The position numbers were made by a program, and so were the translations under genes. From the NCBI RefSeq assembly GCF_900046475.1, contig NZ_FCOU01000006.1, positions 1 to 64,000 of the forward strand: a stretch of DNA of 64,000 bases, read 5' to 3'. Positions 1-64,000 of this stretch are shown here, one piece after another; position 1 is the stretch's first letter; the number at the start of each line of letters is the position of its first letter. The notes beneath the pieces were generated by a model. That model ran no database searches. It was not told the origin of the DNA and worked only from the letters and a program-made list of their open reading frames with translations. This DNA is from Collinsella ihumii (GTDB lineage Bacteria; Actinomycetota; Coriobacteriia; Coriobacteriales; Coriobacteriaceae).

Positions 1-271
1 GCTACGGCGGGCGCAAGTCTCTTTGATGCTTGCGCCGTTGATGCAATCGAGTATGACAAGCGCCTGTAGCTCGCCCATTCCATGCTCTTTGAGGAGCTTC
101 AGCAATTGGTCATCGCCGGTTTCCGCCGCGGTGCAGCAGGTTCCCGACGAGCCGACGCCGGTCGTGCCGGCATCGCAGGCCGATAGCGCCCCCGATGTCG
201 AGCCCGCATCCGAGCGCGGGCCGATCCTGCTCGGCCCCATCAGCACCGACGATGGGGATGACGACCGATAG
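1..271 (+). pseudogene. broken 3' end of an unrecognised gene
   Basis: Plausible coding sequence enters from the left edge but no single frame stays open. Frame 1 reads ...FDACAVDAIEYDKRL and meets TAG at 67-69, after which the same frame continues with protein-like text (LAHSMLFEELQQLV). From about 115 the natural-looking frame is frame 2, ending in an acidic tail ...ISTDDGDDDR and TAG at 269-271, just ahead of a strong terminator. This pattern suggests one gene with an in-frame stop and a frameshift, or sequence errors. I do not recognise the family. An alternative is two small overlapping genes. The terminator at 281 supports a real gene ending here. Confidence 0.4.
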
Positions 272-280
272 CTTCTTCTC

Positions 281-309
281 AGGCGCCGCCTTGCCGCGGC
301 GCCTTTTTT
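281..309 (+). terminator. intrinsic terminator
   Basis: A perfect 9-bp stem AGGCGCCGC / GCGGCGCCT is followed by six T residues. It lies 10 nt after the stop codon at 271 and separates the upstream gene from the rpsF operon. Confidence 0.85.
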
Positions 310-557
310 CATGATGAAGAGGTGCTCGGAGCGGCAGGGCAACCCGTGCCCGCGCGCGGCGCGTGCGGGCATCATGCGGGCGCATCGGATATGTCATGGA
401 TGCGTTCGGCGTCCTGTTTGACGCCGTCATGGAGGCACAGGATTTCTGTCCGGGTGCCATGGCATGCTGGTGGAGCGCAGCGCGCCCGGTCCGCCGCATG
501 TCACACGCAGCGATATGTGTGGAGGTCATGAGGTTGTACCTGCGGGAACGCACGGAC
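310..557. other. intergenic region, no gene seen
   Basis: About 250 nt between the terminator and the rpsF promoter. Several short open frames exist on both strands, but none has a good ribosome-binding site or recognisable protein content. I see no RNA gene here. Confidence 0.5.
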
Positions 558-559
558 AC

Positions 560-588
560 TTGAGGAAGCTGCCGGGTTGTTCTAAAGT
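560..588 (+). promoter_or_regulatory. predicted sigma-A promoter of the rpsF operon
   Basis: TTGAGG (560-565) and TAAAGT (583-588) are separated by exactly 17 nt, about 70 nt upstream of the rpsF start. No other good promoter precedes rpsF, so this probably drives rpsF-ssb-rpsR and perhaps the genes through rplI. Confidence 0.55.
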
Positions 589-604
589 AATCCGGTCTTT
601 TCCT

Positions 605-633
605 GCTCTGGGCGCACCTTCACGACCCGGAGC
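605..633 (+). promoter_or_regulatory. leader hairpin of rpsF mRNA, possible S6:S18 binding element
   Basis: GCTCTGGG (605-612) can pair with CCCGGAGC (626-633) around a 13-nt loop, 25 nt before the rpsF start. Many bacteria carry an S6:S18-binding autoregulatory RNA with a conserved CCG in exactly this position ahead of rpsF. A CCG is present in the right arm. Assignment to that family is inference. Confidence 0.35.
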
Positions 634-657
634 CTTATGTCCAGAGGAGGTGACAAA

Positions 658-951
658 ATGAAGGCTTATGAACTGCTGTTCTTCGTCGACCCCGCGCTCG
701 ATCCCGAGACCCGTCTCGCCGTGATGAAGCGTATCGATACCACGATTGCCGAGGGTAACGGTAAGGTCGACAACGTTGACGAGTGGGGCAAGCGCAAGCT
801 CGCCTACGAGATCAACAAGCTCACCGAAGGTGATTACACCCTCATCAACTTCCACGCAGATCCCACCCAGATCGCCGAGCTCGACCGCGTGCTGCGCATC
901 ACCGATGCCGTGGTTCGTCACATGATCGTTCGTCGTGACGACATGGAGTAA
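658..951 (+). CDS. rpsF: 30S ribosomal protein S6
   Basis: A 97-residue protein beginning MKAYELLFFVDPALDPE and ending VVRHMIVRRDDME, the typical length and shape of bacterial S6. S6 binds the central domain of 16S rRNA as a heterodimer with S18, which is encoded two genes downstream. The ATG at 658 is chosen because AGGAGGTG lies at the correct distance (645-652); an in-frame ATG at 637 would put that site inside the gene. It is the first gene of the rpsF-ssb-rpsR cluster, a widely conserved arrangement. A leader hairpin just upstream may allow autoregulation by S6:S18. Confidence 0.97.
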   Translation: MKAYELLFFVDPALDPETRLAVMKRIDTTIAEGNGKVDNVDEWGKRKLAYEINKLTEGDYTLINFHADPTQIAELDRVLRITDAVVRHMIVRRDDME

Positions 952-1010
952 GAATCGTCTGGAAGCCGGCGCGCCGCGAGGCGTGCCGAACAAGAGAGGT
1001 AGTGAGCCTG

Positions 1011-1493
1011 ATGAGTATCAATCGAGTCAACATCTCCGGTAACCTCACCCGCGATCCCGAGCTGCGTGCCACGGCGAGTGGCACCCAGGTGCTCTCGTTT
1101 GGCGTGGCGGTCAACGACCGTCGCCGCAATCCGCAGACCGGCGATTGGGAGGACTACCCCAATTTCGTCGACTGCACGATGTTCGGAACGCGTGCCGAGG
1201 CCGTGAGTCGCTACCTCCAGAAGGGGTCGAAGGTCGCGATCGAGGGAAAGCTGCGCTACAGCTCGTGGGAGCGCGACGGTCAGCGTCGTAGCAAGCTCGA
1301 GGTCATCGTCGATGAAATCGAGTTCATGAGCCGTGGTCAGAACCAGGGTGGCTACAGCCAGGACGGCGGCAGCTCCTATGGTGGCGGCTACTCGGGCGGC
1401 TATGCCGCTCCCGCGGCCCAGCCGGCGCCCGCACCCGCACCGGTGCAGGCTCCCCCGGCGGTCGACGTCTACGATGAGGACATTCCGTTCTAG
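1011..1493 (+). CDS. ssb: single-stranded DNA-binding protein
   Basis: A 160-residue SSB. The N-terminal OB fold (about residues 1-107) carries typical text such as RVNISGNLTRDPELR and VEGKLRYSSWE-type strands (here IEGKLRYSSWERDG). A Gly/Ser/Tyr-rich then Pro/Ala-rich linker follows, ending in the acidic tip DEDIPF that recruits replication and repair partners. The ATG at 1011 is preferred over the GTG at 1002, because AGAGAGGT at 993-1000 would abut the GTG but is well spaced for the ATG. Its place between rpsF and rpsR is the classic arrangement for the housekeeping SSB. Confidence 0.97.
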   Translation: MSINRVNISGNLTRDPELRATASGTQVLSFGVAVNDRRRNPQTGDWEDYPNFVDCTMFGTRAEAVSRYLQKGSKVAIEGKLRYSSWERDGQRRSKLEVIVDEIEFMSRGQNQGGYSQDGGSSYGGGYSGGYAAPAAQPAPAPAPVQAPPAVDVYDEDIPF

Positions 1494-1564
1494 GACGGGA
1501 TACACGTTGTAAGTGAGCGGCGCTGCGGCATGTGCCGGCGGCGCCAAATGAAAGGTATTTTGAC

Positions 1565-1831
1565 ATGGCTAATGATTATTCAGCACGTCAGCCGCGTCGT
1601 AAGTACTGCCAGTTCTGCAAGGAGAACACCGAGTACATCGATTACAAGGATACTCAGCTTCTCCGTAAGTACATGACCGACCGCGGCAAGATCAAGCCCC
1701 GTCGTGTCACTGGCGCTTGCACGCAGCACCAGCATGACATCGCGAACGCCATCAAGCGCGCTCGTGTGATGGCTCTCCTGCCCTACACCGTTCCCGTGGT
1801 TTCTTCCCGCGGCGAGCGCAACCGCGGCTAG
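1565..1831 (+). CDS. rpsR: 30S ribosomal protein S18
   Basis: An 88-residue basic protein starting [21 protein letters not shown], with the conserved core [19 protein letters not shown] and [12 protein letters not shown]18 pairs with S6 on the platform of the 30S subunit. The CxxC pair near the N terminus (CQFC) points to the zinc-binding-type S18 form. The start ATG at 1565 follows GAAAGGT by a normal gap. It lies 71 nt after ssb and is presumably co-transcribed with it. Confidence 0.96.
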
Positions 1832-1853
1832 GCGAGGGACGAGGATCTAGCTG

Positions 1854-2837
1854 ATGCAGGACGGAAGCCAAGATCCGCAGCGGGGCGCCATGGTGCCCAC
1901 GGATCCGGCCTCGCATGCAGTCGCGCCGTCGATTTTGCACGGCACGCTCATGTTGGTGCTCGGATGCATCGCCGCGATGTTCCTTCCGTTCGTTGGGGTC
2001 CTGCTCATCGCATACGGCATGCGTGAGCTGGCGGAGGCTAAGGGGTTGCGTGGACTTGCCCTCGCACTTGCACTGTGCGCCGGGCTCGTCCTCATCTCCT
2101 TGTTCTCCGACGTCAATGCCTCGATACTTCTGGCTCCCATGATGGTGAGCTGCTTGGGTGTCGTGTTTTGCATGTGGCGCGGCGCGACGGTCACCAACAT
2201 ATCGGTGGCGATCGCGATCGCGGCGCTTGCGAGCTTTGGCATTGATGCGGCGATCGCCGCGTCAAGCGGCGATTCGATCCACGATATCGCTACGTCCTAC
2301 TTTGTCGACAGCCTTCGGGTGTCGGCAGGGTCGGACATCGAGGGTGACCTTCTGTTCCAGCAGATCGGTTACCTGATCGAAGCGATGTGGCCGTTCATGT
2401 ATGTGAGCAGCGCTTCGCTCGATGCGCTGGTTGCGGGCATCGGGTCCTACCTGATGCACACGCGCAGCACCGGGCGTCCCAAGCGGCCGTCGCTGTCGAA
2501 CTTCGATGCCCCCATGTGGAGCGTCGGGGTGCTTTCGATTGCGATCGTGTGCCTGGGAGCCTCGTTTACCGGCTTTGCCGAGGCGGGGATTTTGCGCACG
2601 ATCAGCGCCACGGCACTGATGAGCATACGCATCATCTTCGCGTGCCAGGGATTCGGCGTGGTGAACGCCTGGATGTCTCGCAAGCGGATAGGATGCGCGA
2701 CGAGGACCCTCAGCATCTTCTTTATCTTCTGGTCCGAGATGATGTTCTTTATCATGAGCATCGTCGGCCTGATCGATGTATGGGCGAACTTCCGCAAACT
2801 TCCGCGGGACGGCTCGTACATCCAGGAGCAACAGTAA
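1854..2837 (+). CDS. DUF2232/YybS-like integral membrane protein
   Basis: A 327-residue protein with a short polar N terminus and then about eight hydrophobic segments, including LMLVLGCIAAMFLPFVGVLL, residues near 95-130, a pair near 215-245, and a C-terminal helix ending LIDVWANFRKLP. The final segment followed by a short basic tail, and its position between rpsR and rplI, match the YybS/DUF2232 family found at this spot in many Gram-positive bacteria. Function is unknown in the family. The ATG at 1854 follows the purine-rich GAGGGACGAGG. The family call rests on context and topology rather than on a diagnostic motif. Confidence 0.7.
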   Translation: MQDGSQDPQRGAMVPTDPASHAVAPSILHGTLMLVLGCIAAMFLPFVGVLLIAYGMRELAEAKGLRGLALALALCAGLVLISLFSDVNASILLAPMMVSCLGVVFCMWRGATVTNISVAIAIAALASFGIDAAIAASSGDSIHDIATSYFVDSLRVSAGSDIEGDLLFQQIGYLIEAMWPFMYVSSASLDALVAGIGSYLMHTRSTGRPKRPSLSNFDAPMWSVGVLSIAIVCLGASFTGFAEAGILRTISATALMSIRIIFACQGFGVVNAWMSRKRIGCATRTLSIFFIFWSEMMFFIMSIVGLIDVWANFRKLPRDGSYIQEQQ

Positions 2838-2878
2838 TTTCTGCGCCGTCATGAGCGGTGCGAACGCAAGGAGATCTC

Positions 2879-3394
2879 ATGAAAGTCATTCTCTTGGGTG
2901 AGATCAAGGGCAAGGGTGGCGAGGGCGACGTCGTCGACGTCGCGCAGGGCTACGCCGAGAACTACCTCTTCCCGAAGAAGCTCGCCATTGCGGCTACCAA
3001 GGGCAACCTGAAGCAGCTCGATGAGCGCCGCAACAACATCGCTAAGCGCGAGGCCGTCCGTCTGGCCGACGCCAACGCGCTCAAGGACGCCATCGACGGC
3101 AAGTCCGTCACCGTCGACGCCAAGGTCGGCGACGAGGGCATCCTGTTCGGCTCCGTGACCAGCACCATGGTCGCTGACGCCATCAACGCCCAGCTGGGCG
3201 TCGAGATCGACCGCAAGCGCGTCGAGCTCGGTAAGCCCATCAAGGTCGCCGGCACTCACCCCGTCGTCGTTTCTCTGTATCGCGAGATCCGCGCTACCGT
3301 GAACGTGCTCGTGGGTGTCGAGGCGGAGGCCGAGGTCGAGCAGACCGAGGCTGCTGCCGAGGAGACCGTCGAGACCGAGGCCGCTGCCGAGTAG
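2879..3394 (+). CDS. rplI: 50S ribosomal protein L9
   Basis: A 171-residue L9. The N-terminal domain begins MKVILLGEIKGKGGEGDVVDV and includes GYAENYLFPKKLA, the hallmark 23S-binding segment. A helical connector follows, then a C-terminal domain with LFGSVTSTMVADAI. It ends in an acidic Glu/Ala tail of roughly 25 residues that many L9 proteins lack. The ATG at 2879 has AAGGAG 9 nt upstream. A strong terminator follows directly, so this is the last gene of the ribosomal cluster. Confidence 0.96.
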   Translation: MKVILLGEIKGKGGEGDVVDVAQGYAENYLFPKKLAIAATKGNLKQLDERRNNIAKREAVRLADANALKDAIDGKSVTVDAKVGDEGILFGSVTSTMVADAINAQLGVEIDRKRVELGKPIKVAGTHPVVVSLYREIRATVNVLVGVEAEAEVEQTEAAAEETVETEAAAE

Positions 3395-3419
3395 GCATCT
3401 GGCACCCGAAGTCTTCGGT

Positions 3420-3451
3420 AGGGGCTCGGACCTGTGTCCGGGCCCCTTTTT
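3420..3451 (+). terminator. intrinsic terminator after rplI
   Basis: The stem GGGGCTCGGAC / GTCCGGGCCCC with a 4-nt loop is followed by five T residues, 25 nt past the rplI stop. Confidence 0.9.
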
Positions 3452-3477
3452 GCTGGGTCGATCGCGAGGGAATTCCA

Positions 3478-3559
3478 GGGAAACGCTGATCAATTCATTC
3501 CGCGCCGGGTGCCCCGCCACGGCGCCGCCCGGCACGAAAGCAATTGATCAGCGTTTCCC
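3478..3559. repeat. 82-bp MITE/REP-like element, copy A
   Basis: The element is bounded by perfect 18-bp terminal inverted repeats, GGGAAACGCTGATCAATT and its exact complement. Next to them lie the conserved subterminal CATTCCGCG and the right-end CGAAAGCAATT; the interior is GC-rich and self-complementary. Related copies occur at 31115, 39880, 40042, 53399 and 53459. There is no coding capacity, so any movement would need a transposase in trans. Confidence 0.85.
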
Positions 3560-4048
3560 TAGAAAAAATCGCGATGAGGCTTGACAAGAAAACGAATGAA
3601 GAAATCCACAGGTCATACGTCATAAGCCTGTTGAAAACGCTGGAGCTGAAGACAAAAGTGGATACGTTCATGTGTTCGCATGCATACGCGCATGGGCCGA
3701 TTATCAGGGCTTTGTATATTCACACCTCAACTACCTGCGGATTCAATAAATCTTCAAGTAAAGTCTCGATCAAAACGCGGCATCGCGCCCGTGGTTTGCG
3801 TATATTCGCTGGTAAACGCTGTGCTGTTGAAAACTCTCGTCAGATAGAGTGCAAAACTGTTGAAAACGTTGAAAGCCGTCGTTTTGCACCGTAACGAGCA
3901 CGGAGATTTCAACAGGGCATGTTGAGGTCAGGTTTGGCCGATTTACCGCGCGCGCTGAGCCCCGTGCGCATACGCGCGATGCTTTACCATTGAGGTCCGA
4001 GCGGGCGCCGGATGGGCGCTGCATCGATGAGGTTGGAAAGGAGCGTGC
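3560..4048. repeat. AT-rich intergenic region with TGTTGAAAAC repeats upstream of dnaB
   Basis: About 490 nt of markedly lower GC than its surroundings. TGTTGAAAAC occurs at 3629-3638, 3825-3834 and 3858-3867, and the reverse form TTTCAACA near 3908. GTGCAAAAC near 3850 is mirrored by GTTTTGCAC near 3881. A short open frame from 3574 (MRLDKKTNEEIHRSY) lacks a ribosome-binding site and I do not accept it as a gene. The region could be a regulatory or protein-binding zone upstream of dnaB. I cannot assign a function. Confidence 0.6.
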
Positions 4049-5446
4049 ATGGCACCGTCTTCCTCGGATTACTCGTGGTCGCCGTCGGGCGTGACCGATC
4101 GCGGCGCTCACAAGGGTCTGCCCAATAACGTGGAGGCTGAGGCCAACGTCTTGGCCGCCATGCTGCTGTCGGGCGAAGTCGTCGAAGAGGCGCTCGTCGA
4201 GCTGCTGCCGGACGACTTCTACCGTCCTGCGCACAAGACGCTGTTTCAGGCCATGCACGAGATGTATGACCGCAACCTCCCGATCGACGCCATCTCGCTG
4301 GTCGATTATCTCAAGTCCATTGACAAGCTTGAGGCGGTGGGCGGCGAGGCGTACATCCTCGAGCTGATGGGCCAGACGCTTTCGCTGGTCAACTGGCAAC
4401 ATCACGCCGGCATCGTGCGCCGTGATTCCATGCTGCGCGAGATCATCGGAGCTACCAACCAGATCAACGCGCTCGCCTACGATGCGCCCTCCGATACCAA
4501 GGAGGTCATCGAGCGCGCCGAGTCCATGCTGCTGTCGGTTACCTCCCGTGAGGTCCGCAGCTCATATAAGTCACTGACCGAGTTCATGATCGAGGCCTAC
4601 AACGAGGCCGAGGAGGTCTGCGCGGCGGGCGGCGACGTGCACGGTGCGCCCACAGGCTACCCGAGCCTCGATCGCATGCTTATGGGCCTGCGCGAGGGCC
4701 AGCTCATCATCATCGGCGCGCGTCCTGCAGTGGGCAAGACGTCGTTCGCGTTGAACCTGGCGTTGAACGCTGCGTCCGAAGGCTATACCGTGGCGTTCTT
4801 CTCGCTCGAGATGTCCGGCAAGGAAATCGCGCAGCGCTTCATCTGCGCTCACGCCCAGATTAACATGTCGAACTTCCGTACCGGCCGCATCTCGCCGCAG
4901 GAGTGGGCAAACATCAACGAGGCGACGCAGGACCTGTCGCGCCTCGATATCCTGATCGACGACACGCCGGGCACCACGGTCACCGAGATCCGCGCGAAGG
5001 CGCGCCGTATGCTGCACAACAAGGAGAAGTGCGTCATCATCCTCGACTACCTGCAGCTCGTGAACCCGCCGGCGGGACGCCGCGCCGAGAACCGCGCCGT
5101 CGAGGTTTCCGAGATGAGCCGTGGACTCAAGATCATGGCCAAAGAGCTGGGCGTGCCGCTGATCGCGCTCTCGCAGCTCTCCCGTGCGGTCGAGTCGCGC
5201 ACGGGCAAGCGCCCGCAGCTGTCCGACCTTCGTGAATCGGGCTCCATCGAGCAGGACGCCGACATCGTCATGTTCTTGGACCGCTCGAGCTCCGAGCAGG
5301 AGGCGGGCCGTGACGACCGCCCGCCCGAGGGCATCACGCGCATCATCGTGGCGAAGAACCGCTCGGGTCCGATTGGAGACGTGGACCTGGTCTTCCTTCC
5401 CGCATCTACGAAGTTCTACGAGCTCAACGAGCACGCAGAGGAGTAA
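4049..5446 (+). CDS. dnaB: replicative DNA helicase DnaB
   Basis: A 465-residue hexameric helicase that unwinds DNA 5' to 3' at the replication fork. The N-terminal domain opens with LPNNVEAEANVLAAMLLS, the usual PxxxEAExxvLG pattern. The RecA-like domain has Walker A GARPAVGKTS (about residues 222-231), Walker B VIILDYLQL, the H3 motif QLSRAVE and the arginine-finger region DLRESGSIEQDADIVMFLDR. Length is normal and no intein is present. The ATG at 4049 follows GGAAAGGAG. It stands alone between an AT-rich upstream region and its own terminator. Confidence 0.97.
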   Translation: MAPSSSDYSWSPSGVTDRGAHKGLPNNVEAEANVLAAMLLSGEVVEEALVELLPDDFYRPAHKTLFQAMHEMYDRNLPIDAISLVDYLKSIDKLEAVGGEAYILELMGQTLSLVNWQHHAGIVRRDSMLREIIGATNQINALAYDAPSDTKEVIERAESMLLSVTSREVRSSYKSLTEFMIEAYNEAEEVCAAGGDVHGAPTGYPSLDRMLMGLREGQLIIIGARPAVGKTSFALNLALNAASEGYTVAFFSLEMSGKEIAQRFICAHAQINMSNFRTGRISPQEWANINEATQDLSRLDILIDDTPGTTVTEIRAKARRMLHNKEKCVIILDYLQLVNPPAGRRAENRAVEVSEMSRGLKIMAKELGVPLIALSQLSRAVESRTGKRPQLSDLRESGSIEQDADIVMFLDRSSSEQEAGRDDRPPEGITRIIVAKNRSGPIGDVDLVFLPASTKFYELNEHAEE

Positions 5447-5491
5447 CGCAGGTTGCTCGCGCCGCGATAAGGCGCGGGCAACCTGCGTTTT
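5447..5491 (+). terminator. intrinsic terminator after dnaB
   Basis: A long stem CGCAGGTTGCTCGCGCC / GGCGCGGGCAACCTGCG starts immediately after the dnaB stop and ends in TTTT. Confidence 0.85.
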
Positions 5492-5648
5492 CAGCGCTTG
5501 TACGGGCGCGCGGGACGAAGGACACGGCATGATTGCCGGCAAGGCGGTCGCATGTGCGATCGGGGCGCCGCGGTGCACCTTCGGCGGCCCAAACCATGAT
5601 GGTTGCCGGAAATACCTCGACAAGAGCGTGCCGGTCCGGGTAAGGACC

Positions 5649-5654
5649 TATAAT
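5649..5654 (+). promoter_or_regulatory. -10 element of the predicted purA promoter
   Basis: A consensus TATAAT lies 55 nt before the purA start. No convincing -35 hexamer is found at 16-18 nt, so the promoter call rests on the -10 alone. Confidence 0.35.
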
Positions 5655-5708
5655 ATTGATGTTTGAGTGCTTATATGGAGAAGCACAAGCTTTACGTAAG
5701 GAGACAAC

Positions 5709-6995
5709 ATGCCGTCGACAGTGTTGGTCGGAACCCAGTGGGGCGATGAGGGCAAGGGCAAGATCTGCGACCTGATCGCCGGGGATTTCGACTGCGTCGT
5801 TCGCTATCAGGGCGGTAACAACGCCGGCCACACGATCGTGGTGGGCGACCGTAAATATGGCCTGCACCAGGTTCCGTCGGGAATCATGTATCCAGAGTGC
5901 GTCTCGGTGATCGGCAACGGGTGCGTGGTGAATCCCAAGGTGCTGTTGGAAGAGATCGACATGTTCGAGAACGACGGCATCTCCACCGCCAACCTCAAGG
6001 TGTCGGGCAACGCGCACATCATCATGCCGTACCACATGGACCTGGACGGCGCCTACGAGCAGCTGCTGGGCGACCACAACATCGGTACCACCAAGCGCGG
6101 CATCGGCCCGTGCTATCAGGATAAGATGGCGCGCATCGGCCTGCGTATGCAGGACATGCTTGACGAGGCGGTCTTCCGCGAGAAGGTCGGCCGTGCGCTC
6201 GACCGCGTGAACCCGCAGCTGGAGAAGATCTTCGGCATGCCGACCTACACGGTCGACCAGATCTGCGACGAGTATCTGGGCTATGCCGAGCGCCTGCGTC
6301 CCTATATCTGCGAGAGCGGCCTTCTGCTCAACGGCATGGTCGAGGAGGGCAAGTCCATCCTGTTCGAGGGCGCCCAGGCGACGCTGCTCGATATCGACCA
6401 CGGTACCTATCCGTATGTCACCTCCTCCAACTGCACCGCCGGCGGCGCCGTCACCGGTTCGGGCGTGGGAATGAAGAACATCGACCGCGTGCTCGGCATC
6501 ATGAAGGCGTATATCACGCGCGTCGGTTCCGGCCCCATGCCCACCGAGCTTTCCTATGAGAGCGAGGCCGGCCACACCCTGACGGAGGATGGCTACGAGT
6601 ACGGCGTCACGACCGGCCGCCGTCGTCGCTGCGGCTGGTTCGACGGCGTGATCGCCAACTACGCCGCGCGCGTCAACGGCCTGACCGACATCGCGCTCAC
6701 CAAGCTCGACGTGCTTTCCGCCTTCGAGACCATCAAGGTCTGCGTTGCCTACGAGTGCGATGGCGTGCGCTACACGACCGTGCCCGAGCACGAGAGCGTC
6801 TTCGCCCGCGCGGTGCCGGTCTACGAGGAGCTGCCCGGTTGGAACTGCGACATCTCTGCGTGCCGCAGCTTCGACGAGCTACCCCAGGCCGCCCAGGATT
6901 ACGTCGCCTATATCGAGAAGCTCGCGCACACCCGCGTGACCTTCGTGTCCGTCGGCCCGGATCGCGAGCAGACCATCAACCGCTTCTGGAATTAG
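5709..6995 (+). CDS. purA: adenylosuccinate synthase
   Basis: A 428-residue enzyme joining IMP and aspartate with GTP hydrolysis to make adenylosuccinate, the first committed step to AMP. The N-terminal P-loop GTQWGDEGKGKI (about residues 8-19) is intact. So are NNAGHTIV, the IMP-binding region TTKRGIGPCYQDK, and the GTP-binding KLDVLSAFETIKVCVAY segment near residue 335. Length is typical. The ATG at 5709 has AAGGAG at the right distance. The degV-family gene follows by 9 nt, so the two are probably co-transcribed. Confidence 0.97.
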   Translation: MPSTVLVGTQWGDEGKGKICDLIAGDFDCVVRYQGGNNAGHTIVVGDRKYGLHQVPSGIMYPECVSVIGNGCVVNPKVLLEEIDMFENDGISTANLKVSGNAHIIMPYHMDLDGAYEQLLGDHNIGTTKRGIGPCYQDKMARIGLRMQDMLDEAVFREKVGRALDRVNPQLEKIFGMPTYTVDQICDEYLGYAERLRPYICESGLLLNGMVEEGKSILFEGAQATLLDIDHGTYPYVTSSNCTAGGAVTGSGVGMKNIDRVLGIMKAYITRVGSGPMPTELSYESEAGHTLTEDGYEYGVTTGRRRRCGWFDGVIANYAARVNGLTDIALTKLDVLSAFETIKVCVAYECDGVRYTTVPEHESVFARAVPVYEELPGWNCDISACRSFDELPQAAQDYVAYIEKLAHTRVTFVSVGPDREQTINRFWN

Positions 6996-7004
6996 GAGTC
7001 GGCC

Positions 7005-7919
7005 ATGCGGAAGTTCGCCGTCGTTACGGACAGCGCGTCGGACATCAACCAGGAGGCGGCGCGCCGCCTCGGCATCCGGATCGTGCCCCTGCACATCGTT
7101 GCGGGCGGGCGCGATTACCGCGATGGTATGGATATCCAGATCGATGAGTACCTCGATCTGCTGGAGCAGCAGCAGGAGCTGCCGCAGACGTCCCAGCCTG
7201 CGCCCGCCGATTTCGTCGAGATCTACCGCGCACTGATCGAAGAGGGTTATACCGAGATCCTGTCGATCCATATCGCGCGCGAGCTGTCCTCGACCATCGA
7301 GACCCCGCGCTATCTGGCGCGGGAAGTGTTCAAGGATGTGCGCATCGAGGTCATCGACAGCTACGCTGCCACGGTGGGCGAGGGCGCCATGGTGCTCGAG
7401 GCGGCGGCGATTGCCGAGGCCGGCGGCACCATGGACGAGGCCATCGAGCGCGTGCTCGCCATCCGGGACACCTTCAAGATCCACTTCGTGCCCGACACGC
7501 TGGCCAATCTGGTCAAAGGCGGCCGCGCCACGCGCGCTCAGCACCTGGCGACCTCGATTCTGAACGTGAAGGTCGTCATCGCGCTGGGAGAGAAGGGCTG
7601 CATCGACGTCGCGCACAAGGCGAAGGGCATGCGCAACGCCGTGGTGTACATGGTGCGCCAGCTCGTCGAGCGTTCCAAGAATCTCGGAAAGCTCACGTAC
7701 TACAAGCTGCATACGCGTTCGGAGCGTGGGCTCGAGCTGATCGACAAGGCGGTTTCGGGCGAGCTTGAGCTGAACGCCTCATGCGCGGGCATCGCGACGA
7801 TCGGCCCGTGCATCGCCACGCATGTGGGCGAGCACGCGGTGGGGCTTCTGAGCTATCCCGCCGAGTTGCACAGCCCGCTGCTGGATGAGGTCGATATGTT
7901 CTACAACGTCGCCTGCTAG
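7005..7919 (+). CDS. DegV family fatty-acid-binding protein
   Basis: A 304-residue protein of the DegV fold, which binds a single fatty acyl chain; in Firmicutes such proteins (FakB) present fatty acids to the kinase FakA. The N-terminal signature is [12 protein letters not shown], followed by an [15 protein letters not shown] segment where most family members have SxxLSGTxQ. The downstream [12 protein letters not shown] and [19 protein letters not shown] segments correspond to the usual VDSxxxSxGxG and LxxLKKGGR motifs. No fakA is visible in the window. Whether it supplies lipid synthesis here is inference. Confidence 0.88.
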
Positions 7920-8123
7920 CTGAGGCGATGAGCGGGGTTTGCGATCCACGGGTGGGGCCGCAAGCCGCATGTGGCGGAATCTCGGCGGGTGCGCGCGGGC
8001 GCGGGCACACCGCCGATATCGATTTGATTGCGCTGAAGACGTCGGGTGCAAGGGGCAAGCCGCCAGCTCCGCCCGACGATCGCTGCGGATGATGGCCTTG
8101 GGGCCGGATTGGGAGGATACATC

Positions 8124-9422
8124 ATGACGACCAACACCATCGACATCCTGCTTTTGGGCAGCGGCGGCCGCGAGCACGCGCTTGCCAAGAAGCTGTCCGA
8201 GTCCGCCCGGTGCGGCAAGCTGTACATCGCGCCGGGTAACGGCGGCACGGTCGCGGTCGGCGAGAACGTCTCGCTTGATGAGAATGATCCGGACGCCGTC
8301 GCCGACTTTGCCCGCGAGACGGGCTGCGGCCTTGTGGTGATCGGCCCCGAGGCCCCGCTCGTGGCGGGCGTCGCCGACGCGGTGCGCGCGGCGGGCATCC
8401 CGTGTTTTGGCCCCGGTGCGGCGGGCGCCCAGATGGAGGGCTCCAAGCTGTTCTCCAAGCAGGTCATGGGTCGTGCCGGCGTGCCCACGGCGGCCTACGG
8501 CTCCTTCACCGATGAGGAGAGCGCGCTTGCGTACGTGCGCGAGCAGGGCGCTCCGCTCGTCGTGAAGGCTGACGGCCTGGCGGCTGGAAAGGGTGTTGTA
8601 GTGGCTACCGAGCTCGAGCAGGCCGAAGAGGCCGTGCACGAGTGCTTCGCCGGCGTGTTCGGCGAGGCCGGTTCGACGGTGGTCATCGAGGAGATGCTCA
8701 CGGGTCCCGAGTGCTCGCTTCTGGCGTTCACGGACGGCAAGACCGTGCGTCCCATGGCGACGTCTCAGGATCACAAGCGCGCCCTCGAGGGCGATCTGGG
8801 CCCCAACACCGGCGGCATGGGCGTTTACAGCCCCGTGCCCATCGTGACTCCCGAGGAGCACGCCGAGATGGAGCGCATCATGGATGCTGTCGTGGCGGAG
8901 CTTGCCGACGAGGGTATCGATTACCGTGGATGCCTGTACGGCGGCTTCATGCTGACGCCTACGGGCCCCAAGGTGCTCGAGTTCAACGCGCGCTTCGGTG
9001 ATCCCGAGACGCAGGTCATCCTGCCCCGCCTGAAGAACGATCTGGTCGACGTGATGCTGGCCTGCGCCAACCAGACGCTGGACGCCGTCGAGCTCGATTG
9101 GCGAGACGAATACGCCGTGTCCGTGGTCCTCACGAGCGCGGGCTACCCCGGCTCGTATGAGAAGGGCAAAGTCATCACGGGCATCGAGGATGCCGAGGCC
9201 ATGGAGAACGTGACGGTGTATCACGCCGGCACGCGCGTGGACGAGGATGGACAGGTGCTCACCAACGGTGGTCGCGTGCTCAACGTGACGGCGCTCGCGC
9301 CCACGTTCGAGGCCGCGCGCGATCTCGCCTACGAGGCCTGCGAGAAGATCGACTTCGAGGGCAAGACGCTTCGCCACGATATCGGCCTGCGCGCCCTGCG
9401 CGGTCGTGACGCCTGGGCATAA
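8124..9422 (+). CDS. purD: phosphoribosylamine-glycine ligase
   Basis: A 432-residue ATP-grasp enzyme of de novo purine synthesis that converts phosphoribosylamine and glycine to GAR. It begins with the Rossmann-like motif [13 protein letters not shown]. The ATP-grasp core shows [37 protein letters not shown] (the PurD signature) and [12 protein letters not shown]. The ATG at 8124 is chosen because GGGAGG precedes it at the usual distance; the frame is open further upstream without a better start. It is followed by a terminator, so it is probably monocistronic. Confidence 0.96.
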
Positions 9423-9454
9423 CAGTCGCTAGGGACGAATACAAACGGCTGATG

Positions 9455-9493
9455 CCGGCCGGTCGGGATGATTCCCGGCCGGCCGGTTATTTT
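9455..9493 (+). terminator. intrinsic terminator after purD
   Basis: The 14-nt arms CCGGCCGGTCGGGA / TCCCGGCCGGCCGG pair around TGAT with one G-T wobble, followed by TTATTTT. Confidence 0.8.
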
Positions 9494-9528
9494 GTGCCGG
9501 ACTCCTATCGAGCCCATCACACTGTTTG

Positions 9529-9583
9529 CTTCACCCCACTTCAACCTCACTTTTACCTCAAGTGAGGTTGAAGTGAGGTGAAG
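9529..9583. repeat. 24-bp-arm hairpin between purD and the Nudix gene
   Basis: CTTCACCCCACTTCAACCTC... (9529-9552) is mirrored by AAGTGAGGTTGAAGTGAGGT... (9560-9583) with one mismatch and a 7-nt loop. Each arm contains an internal direct repeat of AAGTGAGGT. It is separate from the purD terminator and has no poly-T tail. Confidence 0.75.
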
Positions 9584-9707
9584 GCGAGGCTGCCCCGCAT
9601 CTGGGGGTCAAGCTCGAGATATCTCGTGCTCCTTTTGTCCAGGACTCATAATGGCCTGATGGTCGCTACAATAAGCATCGCACATGACCACACGTAAGGG
9701 AGCAACT

Positions 9708-10346
9708 ATGGAAGAGCAGGATTTGAATACCCAAGAGACTGCCGACGACGCTGCCGAAGAGGAATACGTCCCTGCGCTCGTGCTCGGCGACGACGATGAG
9801 CGTGATCCCGGTCTGCACGAGAAGATCCTGTCCGAGGAGCTTGCGTGGTCCGGCAAGATCTTCGATGTCAACACGCTGCAGGTGCAGCTGCCGAACGGCC
9901 ATACGTCCCGTCGCGACATCGTGCGCCATCATGGGGCGGCCGCCATCGTGGCGCTTACCGAGTCGGGCAAGATCGCGCTCGTGCGCCAGTACCGCACCGC
10001 GCTCGATCGCGTGACGGTCGAGCTGCCTGCCGGCAAGCTCGATCCGGGCGAGGATCCGCTCGAGTGCGCCAAGCGCGAGCTGCACGAGGAGACCGGGTTT
10101 ATCGCCCACAACATGCGCTATCTGACCACCATGGCCTCTTCCTGCGGTTTTTCCGACGAGCTTGTCCACATCTTCATGGCGACCCAGCTCGAGTTCGACC
10201 AGGCGTGCCCTGATGAGGACGAGTTCCTGAACGTCGACCTGGTGCCGCTCAACGAGCTGATCGATGCCGTGCTCGACGGCAAGATCCAGGATTCCAAGAC
10301 CATCGTCGGTGCGCTCGCCTGCGACGCCATCGCCCATCGTCTGTAG
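9708..10346 (+). CDS. Nudix hydrolase, ADP-ribose pyrophosphatase-like
   Basis: A 212-residue protein. The canonical Nudix box GKLDPGEDPLECAKRELHEE (continuing TGF) lies near residues 112-134, with Glu pairs positioned for metal binding. The preceding VRQYRTALDRVTVELPAG and a C-terminal FxNVDLVPLxELIDAVLDG-type tail are typical of ADP-ribose pyrophosphatases (NudF/YqkG group), which cleave ADP-ribose to AMP and ribose-5-phosphate. The acidic N-terminal 35 residues are an extension. The ATG at 9708 follows AAGGGAG; an in-frame ATG at 9684 would put this site inside the gene. Confidence 0.88.
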   Translation: MEEQDLNTQETADDAAEEEYVPALVLGDDDERDPGLHEKILSEELAWSGKIFDVNTLQVQLPNGHTSRRDIVRHHGAAAIVALTESGKIALVRQYRTALDRVTVELPAGKLDPGEDPLECAKRELHEETGFIAHNMRYLTTMASSCGFSDELVHIFMATQLEFDQACPDEDEFLNVDLVPLNELIDAVLDGKIQDSKTIVGALACDAIAHRL

Positions 10347-10378
10347 CATTTCAAGCGACCGTCCCGTCGCTTCGCCGT

Positions 10379-10458
10379 GGGGCGGATGCAGATGGCAGAT
10401 TCGCCATGTCGTCGCAATCGGAGGCGGCATCGCAACACCTGCCATCTGCATCCGCCCC
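10379..10458. repeat. 20-bp perfect inverted repeat
   Basis: GGGGCGGATGCAGATGGCAG (10379-10398) is exactly complementary to 10439-10458 across a 40-nt loop. It lies between the Nudix gene and the ABC exporter and has no T-run, so terminator function is doubtful. Confidence 0.7.
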
Positions 10459-10547
10459 CGATGATCGGTGCCGCGCTGCGACGGTTCGACCGACGGGAAA
10501 GCGACCCCGTCCCAAAAGTACCAAAACGCATCATGTGAGGAGAAGAG

Positions 10548-12356
10548 TTGTCTAGCAAGCAACCGAGCATGTTCCGCCGGTTCGTCGCCTATTACGGGCC
10601 GCAAAAGCACCTGTTCATCGCCGATACGGTCTGCGCGCTCGTGCTCGCAGGGATCGATCTGGCGTTCCCCGTCATCTTGCGCGGTCTCACCGGCGGCCTG
10701 TTCACGGAGGGTCCGGAGGCCATTATGGGCTCCCTTGCGTTTGTGGCCACCGGCCTGATCGCCATGTATCTCGTGCGCACCGCATGCAAGTACTTCGTGT
10801 CCGCCCAGGGCCACATCATGGGCGCGCGCATGGAGTCCAAGATGCGCGAGGACCTGTTCGACCAGTATGAGCGCTTCTGCTTCTCCTACTTTGACCGCGT
10901 GAACTCCGGCGACATGATGAGCCGCGTGGTCAACGACCTGTTCGATATCTGCGAAGGCGCCCATCATCTGCCCGAATGGATCATCATCTGCGGCATCGAG
11001 ATCATCGGCGCGTTCGTGATCCTGTTCACCATCGCACCCGTGCTCGCCGGCGTCATGGCGCTCATCACGGCGGTGTTCGTGGCCATCATGGTCCGCCAGA
11101 ACCTGCATATGCGCGCCGTGTTCGCCGACAACCGCCGCAAGATCTCCGATGTCAACTCGCAGCTGCAGGACTCGCTGTCCGGCATCCGTGTCGTCAAGTC
11201 GTTCGCGAACGAGGGCACCGAGCGCGCCAAGTTCCGCCGCTCCAACGAGGCGTATCTGGGCTCCAAGGTGGCCCAGTACCACGTGATGGGCAACTACCAG
11301 GCCACGAGCGCCCTCATGACCGGCGCGCTGTACACCACTATCGTGGTGCTCGGCGGCTACCTCATTGCCACGGGCAATATGTCCGCGGTCGATCTGGCGA
11401 CGTTCGCGCTGTACATCAGCCTGTTCGCCACGCCCATCGAGACGCTTGTCAACTCCACCGAGACGTTCCAGAAGGCCATCGCCGGTTTCAAGCGTATGGA
11501 CGAGGTGCTCGCAACCATGCCCGACATCGTTGACGCGCCGGATGCCCGTCCGCTTGAGGTGCGCGACGGCGCCATCGAGTACCGCGACGTCTGCTTCTCG
11601 TACAAAGACGTCGAGCTGGGCGACCGCGACCCGCAGCGTCCCGTCATCGACCACCTCACGCTCTCCATCCGTCCGGGCGAGACGATCGCGCTGGTGGGGC
11701 CGTCGGGTGGCGGCAAGTCCACCACCTGCTCGCTGCTGCCGCGCTTCTACGATATCGATGCCGGCTCCATCACCATCGATGGACAGGACGTTCGCGACGT
11801 CACGCAGGAGAGCCTGCGTCGCGCCATCGGCCTCGTGCAGCAGGATGTATACCTGTTCGACGGCTCCATCCGCGAGAACATCGCCTATGGTCGACCGGAT
11901 GCGACCGACGAGGAAATCGAGGAGGCGGCGCGCCGCGCGAACATCCACGACTTCATCTGCTCGCTGCCCGACGGCTACGACACGGTGGTCGGCGAGCGCG
12001 GCAGCCGTCTGTCCGGCGGCCAGAAGCAGCGCGTTGCCATCGCCCGCGTGTTCCTCAAGGATCCTGCGATCCTCATTCTGGACGAGGCCACGAGCGCGCT
12101 CGACAACGAGAGCGAGGAGGCCGTGCAGGAGTCGCTTGAGCGGCTGGCGCAGGATCGTACGACGATCATCATCGCCCACCGCCTGTCGACCATCAAAAAC
12201 GCCGACGAGATCGCCACGGTGGAACGTGGTCGGGTCGTGGAGCGCGGCACACATGAGGAGCTTCTCGCGCGCGGGGGCACGTATGCCCGTTACTATCGGA
12301 TGCAGTTCGAGGGCGTGCGCGCCAAAGACGTGCCGTCTGCGGATCCCGCGTTGTAA
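10548..12356 (+). CDS. ABC exporter, fused permease and ATPase
   Basis: A 602-residue half-transporter of the MsbA/BmrA type. The N-terminal membrane domain has six predicted helices (residues about 20-315). The ATPase domain follows with Walker A GPSGGGKST (about 385), the Q-loop IGLVQQDVYLFDGS, signature LSGGQKQRVAIAR (about 487), Walker B ILILDEATSALD and the H-loop IAHRL. It presumably homodimerises and exports a lipid, drug or peptide; the substrate cannot be read from sequence. The TTG at 10548 is chosen because GAGGAG lies 5 nt upstream; an ATG at 10569 is the alternative. Confidence 0.9.
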   Translation: MSSKQPSMFRRFVAYYGPQKHLFIADTVCALVLAGIDLAFPVILRGLTGGLFTEGPEAIMGSLAFVATGLIAMYLVRTACKYFVSAQGHIMGARMESKMREDLFDQYERFCFSYFDRVNSGDMMSRVVNDLFDICEGAHHLPEWIIICGIEIIGAFVILFTIAPVLAGVMALITAVFVAIMVRQNLHMRAVFADNRRKISDVNSQLQDSLSGIRVVKSFANEGTERAKFRRSNEAYLGSKVAQYHVMGNYQATSALMTGALYTTIVVLGGYLIATGNMSAVDLATFALYISLFATPIETLVNSTETFQKAIAGFKRMDEVLATMPDIVDAPDARPLEVRDGAIEYRDVCFSYKDVELGDRDPQRPVIDHLTLSIRPGETIALVGPSGGGKSTTCSLLPRFYDIDAGSITIDGQDVRDVTQESLRRAIGLVQQDVYLFDGSIRENIAYGRPDATDEEIEEAARRANIHDFICSLPDGYDTVVGERGSRLSGGQKQRVAIARVFLKDPAILILDEATSALDNESEEAVQESLERLAQDRTTIIIAHRLSTIKNADEIATVERGRVVERGTHEELLARGGTYARYYRMQFEGVRAKDVPSADPAL

Positions 12357-12399
12357 GGAAAGCGCCGCCGCGTGCGTCGCATTGATATGGAGAGAGACT

Positions 12400-12420
12400 G
12401 CGGGGGTTTATGGCCCCCGC
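12400..12420 (+). terminator. GC hairpin after the ABC exporter, possible weak terminator
   Basis: GCGGGGG / CCCCCGC pair around a 7-nt loop. Only three T residues occur nearby, so termination would be weak. It sits 44 nt past the exporter stop and 20 nt before the next start. Confidence 0.4.
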
Positions 12421-12440
12421 GCTACGTTTGAGGGTGCGCT

Positions 12441-13457
12441 ATGGCAAAAAGACCACCTCTGACCGCGGACGAAGCGACCGAGCTCTTCTCAGAGCTTGAT
12501 GATTCCGGCGTTGTCGACCCCATGCGCGCCCGCGACGCGTCCCGCCGCCGTGCCGTGCGCGACAAGGCGCGCGAGGAGGGCGGGGCCGAGGCGGTCAACA
12601 AGCTCGAGTCCGACCATCGGCGCAGCCGCCGAGCGCGTCAGGCTCAGGTGGACCCGCTCTCTGCCGACGACCCCTCGGGCTCCAAGGTCGGGCAGACCAT
12701 CACGCGCACTGCGCTCATCTGCATCATCGGCGTGCTCGTGTTCGTCGTGGGCATGCAGGTCGTCTACGGCGTGAACCGCCGCCTCAACACCGCGAACCTG
12801 TCCGATCGCGCCAACGTGGAGACGGTCGAGCACGCTATGGAGAGCGGTGTGGAATGGGGTAACGGCTTCACGCAGTTCCCCGAGGAGTTCACGGTCGACG
12901 AGGCCAGCGAGCAGTCCGGCATAGTCGAGGTGTCGGTCGTCGACACGACGTCCAAAAACGAGCTCGAGCTTCTGTCCAACTCGCAGATCCAAGCCGCGGC
13001 ATTGGCCACGAACGCCCTTTTGAACAACAAGATCAACCGCGTGGTCTACAACGTGTACGTGCGCGTGGACGAGAGCGGCAACTTCGTGCACGACAGCTTC
13101 TTCGGGTTCTTGAAGAGCGACGGCACGCGTCGCGCCATGCTGACGTTCATCTGGACCAAGGAGGTCACCGCCGGCACCAGCAACATCGACTGGCAGCTGC
13201 GCATCGTCGGTATGGACGAGGAGACGGCCGGCAAGATCCAGGAACAGGTCAACTCCGTGTCATCGCTTGCCGAAAGCACCGAGGTCACGCAGGACGATAT
13301 CGACGAAGAGCAGCGCGAGCAGAACATGGAGCAGAACCTGCACGGCTCCGAGGTCTTCTCCGGCGGCTCTCCCGAGAAGAGCCCCTCCGACGTCTTGCCG
13401 GCGCCCGATGCCGCGACAGACGGGGCGGCGGACGCCTCGGCTGAGGATGCCGCGTAG
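12441..13457 (+). CDS. single-pass membrane protein of unknown function
   Basis: A 338-residue protein I do not recognise. The N-terminal 90 residues are charged and cytoplasmic-looking. One strongly hydrophobic helix (about residues 91-110, ALICIIGVLVFVVGMQVVYG) would then place the remaining 225 residues outside the membrane. The outer part reads as a folded domain of alternating strands (RVVYNVYVRVDESGNF, WQLRIVGMDEETAGK) and ends in an acidic Ala/Asp/Glu tail. No Cys or lipobox is seen. It lies between an ABC exporter and a signalling pair. A role in export or envelope stress would be inference. Confidence 0.8.
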   Translation: MAKRPPLTADEATELFSELDDSGVVDPMRARDASRRRAVRDKAREEGGAEAVNKLESDHRRSRRARQAQVDPLSADDPSGSKVGQTITRTALICIIGVLVFVVGMQVVYGVNRRLNTANLSDRANVETVEHAMESGVEWGNGFTQFPEEFTVDEASEQSGIVEVSVVDTTSKNELELLSNSQIQAAALATNALLNNKINRVVYNVYVRVDESGNFVHDSFFGFLKSDGTRRAMLTFIWTKEVTAGTSNIDWQLRIVGMDEETAGKIQEQVNSVSSLAESTEVTQDDIDEEQREQNMEQNLHGSEVFSGGSPEKSPSDVLPAPDAATDGAADASAEDAA

Positions 13458-13562
13458 GGACGCGCGAACGAACAGCTAGAATAGAGTGTACGAACGCATG
13501 CGCCTGGCTCTGCTTGCCTGCCGCCGGGCGCCGTCCGCTGTACGGGAAGTGCGAGGTGGGAC

Positions 13563-14648
13563 ATGGACGCTGGGGCGCACAGCCAGGGTCGCGTGCTGAT
13601 CGTCGACGACGAGCAGATCAACCGCTTGATCTTGGAAAACCTGTTCGTCGGCATATACGACGTCGATGAGGCGGTGGATGGTCAGGAGGCGCTCGACAAG
13701 ATCACCGCGGAGCCCGAGGGCTACGTGGCCGTGCTGCTTGACGTCGTCATGCCGCGGCTTGACGGCATCGAGGTGCTGCGCCGCCTGGCTCCAACGGGCT
13801 ACCTGCAGCGCGTCCCTGTGTTTCTCATCACTGCCGAGCGCGGCGACGCGGTCATGGAGGAGGCGTACCGCCTGGGAGTCATGGACTTCATCGGCAAGCC
13901 CATCGTGCCCTATGCGGTGATCCGACGCGTGCAGTCGGTGGTCGAGTTGTTCGAGGCGCGCAAGCGTCTGTCGATGACCGTCGAGGACCAGCGCTTGCAG
14001 CTGCTTGAGCGTGCGGCGCGTATCATCGAGCTCAACCGCGGCATGATCGAGTCCCTGTCGGCGGCCATCGAGTTTCGCGATGGCGAGAGCGGCGACCACG
14101 TGCGCCGCATCCACGACATCACCAAGATGGTGCTTGAATGCACCCGATTGGGCGACGGCCTCACCGCTGAGGACATCGACGACATCGCGCTCGCCTCGAT
14201 CATGCACGATGTCGGCAAGATCGCCATCCCCGACGCCATCCTCTGCAAGCCCGGCAGGCTGACGGCAGAGGAGTTCGAGGTCATGAAGTCGCATACGGTT
14301 CGCGGTGCCGAGCTGCTGGAGCGCATCCCCCAGATGCGCAGCATGGGCGCGTACCGGTATGCCATCGACATCGCGCGCCATCATCACGAGCGCTGGGACG
14401 GGCGCGGGTACCCCGACGGCCTGGTCGGCGACCAGATCAGCATCTGGGCGCAGGTCGTGAGCCTGGCCGACGTGTACGACGCGCTGATGAGCAAGCGCGT
14501 CTACAAGGACGCGTTCCCGCGCGAGGAGGCGCTCGCCATGATTCGCGACGGGGCGTGCGGCGTGTTCAACCCGGAGCTTCTGGACTGTTTCTTTGCGGTC
14601 GAGCCGCGCATCAACGAGCTGCACGACCGCTCGGTGGCGACGCGCTGA
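13563..14648 (+). CDS. response regulator with HD-GYP domain (predicted c-di-GMP phosphodiesterase)
   Basis: A 361-residue two-domain protein. An N-terminal receiver domain (residues about 9-130) has VLIVDDEQ, the phospho-acceptor Asp in LLDVVMP (near 59) and the FIGKP lysine. An HD-GYP domain follows (about 155-350) with GDHVRRI, HDVGKIAIPD (near 214) and HHERWDGRGYPDG, all intact. HD-GYP proteins hydrolyse cyclic di-GMP or related dinucleotides, so this should be a phosphorylation-controlled phosphodiesterase. The Hpt gene starts 20 nt downstream, which suggests a phosphorelay; no sensor kinase is nearby. Confidence 0.93.
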   Translation: MDAGAHSQGRVLIVDDEQINRLILENLFVGIYDVDEAVDGQEALDKITAEPEGYVAVLLDVVMPRLDGIEVLRRLAPTGYLQRVPVFLITAERGDAVMEEAYRLGVMDFIGKPIVPYAVIRRVQSVVELFEARKRLSMTVEDQRLQLLERAARIIELNRGMIESLSAAIEFRDGESGDHVRRIHDITKMVLECTRLGDGLTAEDIDDIALASIMHDVGKIAIPDAILCKPGRLTAEEFEVMKSHTVRGAELLERIPQMRSMGAYRYAIDIARHHHERWDGRGYPDGLVGDQISIWAQVVSLADVYDALMSKRVYKDAFPREEALAMIRDGACGVFNPELLDCFFAVEPRINELHDRSVATR

Positions 14649-14668
14649 GCGCGGGGAGGGGATATACG

Positions 14669-15010
14669 ATGAACAAGGATGCCCTGGTGGCTGCCGGCAT
14701 GGATGTCGACGGTGCGCTCGCTCGCCTGATGGGCAGCGAGGCCCTGCTCGAGCGGTTGCTCGGCACGTTTGCGGCGGACGGTAACATGGCAAAGCTCGAG
14801 GCTGCCCAGGCCGATGGGGATGCCGACGCTGCGCTCGAGGCAGCCCACGCGCTCAAGGGGGTGTGCGGCAATCTTTCCATGACGACCCTGTTCGATTTGT
14901 CGTCGCGTGCGTGCGACCTGTTCCGATCGGGGGACACCGCCGGCGCGTTTGCCCTTGTGCCCCAGATGCGCGATGCCTACGCGGCCATGATGAACGCCAT
15001 CAAGGCGTGA
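14669..15010 (+). CDS. Hpt-domain phosphotransfer protein
   Basis: A 113-residue helical protein with the Hpt motif AAHALKGVCGNLSM. The His near residue 59 is the expected phospho-acceptor and the following Lys-Gly is conserved. Stand-alone Hpt proteins relay phosphate between a hybrid kinase and a response regulator. Its partner is presumably the receiver/HD-GYP protein directly upstream. The ATG at 14669 follows GGGGAGGGG by a normal gap. It is the last gene of this transcription unit. Confidence 0.85.
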   Translation: MNKDALVAAGMDVDGALARLMGSEALLERLLGTFAADGNMAKLEAAQADGDADAALEAAHALKGVCGNLSMTTLFDLSSRACDLFRSGDTAGAFALVPQMRDAYAAMMNAIKA

Positions 15011-15228
15011 TGCCCTGCTGACGCGGCCTGCCTGTAAGGTTCAGGAAGGTATCTGGTAAGGTCGCGAGGGATTTTCTCAATTCGATTGCGTGCGTCCGCG
15101 GCTCGGCTGGTACGTTGAGCCTATGGATACCGTTGACCTGTGCGGAAGATCTGCCTTTCGCTACCACCGAATCCCTCCCGTCCTGAGGCCACACATACAG
15201 GACGCGCCCGATTTTTCTATAGACATAA

Positions 15229-15273
15229 AGATAGGGGTGTAATGCCGGGAAATCCGGCATTACACCCCTATCT
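15229..15273 (-). terminator. hairpin terminator for the pyridoxal kinase gene
   Basis: Perfect 20-bp arms AGATAGGGGTGTAATGCCGG and its complement surround a 5-nt loop, 15 nt past the minus-strand stop at 15288. Read on the minus strand, the stem is followed by TTTATG. It could also block transcription coming from the Hpt side. Confidence 0.6.
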
Positions 15274-15287
15274 GAGTGCAGGATGCG

Positions 15288-16181
15288 CTATTTCAGCAGG
15301 TCGCTGACGCGTCCGAGCATGGTCTCGAACGAGACGCCGCGGTCGCGGAACTGCGGCTGCTGCGAAGACACGAGCATGGCGTCGTGGACGAAGTCGCCGG
15401 CAAAGACGACGGATTCCTTGAGCGTGCGGCCCGCCATGACGGCGGCGAGCAGGCACGAGCAGTACAGGTCGCCCGTCCCGTGCAGCATGTAGGGAAGCAG
15501 CTCGTTGCCGACTTCGAAAAATGCGCCGCCCTCGGTTCCGACGAAATTGCGGATCTTACCGTCCTCGCGCTGGATACCCTTGAGCACCACGGTGCGGGTT
15601 CCCTTGGCGAGCAGCCCGTCGACCAGGCGATGCGCCTGCTCGTCGGAGATGTTCTCACCGGCCCAATCATCGCCGATGGGCTCGCCCAGGATGATGGCGG
15701 CCTCGGTCAGGTTGGGCGTCAGGATGTCGGCGCCATCGGCGAGGTCTGCCATCGCCGCGCACAGCTCGGGCGTATAGGTGGGGTAGACCTTGCCGTGGTC
15801 CGCCATGACGGGGTCGACCACGCGCAGCGCGTTCGGATACATGGCATACAGGTCGCGAATGCGGTCGACCTGCTCGGGCGCGCCGAGGAAGCCAGAGTAT
15901 ACGGCGTCGATGTCGACCCCGATGTTCTTCCAAGCCTGCAGGTAGTCGCTCAGCATCTCGGTGGTGTCATGCATGTACCAGCCGGGAAAAGCCGTGTGCG
16001 ACGAGAACAGCGATGTCGGAACGGGGCACACGTCGCAGCCTGCTGCGGAGAGCACGGGGATGGCGACCCCGAGCGAGCACTTTCCGTAGCCGCACATGTC
16101 GTGCACGGCGGCGACGCGCGGGATGTAGGCCCCTTCGCGCTGGTAAAGGGGCTGATCTGGGCTGGTGATTTCGTTGGACAT
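15288..16181 (-). CDS. pdxY: pyridoxal/pyridoxamine kinase (PdxY/PdxK type)
   Basis: A 297-residue ribokinase-fold kinase that phosphorylates pyridoxal or pyridoxamine in the vitamin B6 salvage route. Typical segments are RVAAVHDMCGYGKCSL near the N terminus, VVDPVMADHGKVYPTYTPE (the PdxK/PdxY signature), DILTPNLTEAAIILGE and the C-terminal anion-hole motif HGTGDLYCSCLLA, where the GTGD aspartate is the catalytic base. The start is set at MSNEITSP (complement of 16179-16181) because AAGAAGGAA precedes it; the frame is open further upstream without protein-like content. It is monocistronic, convergent to the Hpt gene. Confidence 0.92.
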   Translation of the reverse strand: MSNEITSPDQPLYQREGAYIPRVAAVHDMCGYGKCSLGVAIPVLSAAGCDVCPVPTSLFSSHTAFPGWYMHDTTEMLSDYLQAWKNIGVDIDAVYSGFLGAPEQVDRIRDLYAMYPNALRVVDPVMADHGKVYPTYTPELCAAMADLADGADILTPNLTEAAIILGEPIGDDWAGENISDEQAHRLVDGLLAKGTRTVVLKGIQREDGKIRNFVGTEGGAFFEVGNELLPYMLHGTGDLYCSCLLAAVMAGRTLKESVVFAGDFVHDAMLVSSQQPQFRDRGVSFETMLGRVSDLLK

Positions 16182-16488
16182 GGATATTCCTTCTTTCTTC
16201 CGCGGACTTATGGACCAGCGTACGTGAGACCACCATAGCGCTCTTGCGCGGTGGCGGTCATGTCGTTCGGCAAAGTTCACATATCGGTGCGAAAGGAGAC
16301 GTGCTCCGGTCGGGGGTGATAAAAACTTCCATGCATCAGGTAATCAATAAGAAATAATTATCCAAAATGGGCAGCTCGAAGGGCATGGATTATCCGGAGA
16401 AGGGTAATAAAAGACCCCTATTTCATCGCGGAACCTTCACGCATGAAACGAAATTTCTGCATATTATTGCCAAAAATGCTCGTATCGA

Positions 16489-16502
16489 TGAATAAAAAAT
16501 CA
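16489..16502 (+). promoter_or_regulatory. ARG-box-like operator upstream of carA
   Basis: TGAATAAAAAATCA matches the general arginine-repressor half-site palindrome TGAATWWWWATTCA at 13 of 14 positions. It lies about 100 nt before carA and 30 nt upstream of the -10 candidate. Carbamoyl phosphate feeds arginine as well as pyrimidines, so ArgR control is biologically sensible. Control itself is inferred. Confidence 0.5.
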
Positions 16503-16531
16503 CCGTCAACCTACATCTGATAAAAAGAGCC

Positions 16532-16537
16532 TACAAT
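16532..16537 (+). promoter_or_regulatory. -10 element of the predicted carA promoter
   Basis: TACAAT lies 55 nt before the carA start, following an AT-rich stretch. There is no clear -35 hexamer at consensus spacing, as is common for promoters that use an activator or are repressor-controlled. Confidence 0.35.
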
Positions 16538-16591
16538 ACGCGCAGGCATTCAACCTTTAAAGCGGTACGGAGAGACCGAGAAGGAGAGCAG

Positions 16592-18010
16592 ATGGAGTGC
16601 AACATCGCCGCGGGCATCGAGACCCGCAAGGCCGCGCCCAGCAATCTGGCACAACGCATCATCGCGCAAACAAGCAAAGGCTATCACGGTCCCGCAATCC
16701 TCATGCTGGAGGATGGGACCGTTTTTTATGGCCGTGCGTGCGGCGCATCCGGTACGGCAACGGGGGAGGTGTGCTTCAACACGTCGCTCGAGGGGTATTT
16801 CGAGGTCCTGACCGATCCCTCGTATGCCGGTCAGATCGTGACCATGACCTATCCCCAGATCGGTAACTACGGCATCGACCCGGCAGACGTCCAGAGCGCA
16901 TACCCGGGTTCGCCCGAGCGGGGCGCGTCGACGCCCGCGCTGCGAGGCATGGTCGTGCACGATATGTGCCCGACGCCGTCGAATTGGCGCAGCGCCATCA
17001 GCCTGCCGGAGTACCTCAAGCGCACGGGCATCGTGGCGATCGAGGGCGTGGACACCCGCGCGCTCGTGCGCCATCTGCGCGACAACGGCGCCCAGAAGGG
17101 CATCATCTCCACGGAGGTCTTTGCGCTGGCCGAACTTGCCCAGCTGCTCGAGCAGGCCCCGTCGCTTGTGGGGGAGAACCTCGTGCGCACCGTGAGCTGC
17201 GACGAGCCGCATCCCTATACCGCCGCTGACCTGCCGGCCAATCACGCCTTCGCATCCGCGCCCGCACCCGAGCAGGCGCACTACCGCGTTGTCGCCTACG
17301 ATTGCGGCATCAAGCGCGGCATCCTCGAGGGGCTCGTGCGCGTCGGCTGCGAGCTGACCGTGGTGCCGTGGGACACGCCTGCCGAGGACGTGCTGGCCAA
17401 GCATCCCGATGGCGTGTTTTTGTCTAACGGGCCCGGAGACCCGGATGCCGTGGAGGAGACCTACTCCCAGGTCGAGAAGCTGATCGGCAAGGTTCCGCTG
17501 TTCGGTATCTGCCTCGGCCATCAGATGATCAGCCTCGCGTGCGGCGCCGAGATGGAGAAGCTCAAGTTCGGCCACCGCGGCGGCAACCAGCCGGTGATGA
17601 ACCTCATCTCGCATCGCGTCGAGATCACGGCGCAGAACCATGGTTTCGGCCTGGTGTTCCCCAGCCTCGGCGCGCTCGTGCCCGAGCTCTCCGGCGGCGT
17701 ATCCGAGCATCCCGCCGATGGCGACCTGCGCTTCTGGGTCGAGCGCGGCGTCGCGCCGGTCGTGGAGAACGAGCGCTTCGGCCGCATCCGGCTCACCCAC
17801 GTGAATCTCAACGACGGCACCGCGGAGGGCATCCAGCTGCTCGACCAGCCCGCCTTCTCGGTCCAGTACCATCCCGAGGCGGCCCCCGGCCCCACCGATG
17901 CGCATTACCTGTTCACGGCGTTCACGCGCCTCATGGACGGTGATGCCGACTACCTGAACATCGATATCGCAAAAGACCGCCTTGCCGGCTGGGTCTTCGC
18001 GACCGAGTAG
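16592..18010 (+). CDS. carA: carbamoyl-phosphate synthase small subunit
   Basis: A 472-residue glutamine amidotransferase subunit that strips ammonia from glutamine and channels it to CarB. The N-terminal CarA domain carries LEDGTVFYGRACGA, VCFNTSLEGYFEVLTDPSYAGQ (read in two parts) and GVDTRALVRHLRDNG. The class I GATase domain has SNGPGDPDA, the nucleophile Cys in FGICLGHQ (near 306) and the HPEA histidine-glutamate pair. It is about 80-100 residues longer than usual, partly from a 35-residue N-terminal extension and partly from an extended C-terminal region. The ATG at 16592 follows AGAAGGAGAG. Confidence 0.95.
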   Translation: MECNIAAGIETRKAAPSNLAQRIIAQTSKGYHGPAILMLEDGTVFYGRACGASGTATGEVCFNTSLEGYFEVLTDPSYAGQIVTMTYPQIGNYGIDPADVQSAYPGSPERGASTPALRGMVVHDMCPTPSNWRSAISLPEYLKRTGIVAIEGVDTRALVRHLRDNGAQKGIISTEVFALAELAQLLEQAPSLVGENLVRTVSCDEPHPYTAADLPANHAFASAPAPEQAHYRVVAYDCGIKRGILEGLVRVGCELTVVPWDTPAEDVLAKHPDGVFLSNGPGDPDAVEETYSQVEKLIGKVPLFGICLGHQMISLACGAEMEKLKFGHRGGNQPVMNLISHRVEITAQNHGFGLVFPSLGALVPELSGGVSEHPADGDLRFWVERGVAPVVENERFGRIRLTHVNLNDGTAEGIQLLDQPAFSVQYHPEAAPGPTDAHYLFTAFTRLMDGDADYLNIDIAKDRLAGWVFATE

Positions 18011-18021
18011 CCGGTCGATCG

Positions 18022-18046
18022 GGGGCCGACGTGCAGCGTCGGCCCC
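18022..18046 (+). other. intercistronic hairpin between carA and carB
   Basis: GGGGCCGAC / GTCGGCCCC pair around a 7-nt loop in the 78-nt gap. No T-run follows, so it is more likely an mRNA-stability or processing element than a terminator. Confidence 0.5.
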
Positions 18047-18088
18047 TCGCCGAATGTTGATGCAAAACGGGATAGAGAAGAGATAAAG

Positions 18089-21000
18089 ATGCCCAAACGT
18101 ACTGATATCAAGCGCATCCTGGTAATCGGGTCCGGCCCGATCGTGATCGGCCAGGCATGCGAGTTCGATTATTCGGGTGCCCAGGCCTGCAAAGTCCTCA
18201 AAGAAGAGGGCTACGAGGTCGTGCTGGTCAATTCGAACCCCGCGACGATCATGACCGATCCGGGACTGGCGGACCGCACCTACGTGGAGCCGATCACCGC
18301 CGAGTTCGTCGAGAAGGTCATCGCCCGCGAGCACCCCGACGCGCTGCTGCCCACCCTCGGCGGCCAGACCGGCCTTAACGCCGCGGTCGAGCTCGCCAAG
18401 AACGGCACCCTCGACAAGTACGGCGTCGAGATGATCGGCTGCGATCTGGACGCCATCGAGCGCGGCGAGGACCGCAAGCTGTTCAACGAGGCCATGGCCG
18501 AGATCGGGCTCGAGGTCGCGCGCTCCGGCTACGCGTATTCGGTCGAGGATGCCCTCGACATCGTGGCGCGCGTGGGCTACCCCTGCGTGCTGCGTCCGAG
18601 CTACACCCTGGGCGGAGCCGGCGGCGGCATCGCTCACACCGAGGCCGAGCTCATCGAGATCGTCTCCCAGGGCCTGGAGCTCAGCCCCGCCCACGAGGTC
18701 CTCGTCGAGGAATCGATCGAGGGCTGGAAGGAATACGAGATGGAGGTCATGCGCGACCGCGCCGGCAACGGCATCATCGTGTGCTCCATCGAGAACTTCG
18801 ACCCCATGGGTGTGCATACCGGCGACTCCATCACGGTCGCCCCGGCCCAGACGCTGTCCGATCTCGAGTACCAGCGCATGCGTACCGCCTCGCTCGCCAT
18901 CCTGGAGAAGGTCGGCGTGGAGACCGGCGGATCGAACGTCCAGTTCGCCGTCAACCCCAGCAACGGCCGCCTCATCGTCATCGAGATGAACCCGCGCGTG
19001 TCCCGCTCCTCGGCGCTCGCCTCCAAGGCGACCGGCTTCCCCATCGCCAAGGCCGCCGCGCGCCTGGCCGTCGGCTACACGCTCGACGAGATCGTGAACG
19101 ACATTACGCGCGCCACGCCGGCATGCTTCGAGCCGTCGATCGACTACTGCGTGGTCAAGGTACCCCGCTTCGCCTTCGAGAAGTTCAAGGGCACCGACAC
19201 GACGCTCTCCACCCGCATGAAGGCCGTGGGCGAGATCATGGCGATCGGCCGCACGTTCGAGGAGAGCTTCGGCAAGGCCATGCGCTCGCTCGAAGACGGC
19301 CGCGTGGGCCTGTTCTCGGCCAAGGACGATCTTGATCGCCTGCCTGAGGACGACCTGCTCGAGGGCGTGCGCACCCCGACCGAGAGCCGCATCCATTACG
19401 TGGTCGAGGCCCTGCGCCGCGGCTGGTCAGTCGAGCGCGTGCACGAGGTGTGCGGCATCGACCCGTGGTTCCTCGGTCGTCTGAAGGACATGGTCTGCGT
19501 CCGCGAGGCGGTCCGCGGCATGCGCGTGGAGGATATCGACGCCGACACCATGCGCCTGCTCAAGCAGTACGGCGCGAGCGACGCCGAGATCGCCCTGCTC
19601 ACCGGGAGCGACGAGCGCTTCGTGCGCGCCTACCGCAAGGGCCTGGGCGTGACGCCGTCCATGAAGACGGTCGACACGTGCGCCGCCGAGTTCCAGAGCG
19701 CCACGGAGTATCACTACAAGACCTATGAGGCACCCATGCGCGCCGGCCTCGACGAGCGCCGTCGCGTCGCCCCCGACGAGGTCACGCCGTGCGCCAAGCC
19801 CAAGGCGATGATCCTGGGAGCCGGTCCCAACCGTATCGGCCAGGGTATCGAGTTCGACTACTGCTGCGTGCACGCGAGCTACGCGCTGGCGAGCCGCGGC
19901 TACGAGACCATCATGGTCAACTGCAATCCGGAGACCGTGTCGACCGACTACGATACGTCCGACCGCCTGTATTTCGAGCCCCTGACGTACGAAGACGTGA
20001 TGGACATCGTCGACGTCGAGCGTCCCGACGGCGTCGTGGTGACGCTCGGCGGCCAGACCCCTCTGAAGCTTGCGCGCATGTTGACCGAGTCGGGCGTCCA
20101 CGTGATGGGCACCCAGCCCGAGGCCATCGACCTGGCCGAGGACCGCGAGCGCTTCAGCGCCCTGCTCGATAACCTGGGCATCATGTACCCGCCGGCCGGC
20201 ATGGCGACCTCGTTCGAGGAGGCCGAGGCGGTCGCTGCGCGCATCGGCTATCCGCTGCTCGTGCGCCCCTCGTACGTGCTTGGCGGCCGCGGCATGATGA
20301 TCGCCTACGATGCGGATCATCTGCGCGACTACATGGCCGAGGCCGCGCGCGTGAGCCCCGATTACCCGGTGTATCTCGACCGCTTCCTCGAGGGTGCGAT
20401 CGAGTCCGATGTCGACGCGCTGTGCGATGGCGAGGAGGTCTACATCGGGGGCATCCTGGAGCACATCGAGGAGGCCGGTATCCATTCCGGCGACTCGGCG
20501 ACGTGCATCCCTCCGTTCTCGTTCTCCGAAAGCCTGGTCGAGAAGCTGCGCGACACGACGCGCCGCATCGCGCTGGCGCTCGGCGTGCGCGGTCTCGTGA
20601 ATGTGCAGTACGCCATCCGCGGCGAAACCGTCTACGTTATCGAGGCGAATCCCCGCGCGAGCCGCACGGTCCCGTTCATCTCCAAAGCCACCGGCGTGCC
20701 GCTTGCGAAGGCCGCGGCGTGCATCATGTCGGGCGAGAAGATCGCCGACCTGCGCCTTCCCGCCGATGATCGTCGACTCGACTGGTTCTGCATGAAGGAG
20801 GCCGTCATGCCCTGGGGCCGCTTCCCGGGCGCCGACGTGATCTTGGGGCCGGAGATGAAGTCCACCGGCGAGGTCATGGGCATCGCCAAGAGCTATCCGG
20901 AGGCCTACGCCAAGTCCCAGCTGGCGATCAGCTACGAGCTGCCCACGCCGGATAAGGGCAAGGTGTTCATCTCCGTCAACGACCGCGACAAGCGCCACAT

Positions 21001-21379
21001 CCTGGCCGTCGCGCGCATCTTCCACTATCTGGGCTTCGAGATCTGCTCCACGGAGGGCACGGCGCGCGTGCTTGCCGGCGGCAACGTCAAGTGCGAGGTC
21101 GTGGAGAAGATCAGCGGGCCTCATCCCAACATCGGCGACATGATCGCCAACGGTGAGATTGCGCTGATCGTCAACACGCCGTACGGCCAGGGCGCGCGCG
21201 GCGACGGATACCGGGTCCGCACCGAGGCCGTGCGCCGCGGCGTGACCTGCGTGACGGCGCTTTCCGGTGCGAACGCGTTCGTGGCCGCCATCGAGGCGGT
21301 GCAGCAGGCACGTCAAGGCGGCGAGGGTTCCGGCATGGAGGTCATCGCCCTGCAGGACCTACCGCAGTACGAGGTGTAG
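18089..21379 (+). CDS. carB: carbamoyl-phosphate synthase large subunit
   Basis: A 1096-residue enzyme that makes carbamoyl phosphate from bicarbonate, ammonia and two ATP for pyrimidine and arginine synthesis. It shows the usual internal duplication. The first half has [20 protein letters not shown] and an ATP-grasp with [13 protein letters not shown]. The second repeats it as [19 protein letters not shown] and [15 protein letters not shown]-terminal MGS-like allosteric domain (about 950-1096) ends with [12 protein letters not shown] and a short tail. All ATP-grasp signatures are intact. It lies 78 nt after carA and is almost certainly co-transcribed. Confidence 0.97.
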
Positions 21380-21398
21380 GGAACCGCCGATCAGCCCA

Positions 21399-21469
21399 TC
21401 CATGCAAATTGGGGACGCACCTTCTTCGTGCACGTTTGCATGAAGAAGGTGCGTCCCCTTCATGCATGG
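21399..21469. repeat. GGGGACG-type palindrome, copy 1
   Basis: Nested arms surround a 14-nt loop: CCATGCA outside and GGGGACGCACCTTCTTC inside. The inner arm is exactly complementary to GAAGAAGGTGCGTCCCC. A single GGGGACGGGT unit follows at 21479. It is related to the palindromes at 33192 and 35493 and located between carB and purE. Confidence 0.8.
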
Positions 21470-21512
21470 GCGCGCAGTGGGGACGGGTGGTTCCTACGAC
21501 GGCGCGGGCGGG

Positions 21513-21518
21513 TATACT
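21513..21518 (+). promoter_or_regulatory. -10 element of the predicted purE promoter
   Basis: TATACT lies about 70 nt before purE in otherwise very GC-rich sequence. At 17 nt upstream is GTTCCT, a poor -35 match. Confidence 0.35.
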
Positions 21519-21585
21519 GAAGGCGTTTGTAGTCAAGGGACGGGCGCTTCGTGCCCGCCGCCGCTCTCGCATTGGAGGCCGCAAC

Positions 21586-22059
21586 ATGGCAGATTCCACC
21601 GAAAAGACCCCGCTCGTCGGCATCATCATGGGCTCTAAGTCCGACCTTCCCACCATGGAGGGATGCACCGCCGAGCTTGAGCGCCTGGGCGTTCCGTACG
21701 AGCTCGTGATCGCGAGCGCGCACCGCACGCCCGACAAGGTGCACGAGTGGGCCGAGACCGCGGCCGACCGCGGCATCAAGGTCATCGTCGCCGCCGCCGG
21801 CAAGGCCGCGCACCTCGGCGGCGTCGTGGCGGCCTTCACGCCGCTGCCGGTCATCGGCGTTCCCATGAAGACGAGCGACCTGGGCGGCCTCGACTCGCTG
21901 CTGTCGATGGTCCAGATGCCCTCGGGCGTGCCGGTGGCCTGCGTGGCTATCAACGGCGCCAAGAACGCAGCGATTTACGCCACGCAGATTCTCGGCGCGA
22001 CGATGCCCGAGTACCGCGCAGTCGTGGAGAACCTTAAGCGCGAGATGGCGGAGGCGTAG
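21586..22059 (+). CDS. purE: N5-carboxyaminoimidazole ribonucleotide mutase
   Basis: A 157-residue class I PurE that rearranges N5-CAIR to CAIR in purine synthesis. Diagnostic segments are [13 protein letters not shown], the catalytic-histidine region [30 protein letters not shown] and [20 protein letters not shown]. The ATG at 21586 follows GGAGGCCG. No purK partner is seen in the window. The next open frame, the 5' sortase piece, begins 45 nt later. Confidence 0.96.
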
Positions 22060-22103
22060 CAAGCGCGCGTAGAGCGCGGATGCGAAGCGAGGAGGCGGGA
22101 CAG

Positions 22104-22409
22104 ATGGCTGCGGACGAGACCCGGAACAACCATGCGACATCGCCGGCACACGGAGCGGGGGACAACCCTGCCGCCGCTTCCGGGCTGCGCACGCGGATGG
22201 TTCCCGCCGGCACGCACTTCGCGCCGGCCTCCCCGCATGCTCCCCAAAAGGAGGCCCCGCATGGCGCCGGGCGCCCCGCGGGCAAGCGGTTTGCGGCGCC
22301 CGCGCGTGAATCTGCGCTCGAGGAGCATGTCGAGCGCCCCGCTGGCAAGCGTTTCGCTCCCGCAAGGCCCGCTGGCGACGCCCCCATTCCCTTATACACC
22401 CCTAGCTGA
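22104..22409 (+). pseudogene. 5' fragment of a sortase gene, cut off by a composite insert
   Basis: The frame opens at ATG 22104 after GGAGGCGGG and encodes a Pro/Ala-rich, disordered stretch with the repeated motif PAGKRFA (RPAGKRFAAPARE, RPAGKRFAPARP). It breaks off at a TGA within sequence copied from carA. The composition matches the Ala/Pro-rich stretch before the membrane helix of the sortase reading frame beginning near 22670, so I infer one original gene with a long cytoplasmic N terminus. The two parts are now in different frames. Whether the break is real or an assembly fault is discussed in the findings. Confidence 0.6.
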
Positions 22410-22660
22410 TCGGCAAGGTTCCGCTGTTCGGTATCTGCCTCGGCCATCAGATGATCAGCCCCTATCGCCGCCCCGCGCTGTAGCCCTCCAAGTACGACCA
22501 CCGCCACAGCTGTTGAGGTCGGGCGGTGGCTGGGGGGTGCGCGGGGTGGTGCGGGTGGTGGGCATGGTCGAATGGACTGACTGCACGATGGTGTTCACCG
22601 TGTAGTAGATCGTGCGGATGTCTGTTATACACATCTGGATGTGGAGAAGAGGTGGGGAGA
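22389..22660. other. composite stretch with adapter-like sequence, probable assembly artefact
   Basis: It contains, in order: CTTATACAC (22391-22399), which matches the core of the Tn5 mosaic end; a 57-bp exact copy of carA at 22404-22460; a G-rich low-complexity stretch at about 22500-22565; a fragment resembling the antisense of ecfT at 22570-22619; and TGTCTGTTATACACATCT (22619-22636), which differs from the Tn5/Nextera mosaic end by one base. It carries no coherent coding sequence and interrupts the sortase gene. Confidence 0.75.
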
Positions 22661-23730
22661 AGACCCATGTGCACACTGCGATCGCCGCGCAGCAGACCGC
22701 GTCGCTTCCCGGTGAGGCGTTCGCCGGGCTGTCCGAGGAGTCGGCGCGCGCTGCCGCCCTTGAAAGCCTCGGCGCCCCGGTCGCCCCTTCGCAAAACGCG
22801 GCCGCTTCTGGCCCTCGGCCCGCCCCTGAGGCCCCGAGGCCCGCTTCGCGCCCGGCGACGCCTCGAGCGTCAAGGCCCGCCGCGCGCCCGGCGCCCTCTT
22901 CCGCACGCCAAGCCGCTTCCGCAAAAGATGAGCCGTCCCAGCATGCAGGAGCGACCGTGCGCCGCAAGCGCAGGGTTCCCGTGCTGGCGATCATCTTGAT
23001 CGCGATCGGCGTCGTGCTCCTGTTCGTTGCGGGCGGCCTGTTCCTTGCGACCCAGATGCGTTACCATCAGGCACAGGAATCCTACGAGGAGCTGGAGAGC
23101 TATACCGTCGAGTCCGACATGGGCGACGGCGTCCCGAGCGTCGATTTCGATGCGCTGTCGGCCATCAACTCCGACATCGTGGGATGGATCTACATCCCGG
23201 GCACTCCGGTCAACTATCCGGTCGTTCAGACCGACGACAACACCACGTACCTCAAGCAGCTGTTCGACGGCACCCCGAACGACTCGGGCGCGATTTTCAT
23301 GGACATGGCCAACACCCCTCCGGGGATGTACGATCAGCAGACCACGCTGTACGGCCACCATACCTACGACGGCACGATGTTCCAGGTCGTCGACAACTCG
23401 ACTGACCAGGCGGAGTTCGACAAGATCCAAACCGCCTACTACATCACCCGGAGCGCCACGTTCGTCATGACGCCGCTGCTCACCGCGCAGGTCGAGGACA
23501 CCTATATCCAGGCGCGCCAGCCGAACTTCCTGGGCGAGGGCGAGTCGCTCACCGCGTATCTCGAGGACATGCTCGCGCAGGCAAAGGCGCAGGCTCCCGA
23601 TGCCGCCGAGCGAATCGAGGACGCCGAGCAGGTCATGAGCCTCGTCACCTGCGCCGGCGAGATCATCCCGCGCACCACGCGCGCCGTGATGGTGCTTTCG
23701 GTTGACCAGATCGTCGCCCACGGCGTATAG
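22612..23730 (+). CDS. class B sortase, 5' end disrupted
   Basis: A 372-residue open frame whose first 20 residues come from the composite stretch. Native-looking text starts near 22670. An Ala/Pro-rich cytoplasmic region leads to one basic-flanked helix (RKRRVPVLAIILIAIGVVLL), then an extracellular sortase domain. Catalytic residues are visible: His in LYGHHTYDGTMFQ (near 249), Cys in SLVTCAG (near 345) and Arg in TTRAVMVLS. The GWIYIPGTPVNYPVVQ segment is typical of class B. Sortases attach proteins to the wall or assemble pili. No substrate with a sorting signal is encoded nearby. Confidence 0.85.
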   Translation: MRMSVIHIWMWRRGGEKTHVHTAIAAQQTASLPGEAFAGLSEESARAAALESLGAPVAPSQNAAASGPRPAPEAPRPASRPATPRASRPAARPAPSSARQAASAKDEPSQHAGATVRRKRRVPVLAIILIAIGVVLLFVAGGLFLATQMRYHQAQESYEELESYTVESDMGDGVPSVDFDALSAINSDIVGWIYIPGTPVNYPVVQTDDNTTYLKQLFDGTPNDSGAIFMDMANTPPGMYDQQTTLYGHHTYDGTMFQVVDNSTDQAEFDKIQTAYYITRSATFVMTPLLTAQVEDTYIQARQPNFLGEGESLTAYLEDMLAQAKAQAPDAAERIEDAEQVMSLVTCAGEIIPRTTRAVMVLSVDQIVAHGV

Positions 23731-23751
23731 CGCCGCGGCGCGCGGTGGCCG

Positions 23752-24582
23752 TTATCGCGGCAGCGTGCTCTCATAGGCCCGCTTGAGCGCACGGAGGCGT
23801 TCGAGCTCGTCGGTCGCGCTGCCGTCCAGCTGCGCGGCAACCGCCACGACGAGGGCGTCCACCAGCGCGACGGCGCCCGCCATCGAATGGTACTCAAGCG
23901 GCTCCCCGCGATATGCGACAAGCTCGATGTCGGGCTCCGCCCCGGCTCCGTGCAGCGCGCGGCTCGTAAACAGGATGGACGTGGCCCCGACGGAGCGCGC
24001 CTGCTCGATGGCGATCCTGCTCTCCTCGGGCAGGCGCTGAAAGCCGAACGTCACGAGGACGCTGTCTTTGTCCATATGCACCAATCCCTCGAAGAGCTCA
24101 GAGCCGGCGGGCGGCACGACGACCACGCGCTTGGAGAAACGCGACAGGCGAAAACGGAGAAGCTCGGCGCAGCAGGACGCGGCGCCCTTGCCGTGAATCA
24201 GGACGAGCGAGGCGCCGGCGAGCGTGCGTGCCGCTTGCGTGAACGCCTCCTCGTCGATGCGCTCGGCCGTGATGCCCAGGTAGGACTGCTGGCGCTCCAA
24301 AAAGGCCCGAGGCGACGTCGGGCCGTCCTCGATGCTCGCGGCGATCTTCTCCGCCGGGCCGAGGGTGCTTGCCGCAACGGTCGCCTTGAGCTCCTTGAAA
24401 TCGCGAAACCCCGCATGGCGGGCGAAGCGCGAGACGGTGGCGTCCGATACGCCAAGGCGCGCTGCGAGCTGCTGGATCGGCATGACCAAAAACTCGGTCG
24501 GGTTGGACGTGATGAAGTCGATGATGGTGTGCTCCGCCTGCGTGTAGGCCACGCCCTGTTTGAACAGCGAAATCGGCATCAT
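23752..24582 (-). CDS. MurR/RpiR family transcriptional regulator
   Basis: A 276-residue protein with an N-terminal RpiR-type helix-turn-helix (QLAARLGVSDATVSRFARHA, about residues 40-60) and a C-terminal SIS domain (about 125-250) that in this family senses phosphosugars. The glycine/serine loop VLIHGKGAASCC is present. It is the last gene of the ECF cassette, 78 nt after the PHP gene, so it probably controls that operon in response to a phosphorylated sugar or similar ligand. That role is inferred from context. Confidence 0.88.
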   Translation of the reverse strand: MMPISLFKQGVAYTQAEHTIIDFITSNPTEFLVMPIQQLAARLGVSDATVSRFARHAGFRDFKELKATVAASTLGPAEKIAASIEDGPTSPRAFLERQQSYLGITAERIDEEAFTQAARTLAGASLVLIHGKGAASCCAELLRFRLSRFSKRVVVVPPAGSELFEGLVHMDKDSVLVTFGFQRLPEESRIAIEQARSVGATSILFTSRALHGAGAEPDIELVAYRGEPLEYHSMAGAVALVDALVVAVAAQLDGSATDELERLRALKRAYESTLPR

Positions 24583-24660
24583 GCGGGCACCCTCCTCGGG
24601 GTCGTGCGCGAATATCTACCACATGCGGTCGTGCCCGGCGGGCGCCGAAAGGCACAGTTC

Positions 24661-25458
24661 TCAGGCGGCAGGCCCTGCCAGGATGGTGTCGACATAGCTG
24701 CCGCCCAGCCGATCGATCTCCTTGAGCGCGCGTTTGAGCGTGGCCGCGGTGAGCACGCGGAATTCCAGGTCGTCGGCAAGCTCGATCTGGTATGCGCGCG
24801 CATTGACCATCTCGAACAGCTCGTCGTACGTCGTGCAGCAGCTGTCCATGCGCGTGGTGACGCATCCGTATTGGAACGCCTGGTGCGTATCGCTGCCCGA
24901 CACGACCGGGACATCGCCGATTCTCTGGGCAAACGCGTAGGTCTTCTCGACGGTGCGCGTGCGGTCGTGGCTGAGATCCTTGCCGTTGAGGTCCACGAAC
25001 TCGAACGCATGCAGCTGCTCGTCGGAAAGCTCGGGGATGTGCCCGGGCGTGCGAAACGGATGGCCTGCTCCAAAGTGCAGGTCGCGTCGCTTCACCTCGG
25101 CAGCGAGCTCGTCAAACGGAAGGAAGGAACCCTTCGCCTTGTGCGGCTCGAGCGCGAGGTTGAAGCTCAGGATATCCTCCATCGGCCCGAGCACCAGCGT
25201 GTGCCCGCCCTCTGCGATATCGACCTCCATGCCCGGGAACACGAGCAGGCCGTTGACATCGAACGCGTCGCCCTCGCGCGGGTAGCGCGACGAGATGTCG
25301 GCGTAAACCTGGCGAAAGCCCTGGGTGTTGAAGTGCTCGGTCAGACAGAGCGCATCAAGGCCGGCGCGTCGCGCGGCCCCGAACAGCCAGTCTGTGTAGG
25401 CGGGGGAAAACTCGAGGTATTTTGCAAGTTTCCCATGCGTGTGAAAATCGATGATCAC
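24661..25458 (-). CDS. PHP-domain metal-dependent hydrolase
   Basis: A 265-residue protein of the PHP (polymerase and histidinol phosphatase) superfamily. The first metal-binding motif is at the extreme N terminus (IIDFHTHGKL). Further ligands appear in LCLTEHFNT, FPGMEVDIAEGGHTLVLG, GAGHPFRTPGHIPE and the C-terminal VVSGSDTHQ. Such enzymes usually hydrolyse phosphate monoesters or diesters. It starts with GTG directly after the ecfT stop (TAAGTG), so the two are translationally linked. A plausible role is processing the imported substrate; the substrate is unknown. Confidence 0.85.
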   Translation of the reverse strand: MIIDFHTHGKLAKYLEFSPAYTDWLFGAARRAGLDALCLTEHFNTQGFRQVYADISSRYPREGDAFDVNGLLVFPGMEVDIAEGGHTLVLGPMEDILSFNLALEPHKAKGSFLPFDELAAEVKRRDLHFGAGHPFRTPGHIPELSDEQLHAFEFVDLNGKDLSHDRTRTVEKTYAFAQRIGDVPVVSGSDTHQAFQYGCVTTRMDSCCTTYDELFEMVNARAYQIELADDLEFRVLTAATLKRALKEIDRLGGSYVDTILAGPAA

Positions 25459-26295
25459 TTAGAGGACCTCCAGGATATGCGGGGCGGCGAAGCACAGGGC
25501 CGCCCATGCGACGCTGACGGCCGCGAAGAGCGCTTCGCGAGGACCGGCGTGCAGCGTCGAGAGCTTGATCTTGAGCACCTTCATGTTGGTCGAGGCGTAC
25601 CGGTATCCTTTAAGCTCGAGCGCCTCGACGGTGGTGCGCGAGCGTTTCGCGGTGTTGAGCATGAGCGGATAGAATGACTGCACGATGGTCTTCACCTGGT
25701 AGACGATCCAGCGGATCTTGCCCATGACGGTATCATGCTCCGGCGCGCGTCCGCGCATGCGGTAGGAAAGCAGGATGTTCTGCAGCTCTTCCATGAGGAT
25801 GGGCAGGATGCGGTAGGCGAAGCTGATGGAAAACGACAGGCGTTCCGGGCAGCCGAACCACAGCAGGCCGCATGAGAGCCTATCGGGGTCGAGCCCCGAG
25901 AACACCGTGATGCTCGCGAGCGAGACCGTGGCGACTTTGAGGGTCAGCACCAGCAGCGGGGCGAGCGTGGAGAGGTCGCCTCCGAACAGCAGCGAGGCGA
26001 CGAACATGTAGCCGGTTTGGGAGAAGACGCCGAGGGCGAACACGAACAGCACGAGCGGCGCCACGCGGGCCATGCGCGTGGTGATCGCGGTGAACGCAAA
26101 CATGCCCAAAAGGACGGCGACGTCGTTCAAGAACCATGGCACGAGGCCAAAGAACAGGTACCACAGCAACAGGACGCGTGGATCGAGCGCGGCGATGGGC
26201 GTGTCGTCGTTGCCGTAGGCATTCTTGAGCACCTGGTCGCGCAAAAAATCAATCGACACCTTGTCCATGACGTTTTCGGATATCTTCTCGATCAT
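25459..26295 (-). CDS. ecfT: ECF transporter transmembrane component EcfT
   Basis: A 278-residue membrane protein with five or six predicted helices. The cytoplasmic coupling helices include AYRILPILMEELQNILLSYRMRGR and SFYPLMLNTAKRSRTTVEALELKGY (read as two motifs), which contain the Ala-Arg-Gly-like signatures that contact the two ATPase domains. EcfT holds the S component and the ATPases together. The start is MIEKISEN at 26295, overlapping the stop of the ATPase gene (ATGA) and preceded by AAGGG; the frame is open further upstream, inside the ATPase gene. Confidence 0.9.
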   Translation of the reverse strand: MIEKISENVMDKVSIDFLRDQVLKNAYGNDDTPIAALDPRVLLLWYLFFGLVPWFLNDVAVLLGMFAFTAITTRMARVAPLVLFVFALGVFSQTGYMFVASLLFGGDLSTLAPLLVLTLKVATVSLASITVFSGLDPDRLSCGLLWFGCPERLSFSISFAYRILPILMEELQNILLSYRMRGRAPEHDTVMGKIRWIVYQVKTIVQSFYPLMLNTAKRSRTTVEALELKGYRYASTNMKVLKIKLSTLHAGPREALFAAVSVAWAALCFAAPHILEVL

Positions 26296-28088
26296 GCTGA
26301 ACCCTTCCCATCGTCTGTACCTGCGGCACCCGGTGCTCCGGGCGCCGCGCCGTCGGATGCGCTCGATCCGTTGCGCGCGCGCCATGCGGGAAAGCCGCTC
26401 AAGAAGTCATCGAGCGTGTAGCAGGCGGCGGTGCTGTCGAGCGCCTGTCCCATGGTAAAGATCTCCGGAGGCCTGATGCCCGATCGCTCCACGATGCCTG
26501 CGTCCATGAAGATCTCGTCCGGGGTGCCGTCGCCGATGATCTCTCCTTGGCACAGCACGATGATGCGGTCGGCAAACTGGCAGACGAGCTGCATGTCGTG
26601 CGTCGCGATCACCACGGTGTCGGTCACGCCGCGCAGGTCGGCGACGAGCCTGATGATCTCCTGCCGCGTGCCGATATCCAGATTCGCGGTCGGCTCGTCG
26701 AGCAGCAGCACGGGCGGATCGAGCGCGATGCCGATGGCGAGCGAGGCGCGACGCATCTGGCCGCCGGACATGAGTCGCCCGTCGCGGTCGGCCAGATCGC
26801 TGAGGCGGAAGCGCTCCAGGAGCTCGTCGGTGCGCTCGGCGGCATCCTTGACGCCGCGGGCGCGCATGGCGAACTCGATATCGGCGCGAATGGAGTCCTT
26901 GATGAACATCTGCTCGGGATTCTGGTAGACAAGCGAGAGCTGCTCGGAGAGCTCGTCGGGCCCCATGCCGCGCGTGGGCGTGCCGTCCAGGAGGATCTCT
27001 CCGGATTGCGGTTTGATGAGGCCGCACATGAGCTTCATGAGCGTGGACTTGCCTGCGCCGTTCGAACCCACGAGCGCCACCTTTTCCCCACGGCGGATGG
27101 TGAGGTCCAGGCCGTCGAAGACGCGGTGCGGCTCTCCTTTCACGCTGCGGTAGCTCACCGATACGTTCCTGAACTCGACTATCGGACGGTCTCGCATCGG
27201 CCGCGAGGGCTCGTCCGCCTTGCGCTTTGAGCGGGGAGAGGGCATGAAGGGGATGGTGGAGAAGGCGGCGAAACCCTCCTCGACCGTAGTCGGCAGCGGC
27301 GCGGCGGCGTGCAGGGCGCCCGCCTCCTTGAGCGCGCGTCCGGCGAGAGCGATCTGCGGAGGGTGCACGTCGCTCGCTTCGAGGTCCTCGATGCGCTGCA
27401 GGGCCTCATGGGCGGGCAGGTTCCATGAGATGGCGCCGTCATGCATGAGCGCCGCCGACGTGCAGTAGTCGGCGATGAAGTCGGTGTGGTGCTCGATGAC
27501 GATGATCGTCTTGCCATGATGCTCGTTGAGGTCGCGCAGAACCTCATAGGTCTGGCGGGCGTGATAGGGGTCGAGCTGCGCCACCGGCTCATCGAGGACG
27601 ATGACGTCGGGCTCGAGCGCGATGGCTCCGGCAAGGGCGAGCAGATGCTTCTGGCCGCCGGAGAGCTGCCAGATATAGGAGTCGGCGCGGTCGGCGAGGC
27701 CGCAGAGCTCGAGCGCCCTCATGCCGCGCTCCAGGTAATCGTCGAACGCATAGTTCAGGCATGCGAACGACGCCTCATCGATGACGGTGGGGCGGACAAG
27801 CTGGTTCTCGAAATCCTGATAGACGTATCCGATGCGCTGCGCCAGATCCCCGATGTGAGATCGGGCCGCATCGACGCCGCACACGGTGATAGAGCCGCTG
27901 AGGTCGCCGACGATGAATTGCGGGATCAGCCCGTTCATGGTTTTGCACAACGTGGACTTTCCGCAGCCGTTCGCGCCCATGATGGCGAGAAAGTCGCCCT
28001 CCGGCACGTCCAGGTCGACGTGCCGGAGGGTCGGGGCTGCTGCTCCGGGATACGTAAAGCTGACGTCGTGCAGGGCTACAGCAGACAC
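26292..28088 (-). CDS. fused double ATPase of an ECF transporter (EcfA-EcfA')
   Basis: A 598-residue protein with two complete ABC ATPase domains in one chain. Domain 1 has Walker A GANGCGKST (about 38-46), signature LSGGQKHLLALAGAIA and Walker B VIVLDEPVAQLD. Domain 2 has Walker A GSNGAGKST (about 342), MSGGQMRRASLAIGIA and VLLLDEPTANLD. They are joined by a linker of roughly 60 residues. ECF importers normally use two separate ATPases; fused versions are known. The C-terminal 40 residues are Ala/Gly-rich and unlike ATPase. It lies 12 nt after the S-component gene and overlaps ecfT by 4 nt. Confidence 0.93.
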   Translation of the reverse strand: MSAVALHDVSFTYPGAAAPTLRHVDLDVPEGDFLAIMGANGCGKSTLCKTMNGLIPQFIVGDLSGSITVCGVDAARSHIGDLAQRIGYVYQDFENQLVRPTVIDEASFACLNYAFDDYLERGMRALELCGLADRADSYIWQLSGGQKHLLALAGAIALEPDVIVLDEPVAQLDPYHARQTYEVLRDLNEHHGKTIIVIEHHTDFIADYCTSAALMHDGAISWNLPAHEALQRIEDLEASDVHPPQIALAGRALKEAGALHAAAPLPTTVEEGFAAFSTIPFMPSPRSKRKADEPSRPMRDRPIVEFRNVSVSYRSVKGEPHRVFDGLDLTIRRGEKVALVGSNGAGKSTLMKLMCGLIKPQSGEILLDGTPTRGMGPDELSEQLSLVYQNPEQMFIKDSIRADIEFAMRARGVKDAAERTDELLERFRLSDLADRDGRLMSGGQMRRASLAIGIALDPPVLLLDEPTANLDIGTRQEIIRLVADLRGVTDTVVIATHDMQLVCQFADRIIVLCQGEIIGDGTPDEIFMDAGIVERSGIRPPEIFTMGQALDSTAACYTLDDFLSGFPAWRARNGSSASDGAAPGAPGAAGTDDGKGSA

Positions 28089-28100
28089 GGGGCGCCCGCC

Positions 28101-28943
28101 TTACGCGTTTTTGAGCTGGGCGCTGCGACGTGCCCAGAAGCCGATGATAAGGGCTGCGACGGCGGCGACGGCGATGCCGGCCAGGACAGCGGTCTGGCTT
28201 TCCGCCCAATCCGCCTCCCACTCGATGATCGACATGCCGGCCTTGGAGATGCAGGCGGCTGCGATGGCGACGGCGAAGCCGACGACCGACCAGGCGACAA
28301 CGCGTCCGCTCAGGGCAGGCGCGGCATCATCGGTCGCCGTGCGGGGCTTGCAGCCCAGCAGCGGCTCGATCTTGCCGTACAGGCGCGGGACCAAAAAGAT
28401 GGTGGGCAGCAGGCAGAACAGGATGCCCGAGAAGCACAGGTCGTTCAGAAACGAGAAGCCCTCGGTGGCAAAGACGGACTCCGGAAGGCCCGGGATCGCC
28501 TCGAAGTCGTCGACGGCGACCTGGACCTTGACGATGTCGACCACTGCGCTCATGGCGAGCTGGATGGCCGGTCCGCTGATGGCGGCAAGGGCGACCTGCT
28601 TGATGTTTTTGGGGTCGCGCACCATAAGGCCCGCGAGGTAGACGGCGATGGTGACGGTCAGGAACTTCTCGAGCTCTCCGAGTCCGCCGAACTGGCCGAG
28701 CATGATCTCGGAGAACACCAGCTCGCCCGTCGCGGCGCCAAGCGCGGCCGACAGCGGGTCGAAGAGCATGGCGAGCGTCAGCGGGATGAACAGGAAGAAC
28801 TCGACCGACAGCTCGACGATGCCGATCTGGACCGACGGAATCAGCTCGGAGATGAGCGTCGCCAGGCCGTACAGCGACATGGATAGGACGAAGACCATGA
28901 GCTTTTGCGACCCCGTGGCGCCGCGCTCTGCATAGGTAGACAT
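28101..28943 (-). CDS. putative substrate-binding (S) component of the ECF transporter
   Basis: A 280-residue hydrophobic protein with about seven or eight predicted helices. The first two thirds resemble an S component: a TLISELIPSVQIGIVELSVE-type start, then LTLAMLFDPLSAALGAATGE and a conserved acidic/gly pattern. Two further helices follow near the C terminus (VVAWSVVGFAVAIAAACI and AVLAGIAVAAVAALIIGFWA), making it longer than the usual 180-200 residues. I cannot match it to a vitamin- or metal-specific S family, so the ligand is unknown. It is the first gene of the operon, with the cassette promoter presumably in the divergent gap to 29221. Confidence 0.8.
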   Translation of the reverse strand: MSTYAERGATGSQKLMVFVLSMSLYGLATLISELIPSVQIGIVELSVEFFLFIPLTLAMLFDPLSAALGAATGELVFSEIMLGQFGGLGELEKFLTVTIAVYLAGLMVRDPKNIKQVALAAISGPAIQLAMSAVVDIVKVQVAVDDFEAIPGLPESVFATEGFSFLNDLCFSGILFCLLPTIFLVPRLYGKIEPLLGCKPRTATDDAAPALSGRVVAWSVVGFAVAIAAACISKAGMSIIEWEADWAESQTAVLAGIAVAAVAALIIGFWARRSAQLKNA

Positions 28944-29220
28944 GATCGATTCCCCTCTTTCGTGGTGGCAATGGTGCCGGCACTGTCAAAGATAGGGGTT
29001 CTACCTGCTTATATCGTTAAGCGGTCCGTAAAATGAAAATAAGCTTTCGCGGGCCTCTCCTATGAAAATTATTACGGCGCGGCCGATGTGCGCACGGCGG
29101 TTCGTGGACGCTTTCGTGCAAATCGCCCGTTTGCGCTCCTTACGAATCGTTTACACACGGGCTCCCGTGGGAACAAAGGAGGGCAGAAACGTTTTCCGCG
29201 ACGATGTGAGGAGAGCTCCC
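28944..29220. promoter_or_regulatory. divergent intergenic region between the ECF operon and the MoaE-like gene
   Basis: A 277-nt gap between genes transcribed away from each other, with an AT-richer core at about 28990-29070. GATATAAG on the minus strand (complement of 29010-29017) is a possible -10 for the ECF operon. I see no known riboswitch. TGTGAGGAGAG precedes the plus-strand start at 29221. Confidence 0.4.
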
Positions 29221-29628
29221 ATGGCGCACCAGATGCCTTCGATCGATACATGGCTTGCCGAGGCGAAAAACGACCCGAGCTTCCGCTCCTGCGGCATGTA
29301 CCTCATCCATAACGGCACGGTTCGCGAAACGCCCAAGGCGCAGGTGCGCGCGTGCGAGACGGACGGCGTCGAGGTCGGGCGCAAGGTCGGCGGCATGACG
29401 TTTTCCTACGATCGCGACAAGGTCGAGGCGGCGCTTGCCGCGGCGCGCGAGATGCCGGGTATCGGCTATGTGCGCGCCTGGCTGAACGAGGGCGAGCTTT
29501 CCGTTGGCGACGACATCATGCTCGTGCTCATCGGAGGCGATATCCGCCCCCGCGTCATCGACGCGCTGCAGGCGCTCGTGGGAACCCTCAAAAACGAGTG
29601 CGTCACGGAGATCGAGCGACCCGCTTAA
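29221..29628 (+). CDS. MoaE-like protein (molybdopterin synthase large-subunit family)
   Basis: A 135-residue protein. The central part (VGGMTFSYDRDKVEAALAAA, then GIGYVRAWLNEGELSVGDDI and MLVLIGGDIRPRVIDALQAL) follows the MoaE fold, in which the GELxxGDxxVxVxV segment is conserved. Authentic MoaE ends with a Lys-rich catalytic stretch (KxxxPxWKKE). Here the corresponding end reads GTLKNECVTEIERPA and lacks it. No moaD or other molybdenum cofactor gene is in the window. It may have lost or changed function. The ATG at 29221 follows GAGGAGAG. Confidence 0.65.
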   Translation: MAHQMPSIDTWLAEAKNDPSFRSCGMYLIHNGTVRETPKAQVRACETDGVEVGRKVGGMTFSYDRDKVEAALAAAREMPGIGYVRAWLNEGELSVGDDIMLVLIGGDIRPRVIDALQALVGTLKNECVTEIERPA

Positions 29629-29693
29629 GGGACCGTCGGCCAAGCTGCCTTCGGTCCCTTCGCCCTCCTTCGGAGAGGCGGGCGGGCACGCCC

Positions 29694-31010
29694 TTATGCG
29701 CTCGGCTGCATGACCTCGCCCGGCGTCGACGTGTCAATACGGCTCGAGTCGTCGGGATGGATGGTCATGCTCTGGAACCGGTGCTCCATGTAGCTGTTAT
29801 CGAAATGCTTCGCGTAGAACTCCTCGACCGGCGATGACGGCTGGATGTCGCTCACGCGCTCGAACCAGCAGTCAAGCGCCTGCAGCGTCATGACGGCGTT
29901 CACGAGCATGAGCACCGCGCACAGCGAGGTGAGGGAGTAGCGCGCCTTCCACGGGATGAGGTTGATGACCTGGAGCAGGCGCGGCAGGAGCAGCTTGATC
30001 CACACGAGGCCCAGAAAGCCCCAGATGCCGGCGAACATGGTGCTCGTGCGCCCTTGCGCGATCATGGCGATAGGGTCGGGGATGATGCCGAAGATCATCT
30101 GGCCCGTGTAGTCCCAGGCGACGGCGCCGAATGCGGTCTGCATGAACCAGCTCACGGCAAACTCGAACACGCCGCCGATCACGGCGCTCACCAAGAAGAT
30201 GATGACGAAGCTCTTGCGGTAGAAGCGGTTGAGCGCGACGGTCATAAGCACCGCACCCACGCCGTAGATTGGTGAGAACGGGCCGAAGAGCAGCCCCGCG
30301 CGGTCCTGGTAGACGCCCGGGTCGACCACGGTCATGTGCCAGATGATCTCGAGCACGAGACCGATGACGCTGCAGACCATGAATACCCAGAACAGGTTGA
30401 AGAAGTTGAGCTTGATATAGCCCTCGCCGGTCTCGTCGCGGCCGAGCATGCCCTCTTCCGCCGCCTCGCGTTCCTGCATGTTCCGCAGGCGTGCCTGCAG
30501 ATCGCGCTCCTCGCGCAAAGACGGGTCGATGGTGACGGAGATGGCCAGCAGGATGACGAGCTGGACGGCAGGCTGGATCAGGTGGGCGCCGATGCCGTTG
30601 AGCATGATGTTGGCGAGGATCTGCGCAAGCGTGATGGCGATGAGCGCCTCGGACCACAGCGCCGCGTTGCGACGCTGGTTCTTGATGAGCGAGAGGCCGA
30701 ACCGGATGAGCAGGACCGATGCCACCAGCGTGAGGATGACGTTGATGGCCGTGACGACGACGGTGAGGGTCGGGTCCGCGGCGATGCTGAGCTTTTCGGG
30801 CGAGGTCGCCAGCACGATGCCCACGACTGCGATGAGCAGCACGATGAGCGGCAGGGCGACGATGCCGTCGATGAGGCACAGTGCGCCGTATACCTTGTAG
30901 ATGCGTGGGATGCGCTTGCGTTCCTCGGGCGTAGGGGTCTTGGGATCGAGGTCGTTGCCCGGCAGGTCGTAGTCGGGTAGGCCGGATGCGGCGGATGCGT
31001 TTGCGTTCAC
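29694..31010 (-). CDS. integral membrane protein, putative ABC transporter permease (CmpB/DUF1113 family)
   Basis: A 438-residue protein with about ten hydrophobic segments. The C-terminal half begins FFNLFWVFMVCSVIGLVLEI and continues GLLFGPFSPIYGVGAVLMTV and FEFAVSWFMQTAFGAVAWDY, the recognisable pattern of the CmpB-like family often annotated as putative ABC permeases. The N-terminal half carries another four to five helices and a charged cytoplasmic loop (REERDLQARLRNMQEREAAE). No ATPase partner is adjacent. The start MNANASAAS follows AAGGAGCC on the minus strand. Function is not known. Confidence 0.75.
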   Translation of the reverse strand: MNANASAASGLPDYDLPGNDLDPKTPTPEERKRIPRIYKVYGALCLIDGIVALPLIVLLIAVVGIVLATSPEKLSIAADPTLTVVVTAINVILTLVASVLLIRFGLSLIKNQRRNAALWSEALIAITLAQILANIMLNGIGAHLIQPAVQLVILLAISVTIDPSLREERDLQARLRNMQEREAAEEGMLGRDETGEGYIKLNFFNLFWVFMVCSVIGLVLEIIWHMTVVDPGVYQDRAGLLFGPFSPIYGVGAVLMTVALNRFYRKSFVIIFLVSAVIGGVFEFAVSWFMQTAFGAVAWDYTGQMIFGIIPDPIAMIAQGRTSTMFAGIWGFLGLVWIKLLLPRLLQVINLIPWKARYSLTSLCAVLMLVNAVMTLQALDCWFERVSDIQPSSPVEEFYAKHFDNSYMEHRFQSMTIHPDDSSRIDTSTPGEVMQPSA

Positions 31011-31438
31011 AGGGGCTCCTTACGTAGTTGCGCGAGATGATACCCCGCGGAGCGGCGGCCTTTCGCACGAGCCTCTTAATTATGGCTGAACGGGTGCTCC
31101 GAACCGGTTGTCTCGGGAAACACTGATCAATTCATCTCGCGCTGTGCGCCTCCGTGCCGCGTGTGACATGCAAAAACTGTGGGGTTTCATCATGTACGAA
31201 CATGCTGCGAAAAAACTTCGACGGCGTCGGGTATGATGAAAACAAACATACGCTTCGCGCATGTGCATGGCTGGGGTGCGAGGCCTCTGCAACCGGTTTC
31301 GCGCCCCTTCGCACATTACGCGGGGACGCATGCGTAAATTTCAATCGACAACATATTCCATACGCCTGCGAGCAGGTTCGTTCGTGCCATAATGTGCAGG
31401 TATTTTTACGCAAGAACGCGTGTGCGCAAAGGACGATC
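31011..31438. other. intergenic region upstream of purF
   Basis: A 428-nt gap between divergent genes, AT-richer from about 31180 to 31420. It holds a half copy of the terminal-inverted-repeat element (separate entry) and -10-like hexamers TATGAT near 31231 and CATAAT at 31388-31393. An open frame in phase with purF runs through it but has no ribosome-binding site or protein-like composition. Confidence 0.5.
31115..31162 (+). repeat. half copy of the MITE/REP-like element
   Basis: GGGAAACACTGATCAATTCA followed by TCTCGCG corresponds to the left end of the element at 3478. No right end with CGAAAGCAATT follows. Confidence 0.7.
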
Positions 31439-33109
31439 ATGGCTCAACAGATCACGAATACCCCGGCAACTTGCGAATCCGCCCGCGAAGACGCGCTGCA
31501 CGAGGAGTGCGGCGTCTTTGGCGTGTGGGCGCCCGAACGCGACGTGGCGCGCCTCACCTATTTCGGCCTCAAGGCGCTGCAGCATCGCGGCCAGGAGTCC
31601 GCAGGCATCGCGGTGGGCGACGGCGGCACGGTGATGGTGCGCAAGGACCTTGGCCTTATCGACCAGGTGTTCACCGATGCGGACCTCTCGACGCTGACCG
31701 GCCAGCTCGCCATCGGCCACGTGCGCTACGGCACGGCGGGCGCCAAGAGCTGGGAGGCGGCGCAGCCCCATCTGTCCACCATCAACGACGTGATCATCGC
31801 GCTCGCCCACAACGGCACGCTCGTCAACACCGACGAGCTGCGTCGCCAGCTGATCGAGCTGGGTGTGCCGTTCCTCTCCAACTCCGATTCCGAGGTGGCC
31901 GCCAAGCTCATCGGCTACTTCACCCAGCGGACGCACCATCTGCGCGAAGGCATCCGCAAGACCATGGAGCTCGTGCGCGGCGGGTACGCCATGACGCTCA
32001 TCAACGAGCAGGCGCTCTACGCCTTCCGCGACCCCTACGGCATCCGCCCGCTTGTGCTGGGCAAGCTGGTCGACGAGGGCCTGGACGAGGTGGACCCCTC
32101 CGCCGTCTCGGCGCTGCCGTCCCAGACAGACGATGCGAGCGGCGACGAGGGCGCGCTCGCGTCCGCGTCCGGCTGGGTCGTCGCCTCTGAGACCTGCGCG
32201 CTCGATATCGTGGGCGCACGCTACGTGCGCGATATCCGCCCCGGCGAGATCCTGCGCATCTCGGCTGCGGGCTTGGTGTCCGAACAGGGCGTTCCCGCGG
32301 CCGCCGAGAGCGCCGAGTGCATCTTCGAGCAGGTGTATTTCGCCCGTCCCGACTCCATCATGGGCGGCAAGTCGGTCTACGCGTGCCGCTACGACATGGG
32401 CCGGCGCCTGGCGCAGGAGAACCCGGTCGATGCCGACATGGTCATCGGCGTGCCCGACTCGGGCCTTCCGCCGGCGGAGGGCTTTGCCCGTGAGAGCGGG
32501 ATACCCTTCGGCGAGGGCCTCATCAAAAACCGCTACGTCGCGCGCACGTTCATCGCGCCCACGCAGGAGCTTCGCGCCATGGGCGTGCGCATGAAGCTGA
32601 ATCCGCTGCGCGACAACATCGCCGGCAAGCGCCTCGTGGTCATCGACGACTCCATCGTGCGCGGCACGACCATGGTGCAGCTCGTGAAGATGCTGCGCCA
32701 GGCCGGCGCGGCCGAGGTGCACGTGCGCATCAACTCTCCCGAGGTCGTCTGGCCGTGCTTCTACGGCATCGACACCGATGTCCAGGCGCAGCTCATCAGC
32801 GCAAACAAGTCGGTTGAGGGGATCTGCGCGTTCATCGGCGCCGACTCGCTCGGCTTCCTGTCGGTCGAGGGCCTGCTTGCCTGCCTGCCGGAAACCGGCG
32901 TCTCAGCCGGCGCGGGCTGCCCGGTGCACGGGTACTGCACCGCCTGCTTCACGGGCGTCTACCCCGTGGCCATCCCCGACAGTTTCGGGCGCGACAAGTT
33001 CATGCCCGGCTACAACCCCTGCAACCTGAGCGAGAACCCTGTGCTCCCGCGCGATGTCGTGCGCGTCAAGGACCACGACCACAGCTGGGAGGAGCACCAC
33101 GAGCGGTAA
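31439..33109 (+). CDS. purF: amidophosphoribosyltransferase
   Basis: A 556-residue enzyme for the first step of purine synthesis (PRPP plus glutamine to phosphoribosylamine). The N-terminal class II glutaminase begins after a 23-residue leader at ECGVFGVWAP, where the Cys would be exposed by propeptide removal. The phosphoribosyltransferase domain has the PRPP loop VVIDDSIVRGTTM. A C-terminal Cys cluster (CPVHGYCTACFTG) is present. An acidic Ala/Ser-rich insertion of about 30 residues (near 215-245) separates strands of the glutaminase domain. The ATG at 31439 is chosen after AAAGGACG. Confidence 0.95.
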   Translation: MAQQITNTPATCESAREDALHEECGVFGVWAPERDVARLTYFGLKALQHRGQESAGIAVGDGGTVMVRKDLGLIDQVFTDADLSTLTGQLAIGHVRYGTAGAKSWEAAQPHLSTINDVIIALAHNGTLVNTDELRRQLIELGVPFLSNSDSEVAAKLIGYFTQRTHHLREGIRKTMELVRGGYAMTLINEQALYAFRDPYGIRPLVLGKLVDEGLDEVDPSAVSALPSQTDDASGDEGALASASGWVVASETCALDIVGARYVRDIRPGEILRISAAGLVSEQGVPAAAESAECIFEQVYFARPDSIMGGKSVYACRYDMGRRLAQENPVDADMVIGVPDSGLPPAEGFARESGIPFGEGLIKNRYVARTFIAPTQELRAMGVRMKLNPLRDNIAGKRLVVIDDSIVRGTTMVQLVKMLRQAGAAEVHVRINSPEVVWPCFYGIDTDVQAQLISANKSVEGICAFIGADSLGFLSVEGLLACLPETGVSAGAGCPVHGYCTACFTGVYPVAIPDSFGRDKFMPGYNPCNLSENPVLPRDVVRVKDHDHSWEEHHER

Positions 33110-33191
33110 GAAGCCCGTGAGTTGATACCAAATTCCGAAGCCCCGGTTTGCGTGCCGTTCCATCTCTCAGATCGGGCACATCTCTCATATC

Positions 33192-33257
33192 GTGCAAATC
33201 GGGGACGTACCTGTTGCGTGCAAAAATGCACGCAACAGGTACGTCCCCGATTTGCAC
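33192..33257. repeat. GGGGACG-type palindrome, copy 2
   Basis: Perfect 31-bp arms (33192-33222 and 33227-33257) surround AAAA. Each arm contains GCAAATCGGGGACGTACC followed by TGTTGCGTGCA. The arm sequence is identical to the palindrome at 35493. It lies between purF and purM. Confidence 0.9.
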
Positions 33258-33311
33258 TTCAAAGCAGCTCTCGAGGTGATGCCGAATTCAGGGACCTTTG
33301 GTCCATGTCCC

Positions 33312-33387
33312 GCTCTATCTCTCAGGCTATCTCTCAGTTATCTCTCAGATCTGAGAGATAACTGAGAGATAGCCTGAGAGATAGAGC
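33312..33387. repeat. 76-bp spacerless perfect palindrome built of ATCTCTCAG units
   Basis: The sequence from 33312 to 33387 equals its own reverse complement, centred on AGATCT with no loop. Each arm holds three tandem-like TATCTCTCAG units. Single units also occur at about 33163, 33180 and (inverted) 33390. The purM start lies 108 nt downstream. Confidence 0.9.
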
Positions 33388-33494
33388 TAATCTGAGAGAT
33401 GCGCGCTGCAAGGTGCTTGCTCGCCGGGCGTGTGCTGCCCCGGCGCACCTGCTATGATTTGGCTATCTGAAGATTTCTCCGGAAAGGATCGCCG

Positions 33495-34598
33495 ATGAGC
33501 GAGAACACCAAGCACGTGACGTATGAGGATGCGGGCGTCGATACCGCCGAGGGCGGTCGTGCGGTCGATGCGATCAAGCAGATGGTGGCCGAGACCAACC
33601 GTCCCGAGGTCGTCGGCGGCATCGGCGGGTTCGGCGGCCTGTTCTCCGCGTCCGCGCTAAAGGACATGGAGGACCCCATCCTCATTTCCGGTACGGACGG
33701 CGTGGGCACCAAGCTCGTGCTCGCCCAGATTCTCGATCGTCACGAGACCGTGGGCCAGGACCTGGTCGCCATGTGCGTGAACGACATTCTCGCCTCGGGC
33801 GCCGAGCCGCTGTTCTTCCTCGACTACATCGCCATCGGCCATATCGAGGCCGAGCACATGGCAAAGATCGTGCGCGGCGTGGCGGACGGCTGCAAGCTCG
33901 CGGGCTGTGCGCTGGTGGGCGGCGAGATGGCCGAGCACCCCGGCGTCATGCGCCCGGATGACTACGACCTGGCGGGTTTTGCCGTGGGCGTCGTCGACCG
34001 CCCCAAGATGCTCGATCCGGCGAACGTTCGTCCCGGCGACGTCATCCTCGGCCTGCCTTCCACCGGTGTCCACTCCAACGGGTACTCGCTTGTGCGCAAG
34101 GTCATCGGTGTCGACGGCATCGTGCCGGGCACGCCCGAGGCCGCGGCCAAGAAGGCCGAGCTTGAGGGTATCGAGGTCGCACCCGGTCTGAGTCTCGCCG
34201 ACGCCCTGCTGGCGCCCACCCGCATCTACGTGAAGCCCATCCTCGAGCTGCTGCGCTCCGGTGCCCCGGTTCATGCGATCGCCCATATCACCGGCGGCGG
34301 CATCACCGAGAACCTCAACCGCGCGCTCGCCGACGACGTCGATGCCGTGGTGACGCGCGATGGCGCCGCGATGGGCTGGGACGTCCCGCCGGTGATCACT
34401 TACGTTTCCGAGCATGCCGAGCTCGCCCCCAACGAGGCCTGCAAGACGTTCAATATGGGCGTGGGCCTGTGCATCATCTGCGCCCCTGAGGACGAGGCCG
34501 CCATCGCTGAGAAGCTCGAGGCGATGGGCGAGCACCCCTTCCGCGTCGGCACGTGCGTTGCGGGCTCCGGCAAGGTGGTGTATTCGGATGAGCAGTAG
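33495..34598 (+). CDS. purM: phosphoribosylformylglycinamidine cyclo-ligase
   Basis: A 367-residue AIR synthetase. The N-terminal half has VTYEDAGVDTAEGGRAVDAI, GGIGGFGGLF and SGTDGVGTKLVLA; the middle has CVNDILASGAEPLFFLDYIA and GCALVGGEMAEHPGVM; the C-terminal half has AHITGGGITENLNRAL. These are all standard PurM features. The ATG at 33495 follows GGAAAGGA. Its stop overlaps the start of purN by 11 nt, indicating translational coupling of the two purine steps. Confidence 0.97.
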   Translation: MSENTKHVTYEDAGVDTAEGGRAVDAIKQMVAETNRPEVVGGIGGFGGLFSASALKDMEDPILISGTDGVGTKLVLAQILDRHETVGQDLVAMCVNDILASGAEPLFFLDYIAIGHIEAEHMAKIVRGVADGCKLAGCALVGGEMAEHPGVMRPDDYDLAGFAVGVVDRPKMLDPANVRPGDVILGLPSTGVHSNGYSLVRKVIGVDGIVPGTPEAAAKKAELEGIEVAPGLSLADALLAPTRIYVKPILELLRSGAPVHAIAHITGGGITENLNRALADDVDAVVTRDGAAMGWDVPPVITYVSEHAELAPNEACKTFNMGVGLCIICAPEDEAAIAEKLEAMGEHPFRVGTCVAGSGKVVYSDEQ

Positions 34599-35424
34599 CG
34601 ACGAGTACCGCAGGCTGGTCGAGGAGGCCGGCCTGCCGCCCGAGGCGCTTCCGAGCGACGCCTTCTTCAACGCCAACGTGGACGGGGAGCTCAAGCGCGC
34701 CCTCAAGAAGGCCATCGAGGAGCTGGAGCCGGCCGACGAGGCGCCGCACTTCCCCGACTGCAACGAGATCCAGGCTCATCGTGCCGCTGCGCGCGCGGCG
34801 GGCGAGCCGCTCGAGCCGTTGAAGATCGGCGTGCTCATCTCCGGTTCGGGAACGAACCTCCAGGCGCTCATCGACCGCATCGCCGACGGGTCGCTCAACG
34901 CCAAGATCGAGCTTGTCGTGGCAAGCCGGCCCTCGGCCAAGGGTCTCCAGCGCGCCGAGGCTGCGGGCATCCAGACGCTCACGCTCTCCAAGGAGATCTA
35001 CGCCGATCCCATTGCCGCCGACGAGGTCATCGCCCATGAGCTGCTGGAGCATGGCGTGGAATATGTGGTCATGGCGGGTTACATGCGCATGGTGCACGCG
35101 CCTCTGCTCGTGACGTTCCCCAACCGCGTCGTGAACCTGCATCCAGCGCTGCTTCCGAGCTTCACGGGCGCGCACGCTATCGCTGACGCCTACGAGCGCG
35201 GCGTCAAGGTGACGGGCGTGACGGTTCACTTTGCGAACGCCGCCTACGATGCGGGCCCGATCATCGCCCAGCGACCGCTTGCGGTCGAAGAGGGGTGGGA
35301 CATCGATACGCTTGAGGCCCATATCCACGAGATCGAGCACGAGCTGTACCCGCATGTGGTCCAGCTGCTTGCAGACGGCCGCATCCATGTGCGCGAGAAC
35401 CTCACCGTCGCCGTTCAGGAATAG
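34588..35424 (+). CDS. purN: phosphoribosylglycinamide formyltransferase with N-terminal extension
   Basis: A 278-residue protein. The PurN domain starts near residue 77 with LKIGVLISGSGTNLQAL. It contains the catalytic region NLHPALLPSFTGAHA, GVTVHFANAAYDAGPIIAQ (with the conserved Asp) and an EHELYPHVVQ tail. It transfers a formyl group from 10-formyl-THF to GAR. The 76-residue N-terminal extension (MSSSDEYRRLVEEAGLPPEA...) is charged, helical and unlike PurN. The ATG at 34588 lies inside the end of purM; the domain has no alternative start with a good ribosome-binding site. Confidence 0.93.
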   Translation: MSSSDEYRRLVEEAGLPPEALPSDAFFNANVDGELKRALKKAIEELEPADEAPHFPDCNEIQAHRAAARAAGEPLEPLKIGVLISGSGTNLQALIDRIADGSLNAKIELVVASRPSAKGLQRAEAAGIQTLTLSKEIYADPIAADEVIAHELLEHGVEYVVMAGYMRMVHAPLLVTFPNRVVNLHPALLPSFTGAHAIADAYERGVKVTGVTVHFANAAYDAGPIIAQRPLAVEEGWDIDTLEAHIHEIEHELYPHVVQLLADGRIHVRENLTVAVQE

Positions 35425-35454
35425 CGCCGCGGCGAAAAGACCAGCGTTTCCCTC

Positions 35455-35486
35455 GGGCCCGGCATCGATGCCGGGCCCTTTTTTCG
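35455..35486 (+). terminator. intrinsic terminator after purN
   Basis: GGGCCCGGCATC / GATGCCGGGCCC with six T residues. Just before it, 35429-35452 reads GCGGCGAAAAGACCAGCGTTTCCC, written here as GCGGCGAAAAGACC plus AGCGTTTCCC, a possible decayed right end of the MITE-like element. Confidence 0.9.
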
Positions 35487-35492
35487 GCCACC

Positions 35493-35558
35493 GTGCAAAT
35501 CGGGGACGTACCTGTTGCGTGCATGCATGCACGCAACAGGTACGTCCCCGATTTGCAC
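35493..35558. repeat. GGGGACG-type palindrome, copy 3
   Basis: A fully palindromic 66-bp sequence with the same arms as the copy at 33192, here meeting at TGCATGCATGCA without a loop. The rest of the gap to 35771 holds no gene; TATAGAAT near 35729 is a possible -10 for prmC. Confidence 0.9.
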
Positions 35559-35771
35559 GTTCGTGGAGGTGGCTGGACGGGCAGTCGGCCCGGTTCCGCG
35601 AGGGCCTTCGATGTTGGACGGCGATAAGGAAAAGCCGGGTTGTATGCAAGGCGGTGCAGGTTGGGTGTGCCATAAGGCCCAGAAGGCTGCAATCGGGCGT
35701 TTTGCCGGTCGCCTCGGGTGAACGTGCTATAGAATCGCTGGAGAACGAAGGCCCGACGGACGGAGCGAACC

Positions 35772-36929
35772 ATGAGCGAGACCTGGACAGTAAAGCGTTG
35801 CCTCGACTGGACGAACGAATATCTGGGCGGCAAGGGTATCGAGAAGCCGCGGGTTTCGGCTGAGTGGATGCTTTCGTCAATTCTCGGGCTGTCGCGCACC
35901 CAGCTCTACATGAGCTTTGATAGACCTTTGCTGCCCGAAGAACTCGATCGCATGCACCGGTCGGTCGTTCGCCGCGCAAAGGGCGAGCCGCTGCAGTACA
36001 TCACGGGAGATACGCAGTTCCGGATCATCGACGTCGCCTGCGAGCCGGGCGTTTTGATCCCGCGTCCCGAGACCGAGATGCTCGTCGAAGAGGTCCTCGC
36101 GTTCATCGACCGCGATGTGTTCGGCGAGGCGGACGGGGCATCGCGCCGAGAGCGGGCCGCGCTGCCTTGGAACGCTGAGGTCGAGGCGGCCCGTCGCGCG
36201 GAGGAGGCTGCTGCCGCCGAGAAGGCGCGTCAGGATGCTGCCGAGTCCGAAGATGACGGCCCAAAACCGGATGGGGACGGTCTGCCTGAGGACCGACCCG
36301 ACGATGACGTGGACGGGTCCGAAGGGGAGTCCGATGCGAAAGGGAGCGAGCCCCGCTGCGCCCGTATTCTCGAGGTCGGGTGCGGGACGGGCTGCATCTC
36401 GCTGTCGTTTGCCGCCGAGCGTCCCGGGCGCGTTCGCTGCATCGCGACCGACATAGAGCCTCGCGCCGTCGCGCTGGCGTGCCGCAACCGCGATGCGCTC
36501 GGCATAGGCGCCGAGGTCGTTGATTTCCGAGAGGGTAACCTCGTCTCTCCGCTCGACCGTCAAACGGAGTGGGGGACCTTCGATGTTTTAGTCTCCAATC
36601 CGCCCTATATCCCGACGTCGGTGATGAAGCAGCTGCCGCAGGAGGTGGCCGCATACGAGCCGGAGCTCGCCCTCGAGGGCGGGGAGGACGGCTTGGATAT
36701 CTTCCGTCGACTGGTCAATGCCGCGCCGAGCATGGTGCGTCCGGGCGGCCTGCTCGCATGCGAGCTTCACGAGACGGCGCTCGATGCCGCTGCCGACATC
36801 TGCCGTCAGGCGGGATTCGAAAACGTGCGGATCGTGAGCGACCTTGCCGGGCGCCCGCGCATCATTCTCGCTGCCGTGCCCGAAGCGGCGGTGCTTGCGG
36901 CTCGCGAGCGCTTCGCCCGCCGCGCGTAG
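35772..36929 (+). CDS. prmC: peptide chain release factor N5-glutamine methyltransferase
   Basis: A 385-residue PrmC/HemK. The N-terminal substrate-binding domain (about 1-90) contains SAEWMLSSILGLSRTQLYMS and GEPLQYITGDTQF. The SAM-dependent domain has LEVGCGTGCISLSFA and the catalytic NPPY motif in VSNPPYIPTS (near 275). Between them, about residues 116-195, is a low-complexity Glu/Asp/Ala-rich insertion absent from most PrmC proteins. The enzyme methylates the GGQ glutamine of release factors. Its usual neighbour prfA is not directly upstream here. tsaC follows after 208 nt. Confidence 0.93.
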   Translation: MSETWTVKRCLDWTNEYLGGKGIEKPRVSAEWMLSSILGLSRTQLYMSFDRPLLPEELDRMHRSVVRRAKGEPLQYITGDTQFRIIDVACEPGVLIPRPETEMLVEEVLAFIDRDVFGEADGASRRERAALPWNAEVEAARRAEEAAAAEKARQDAAESEDDGPKPDGDGLPEDRPDDDVDGSEGESDAKGSEPRCARILEVGCGTGCISLSFAAERPGRVRCIATDIEPRAVALACRNRDALGIGAEVVDFREGNLVSPLDRQTEWGTFDVLVSNPPYIPTSVMKQLPQEVAAYEPELALEGGEDGLDIFRRLVNAAPSMVRPGGLLACELHETALDAAADICRQAGFENVRIVSDLAGRPRIILAAVPEAAVLAARERFARRA

Positions 36930-37137
36930 GGGCGCGCCGCAAAAATCGCTTGGCCCGAATCACATATCACGTACATACTTTCGGCCCTTTGCCGAGAATA
37001 TTACCCGCTTGTCTGCTGGGTTGAGTCGATTCCGGCTCCCTGCGGCCGCGGCGTGAGACAATGCAGCGGGGCGCGTTTACCGCGCGCTGATAAATCGTTT
37101 ACGCAAAACGGACGAAGGCAAAGGGAGTGGTCGTCGC

Positions 37138-37836
37138 ATGCAGCGGATCTATCGGGTGGGCGGAGGCTCCGGCCCGCATCCTCTGGCTATCCGCGATGCG
37201 GCGCAGGTTCTGACCGCGGGCGGCCTCATCCTGACGCCTACGGAGACCGTCTACGGCATCGGCGTGGCGATCGGCGCATATGCGTCGTCGGGGGACGAGG
37301 CGCCCGCGCCCGCGACCGGGTACGGCCGCATCTTCACACTCAAGCGGCGTGACGTCCGCCAGACCGTTCCCTGGCTCGTTGCCAGCGAGCGCGATCTCGA
37401 TGCGTTCGGCGTAGATGTTCCCGAGGGCGTCCACGTGCTGGCCCGTGCGTTTTGGCCCGGCGCCCTGACCCTGATCGTCAAGGCCTCCGATCGCGTTCCG
37501 CGGTTCATGCGGGCTGCGGACGGCACGGTTGCACTGCGCGCGTCGGCGTCTCCTGTCGTCCAGGCGCTTGTCCGCGCATGCGGCTCGCCGCTGGCCGTAA
37601 CGAGCGCCAATACGCACGGAGCTCCCGCGCCGGCATCGTTTGCGCAGGTGGAGGCTCGCATTCTTGCAGGGGTTGACGCCGCCATCGATGCAGGCGAGAC
37701 CGTTTGCCACGATGCGTCGACCATCGTGTCGCTGCTCGATGGCGAGCTGGACATCATCCGGCAGGGGGCCTTGTCCGCCGCAGACATCGAGTCCGCCCTC
37801 GCTTCCTGTTCCGTTTCCTATCGTAAGGTGCATTAG
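37138..37836 (+). CDS. tsaC: threonylcarbamoyl-AMP synthase (TsaC/Sua5 family)
   Basis: A 232-residue YrdC-like protein. It makes threonylcarbamoyl-AMP for the t6A modification of ANN-decoding tRNAs. Typical motifs are GGLILTPTETVYGIG, the KRR/R region FTLKRRDVRQTVPWL, FWPGALTLIVKA and TSANTHG in place of the usual TSANxSG. A short insertion (SSGDEAPAPATG) sits after the first motif. It lacks the extra C-terminal Sua5 domain. The start ATG at 37138 follows AAAGGGAG with a slightly long gap. glpK begins 2 nt after its stop. Confidence 0.9.
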   Translation: MQRIYRVGGGSGPHPLAIRDAAQVLTAGGLILTPTETVYGIGVAIGAYASSGDEAPAPATGYGRIFTLKRRDVRQTVPWLVASERDLDAFGVDVPEGVHVLARAFWPGALTLIVKASDRVPRFMRAADGTVALRASASPVVQALVRACGSPLAVTSANTHGAPAPASFAQVEARILAGVDAAIDAGETVCHDASTIVSLLDGELDIIRQGALSAADIESALASCSVSYRKVH

Positions 37837-37838
37837 CC

Positions 37839-39383
37839 ATGGCTTTCCTTTTTAACGATCTCGGTCTGGTCGATCGCGTCGGGACCCTGCCCGGCGCCAG
37901 CTATATCATGGCGCTCGACTCGGGCACCACATCGGTGCGCGCCATCATCGTCGACGAGTACGACTGCATCGTCGCGCAGGCGTCGAAGCCCATCAAGACG
38001 ACGTATCCGCATCCCGGATGGGTCGAGCAGGATCCCACGGAGATCCTCGCCTCGCAGATCGCCGTGATGGCCGAAGTCCAGTTCAAAAGCGGCATCCATT
38101 CCGACCGCATCGCGGCGATCGGCATCTCCAACCAGCGCGAGACGTGCGTGGTGTGGGATCGAGACAGCGGTCAGCCCATCTACAACGCGATCGGTTGGCA
38201 GTGCCGCCGCACGGCCCCCATCGTAGACGAGCTCATCGCCGCGGGGTACGAGGACGTCGTGCGCGAGAAGACCGGCCTCAAGCTCGACCCGTACTTCTCG
38301 GGCACGAAGATCAAGTGGATTCTGGACAACGTGAGCGGTGCGCGCGAGGCCGCCGAGGCCGGCGAGCTCATGTTCGGTACGATCGACACCTGGCTCATCT
38401 ACAACCTGACGAACGGCTTGGTCTATGCCACGGACATGACCAACGCGAGCCGCACGATGCTCTACAACATCCATACGCTTGAGTGGGACGACGAGCTGCT
38501 GAAGATCATGGGCGTGCCGCGCTCGATGCTGCCCGAGGTCCGGTGGAGCTCGGGTGATTTCGGCCATGTGTCGAGCGAGGTCATGACGCACATGCCTCCC
38601 ATCGCCGGCGTTGCCGGGGACCAGCAGGCGTCCTTCTTCGGCCATTGCTGCTTCGATCGCGGCGACACCAAGAACACGTACGGCACCGGCTGCTTCATGC
38701 TCATGAACACCGGGAACGAGGTCGTGCATTCGAGCAACGGTCTCATCTCGACCATCGGCATCGCAGAGGGCGGGACGGTCTCCTACGCGCTCGAGGGCTC
38801 GATCTTCCATGCCGGATCCATCATCCAGTGGCTTCGCGACAAGCTCGGGATCATCTCCAGCGCACGCGAGACGGCCGATATCGCGCGGTCGGTGTCGAGC
38901 AACGACGGCTGCTACCTTGTTCCGGCGTTCAGCGGCCTGGGCGCCCCTTGGTGGGATCCCATGGCGCGCGGTCTGATTACGGGCCTGACGGCGGCATCCG
39001 ATCGCTCCACGCTCGTGCGCGCCGCATGCGAGTCCATGGCGTACCAGAGCTATGACGTCTTGCGCGCCATGCAGGCCGACGCGGACATGAAGCTTTCCGA
39101 GCTTTCGGTCGACGGGGCGGCGTCGCGCAACGAGTTCATCATGCAGTTCCAGGCGGACCTTCTGGGTATTCCGGTCGTGCAGACGGAGGCGGTGGAGACG
39201 ACGGCGCTCGGGGCGGCGTATCTCGCCGGTCTGGCTGTCGGATACTGGGAGGACCGCGAGGAGCTGGTCGCCGACCATGCGCTCGGGCGCCGCTTCGAGC
39301 CGCAGGGCAGCGACGAAGAGATCGCACATTGCCTTTCGGGCTGGCACGATGCCGTGGCGAGATCGCGAACCGTGATACAGTGA
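37839..39383 (+). CDS. glpK: glycerol kinase
   Basis: A 514-residue FGGY-family kinase that phosphorylates glycerol to glycerol-3-phosphate. The N-terminal ATP-binding motif is MALDSGTTSVRAIIVDE. The glycerol-binding text NQRETCVVWDRDSGQPIYNAI is present, as are the nucleotide-contacting NTYGTGCFMLMNTG and PAFSGLGAPWWDPMARG (FGGY signature region). The first 23 residues precede the usual start and may be an extension; ATG 37839 follows AAGGTG. It sits 2 nt after tsaC, an unusual insertion into the prmC-tsaC-rpiB-upp-atp gene order. Confidence 0.93.
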   Translation: MAFLFNDLGLVDRVGTLPGASYIMALDSGTTSVRAIIVDEYDCIVAQASKPIKTTYPHPGWVEQDPTEILASQIAVMAEVQFKSGIHSDRIAAIGISNQRETCVVWDRDSGQPIYNAIGWQCRRTAPIVDELIAAGYEDVVREKTGLKLDPYFSGTKIKWILDNVSGAREAAEAGELMFGTIDTWLIYNLTNGLVYATDMTNASRTMLYNIHTLEWDDELLKIMGVPRSMLPEVRWSSGDFGHVSSEVMTHMPPIAGVAGDQQASFFGHCCFDRGDTKNTYGTGCFMLMNTGNEVVHSSNGLISTIGIAEGGTVSYALEGSIFHAGSIIQWLRDKLGIISSARETADIARSVSSNDGCYLVPAFSGLGAPWWDPMARGLITGLTAASDRSTLVRAACESMAYQSYDVLRAMQADADMKLSELSVDGAASRNEFIMQFQADLLGIPVVQTEAVETTALGAAYLAGLAVGYWEDREELVADHALGRRFEPQGSDEEIAHCLSGWHDAVARSRTVIQ

Positions 39384-39443
39384 TACCGGCCTCCATCGCA
39401 TGCTGATATATCAGGAGGCCTGACGACTGGAAAGGAACAAGCC

Positions 39444-39896
39444 ATGCGCGTTGCCATCGCTTCCGACCATGCCGGATTCGAGCAAAAGCAGATGCTCGCC
39501 GACTTTTTGGCCCAAGAGCTCGACGTCGATGTCCAGGACCTGGGCCCCGCCACAGACGACCGGGTCGACTACCCCGATTATGCGGAGAAGGTGGCGCATG
39601 CGGTGGCCTCCGGCGATGCCGACCGCGGCGTGCTCGTGTGCGGAACCGGTATCGGCATGGCGCTTGCCGCCGACAAGGTGGCCGGCATCCGCGCCGCCTC
39701 GATCGTCACGTCCGATTTCGCCGATCTGTTCCGTCGTCACAACGACGGCAACGTCATCTGCCTGTCCGGACGCTTTACCGACCCTGAGGTCAACAAGGAG
39801 ATCCTCCGCGTGTTCCTCTCCACTGATTTTGAGGGCGGGCGGCACGCGCAGCGCGTGGCGAAGGTCATGGATCTGGATCAGGGAAACACCGATTAA
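39444..39896 (+). CDS. rpiB: ribose-5-phosphate isomerase B
   Basis: A 150-residue RpiB that interconverts ribose-5-phosphate and ribulose-5-phosphate. Key features are IASDHAGFEQK at the N terminus, DYPDYAEKVAHAVASG, the catalytic Cys loop VLVCGTGIGMALAADK and RHNDGNVICLSGRF. The last six codons (DQGNTD) and the stop TAA lie in the left end of a MITE-like element starting at 39880, so the original C terminus was probably replaced. The start ATG at 39444 follows GGAAAGGA. Confidence 0.94.
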   Translation: MRVAIASDHAGFEQKQMLADFLAQELDVDVQDLGPATDDRVDYPDYAEKVAHAVASGDADRGVLVCGTGIGMALAADKVAGIRAASIVTSDFADLFRRHNDGNVICLSGRFTDPEVNKEILRVFLSTDFEGGRHAQRVAKVMDLDQGNTD

Positions 39897-40040
39897 TTCA
39901 TTCCGCGCCTGGCGCCCCCGTGCCGGGCGCCTGCGGGCTCAGGCTGCGTCGGCGCAGCCCCACTGCGCCTTCCTCGCCTTCGCCTGCATCCGCCTCGCCA
40001 CGGAGACGCCCGCCGCGAAAGCAATCAATCGGTGTTTCCC
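39880..40040. repeat. 161-bp MITE/REP-like element, overlapping the end of rpiB
   Basis: The left end GGGAAACACCGATTAATTCA continues as TTCCGCG, and the right end reads CGCGAAAGCAATCAAT then CGGTGTTTCCC. The terminal repeats match at 17 of 18 positions. The interior is about twice as long as that of the copy at 3478. The left end encodes the last codons and stop of rpiB. Confidence 0.85.
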
Positions 40041-40041
40041 T

Positions 40042-40068
40042 GGGAAACACTGACCAATTCATTCCGCG
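40042..40068 (+). repeat. second left end of the MITE/REP-like element, in tandem
   Basis: GGGAAACACTGACCAATTCA plus TTCCGCG begins 1 nt after the preceding element. No right end follows, giving a one-and-a-half-copy array. Confidence 0.75.
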
Positions 40069-40219
40069 GCGGTCGGCCCCGCGGCGCGCACCCTGTTGCG
40101 GGCGCCTGCGCATGACGGCGGGGGAGATGCGGGCCGGCCGCGCCCTCTCGTCTTCGGTGCGGTGGCTATGCGTCGGCAGATCGGGTATAGGGCATATGGT
40201 GCCAGTTTCCCCGCCGACC

Positions 40220-40247
40220 GAGCGCCCTGTCAAGGGGCGCTCTTTTT
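40220..40247 (+). terminator. intrinsic terminator upstream of upp
   Basis: GAGCGCCC / GGGCGCTC pair around a short loop, followed by TTTTT. It probably ends the prmC-rpiB transcript; it could also act as a leader attenuator for upp. The remainder of 40069-40350 holds no gene; the AT-rich ACATATATATCTATACG near 40300 may contain the upp promoter. Confidence 0.8.
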
Positions 40248-40350
40248 GCAAACCGGGCGTCGTCCCATGGGGGCGCGCTTGTCGGCGGATCGCCTGCACC
40301 TACATATATATCTATACGAAAGAGTCGGAATGCGGCTGGAGGGTTGTTTG

Positions 40351-40995
40351 ATGGTGGAGTTTGATCGGTCTCGTGTCGCGGTGGTCGACCACCCGCTGGT
40401 ACAGCACAAGCTTGGAATCCTGCGCGACAAGCGGACGGGGACCAAGCAATTCAGGGATCTCGTTCGCGAGCTTGCGCATTTTGAGTGCTACGAGGCGACG
40501 CGCGATCTGCCGCTCGAGGATGTTGAGATCGAGACGCCGATTAGCGCGACGACCGCGAAGCGCATCGCCGGTCGAAAGCTCGCCGTCGTGCCGATCCTGC
40601 GCGCCGGGCTCGGCATGGTTGACGGGGTGCTCGATCTGGTGCCGGCGGCGCGCGTGGGGCATCTGGGGATGTACCGCGACGAGGTGACGCATGAGCCCCA
40701 TGAGTACTATGCCAAGCTTCCCCGAGATACCGCCGAGCGCACCTGCCTGGTCGTGGACCCCATGCTCGCGACGGGCGGTTCTGCCGAGGCCGCGCTGCAG
40801 TACCTGCGCGCACACGGCGCAACCGATATCCGCTTCCTGTGCATCGTCGCGGCGCCCGAGGGGCTGGCGCGCGTGCTCGAAGCGGATGACGAGGTGCGGG
40901 TGTACACCTGCTCGATCGATGAGGGCCTGAACGAGGCCGCGTACATCGTGCCCGGCCTGGGCGATGCGGGAGACCGCATCTTCGGGACCCTGTAG
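40351..40995 (+). CDS. upp: uracil phosphoribosyltransferase
   Basis: A 214-residue salvage enzyme converting uracil and PRPP to UMP. It shows [20 protein letters not shown] at the N terminus, the [20 protein letters not shown] segment, [11 protein letters not shown], the PRPP-binding loop [16 protein letters not shown] and the uracil-binding C terminus [16 protein letters not shown]. The ATG at 40351 is chosen because TGGAGGG lies 9 nt upstream; the frame is open further upstream without protein-like content. Its place just ahead of the ATP synthase genes matches many Gram-positive genomes. Confidence 0.95.
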
Positions 40996-41223
40996 CCGTA
41001 GGGGAGGTGCCGGCCACGCGGCCCTTGCATCGGGCCGTCGTGCCTGACGCCATGGATAGGCGCGGTGACGGCAAGTGCGAGGGTGCGGCCTTCCCGATTC
41101 GCATGCAACAAGGCCGCTCGTCGACAAGCGGGCTCCATCCATTGGTTGAGCCCCCTGCGTCATCGGCATCGTAGGTCGGCTATGCTGTCGCACAGTATCA
41201 TAGACGGAAGGGACGTGGCTGCC

Positions 41224-41517
41224 ATGCCGCTCGCAGCAGGCTGCGACATCGCATTCGGCTTCGGTGGAGCTTTTGTGGGCGCTATCGGCGTCGTGCCCAT
41301 GTTCTGCGCGGTCATGCCCGTGCTTCATGGAACGAAGCGCGCCGGTATCGGCCGCGGAATGGCGTCCATCGTCATCTCGTTCGGGTTCCTCATGGTCGCG
41401 GGCGGGATTGCATGGATGGTGATTCCGAAATGTTTCTTGACCTTTACGGTCGGGATGGTAGTAGGATACTTTGCTATGCTTGCGCTGTTGTGCGCGCTTG
41501 CGCTCAGACGGTCATAA
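41224..41517 (+). CDS. small membrane protein upstream of atpB, AtpI-like
   Basis: A 97-residue protein with three predicted helices (about residues 8-30, 45-65 and 72-92), lying 36 nt before atpB. AtpI-type proteins with this size and location assist assembly of the c-ring, but no diagnostic motif is visible, so the call is contextual. The start is uncertain: ATG 41224 (MPLAAGCDIAFGF) is proposed, with GTG 41215 or ATG 41182 as in-frame alternatives. Confidence 0.6.
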   Translation: MPLAAGCDIAFGFGGAFVGAIGVVPMFCAVMPVLHGTKRAGIGRGMASIVISFGFLMVAGGIAWMVIPKCFLTFTVGMVVGYFAMLALLCALALRRS

Positions 41518-41553
41518 GACCGCGCTGCAGCGGTACTCAAGGAGGGTTTAGTT

Positions 41554-42348
41554 TTGGACGCGTTTGCTCAGCTGCCTGGCGAGATCAACCATCTCGTCTC
41601 TGAGTTCCATTCCATTCCCGTCGTGGGCGACCTCATGATGGGCATGACGCAGTACACGTTTTGGCTGTGCGTTTCCGCCGTTTTGCTGCTTGTTCTCATG
41701 TTCGTGTTCGTGAAGAAGCTCACGCTCGTTCCGCACGGCGTGTTCATGAACCTCATGGAGTGGGGCATCTCGTTTGTCAAAGACGACGTGTGCCAGCAGA
41801 TCATCGGCAAGAACTGGAAGAAGCATTTCCCGTTTCTGGCCACGCTGTTCTTCTTCATCCTTGCGAACAACGTCGTGGGCGTCATCCCGGGCATGAAGCC
41901 GGGCAGCGGCACGATCTCCACGACCGCGGCGCTCGCCGTGGTGGTCTTCATCTACTTCGTCGCCTGCGGCGTGCGCACGCACGGGCCCATCGGCTACCTC
42001 AAGAGCTTGGCTCCCGAGGGCGTCATGTTCCCGCTCAACGTGCTCGTGTGGCTCATCGAGGTCATCTCGACCATCCTGCGCCCCATCACGCTGGCCATCC
42101 GTCTGTTCTGCAACATGTTCGCCGGCCACATCGTCATGGGCTCCTTCGCGCTCATGGTCACGCTGTTCGCCCAGCCGCTGCTCCAGGAGGTCACCGCGTC
42201 CAACGTGCTCGCGGCGCTTCCGGGCGTGCTGTTCGCCTTCATCTTGCTGGTGATCTACGCCATCGAGATCTTCGTCGCCTTTGTCCAGGCGTACGTCTTC
42301 ACCATTCTGACCGCCGTCTACATCCAGGAGGCGGAGGAGACGGAGTAG
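41554..42348 (+). CDS. atpB: ATP synthase F0 subunit a
   Basis: A 264-residue membrane protein with about six helices. The essential Arg of the proton path lies in PITLAIRLFCNMFAGHIVMG, and the C-terminal QAYVFTILTAVYIQEA segment is typical of subunit a. Together with the c-ring it forms the proton channel. The start is TTG at 41554, supported by AAGGAGGG 7 nt upstream. It is the first structural gene of the atpBEFHAGDC operon. Confidence 0.95.
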   Translation: MDAFAQLPGEINHLVSEFHSIPVVGDLMMGMTQYTFWLCVSAVLLLVLMFVFVKKLTLVPHGVFMNLMEWGISFVKDDVCQQIIGKNWKKHFPFLATLFFFILANNVVGVIPGMKPGSGTISTTAALAVVVFIYFVACGVRTHGPIGYLKSLAPEGVMFPLNVLVWLIEVISTILRPITLAIRLFCNMFAGHIVMGSFALMVTLFAQPLLQEVTASNVLAALPGVLFAFILLVIYAIEIFVAFVQAYVFTILTAVYIQEAEETE

Positions 42349-42464
42349 CGCTTCGTCTTTCGGGCCCGTCGGGCCCATAGGTTCGGTACCGAGCGCGCAA
42401 GCGCTTGATATAAGCAGGTAGTTCCTGAATGCACGGAAGAGTGCATGCAACTAAAGGAGGAATT

Positions 42465-42659
42465 GTGGGAGTTATCGGTTACGGCCTCGGTGTTATCGGC
42501 GCTGGCCTCGCAATCGGCCTTGCGGCATATGGCTGCGCGAACGCAATGGCGCGTCAGCCCGAGATCCAGGGTCGCGCGTTCACCGTCTTCATCATGGGCG
42601 CCGCCTTCGCTGAGGCGCTGGCGCTCATCGGCTTCGTCGTTGCGCTGGTTGTTCAGTAA
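42465..42659 (+). CDS. atpE: ATP synthase F0 subunit c
   Basis: A 64-residue two-helix hairpin protein. Helix 1 is Gly/Ala-rich (GYGLGVIGAGLAIGLAAYG), the polar loop is ARQPEIQGR, and helix 2 carries the ion-binding Glu in FAEALALIGFV. The residue after that Glu is Ala and helix 1 lacks the Gln of sodium-type rings, which favours protons. The start is GTG at 42465 because AAGGAGG lies just upstream at 42454-42460; an in-frame ATG at 42429 would put this site inside the gene. It is slightly shorter than most c subunits. Confidence 0.93.
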   Translation: MGVIGYGLGVIGAGLAIGLAAYGCANAMARQPEIQGRAFTVFIMGAAFAEALALIGFVVALVVQ

Positions 42660-42705
42660 GCCGCCCCGTCGGGGAATGCAACCAGTCGTTAAGGGAGTAG
42701 AAGCC

Positions 42706-43302
42706 ATGAAACTCGATCGCATCCGTGTGTCTGCGATTCTTGCTGCAGCGGCATGCATGGCGCCTTCTATGGCATTCGCCGAGGAGACGTCCAACGGCGC
42801 GGAGATCTTGATCCCCAAGGCTGCGGAGTTCGTGCCGGCACTCGTGATCTTCCTGATCATCCTGCTGCTTCTGTGCAAGTTCGCCTGGCCGAGCGTTATG
42901 GCCATGTTCGAGCAGCGCGAGAAGACCATCGAGGACAGCATGGACGAGGCCAACCAGGCTCGCGCCCATGCCGTCGAGGTCCGCAAGCAGGCCGACGAGG
43001 TCATCGCCGACGCGCGTCGCCAGGCTTCCGATATCGTGCTCGCCGCCCGCGGTGACGCCGAGAAGGAGCGCGCCCGCATCGTCGCCGAGGCCCATACCGA
43101 GGCCGAGGACATCATCACCAAGGCGCACGACCGTGCTGACGACGAGCTGAAGCGCGCCTACGCGGGCGCCACGGACTCCATCGCCAAGGTGTCCGTCGCC
43201 GTCGCGGGCAAGATCGTGGGCGACGCGCTCGCCGACGACCCCGAGAAGCAGCGCGAGCTCATCAAGAAGTACCTAGCGGAAGTGGGTAGCCTCCATGCCT
43301 AG
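42706..43302 (+). CDS. atpF: ATP synthase F0 subunit b
   Basis: A 198-residue protein. An N-terminal hydrophobic, signal-like stretch (about 1-25, ending SMAFAEE) is followed by the membrane helix FVPALVIFLIILLLLCKFAW and then a long, highly charged coiled-coil that forms the peripheral stalk. The signal-like first segment is an addition seen in some Actinobacteria. The ATG at 42706 follows AAGGGAG. Its last codons overlap the start of atpH by 8 nt. Confidence 0.94.
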   Translation: MKLDRIRVSAILAAAACMAPSMAFAEETSNGAEILIPKAAEFVPALVIFLIILLLLCKFAWPSVMAMFEQREKTIEDSMDEANQARAHAVEVRKQADEVIADARRQASDIVLAARGDAEKERARIVAEAHTEAEDIITKAHDRADDELKRAYAGATDSIAKVSVAVAGKIVGDALADDPEKQRELIKKYLAEVGSLHA

Positions 43303-43768
43303 TAGCGACCGCATCGAGAGCCGTCGGCTCGAGACCTATGCGCGCACGCTGCTGGAGGCCTCCAAGGCAGAAGATCACGTCTACGAGAACCTGGCGCCGC
43401 TTATCGCGCAGTCGGAGGCCTCGCCCGAGGTGTTGGCGGTGCTCGCCAAGATGTCGGAGCAAGGCGATCTCGACCGCCTGCCCGAGGTTCTCGACCTGTA
43501 CCGCTCGATGGTCAACGAAGAGCAGGATGTCGTGGGCGTTCACGTCACGACGGCCATCCCGCTCGACGACGAGCTCCGTGATCTCATCACGCAGAAGTGC
43601 GAATCCGACCTGGAGTCCCGCGTGTTCCTCATCGAGCATGTGGACCCCACCATCATCGGCGGCATCATCCTGTCCGCGCGCGGCCAGCGCCGCGACGCCT
43701 CTGTGCGCACGCAGCTTGAGAATGCGCGGAAGATCATGACGCAGAATTCGAACATGAGGGAGGTTTAG
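43295..43768 (+). CDS. atpH: ATP synthase F1 subunit delta
   Basis: A 157-residue delta subunit that links the peripheral stalk to the F1 head. The N-terminal helical bundle starts near [17 protein letters not shown]. The C-terminal conserved segment is [27 protein letters not shown], written here as [19 protein letters not shown]. It is about 20 residues shorter than the E. coli protein. Its ATG lies inside the end of atpF, so translation is coupled. Confidence 0.92.
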
Positions 43769-43773
43769 CGTAC

Positions 43774-45378
43774 ATGTCCGAGGCAATTAACGCCCAGAAC
43801 ATCGAGCGCGTCCTGGAACAGCGCCTCCTTGATCTCAACGCCACTGTCGACACGCAGGAAGTGTCCACGGTCGCCGAGGTCGGCGACGGCATCGCGCATG
43901 TCGCCGGTCTTCAGCGCGCCATGGCGGGCGAGCTGCTCGAGTTCACGAGCAGCGCGACGGGCAAGACCGTCTACGGCCTGGCCCAGAACCTCGACCGCGA
44001 CGAGGTCGGCGCCGTCCTGTTCGGCGATGTCGAGCTCATCAAGGAGGGCGACGCCTGCCGTACCACCGGCCGCGTCATGGACATCCCGGTCGGCCGCGGC
44101 ATGCTCGGCCGCGTGGTGAACCCGCTCGGCCAGCCAATCGACGGCCGCGGCCCCATCAACGCGACGCATCGCCGTCCCATCGAGTTCAAGGCCCCCGGCG
44201 TCATCGCGCGCAAGCCCGTGTGCGAGCCCGTCCAGACCGGACTGCTCGCCATCGACGCCATGGTTCCGGTCGGCCGCGGTCAGCGCGAGCTGATCATCGG
44301 CGACCGCAAGACGGGCAAGACCGCCATCGCCATCGACGCCATCATCAACCAGCGCGGCAAGGGCATGGTCTGCATCTACGTCGCAATCGGCCAGAAGGCG
44401 TCCACGGTTGCGACCATCCGCGAGACGCTCGCCAACCACGGCGCGCTCGACTACACCATCATCGTGTCGGCAACCGCCGCCGATTCGGCGCCCATGCAGT
44501 ACATCGCCCCGATGGCGGGTGCCGCCATCGGCGAGTTCTTCATGTACAACGGGGAGAACGGCGAGCCCGCGAGCGCATCCAATCCGGGCGGCCACGTGCT
44601 GGTGGTCTATGACGACCTGTCCAAGCAGGCCGTCGCCTACCGTCAGATGTCTCTGACGCTTCGTCGTCCGCCGGGACGCGAGGCTTACCCCGGCGACATC
44701 TTCTACCTGCACTCCCGTCTGCTGGAGCGCGCCTGCAAGCTGTCCGACGAAAACGGCGGCGGCTCGCTCACGGCCCTTCCGCTCATCGAGACGCAGGACG
44801 GCGACGTGTCGGCCTACATCCCCACCAACGTGATCTCCATCACCGACGGCCAGATCTACCTGCAAAGCGACCTGTTCTTCCAGGGACAGCGCCCCGCGGT
44901 CGACGTCGGCATCTCGGTGTCGCGCGTGGGCGGCGACGCCCAGACCAAGGCCATGAAGCAGGTTGCGGGCAATCTGCGCCTCGATCTGGCCGGCTACCAG
45001 GAGCTTCAGGGCTTCACCCAGTTCGGCAGCGACCTCGATGCCGCGACGCAGCATCAGCTCACGCACGGCGCGCGCATGACGGAGCTGCTCAAGCAGCCTC
45101 GCTTCCGCCCCATGGCCGTGGCCGATCAGGTGAGCGCGCTGTTCGCCGGCAACAAGGGCTTCCTGGACGACCTGGACATCACCGAGGTGCTTCCGTTCCG
45201 CGACGGGCTCATCAAGTATCTGAACGGCGCCTATTCCGGCCTGCTGTCGCAGATCGGCGACGCCAAGCTCTCTGACGAGGTCGCAGGCAAGCTGGAGCAG
45301 GCTATCGCCGATTACAAGAACCAGTTCATCGCCGCGCGCGCCCAAAACGGCGCCGGCGCAGGCGACGGGAATGCGTAA
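43774..45378 (+). CDS. atpA: ATP synthase F1 subunit alpha
   Basis: A 534-residue subunit with the nucleotide-binding but non-catalytic Walker [14 protein letters not shown] (near 176). It also has [13 protein letters not shown]-like text ([17 protein letters not shown]) and the family signature [20 protein letters not shown]. The N terminus contains the delta-contacting helix ([17 protein letters not shown]). The ATG at 43774 follows AGGGAGGT. Length is typical apart from an Ala/Gly-rich C-terminal tail. Confidence 0.97.
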
Positions 45379-45393
45379 GGAGACTCAAGCCCC

Positions 45394-47738
<2,345 letters not shown>

Positions 47739-47741
47739 GCC

Positions 47742-48140
47742 ATGCCTATGGAGCTGCGCATCGTGTGTCCGGATTCATGTCCCTACGATGGGGAGGCGGC
47801 GTTCGTGACGCTTCCGACCACCGATGGCGAGACGGGCGTCGCGCCGTTGCACGCGAGCGAGATCAGCACCATCGGTCCTGGGTACGTGCGCGTGTGCAAC
47901 GAGAAGATGGGGCAGGTCGACCGCACGTTCGCCGTGAGCGGCGGGTACGTTCAGATTGCCGGCGACGTCATCATCGTGCTTGCCGATCGCGCTCAAGATC
48001 TGGCCCTCGTCGACGCGGATGAGGTTCAAGCCAAGATTAAAGGTTTTGAAGACCAGTTGAGCGTTTTGTCGGAGAACGATGCACACCGCGCCTACCTCTA
48101 TAATGAAATAGCATGGTGTAAGCTGCTTCTCGATTCGTAG
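47742..48140 (+). CDS. atpC: ATP synthase F1 subunit epsilon
   Basis: A 132-residue subunit with the N-terminal beta-sandwich (ELRIVCPDSCPYDGEAAFVT, then GETGVAPLHASEISTIGPG). A short C-terminal helical pair follows (VQAKIKGFEDQLSVL and the rest) that can inhibit ATP hydrolysis. In most members the second motif reads GxxGILPGHxP, here GVAPLHAS. The ATG at 47742 is 3 nt after the atpD stop. It ends the ATP synthase operon. Confidence 0.93.
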   Translation: MPMELRIVCPDSCPYDGEAAFVTLPTTDGETGVAPLHASEISTIGPGYVRVCNEKMGQVDRTFAVSGGYVQIAGDVIIVLADRAQDLALVDADEVQAKIKGFEDQLSVLSENDAHRAYLYNEIAWCKLLLDS

Positions 48141-48182
48141 CGTTCACGCGCCGGAATACTGCAGCATACGTCAGGAAAGCAT

Positions 48183-48215
48183 CATGCCCGGGGGCCTGGC
48201 CTCCGGGCATGTTTT
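48183..48215 (+). terminator. intrinsic terminator after atpC
   Basis: CATGCCCGGGGG / CCTCCGGGCATG with TTTT, 43 nt past the atpC stop. murA starts 25 nt later, so some read-through to murA is likely. Confidence 0.75.
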
Positions 48216-48239
48216 GTATACCTATTGAAGGGAACGCGC

Positions 48240-49523
48240 TTGGACATCATTCGCGTTGAGGGCGGACATAGGCTCCACGGGAGCGTCCATGTCTCGGGTG
48301 CCAAGAACTCGGCGCTCAAGCTCATGGCCGCAACGCTGCTTGCCCCCGGTAAGACCATCTTGGAGAATGTGCCGAACATCTCCGACGTTCACGTGATGGG
48401 CAAAGTGCTCAAGCGCCTCGGCGCGACCATCGATGTCGTCGACGAGCACAGCCTGGCTATCGATACGACCAACGTTCACTCATGGGAAGCCCCCTATGAG
48501 CTCGTGGCCAAGATGCGCGCGTCCACGGCGGTCATGGGCCCGCTGCTCGGCCGTTGCGGACGTGCCAAGATCGCCATGCCTGGCGGCTGCAACCTCGGCG
48601 CGCGCAAGATCGACATGCATATCTTGGGCCTGGAGGCGCTCGGCGTCACGTTCGACACCGATCACGGCTATATCTACGCCGACGCGACGGGCGGCATGCG
48701 CGGCACGACGGTCACGCTCGAGTTCGCGAGCGTCGGCGCGACCGAGAACCTCATCATGGCGTCGGTGCGCGCCAAGGGCACCACGGTCATCGACAACGCC
48801 GCCCGCGAGCCCGAGATCGTCGACCTCGCGAACATGCTGAACGAGATGGGGGCCAAGATCGTGGGAGCCGGTTCGCCGGTCGTCCAGATCGAGGGCGTCG
48901 ACGAGCTCCACCCCGTCACCCATCGCGTGATCGGCGACCGAATCGAGGCGGGAACGTTCATCGTGGCCGGCGCGCTCCAGGCGGATGACGACGGCATCGA
49001 GGTGAACGGATTCAACGCCAACCATCTCGGTATGGTCATCAAGAAGTTCGAGCTCATGGGCATCCAGATCGACCGCCTCGGCGGCGGCGTGCGCGTGCAT
49101 CGCGCCGAGCGCATCAAGCCCGTGGACATTCAGACGCTGCCGTTCCCGGGATTCCCGACCGATATGCAGGCGCAGGCCATGGTCCTGTCCGCCCTTGCCG
49201 AGGGGACCTCGGTGATTACCGAGAACATCTTCGAGAACCGCTTCATGTTCGCCTCCGAGCTTGTCCGCATGGGCGCCGATATCCGCATCGAGAGCCACCA
49301 TGCCATGATTCACGGAGTTCCGGGCTTTTCGGGCGCCCAGGTGGTTTCGCCCGATCTGCGCGGAGGCGCCGCATTGGTGGTGGCGGGCCTTGTCGCCGAC
49401 GGCCGAACCGAGGTGTCGGCTATCCACCACATAGACCGCGGCTACGAGCACTTCGTGGAAAAACTGGTGCATTTCGGAGCGCATGTGGAGCGCGTAAACG
49501 TCCCCGATCCTCTCGACGACTAA
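48240..49523 (+). CDS. murA: UDP-N-acetylglucosamine 1-carboxyvinyltransferase
   Basis: A 427-residue enzyme for the first committed step of peptidoglycan synthesis, transferring enolpyruvyl from PEP to UDP-GlcNAc. It has [20 protein letters not shown] at the N terminus and the loop Cys in [15 protein letters not shown] (near 117), the residue alkylated by fosfomycin. Also present are [18 protein letters not shown] and the [16 protein letters not shown] terminus. The start is TTG at 48240 with GAAGGGA at 48227-48233; a TTG at 48225 would overlap that site. The position directly after the atp genes is conserved in many Gram-positives. Confidence 0.95.
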
Positions 49524-49536
49524 AGCAGGTAGCCGT

Positions 49537-50727
49537 ATGAAGAAAAAGCCGGTACAGGAAACGAGGCGCCCCAGCACGGGGGCGGCGAGCCGAATCTACA
49601 GCCGCGACAACGTGGGGCGCTACTCCGAGCGCGCACGCCAGCGCCGTCGGGGCAAGCGGATTCGGCGGGCGGTCGTGGTGACGCTGGTCGCCCTGCTCGC
49701 GTTCGTGGGCACGGCCGCGGGCATGTGGTTCTCCACGATTACCGGCAGGCTGAACAACAGCAGCATCATCACGTCCGGCCTCACGGACCTGCTGTTCGAT
49801 ACGAATATCTCCCAGGAGCCGTTCTACATGCTGCTGCTGGGAACGGACGGCCGACCTGGTGAGGAATCGTATCGAGCCGACTCGATCATCCTGGCGCGTA
49901 TCGACGCTCCGGATAAGCAGGTGACCCTCATCTCCATCCCCCGTGACACCAAGATCGAGTACAACGGCGAGACCATGAAGATAAACGCGGCGCATACCTA
50001 CGACGGCGCCGAGGGCATGGTGCGCGCCGTCAACGAGCTGTGCGGCGTCGAGATCTCCCATTATGCGGAAATCAATTTCGAGGGCATGCAGCAGCTGATC
50101 GATGCGGTCGGCGGCATCGATATCAACGCGACCGACGGCGTTGACGACCCCGAGCATCTCGATATCACCATTGAGCCCGGATGGCAGCATATGGACGGCG
50201 CCAAGGCGCTCACCTACGCGCGCGCTCGCTATCAGTACATCGACGGCGACTACACGCGCATGCGCCATCAGCGCCAGGTGCTCGCGGCGCTCGCGAACAA
50301 GATCCTGAACGAGCTGAACATCGCCAACATCGGCGGAATCATCGAATCGCTGTCCTCCATGGTCGTGACCGACCTTTCCCCGCAGGACATCCTGTCGCTG
50401 GTCAACGCGATGCGCGGCATGAACACCGATGAGATCTGGTCGGCGAACCTTCCCTCGTGGGCGGGCGAAGATACGTATATCGACGGCCAGAGCTACGTGT
50501 TCGTGCACGAGGACAAGCTGGAAAAGATGATGGCGCGCGTCGATGCGGGCAAAGACCCGCAGGGCCCCCAGAGCATGGGTTCGGGCGGTGAGTCTGCCAC
50601 GATCGGCGATCTGGCGAACAACTCCTCCGACGACTGGGCGTACGGCACGGCCGAGACGAGCTCGTCTTCCAGTAGCAGCGAATCCGACGACGGCTCATCT
50701 ACATCCTCTGACGAGACGGCTGAATAG
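49537..50727 (+). CDS. LytR-CpsA-Psr (LCP) family cell-wall glycopolymer ligase
   Basis: A 396-residue membrane-anchored protein. A basic cytoplasmic N terminus (RQRRRGKRIRR) precedes one helix (about 45-65). The LCP domain follows, with LLLGTDGRPGEESYRADSII, TLISIPRDTKIEYNG, INAAHTYDGAEG and ARARYQYIDGDYTRMRHQRQ, which hold the Arg and Asp residues that bind lipid-linked pyrophosphate. LCP enzymes attach teichoic-acid-like or capsular polymers to peptidoglycan. The tail (about 365-396) is Ser-rich and acidic. It lies 13 nt after murA, consistent with a wall-synthesis unit. Confidence 0.93.
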   Translation: MKKKPVQETRRPSTGAASRIYSRDNVGRYSERARQRRRGKRIRRAVVVTLVALLAFVGTAAGMWFSTITGRLNNSSIITSGLTDLLFDTNISQEPFYMLLLGTDGRPGEESYRADSIILARIDAPDKQVTLISIPRDTKIEYNGETMKINAAHTYDGAEGMVRAVNELCGVEISHYAEINFEGMQQLIDAVGGIDINATDGVDDPEHLDITIEPGWQHMDGAKALTYARARYQYIDGDYTRMRHQRQVLAALANKILNELNIANIGGIIESLSSMVVTDLSPQDILSLVNAMRGMNTDEIWSANLPSWAGEDTYIDGQSYVFVHEDKLEKMMARVDAGKDPQGPQSMGSGGESATIGDLANNSSDDWAYGTAETSSSSSSSESDDGSSTSSDETAE

Positions 50728-50739
50728 CCTTGACAGAGC

Positions 50740-50777
50740 ATGGGGGCGGCGACCGACGAGGTCGCCGCCCCCATTTC
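50740..50777 (+). terminator. hairpin terminator between convergent genes
   Basis: Perfect 15-bp arms ATGGGGGCGGCGACC and its complement surround GACGA, 13 nt after the LCP gene. T residues are few on the plus strand. It may serve both directions, because the acyltransferase gene ends at 50802 on the minus strand. Confidence 0.7.
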
Positions 50778-50801
50778 CGATCGATGGCGCGACCGGCTTG
50801 G

Positions 50802-51983
50802 CTATTCAAGGCGAAGGGCGCGCAGCAACGGCTTGCGGACAACATGGTCGATCGCAAGAAAGCCGGCTACGACGAGCAGGCTGCCGATGAGTCCCGCTCC
50901 GAGGACGGCGCATATACACAGAACGGTGTCTTGCGCTCCGATCGATCGCGCCGCGTCGGCAAGAAGGAGATCCATGCCGCCTCGCCAGAGCGAATACAGC
51001 ATGGATTGCAGGATATAGAATCCAAGAATCGATGAGGCCGCCGAACGGATGAGGGCGTCGCGCCGAGATGCGGCGCTGCGGGCTGGCTGGGCGCAGGCGA
51101 CTAATGAGATCGCCGCAAGCGCGCACGATATCGCCGATGTCGATTTGAACGAGGTCGCCACGAGGATGTCGACATGCCCCGCAACCGAAAGGGCGGTCTC
51201 GACGCACAGCGCGCCTGCGAAGGCGACGAGGGCCGCAACGCGGACGCGTCGTCTCGTTGCCGGGTGCAGTGCGCGCCGGGCGATCAGCCCTCCGATCAGG
51301 AACGCGGCGAAATAAGTGACCGCGCTCATGAGCTTGCGCCATTCGAGCAGACCGCGCTCCGCGTCTCCCGGAGAGATGAAGGCGATATAGGCGTTGACCA
51401 GGTAAATGAGAACCACAAGGGTGAGCGCCGCCGGAGTTCGCGCACGGCAGCGCTCCCAGGCCCAGCCGACGAGCGGCGAGACGACCATGACGGCGAGGTA
51501 CACCCAGATGAACTCGAGGCCTCCCAAAAGCCATCCTGTCTCGTGGAGCGATATGCCGGGCAAGGGGGTTATGAACCGTCCGATGGCGAGCGCGAGCAGC
51601 GCATAGAGGGCGACCGAGATGAGAATGACGCCCGCCCTCCTGAGCGTACTCACGCCCTGGATGCGCCAGTACCCCTCATCTCGTGACGCCTGTGCGCAGC
51701 GGGGGATCAGGAAGTATCCCGAGATCATAAAGAAGACGCAGTTTCCAAAGGCCCCGAACAGGTTGATGAATCCGAGTGCCCCCACGGTGACGGGAGATGC
51801 GGCGACGATGGCGGCGATGTCGCCTGCTGCCGCGGCGGCGCTCCGAGCGCCTTCGTCTCCCGCAAGCGCCCAGGCGGTGGCTTGCGAAAAGAGCGGCTGA
51901 AAGGTGTGAAACGCCGCGATGGCGACGATGGCGAACAGCCGCAGGGACTCGATGCGCACGTTGCGCGGGGCCTTGTGTGCCAT
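50802..51983 (-). CDS. acyltransferase family 3 membrane protein
   Basis: A 393-residue protein with about ten predicted helices. The start RIESLRLFAIVAIAAFHTF carries the conserved Arg and the catalytic-type His of the acyltransferase-3 (OafA/WecH) fold. NCVFFMISGYFLIPR is the usual SGFL-like second motif. Such enzymes O-acylate surface sugars or other envelope molecules; the target is unknown. The start at 51983 leaves 4 nt after TAGGAG; a second in-frame ATG at 51986 is nearly adjacent. It lies 71 nt downstream of pepT on the same strand. Confidence 0.82.
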   Translation of the reverse strand: MAHKAPRNVRIESLRLFAIVAIAAFHTFQPLFSQATAWALAGDEGARSAAAAAGDIAAIVAASPVTVGALGFINLFGAFGNCVFFMISGYFLIPRCAQASRDEGYWRIQGVSTLRRAGVILISVALYALLALAIGRFITPLPGISLHETGWLLGGLEFIWVYLAVMVVSPLVGWAWERCRARTPAALTLVVLIYLVNAYIAFISPGDAERGLLEWRKLMSAVTYFAAFLIGGLIARRALHPATRRRVRVAALVAFAGALCVETALSVAGHVDILVATSFKSTSAISCALAAISLVACAQPARSAASRRDALIRSAASSILGFYILQSMLYSLWRGGMDLLLADAARSIGAQDTVLCICAVLGAGLIGSLLVVAGFLAIDHVVRKPLLRALRLE

Positions 51984-52054
51984 CATGCTCCTATCTCGGG
52001 CATGGCCCGCGGCCGAGCGCGCATCCGCCGGCTCGGTCGCGGGCGCGACCGTAT

Positions 52055-53299
52055 CTAGATGAACTGGGCGACGAGGGCCTGCAGGACGTCGACCATCTTC
52101 TCCAACGAGGAGACGGGGATGAACTCGTTGACCCCGTGACAGCAGTAAGCGCCGGTGGCGAGGTTCGGGCAGGGAAGCCCCCTGAACGAGAGCTGGGCGC
52201 CGTCCGTACCGCCGCGGATGGGAATGATGCGGCAGGGGACGCCGGTCGTCTCGAACGCGTTGCGCGCGCGGTCGATCAGCTCCGGGTAGCCCGCGACAAC
52301 CTCTGCCATGTTGCGGTACTGGGGCTTGATCTCGACGGAGACGCGTTCTTCTCCCAGGCGGTCGTTGACGAAGCCCGCGGCGCGTTCCATCATGTCGAGC
52401 TTCTGCTGGAAACGCTCGGCATCGTGATCGCGGACGATATAGCGTGCGGTGGCGTGCGTGACCGTGCCGCTGATGCCGCAAAGATGGATGAAGCCCTCAT
52501 ACCCCTCGGTGTGCTCGGGGCGTTCGACTGCGGGGAGCATGGTGTGGAATTCGACGAACAGGTTGGAAGCGTTGACCATGCGGTTCTTGGCGTCCCCCGG
52601 GTGGATGGAGAAGCCCTCGAAGCTCACCGTGACATCGGCTGCGTTGAAGCATTCGTACTCGAGCTCGCCGATGGGGCCCCCGTCGACGGTATAGGCGAAC
52701 GCGCAACCGAAAGCGGGGATATCGAGCAGCTCCGCGCCATGGCCGATCTCCTCGTCGGGGCAAAAGCAGATGCCGAGCGGCGGGTGGGGGAGCAGGGGGT
52801 CTTGAGAGATGCGGGCGACGAGCGCCATGATCTCCGCGACGCCCGCCTTGTCATCCGCGCCCAGAAGCGTGGTGCCGTCGGAGCACACGAGGTTTTCGCC
52901 CGCGACCTCGTCGAGCGCGGGGATCTTGGAGGGGTTGATGGAGACCTCTTTGCCATCGACGACGCCGCATACGAGATCGCCGTCCTCGTAATGGACGACA
53001 TGGGGGTTCACGCCGTCGCCCGGGGCAGCCTCGGTGGTGTCGAGATGCGCGATCAGTCCGAGGCGCGGAGCGTTTTCGGCCCCCGGGCTCGCCGGGATAT
53101 GAGCGGTGACATAGGCGTGCTCGCTGACCTCCACATCGAGGGCTCCGAGTCCGCGCAGCTCGTCGGCGAGAAGGTTTGCCAGGTCAAACTGGCATGCCGT
53201 GGACGGCACGACATCACAGTGCTCTTCGCTTGATTGCGTCGTGACTCGGACATATCGCAAGAAGCGTTCGAGAACGTCGGACTGGTTCGGTTGATCCAT
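52055..53299 (-). CDS. pepT: peptidase T (tripeptidase)
   Basis: A 414-residue M20B metallopeptidase that removes the N-terminal residue from tripeptides. The metal and catalytic residues are visible in LIAHLDTTEAAPG (His-x-Asp), LLGADDKAGVAEIMAL (bridging Asp), CFCPDEEIGHGAE (catalytic Glu pair) and YTVDGGPIGELEYECF. The last ligand is His in YCCHGVNEFIPV. The start at MDQPNQSD (53299) follows AAAAGGGGGA on the minus strand. Upstream of it is a MITE-like repeat cluster. Confidence 0.94.
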   Translation of the reverse strand: MDQPNQSDVLERFLRYVRVTTQSSEEHCDVVPSTACQFDLANLLADELRGLGALDVEVSEHAYVTAHIPASPGAENAPRLGLIAHLDTTEAAPGDGVNPHVVHYEDGDLVCGVVDGKEVSINPSKIPALDEVAGENLVCSDGTTLLGADDKAGVAEIMALVARISQDPLLPHPPLGICFCPDEEIGHGAELLDIPAFGCAFAYTVDGGPIGELEYECFNAADVTVSFEGFSIHPGDAKNRMVNASNLFVEFHTMLPAVERPEHTEGYEGFIHLCGISGTVTHATARYIVRDHDAERFQQKLDMMERAAGFVNDRLGEERVSVEIKPQYRNMAEVVAGYPELIDRARNAFETTGVPCRIIPIRGGTDGAQLSFRGLPCPNLATGAYCCHGVNEFIPVSSLEKMVDVLQALVAQFI

Positions 53300-53398
53300 G
53301 TAAGATCCCCCTTTTCTCATGACGGGCCATACGGTCAGGGCTGTTCCAAAAAGCCGCTGTTCATGCGCCCCGCGGCAGGCGCCTGGTGCGAGCGCGTT

Positions 53399-53428
53399 CG
53401 CCGCGAAAGCAAGTAATCAGTGTCTCCC
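53399..53428 (-). repeat. right half of the MITE/REP-like element
   Basis: CGCCGCGAAAGCAAGTAATC followed by AGTGTCTCCC corresponds to the right end of the family. No clear left end precedes it. Confidence 0.6.
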
Positions 53429-53458
53429 TAGCGCGATGCGACGGCGCCAGCGACTCTG

Positions 53459-53585
53459 GGGAAACACCGATAATTCATCCAGTGCCCGCCGGTCATGCGG
53501 CGGGCATCCGTGCCGCTACCGTCTTCACCGGCGTTCTTTCCGCTGAGGGGCGGCTCAGTGCGCAGGCAATTCATCGGTGCTTCCC
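53459..53585. repeat. 127-bp degenerate MITE/REP-like element
   Basis: The left end is GGGAAACACCGATAATTCAT and the right end GCAATTCATCGGTGCTTCCC, imperfectly complementary. The interior carries a separate GC hairpin (GCCCGCCG ... CGGCGGGC). It ends about 50 nt before the DtxR-family start and may contribute to its upstream region. No gene lies between 53300 and 53633. Confidence 0.7.
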
Positions 53586-53633
53586 GATCGAATGCGCTAA
53601 ACTAACTTGAATGTACAACGAGAGGATGGCCCC

Positions 53634-54059
53634 ATGGATACCACCGATGTTTCGCGCAAGCTGCATCTCACCGTCGCTAACGAAGACTACCTCGAGTGCA
53701 TGGTCCGCCTGGAGCAGGAGGGTGTGCAGGGCGAGGGGATTCGTTCGGTCGATATCGCCCAGCAGCTCAACGTCTCAAAAGCTTCGGTCAACAAGGCGGT
53801 GACCGTGCTCAAAGAGCAGGGGCTGGTCGAACAGTCGCATTACGGCAAGGTCGTCTTGACCGAACCCGGTCGCGAACTGGGCCAGGCGGTATGGTATCGC
53901 CACCGACTGCTGCGTACGTTTTTGGTTCAGGAGCTGGGCGTCGAGTTCGAGCGCGCAGATGCCGAGGCATGCATGATGGAGCACGCCCTATCTGAGGACA
54001 CGATGCGTCGCTGGCTGAATTATCTTGAGAACCAGGGCATCTCGGTTGGTGAGGAGTAG
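53634..54059 (+). CDS. DtxR/MntR-family metal-dependent transcriptional regulator
   Basis: A 141-residue protein. The winged helix-turn-helix (about 8-70) reads EDYLECMVRLEQEG then RSVDIAQQLNVSKASVNKAV and GLVEQSHYGKVVLTEPGREL. The dimerisation and metal-binding region contains RHRLLRTFLVQELGV and ACMMEHALSEDTMRRW, with Glu and His ligands in the DtxR pattern. It lacks the SH3-like C-terminal domain, so it is closest to MntR-type members. No metal transporter is adjacent. The ATG at 53634 follows GAGAGG. The next gene begins 2 nt after its stop. Confidence 0.88.
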   Translation: MDTTDVSRKLHLTVANEDYLECMVRLEQEGVQGEGIRSVDIAQQLNVSKASVNKAVTVLKEQGLVEQSHYGKVVLTEPGRELGQAVWYRHRLLRTFLVQELGVEFERADAEACMMEHALSEDTMRRWLNYLENQGISVGEE

Positions 54060-54061
54060 CC

Positions 54062-55006
54062 GTGTCGGGGCACGGGCAGGCGGACATGCCCCAGGACGGG
54101 CAGATGCCATTCGATACGAGCTCGTATGATCGCACGGGCGCAGACTGGCTCGACGAGACGCTTGCCGAGCGCGCGCTGTTGATACAGGGCCCGATGGGCT
54201 CGGCGCTGATGAGCCAGCCGGGCGGTCAGGATGTGCCGGCCGCCTATTGGAATCTTGGCGATCCCCAAGAAGTGTCCCGCCTGCACTGGCTCTATCGCGC
54301 CGCGGGCGCCGACCTTATGCTCACCAACACCTTTCAGGCGAACGAATCGGCTTTGGCGCGCGATGAGATCGCCGACACCGTCGAGCGCGTGAACAGCGCC
54401 GCCGTGAACTGCGCAAAGCGGGCCGGCGCCCCGTGCGTCTTGGGCTCGATGGGGTCGAACGGTATATTTTGGCTCAAAGAGGATTCCGAGGAGCATCGCC
54501 GCGCACGCGCTGCCTACCGAAGGCAGGCATATGCCCTGCTCGCATCGGGGGCGCACGGCATCATGCTCGAAACGTTTACCGCCCTGCGGGATCTGGAGAC
54601 TGCGATTGCGGGCACATCCGATGTGGCCGACGGCATGCCCGTGCTGGTGAGTTTCGCCATCGGCGACGAGGGGAACCTGCTGGGTGATGGCCTGAATGTC
54701 GAAGCGGCCTGTATGAGGGCCCAGGAGCTCGGCGCCTATTCGGTTGGAATCAACTGCTGCTCGATCGAGGCCGCGACCCAGGCGGTTCCGCGCATGACGC
54801 GCGCGACGGACCTGCCCGTTTCTGTGCGGCCGAACGCGGGGCACCCCCATCGCGGAGAAGACGGGTCGCTGACGTGGCACGAAGATCCCCAGGCATTTGC
54901 CCGCGCCTGCGAGCAGTGGCGCGCCGATGGGGCCCGCATCGTCGGGTCGTGCTGCGGTGCCGGCGTGCTGACGACCTGCACGCTTGCCGGCGTGCTGGAT
55001 ATATAG
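54062..55006 (+). CDS. homocysteine S-methyltransferase family protein
   Basis: A 314-residue TIM-barrel protein with the zinc-binding Cys residues in GINCCSIEA and in the C-terminal GSCCGAG. The start of the barrel, LIQGPMGSALM, and LMLTNTFQANESAL are typical of MetH-N/MmuM enzymes, which methylate homocysteine to methionine. It lacks folate- and cobalamin-binding domains, so it could be a stand-alone methyltransferase (MmuM-like) or the first part of a split methionine synthase. The GTG at 54062 overlaps the ribosome-binding range of GAGGAG in the preceding gene's end. Confidence 0.87.
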   Translation: MSGHGQADMPQDGQMPFDTSSYDRTGADWLDETLAERALLIQGPMGSALMSQPGGQDVPAAYWNLGDPQEVSRLHWLYRAAGADLMLTNTFQANESALARDEIADTVERVNSAAVNCAKRAGAPCVLGSMGSNGIFWLKEDSEEHRRARAAYRRQAYALLASGAHGIMLETFTALRDLETAIAGTSDVADGMPVLVSFAIGDEGNLLGDGLNVEAACMRAQELGAYSVGINCCSIEAATQAVPRMTRATDLPVSVRPNAGHPHRGEDGSLTWHEDPQAFARACEQWRADGARIVGSCCGAGVLTTCTLAGVLDI

Positions 55007-55129
55007 CGGCGCGACGCGCGGGATGCGCGCATCCGACTTGTTGACCTTTTGAACGCTGTCTGCATCGGTTCGGGCTGGGTATAGTCAAGATGCTGAGTAG
55101 TATGCACGCCATACGGGGGCAATGAGACC

Positions 55130-56527
55130 ATGGGCGCCATGATTCGATTTGGAACAGACGGTTGGAGGGCTCGCCGCGACGGCGAGTTCACCGAGGAAAA
55201 CGTGGTTCGCGTCGCGGATGCGGCGGCTTCTCTGTGGGCGCAGTCCCACCCAGGCGCCATCGTATACGTTGGATACGATACGCGCCCCGGCGCCGATGAG
55301 TTCGCCCGTCTCGCGGCTCGCGTGATCGCCGGCCACGGTCTCGTGGTAAAGCTATCCGATCGCTACACGCCCACCCCGGCCCTATCGTGGACGATATCCC
55401 ATGACGCCCGTTCGTGCGGAGGCCTCATGATAACGGGCTCCCATCATCCTGCGGACTATCTGGGCGTCAAGTTTCGTGTCGCCGACGGGGGCGCCGGCTC
55501 AACGGAATTCGTCTCGGAGGTCGAGCGGGCGGTGGGTCCCGAGCCGACCGACCTGCGCGGCCCTATCGACATCGTAGACTTCACTACGCCGTACCTTGAT
55601 GCCCTGGTGTCGCTCGTTGACGGCGACGCGATCGCGAACGCCCATCTTCGTATTGTGTATGACCCGATGTACGGTGCGGCGCGCGGCTATCTGCCCGCCG
55701 TGCTCGGTGCACTGGGGGTTGAAGTTGACGAGATCCATGGTGTATCCGATGAGGATATGGAGGACATGCGTCCCGAACCGATCGAGCCGTGGGTCGATGA
55801 TTGCGAGCAGGCGGTGGTGGAAGCGGGCGCTTGCTGCGGCCTCATCAACGACGGCGATGCCGATCGCGTGGGAGCGGTCGACGAAAAGGGTCGCTTCGTT
55901 AACGCGCACAAGCTGTTCTCTTTGATACTCGGTCATCTCGTGCGGAACCGCGGCATGTCGGGGCGCGTGGTTCTCGGGCTTGCGTCCTCGCTTCTGACGA
56001 GGCGGGTTGCCCGCGCGCTCGGTTGCCGTTATGTGGTGAAGCCCGTAGGTTTCAAATACATATATATGGAGATGCTCAAGGGCGGCGTGCTTATCGGAGG
56101 CGAGGAGACCGGCGGCTTCGGAATACCGAGCCACTTCCCCGAGCGCGACGGCCTGCTCATGGCTTTGCTTCTGTGCGAGCTCATGGCGAAGTCGGGAAAG
56201 ACCCTTGCCGAGCTCGTCGAAGAGCTTGAGGATGCGCTGGGTTCGACGAGCTATGCGAGGAGGGACTTGCGTCTCCAGTACGAAGACATCGAGGCACTGA
56301 GGACCATGCTGCCGGGAATCAACCCTCGAAGCGTGGCTGGAAGGGAGCCGGTGCGCGTAAGCCATATGGACGGCCTTCGCCTTGAATTCGAGGATGAATC
56401 ATGGCTGCTGCTGCGCCCAAGCGGAACCGAGACGCTTGTGCGCGTGTATGCGGAGGCGCAGACGGTGGAGATGAGAGACGAGCTCCTTGATGCGGGAACG
56501 GATATGGCGCACTTGAAGTTCGATTAG
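55130..56527 (+). CDS. phosphoglucomutase/phosphomannomutase family protein
   Basis: A 465-residue alpha-D-phosphohexomutase. The N-terminal IRFGTDGWRARRDGEFT is standard. The active-site Ser lies in MITGSHHPADYLGVKF, the metal loop is NDGDADRVGAV, the sugar-specificity loop is GGEETGGFG and the phosphate-binding loop is LRPSGTETLVRVYAEA. It interconverts sugar 1- and 6-phosphates; the sugar (glucose, mannose or glucosamine) cannot be decided here. ATG 55130 and ATG 55139 are both possible. Downstream of the stop is GGAGGCATAGGGG, a ribosome-binding-like site with no gene after it. Confidence 0.92.
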   Translation: MGAMIRFGTDGWRARRDGEFTEENVVRVADAAASLWAQSHPGAIVYVGYDTRPGADEFARLAARVIAGHGLVVKLSDRYTPTPALSWTISHDARSCGGLMITGSHHPADYLGVKFRVADGGAGSTEFVSEVERAVGPEPTDLRGPIDIVDFTTPYLDALVSLVDGDAIANAHLRIVYDPMYGAARGYLPAVLGALGVEVDEIHGVSDEDMEDMRPEPIEPWVDDCEQAVVEAGACCGLINDGDADRVGAVDEKGRFVNAHKLFSLILGHLVRNRGMSGRVVLGLASSLLTRRVARALGCRYVVKPVGFKYIYMEMLKGGVLIGGEETGGFGIPSHFPERDGLLMALLLCELMAKSGKTLAELVEELEDALGSTSYARRDLRLQYEDIEALRTMLPGINPRSVAGREPVRVSHMDGLRLEFEDESWLLLRPSGTETLVRVYAEAQTVEMRDELLDAGTDMAHLKFD

Positions 56528-56893
56528 GAGGCATAGGGGCGATCAGCCCGAAGGCGAAAACTTCAGAATGTGTAGACCCTGTGGAGCGCCGGATTCCCGC
56601 CCCCGGGGCCGCCCGGTTCTGGCAATATAACTCCTTGCCGCGCGGCGGGGCCGCGCAGGCGGGCACCTTGAGAACCGGATACTGCGAGGAACTTTAGGGA
56701 AGACGAGCACCGATCCCGGTGCGATCGTGTACCAGAAGAACCAAGTGACGAGTGAGGTCTGGCTTGACGCCAGGCCCCGCGAAGTTCCTTTTAACTCCAG
56801 AAGATGCGAACGCATACGAGATGGATCCGATCGGCGTCATGCCGGCCGGACGGGCACCCCGGCCTCACGGCCCGCTCCGAGCGGGCCTTTGAA
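56528..56893 (+). promoter_or_regulatory. rRNA operon leader region
   Basis: A 366-nt GC-rich, hairpin-rich stretch with no gene. CACCTTGAGAACCGGATACT (56664-56683) resembles ACCTTGAGAGCCGCATAG in the 16S-23S spacer near 58530. GGAACTT (near 56688) can pair with AAGTTCC (near 56782). GGCCCGCTCCGAGCGGGCC sits directly before 16S. TTGACG at 56764-56769 and TATAAC at 56626-56631 are isolated promoter-like hexamers; I cannot place the promoter firmly. Confidence 0.5.
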
Positions 56894-58402
<1,509 letters not shown>

Positions 58403-58771
58403 CTAGGGAGAGACAGCTTCCATGGGAAGAGACGAAGTGAATATCTCACAATTGCTACGGCCAGGTGTGCCCGCTCGGCCTTCCCCGGTTTCCCCGCAGC
58501 GTCCGGTCCCCGGGGTCGCCCCGCGTACCTTGAGAGCCGCATAGCGAGCCCGGACGCCGACACGGCGTCCGGCGAGAGCGAAATACGATTCGATAGCGAT
58601 ATTGACAGAGTGAAGAACGGATATCGATTCTGCGAAAGGTAAAAGGATTGAGAGAAAAGATCCTTATATATGGGTAGTAGCAATGAGCATCTGGTCGCCG
58701 GGGCGGATACCGCCCCGGCCGGTATGTTCGCGCCGCCCCGGGGGACGCCCCCGGGGCGCGGATATCAGACG
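58403..58771 (+). other. 16S-23S internal transcribed spacer, no tRNA
   Basis: A 370-nt spacer without any tRNA-like cloverleaf. It contains ACCTTGAGAGCCGCATAG near 58530 and the AT-rich 58560-58680. A GC-rich hairpin (GCCCCGGGG-type arms) lies near 58730, before 23S. Confidence 0.8.
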
Positions 58772-61747
<2,976 letters not shown>

Positions 61748-61847
61748 ACACATCACTCCGACCGCATCGGACCGCGGACGCTCCCGAGACTCGCTGTGCG
61801 GCCCTCAGGGGCACGCGGGCGCCCCCGGGGCGGAGCGCCGCCCACCG

Positions 61848-62775
<928 letters not shown>

Positions 62776-62776
<1 letters not shown>

Positions 62777-63633
62777 TGGCAGATGAGATGCTTTCCGGCA
62801 ACGAGGCGCCGCTGGTGTTCGAGGCGTCCGTGCCCTCCACAAACGATGTCGCCATCGACGCCGCGCTCGGCGGCGTCCCGCACGGCTGGGCCGTGTGCGC
62901 CGACGAGCAGACTGCCGGTCGCGGCAGGCGCGGGCACACGTGGGCGTCGCCTGCGGGCAGTCTCTACATGTCCGTGGTGCTGAGGCCCCAGGTCCCCATG
63001 CAGCACTTCATCGCGCTGCCGGCGGTATGCGCCATGGGCGTCATCGACGCGCTGCACGGTTTGGGTCTTGCGGGGAGCGTCGGCATCAAATGGCCGAACG
63101 ACATCGTGGCCCGCGTGGATGCCGACGACCGCACGCCGACCGCGTTCGACAACAAGCTCGCGGGCATCCTTGTCGAGGCCCGCGCCAGCGAGGCCGGCCC
63201 CTTTGCCGTGGTGGGCATGGGGGTCAACATGCATCCCGTCGAGATCGAGGCCCCGGCAGAAGGCAACGTGCCGAAGGCGCCGCGCGCGCTGACGCCGGTG
63301 TCGTTGGACGAACTTTTGGGGGAAGCGGCTGGCACGGTGGAGGTGCCCGACGTGGCCCGACGCCTGCGCGACGCCGTGATCGCGCGCGTCGACGCGTGGG
63401 CGGCCCTCGTGCATGAGGGCCGGGCGTCGGCCGGTCCGCTGGCCCCGATTCTTTCCGAGTATTTCGATCTGGTGCCCATGCTCGGCCATCAGGTCGCCGT
63501 GCTGTCTCCCAACGGGCACCTCATGAACACCGGCGTGTTCGCGGGGCTTGACGTATGGGGTCGCGCCTGCGTGATGACGCCGGGCGGCGAGCAGACCTAT
63601 CCTGCCGAGGCGGTCAGCCTGCGCGCGCTGTAG
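62776..63633 (+). CDS. birA: biotin-[acetyl-CoA-carboxylase] ligase
   Basis: A 285-residue biotin protein ligase. The biotinyl-AMP-binding loop reads QTAGRGRRGHTWASPAGSLY, followed by GIKWPNDIVARV and KLAGILVEARA. A C-terminal SH3-like domain holds HLMNTGVFAGLDVWGRACVM. There is no N-terminal helix-turn-helix, so it is a non-regulatory (group I) ligase. It attaches biotin to carboxylase carrier subunits. Its ATG at 62776 shares a base with the folK stop. Confidence 0.93.
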
Positions 63634-63641
63634 CGTGCTGA

Positions 63642-63676
63642 TGGGTTGATTGGGGACGGGTTCGTTTCAACCCATG
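63642..63676. repeat. GGGGACG-type unit with short inverted repeat
   Basis: ATGGGTTG (63642-63649) and CAACCCAT (63669-63676) enclose TTGGGGACGGGTTCG. The core resembles the GGGGACGGGT unit at 21479 and the larger palindromes. It lies between the convergent birA and coaX. Confidence 0.55.
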
Positions 63677-63725
63677 CCCGATGTCGTGGAGGTTTCTGCG
63701 GGAAAACGCAGCGGCAACCCAGCCG

Positions 63726-64000
63726 CTATTCCGTCATCCGCCGGTAGATCTCCTGGATGCCGCGAAGCGTCAGAGTCGGATCCACCGCATCGAACGCGTC
63801 GGTCGACCGGGCGACGACGCTCGCGAGGCCGCCGGTGGCGATGACATAGGCGTCGGGCGCCTCAAGTTCGGCTTTGATGCGGGCGACGAGCCCTTCGGCC
63901 ATGGCGGCCGCTCCCACCACGATGCCGTTCTGCACGGCCTCGATGGTGTTGCTGCCGATGGCGTGCGCGGGCGCTTCGAGCGGCACGCTGGCAAGCTGCG
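63726..64000 (-). CDS. coaX: type III pantothenate kinase, C-terminal part
   Basis: The last 90 codons of a gene entering from the right edge. The text IGSNTIEAVQNGIVVGAAAM, DAYVIATGGLASVVARSTDA and VDPTLTLRGIQEIYRRM is typical of CoaX, which phosphorylates pantothenate in CoA synthesis with a monovalent cation. The stop is at 63726. It is convergent with birA, a common neighbour in Gram-positives. The 5' part lies outside the window. Confidence 0.9.
   Translation of the reverse strand, partial: QLASVPLEAPAHAIGSNTIEAVQNGIVVGAAAMAEGLVARIKAELEAPDAYVIATGGLASVVARSTDAFDAVDPTLTLRGIQEIYRRMTE

What the first reader, a model, noticed from the sequence alone, without database searches (positions are those of the whole stretch)
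23752..28943. ECF importer in one operon with a PHP hydrolase and a MurR/RpiR regulator
The five genes S, fused A-A', T, PHP and RpiR are packed tightly (12 nt, 4-nt overlap, 0 nt, 78 nt). ECF importers usually carry vitamins or metals, while RpiR regulators sense phosphosugars and PHP enzymes cleave phosphate esters. The combination suggests import of a phosphorylated or sugar-containing nutrient that is hydrolysed inside, with the product or substrate sensed by the regulator. I cannot assign the substrate from known S families. This is the strongest candidate for an undescribed system in the window.
Basis: partly seen in the sequence, partly recalled or inferred. Interest (0 to 1): 0.65.

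Follow-up and report, generated by a model that had tools for sequence, protein, structure and literature searches.

The report
ECF importer for scavenging organic phosphorus
A five-gene bacterial locus, kept together from gut Collinsella to soil Bacillales, looks like an importer of the vitamin-uptake (ECF) type that has been recruited to take in an organic phosphorus compound and process it inside the cell, a use for which I found no precedent in the papers I could search.

Summary
The five genes are real and placed as described. The S protein matches no Pfam or NCBIfam family; its predicted fold is an ECF S component plus a C-terminal extension. S, fused A-A', T and PHP form one conserved block in Coriobacteriia, Lachnospiraceae and Bacillales, accompanied by an RpiR gene of one subfamily in three orientations. 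S and PHP co-occur in 13/13 and 17/18 S-bearing genomes of two classes. A palindromic operator lies upstream of S in all groups; in the window it is at 29034-29049, the only such site found in the genome.

The substrate clue is phosphorus. In Bacillales the S promoter has the direct-repeat layout of pstS promoters (hexamers exactly at -15 and -37 from the -10), so it probably belongs to the Pho regulon. In one genome the block runs straight into phnDCEE and C-P lyase genes. In two others the PHP-RpiR pair sits with an ABC importer distantly like 2-aminoethylphosphonate systems. The nearest PHP structure is PsfC, which acts on a phosphonate.

Best reading: an ECF importer for an organophosphorus compound. 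The regulator lacks the canonical phosphosugar loop, so phosphosugar sensing is not supported. Substrate and chemistry are unproven, and the Pho signal is not significant in Collinsella itself.

The parts
28101..28943 (-). S component (280 aa) of an ECF importer; no named S family; about 70-residue C-terminal extension beyond the six-helix core
26292..28088 (-). fused ECF ATPase A-A' (598 aa, two ABC_tran domains)
25459..26295 (-). T component (EcfT/CbiQ family, 278 aa)
24661..25458 (-). PHP-fold metalloenzyme (265 aa), structurally closest to PsfC; all PHP motifs present plus invariant Lys10, Lys13, Arg136; nearly invariant Lys160
23752..24582 (-). MurR/RpiR-type regulator (276 aa) of a subfamily with FGF in place of SxSG and a conserved RGExxE[YF]HSM-type motif
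29034..29049 (.). predicted operator of the RpiR regulator, CGAAAGCTTATTTTCA (family consensus TGWAAWWWWWWTTWCA), about 100 nt upstream of S; only such site found in the genome
29061..29076 (.). possible second, degenerate operator half-site (TATGAAAATTATTACG), 27 nt from the first; weak
   Evidence: score -0.1 bits; suggested only by the paired sites in Bacillales

Best explanation
The locus encodes a dedicated (group I) ECF importer for a small organophosphorus compound (a phosphate ester or a phosphonate) together with its intracellular processing enzyme and its own regulator. The S component captures the compound outside, and the fused A-A' ATPase with T drives its release into the cell (inferred from ECF transporters in general). 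The PHP metalloenzyme, whose conserved residues include several Lys and Arg, then cleaves it to free usable phosphorus (inferred). The RpiR-type protein binds the palindromes upstream of S and gates the operon, probably as a repressor released by the imported compound or its product; that ligand is not a phosphosugar held by the canonical SIS loop (operator shown by conservation, ligand and sign of control inferred). In Bacillales a second control, PhoP-type direct repeats placed as in pstS promoters, would switch the operon on when phosphate is short (shown as sequence architecture, not by experiment). In Collinsella the RpiR operator is clear but Pho-type control is not demonstrated.
For: (1) S-AA'-T-PHP order conserved across Coriobacteriia, Lachnospiraceae and Bacillales, with an RpiR homologue in 42 of 48 loci by automatic calls, in three different orientations. 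(2) S and PHP co-occur: 13/13 S-bearing of 296 Coriobacteriia genomes and 17/18 of 348 Bacilli; Fisher p 8.5e-22 and 6.7e-25, not corrected for phylogeny. (3) Pho-type promoter: a model trained on 30 separate pstS promoters puts 27/30 Bacillales S promoters above the 95th percentile of 190 control upstream regions. Leaving out the -48 box, which can overlap the operator, 25/30 loci and all 11 genus representatives stay above it, and the spacing peaks are base-exact at -15 and -37. pstS promoters of the same genomes show the same layout. (4) In G756 the block RpiR / S-AA'-T-PHP is followed by PhnD, PhnC, PhnE, PhnE (all above NCBIfam cut-offs), PhnH above cut-off, and PhnK-, PhnL-, PhnM- and PhnF-like genes; its S promoter has a strong Pho-type score, 30.3 bits. 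(5) In G362 and G585 PHP and RpiR of the same subfamilies sit with an ABC importer whose permease best matches PhnU2 (below cut-off). (6) In G223 an inositol-monophosphatase-like gene lies between PHP and RpiR. (7) The nearest solved structure to PHP is PsfC, Z 27.2, rmsd 2.1 over 228 residues; PsfC acts on 2-phosphonomethylmalate (PMC12871164).
Against: No substrate is shown. The Pho-type score in Collinsella is not significant (p 0.12 to 0.22), and in Lachnospiraceae the 11-bp repeats are not placed at a convincing -10. The C-P lyase link rests on one genome, and S-bearing Collinsella G021, G016 and G008 lack PhnJ, so C-P lyase is not required. Many invariant residues of S towards the presumed outer face are acidic (Glu33, Glu44, Glu90, Glu92, Asp136, Glu161; one Lys139), which fits a cationic or zwitterionic ligand better than a bare phosphate. 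Pho control can also cover genes that do not feed on organic phosphorus.
Confidence: 0.62

Rival explanations
1. Phosphosugar system: the importer takes up a phosphorylated sugar or a sugar conjugate, PHP dephosphorylates it and RpiR senses the phosphosugar through its SIS domain.
For: RpiR proteins with an SIS domain often sense phosphosugars (general knowledge); HTH_6 and SIS are both above cut-off. In the distant locus L054 a PHP relative sits with a sugar-type ABC importer, a sulfatase and a GH43 enzyme. A phosphorus-containing substrate is compatible with the Pho evidence.
Against: SIS motif 2 (SxSG) is FGF, FGF-like or SFT-type in every member read, including those next to other transporters, and motif 1 is GKGAA in the window. 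Beyond the five genes, no family recurs across genera as part of the block. The genome of L054 lacks the S component.
Confidence: 0.12
2. Salvage of a phosphorylated or precursor form of a vitamin or cofactor: S binds a vitamin-like molecule, as other S components do, and PHP acts on it or on a phosphorylated form. Pho control in Bacillales would be a side issue.
For: Characterised S components mostly bind vitamins (general knowledge); the S model aligns best with folate, thiamin, riboflavin and pantothenate S components, though this reflects the shared fold; the invariant acidic residues would suit a cationic ligand.
Against: No vitamin riboswitch near the operon in the window or in 20 related loci; no vitamin gene recurs in the neighbourhood; S is in no named S family; it does not explain the pstS-like promoters or the C-P lyase junction.
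Confidence: 0.13
3. PHP is a PsfC-like di-iron redox enzyme that converts an imported phosphonate, rather than a hydrolase.
For: PsfC is by far the nearest structure and shares the SKK and KDL motifs as well as the PHP metal motifs; it is a dinuclear non-heme iron enzyme that turns 2-phosphonomethylmalate into 3-oxo-4-phosphonobutanoate (PMC12871164).
Against: Only 21% identity to PsfC. The hosts include Collinsella and Lachnospiraceae, which are anaerobes (general knowledge), so an oxygen-dependent reaction is unlikely there. The second-nearest structure, EndoQ, is an endonuclease.
Confidence: 0.1
4. The TTAACA-like hexamers are ordinary -35 and -10 elements of a sigma-A promoter, not PhoP boxes, and the operon has no link to phosphate.
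For: In some Paenibacillus loci TTGACA-N17-TAATAC could be read as a sigma-A promoter (L050).
Against: In many genera the -15 hexamer is TTAACA, TTTACA or CTGACA, which does not resemble a -10; a -10 with no -35 follows at a fixed 9 nt; the spacing peaks are base-exact at -15 and -37; the model was trained on pstS promoters only.
Confidence: 0.1

Closest known systems
Group I (dedicated-module) ECF transporters, e.g. CbiMNQO, BioMNY
   Same: S, A/A' and T encoded in one operon; S component with the six-helix S fold; EcfT/CbiQ-type T; ECF_ATPase family
   Different: S belongs to no named family, has a C-terminal extension, and is tied to a PHP enzyme, an RpiR regulator and, in Bacillales, a Pho-type promoter
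PsfC of pseudomonad fosfomycin biosynthesis (PDB 7rty)
   Same: nearest structure to the PHP protein (Z 27.2, 228 residues, 21% identity); shared SKK, TEH, PGxE, KDL and GSDxH motifs
   Different: PsfC is a biosynthetic di-iron enzyme in a phosphonate antibiotic cluster; here the gene is with an importer, in anaerobes as well as aerobes
PhnCDE plus C-P lyase systems; PHP proteins near C-P lyase genes in Coriobacteriia
   Same: phosphorus scavenging; in G756 the ECF block and C-P lyase genes are adjacent
   Different: PHP proteins in the C-P lyase regions read are only remotely similar (best 14 bits, E 4.8e-4) and have a TDH or TNH, not TEH, motif
2-aminoethylphosphonate-type ABC importers (PhnU2/PhnT2 models)
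   Same: in G362 and G585 a related importer accompanies the same PHP and RpiR subfamilies
   Different: a conventional binding-protein-dependent ABC importer, below the curated cut-offs, with no ECF components
MurR/RpiR regulators
   Same: HTH_6 plus SIS architecture; palindromic operator
   Different: SxSG phosphosugar loop absent; subfamily motif RGExxE[YF]HSM

Membership tests
ECF transporter | S component with the six-helix S fold | tested here: met
   VIA-align: the first 17 rows are all ECF S components, Z 9.4 to 13.0 over residues 2-205; the next row is 6.6. Z is in the range where helical bundles need caution, but no other fold competes. Foldseek alone was weak (best E 0.077, also an ECF S component).
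ECF transporter | two ABC ATPases of the ECF type | tested here: met
   TIGR04520, 357.7 bits against 315; two stretches in one protein
ECF transporter | T component (CbiQ/EcfT) | tested here: met
   PF02361, 43.9 bits against 25
Named vitamin or metal S families (Pfam, NCBIfam) | match to a curated S family | tested here: not met
   33 homologues scanned, no S-family match
PHP superfamily | PHP fold and metal-binding motifs | tested here: met
   invariant H6 and H8, T40-E41-H42, E78, H133, D190 and H192; structure matches. The Pfam PHP score is below cut-off.
PsfC | di-iron conversion of 2-phosphonomethylmalate | not testable with these tools
   structure and motifs similar; the chemistry needs an assay
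PHP protein of Coriobacteriia C-P lyase regions (PhnPP-like) | close sequence relationship to those PHP proteins | tested here: not met
   profile search of four C-P lyase regions: best 14 bits, E 4.8e-4. Whether those proteins are the described PhnPP was not checked.
MurR/RpiR regulators | HTH_6 plus SIS domains | tested here: met
MurR/RpiR phosphosugar sensors | SIS phosphosugar-binding loop (SxSG) | tested here: not met
   FGF, FGF-like or SFT-type sequence at that place in all members aligned
Pho regulon (Bacillales members of the family) | TTAACA-like direct repeats on an 11-bp grid at fixed distance from a -10 | tested here: met
   sequence architecture only
Pho regulon (the window's own operon) | same architecture | tested here: inconclusive
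   -5.3 bits, p 0.19; the model comes from Bacilli and may not suit a GC-rich coriobacterium

The most novel reading that the evidence does not exclude
An ECF importer whose substrate is itself a phosphonate or phosphate ester used as a phosphorus source, with a PHP enzyme of a new activity (release of phosphate without C-P lyase) and an SIS-domain regulator that senses the organophosphorus compound rather than a phosphosugar.
Probability: 0.4. Interest if true: 0.78.

Novelty: new variant of a known kind. Interest (0 to 1): 0.64.

Why it matters
ECF importers are known for vitamins and trace metals. A dedicated ECF system under phosphate-starvation control would extend this transporter class to phosphorus nutrition, give a function to an unassigned S family and an unassigned PHP family, and point to an organophosphorus nutrient used both by gut anaerobes and by soil Bacillales. 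It also gives a concrete case of an RpiR subfamily whose ligand is probably not a phosphosugar.

Tried and rejected
Riboswitches as a clue to the substrate: none in the window and no relevant one in 20 related loci. Sequence search of solved structures with the S profile: no match up to E 10. Foldseek alone on S gave no match better than E 0.077. PHP as the PHP protein of C-P lyase regions: rejected on sequence. The -48 hexamer of the Pho model overlaps the RpiR operator in many loci, so it was dropped in a repeat test. The window neighbours carB, purE and purF-like genes were considered as a hint of nucleoside import, but these neighbours do not recur in other loci. Paper searches linking ECF transporters with PHP, the Pho regulon, phosphonate or organophosphate found no report of such a system; the library holds only openly licensed papers, so absence there is weak evidence.

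Full report
Observation. The window is part of contig 6 of a 2.8-Mb genome. Named relatives of the closest matches are Collinsella, so I call the host a Collinsella-like coriobacterium; this is inferred. Fused A-A' is a clear ECF ATPase and T a clear EcfT/CbiQ protein. S has no credible family match, alone or in any of 33 homologues. An AlphaFold model of S (mean pLDDT 75) aligned with solved structures gives ECF S components in all of the first 17 rows, Z 9.4 to 13.0, then a drop to 6.6. The match covers residues 2-205; the last 70 residues add two helices not covered by it.

Conservation. A scan of the species-representative genome collection with the PHP protein returned 48 loci in Collinsella and relatives, Lachnospiraceae and Bacillales. 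S, A-A', T and PHP stand in the same order in nearly all of them, and 42 of 48 hold an RpiR homologue by automatic gene calls, which undercount GC-rich loci: downstream on the same strand in Collinsella, downstream and convergent in Lachnospiraceae, upstream and divergent in Bacillales. A gene that keeps company in three orientations is probably functionally linked rather than passively carried (inference). S and PHP co-occur in 13 of 13 S-bearing genomes among 296 Coriobacteriia and 17 of 18 among 348 Bacilli, about 3.5 kb apart. Distribution is patchy: 13 of 296, 18 of 348, and 2 of 245 in the class of a lachnospiraceous member.

Regulator and operator. A palindrome model trained on the Bacillales regions upstream of S, consensus TGTAAAAATTTTTACA, finds strong sites upstream of S in Lachnospiraceae (15.1 to 16.9 bits), a Collinsella relative (L026, 15.0), G756 (16.0) and G223 (13.2). 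In the window the single site above 6 bits on either strand of 64 kb is CGAAAGCTTATTTTCA at 29034-29049, about 100 nt upstream of S; the best of 269 control stretches is 2.7. The Collinsella form of the site occurs exactly once in each of nine of ten Coriobacteriia genomes searched, and by coordinates each of the nine lies about 90 to 220 nt upstream of S; the reversed control pattern occurs nowhere. The regulator is therefore probably local. In the SIS domain the phosphosugar loop is missing: where a solved RpiR relative has SQSG, the members here have FGF, FGF-like or SFT-type residues, and the first glycine motif is GKGAA in the window. The statement that RpiR reports on a phosphosugar is not supported.

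Phosphorus link 1, promoters. In Bacillales the region between the operators and S holds TTAACA-like hexamers 15 and 37 bases before a -10 hexamer that lacks a -35. Promoters of pstS in the same genomes show the same layout; PHO boxes are described as 11-nt direct repeats in B. subtilis among others (PMC4415409). A model trained only on 30 pstS promoters from the class gives 27 of 30 S promoters a score above the 95th percentile of 190 control upstream regions from the same loci. The -48 position overlaps the RpiR operator, so I repeated the test without it: 25 of 30 loci and all 11 genus representatives stay above the 95th percentile, p 3.5e-8 for the genus set, and the excess peaks at exactly -15 and -37 when the spacing is varied by single bases. 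G756 (30.3 bits) and G223 (18.6 bits) also score high; Lachnospiraceae show 11-bp repeats not tied to a clear -10; the Collinsella promoters are not significant. The claim of Pho control is therefore made for Bacillales, not for the window.

Phosphorus link 2, neighbours. In G756 the order is RpiR (divergent), S, A-A', T, PHP, then PhnD, PhnC, PhnE, PhnE above NCBIfam cut-offs, then PhnH above cut-off, two proteins that I read as PhnI and PhnJ by their sequence (no NCBIfam match), PhnK- and PhnL-like ATPases below cut-off, a PhnM-type diphosphatase, a phosphonate-metabolism hexapeptide transferase and a PhnF-like regulator. In G362 and G585 the PHP and RpiR genes follow an ABC importer whose fused permease best matches PhnU2 and whose ATPase best matches UgpC, PotA and PhnT2, all below the curated cut-offs. 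In G223 an inositol-monophosphatase-like gene is inserted between PHP and RpiR. The window genome itself carries PhnJ, but S-bearing G021, G016 and G008 do not, so the ECF system does not depend on C-P lyase.

Phosphorus link 3, the enzyme. The PHP model (pLDDT 96.7) is closest to PsfC, Z 27.2, rmsd 2.1 over 228 residues, then endonuclease Q at 20.9. Beyond the PHP metal motifs it shares SKK and KDL with PsfC and has invariant Lys10, Lys13 and Arg136 and nearly invariant Lys160, which would suit an anionic group (inference). PsfC is a dinuclear non-heme iron enzyme converting 2-phosphonomethylmalate (PMC12871164). The word hydrolase is therefore not secure; anaerobic hosts argue against an oxygen-dependent reaction. 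PHP proteins in Coriobacteriia C-P lyase regions are a different branch.

Mechanism. Shown by computation: one conserved unit, one operator, an S fold, a PHP fold with a complete motif set, and pstS-like promoters in Bacillales. Inferred: uptake of an organophosphorus compound by S with A-A' and T, intracellular processing by PHP, and induction through RpiR. The invariant residues of S towards the presumed outer face are mostly acidic, which favours a ligand with a positive charge, so a zwitterionic compound such as an aminophosphonate or a choline or ethanolamine phosphate is my preferred guess, with low confidence.

Verdict. The system is a new variant of a known kind.

Noticed in passing
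window 56895-61966: A complete 16S-23S-5S rRNA operon in which ARAGORN finds no tRNA gene, nor anywhere else in the 64-kb window.
   Followed up: no
window 29221-29628: A 135-aa MoaE-like protein (PF02391, 30.2 bits against 23.4) starts divergently from the S gene and shares its intergenic region with the RpiR operator.
   Followed up: no
L166 5699-6580 (G405): A divergent S homologue standing alone, without A-A', T, PHP or RpiR nearby; the next genes look like an amino-acid-type ABC importer. It may use a shared ECF module.
   Followed up: partly
L171 (G115) 4711-8333: A locus with T, PHP and RpiR intact but with no S match and A-A' matched only over its second part, apparently a deletion.
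   Followed up: partly
L054 6998-11017: A PHP relative in Halalkalibacter with a sugar-type ABC importer, an SGSH-like sulfatase and a GH43 enzyme, and no S gene in the genome.
   Followed up: partly
window 22612-23730: A sortase-domain protein (PF04203, 38 bits against 26.6) ends about 20 nt from the end of the RpiR gene, on the opposite strand.
   Followed up: no
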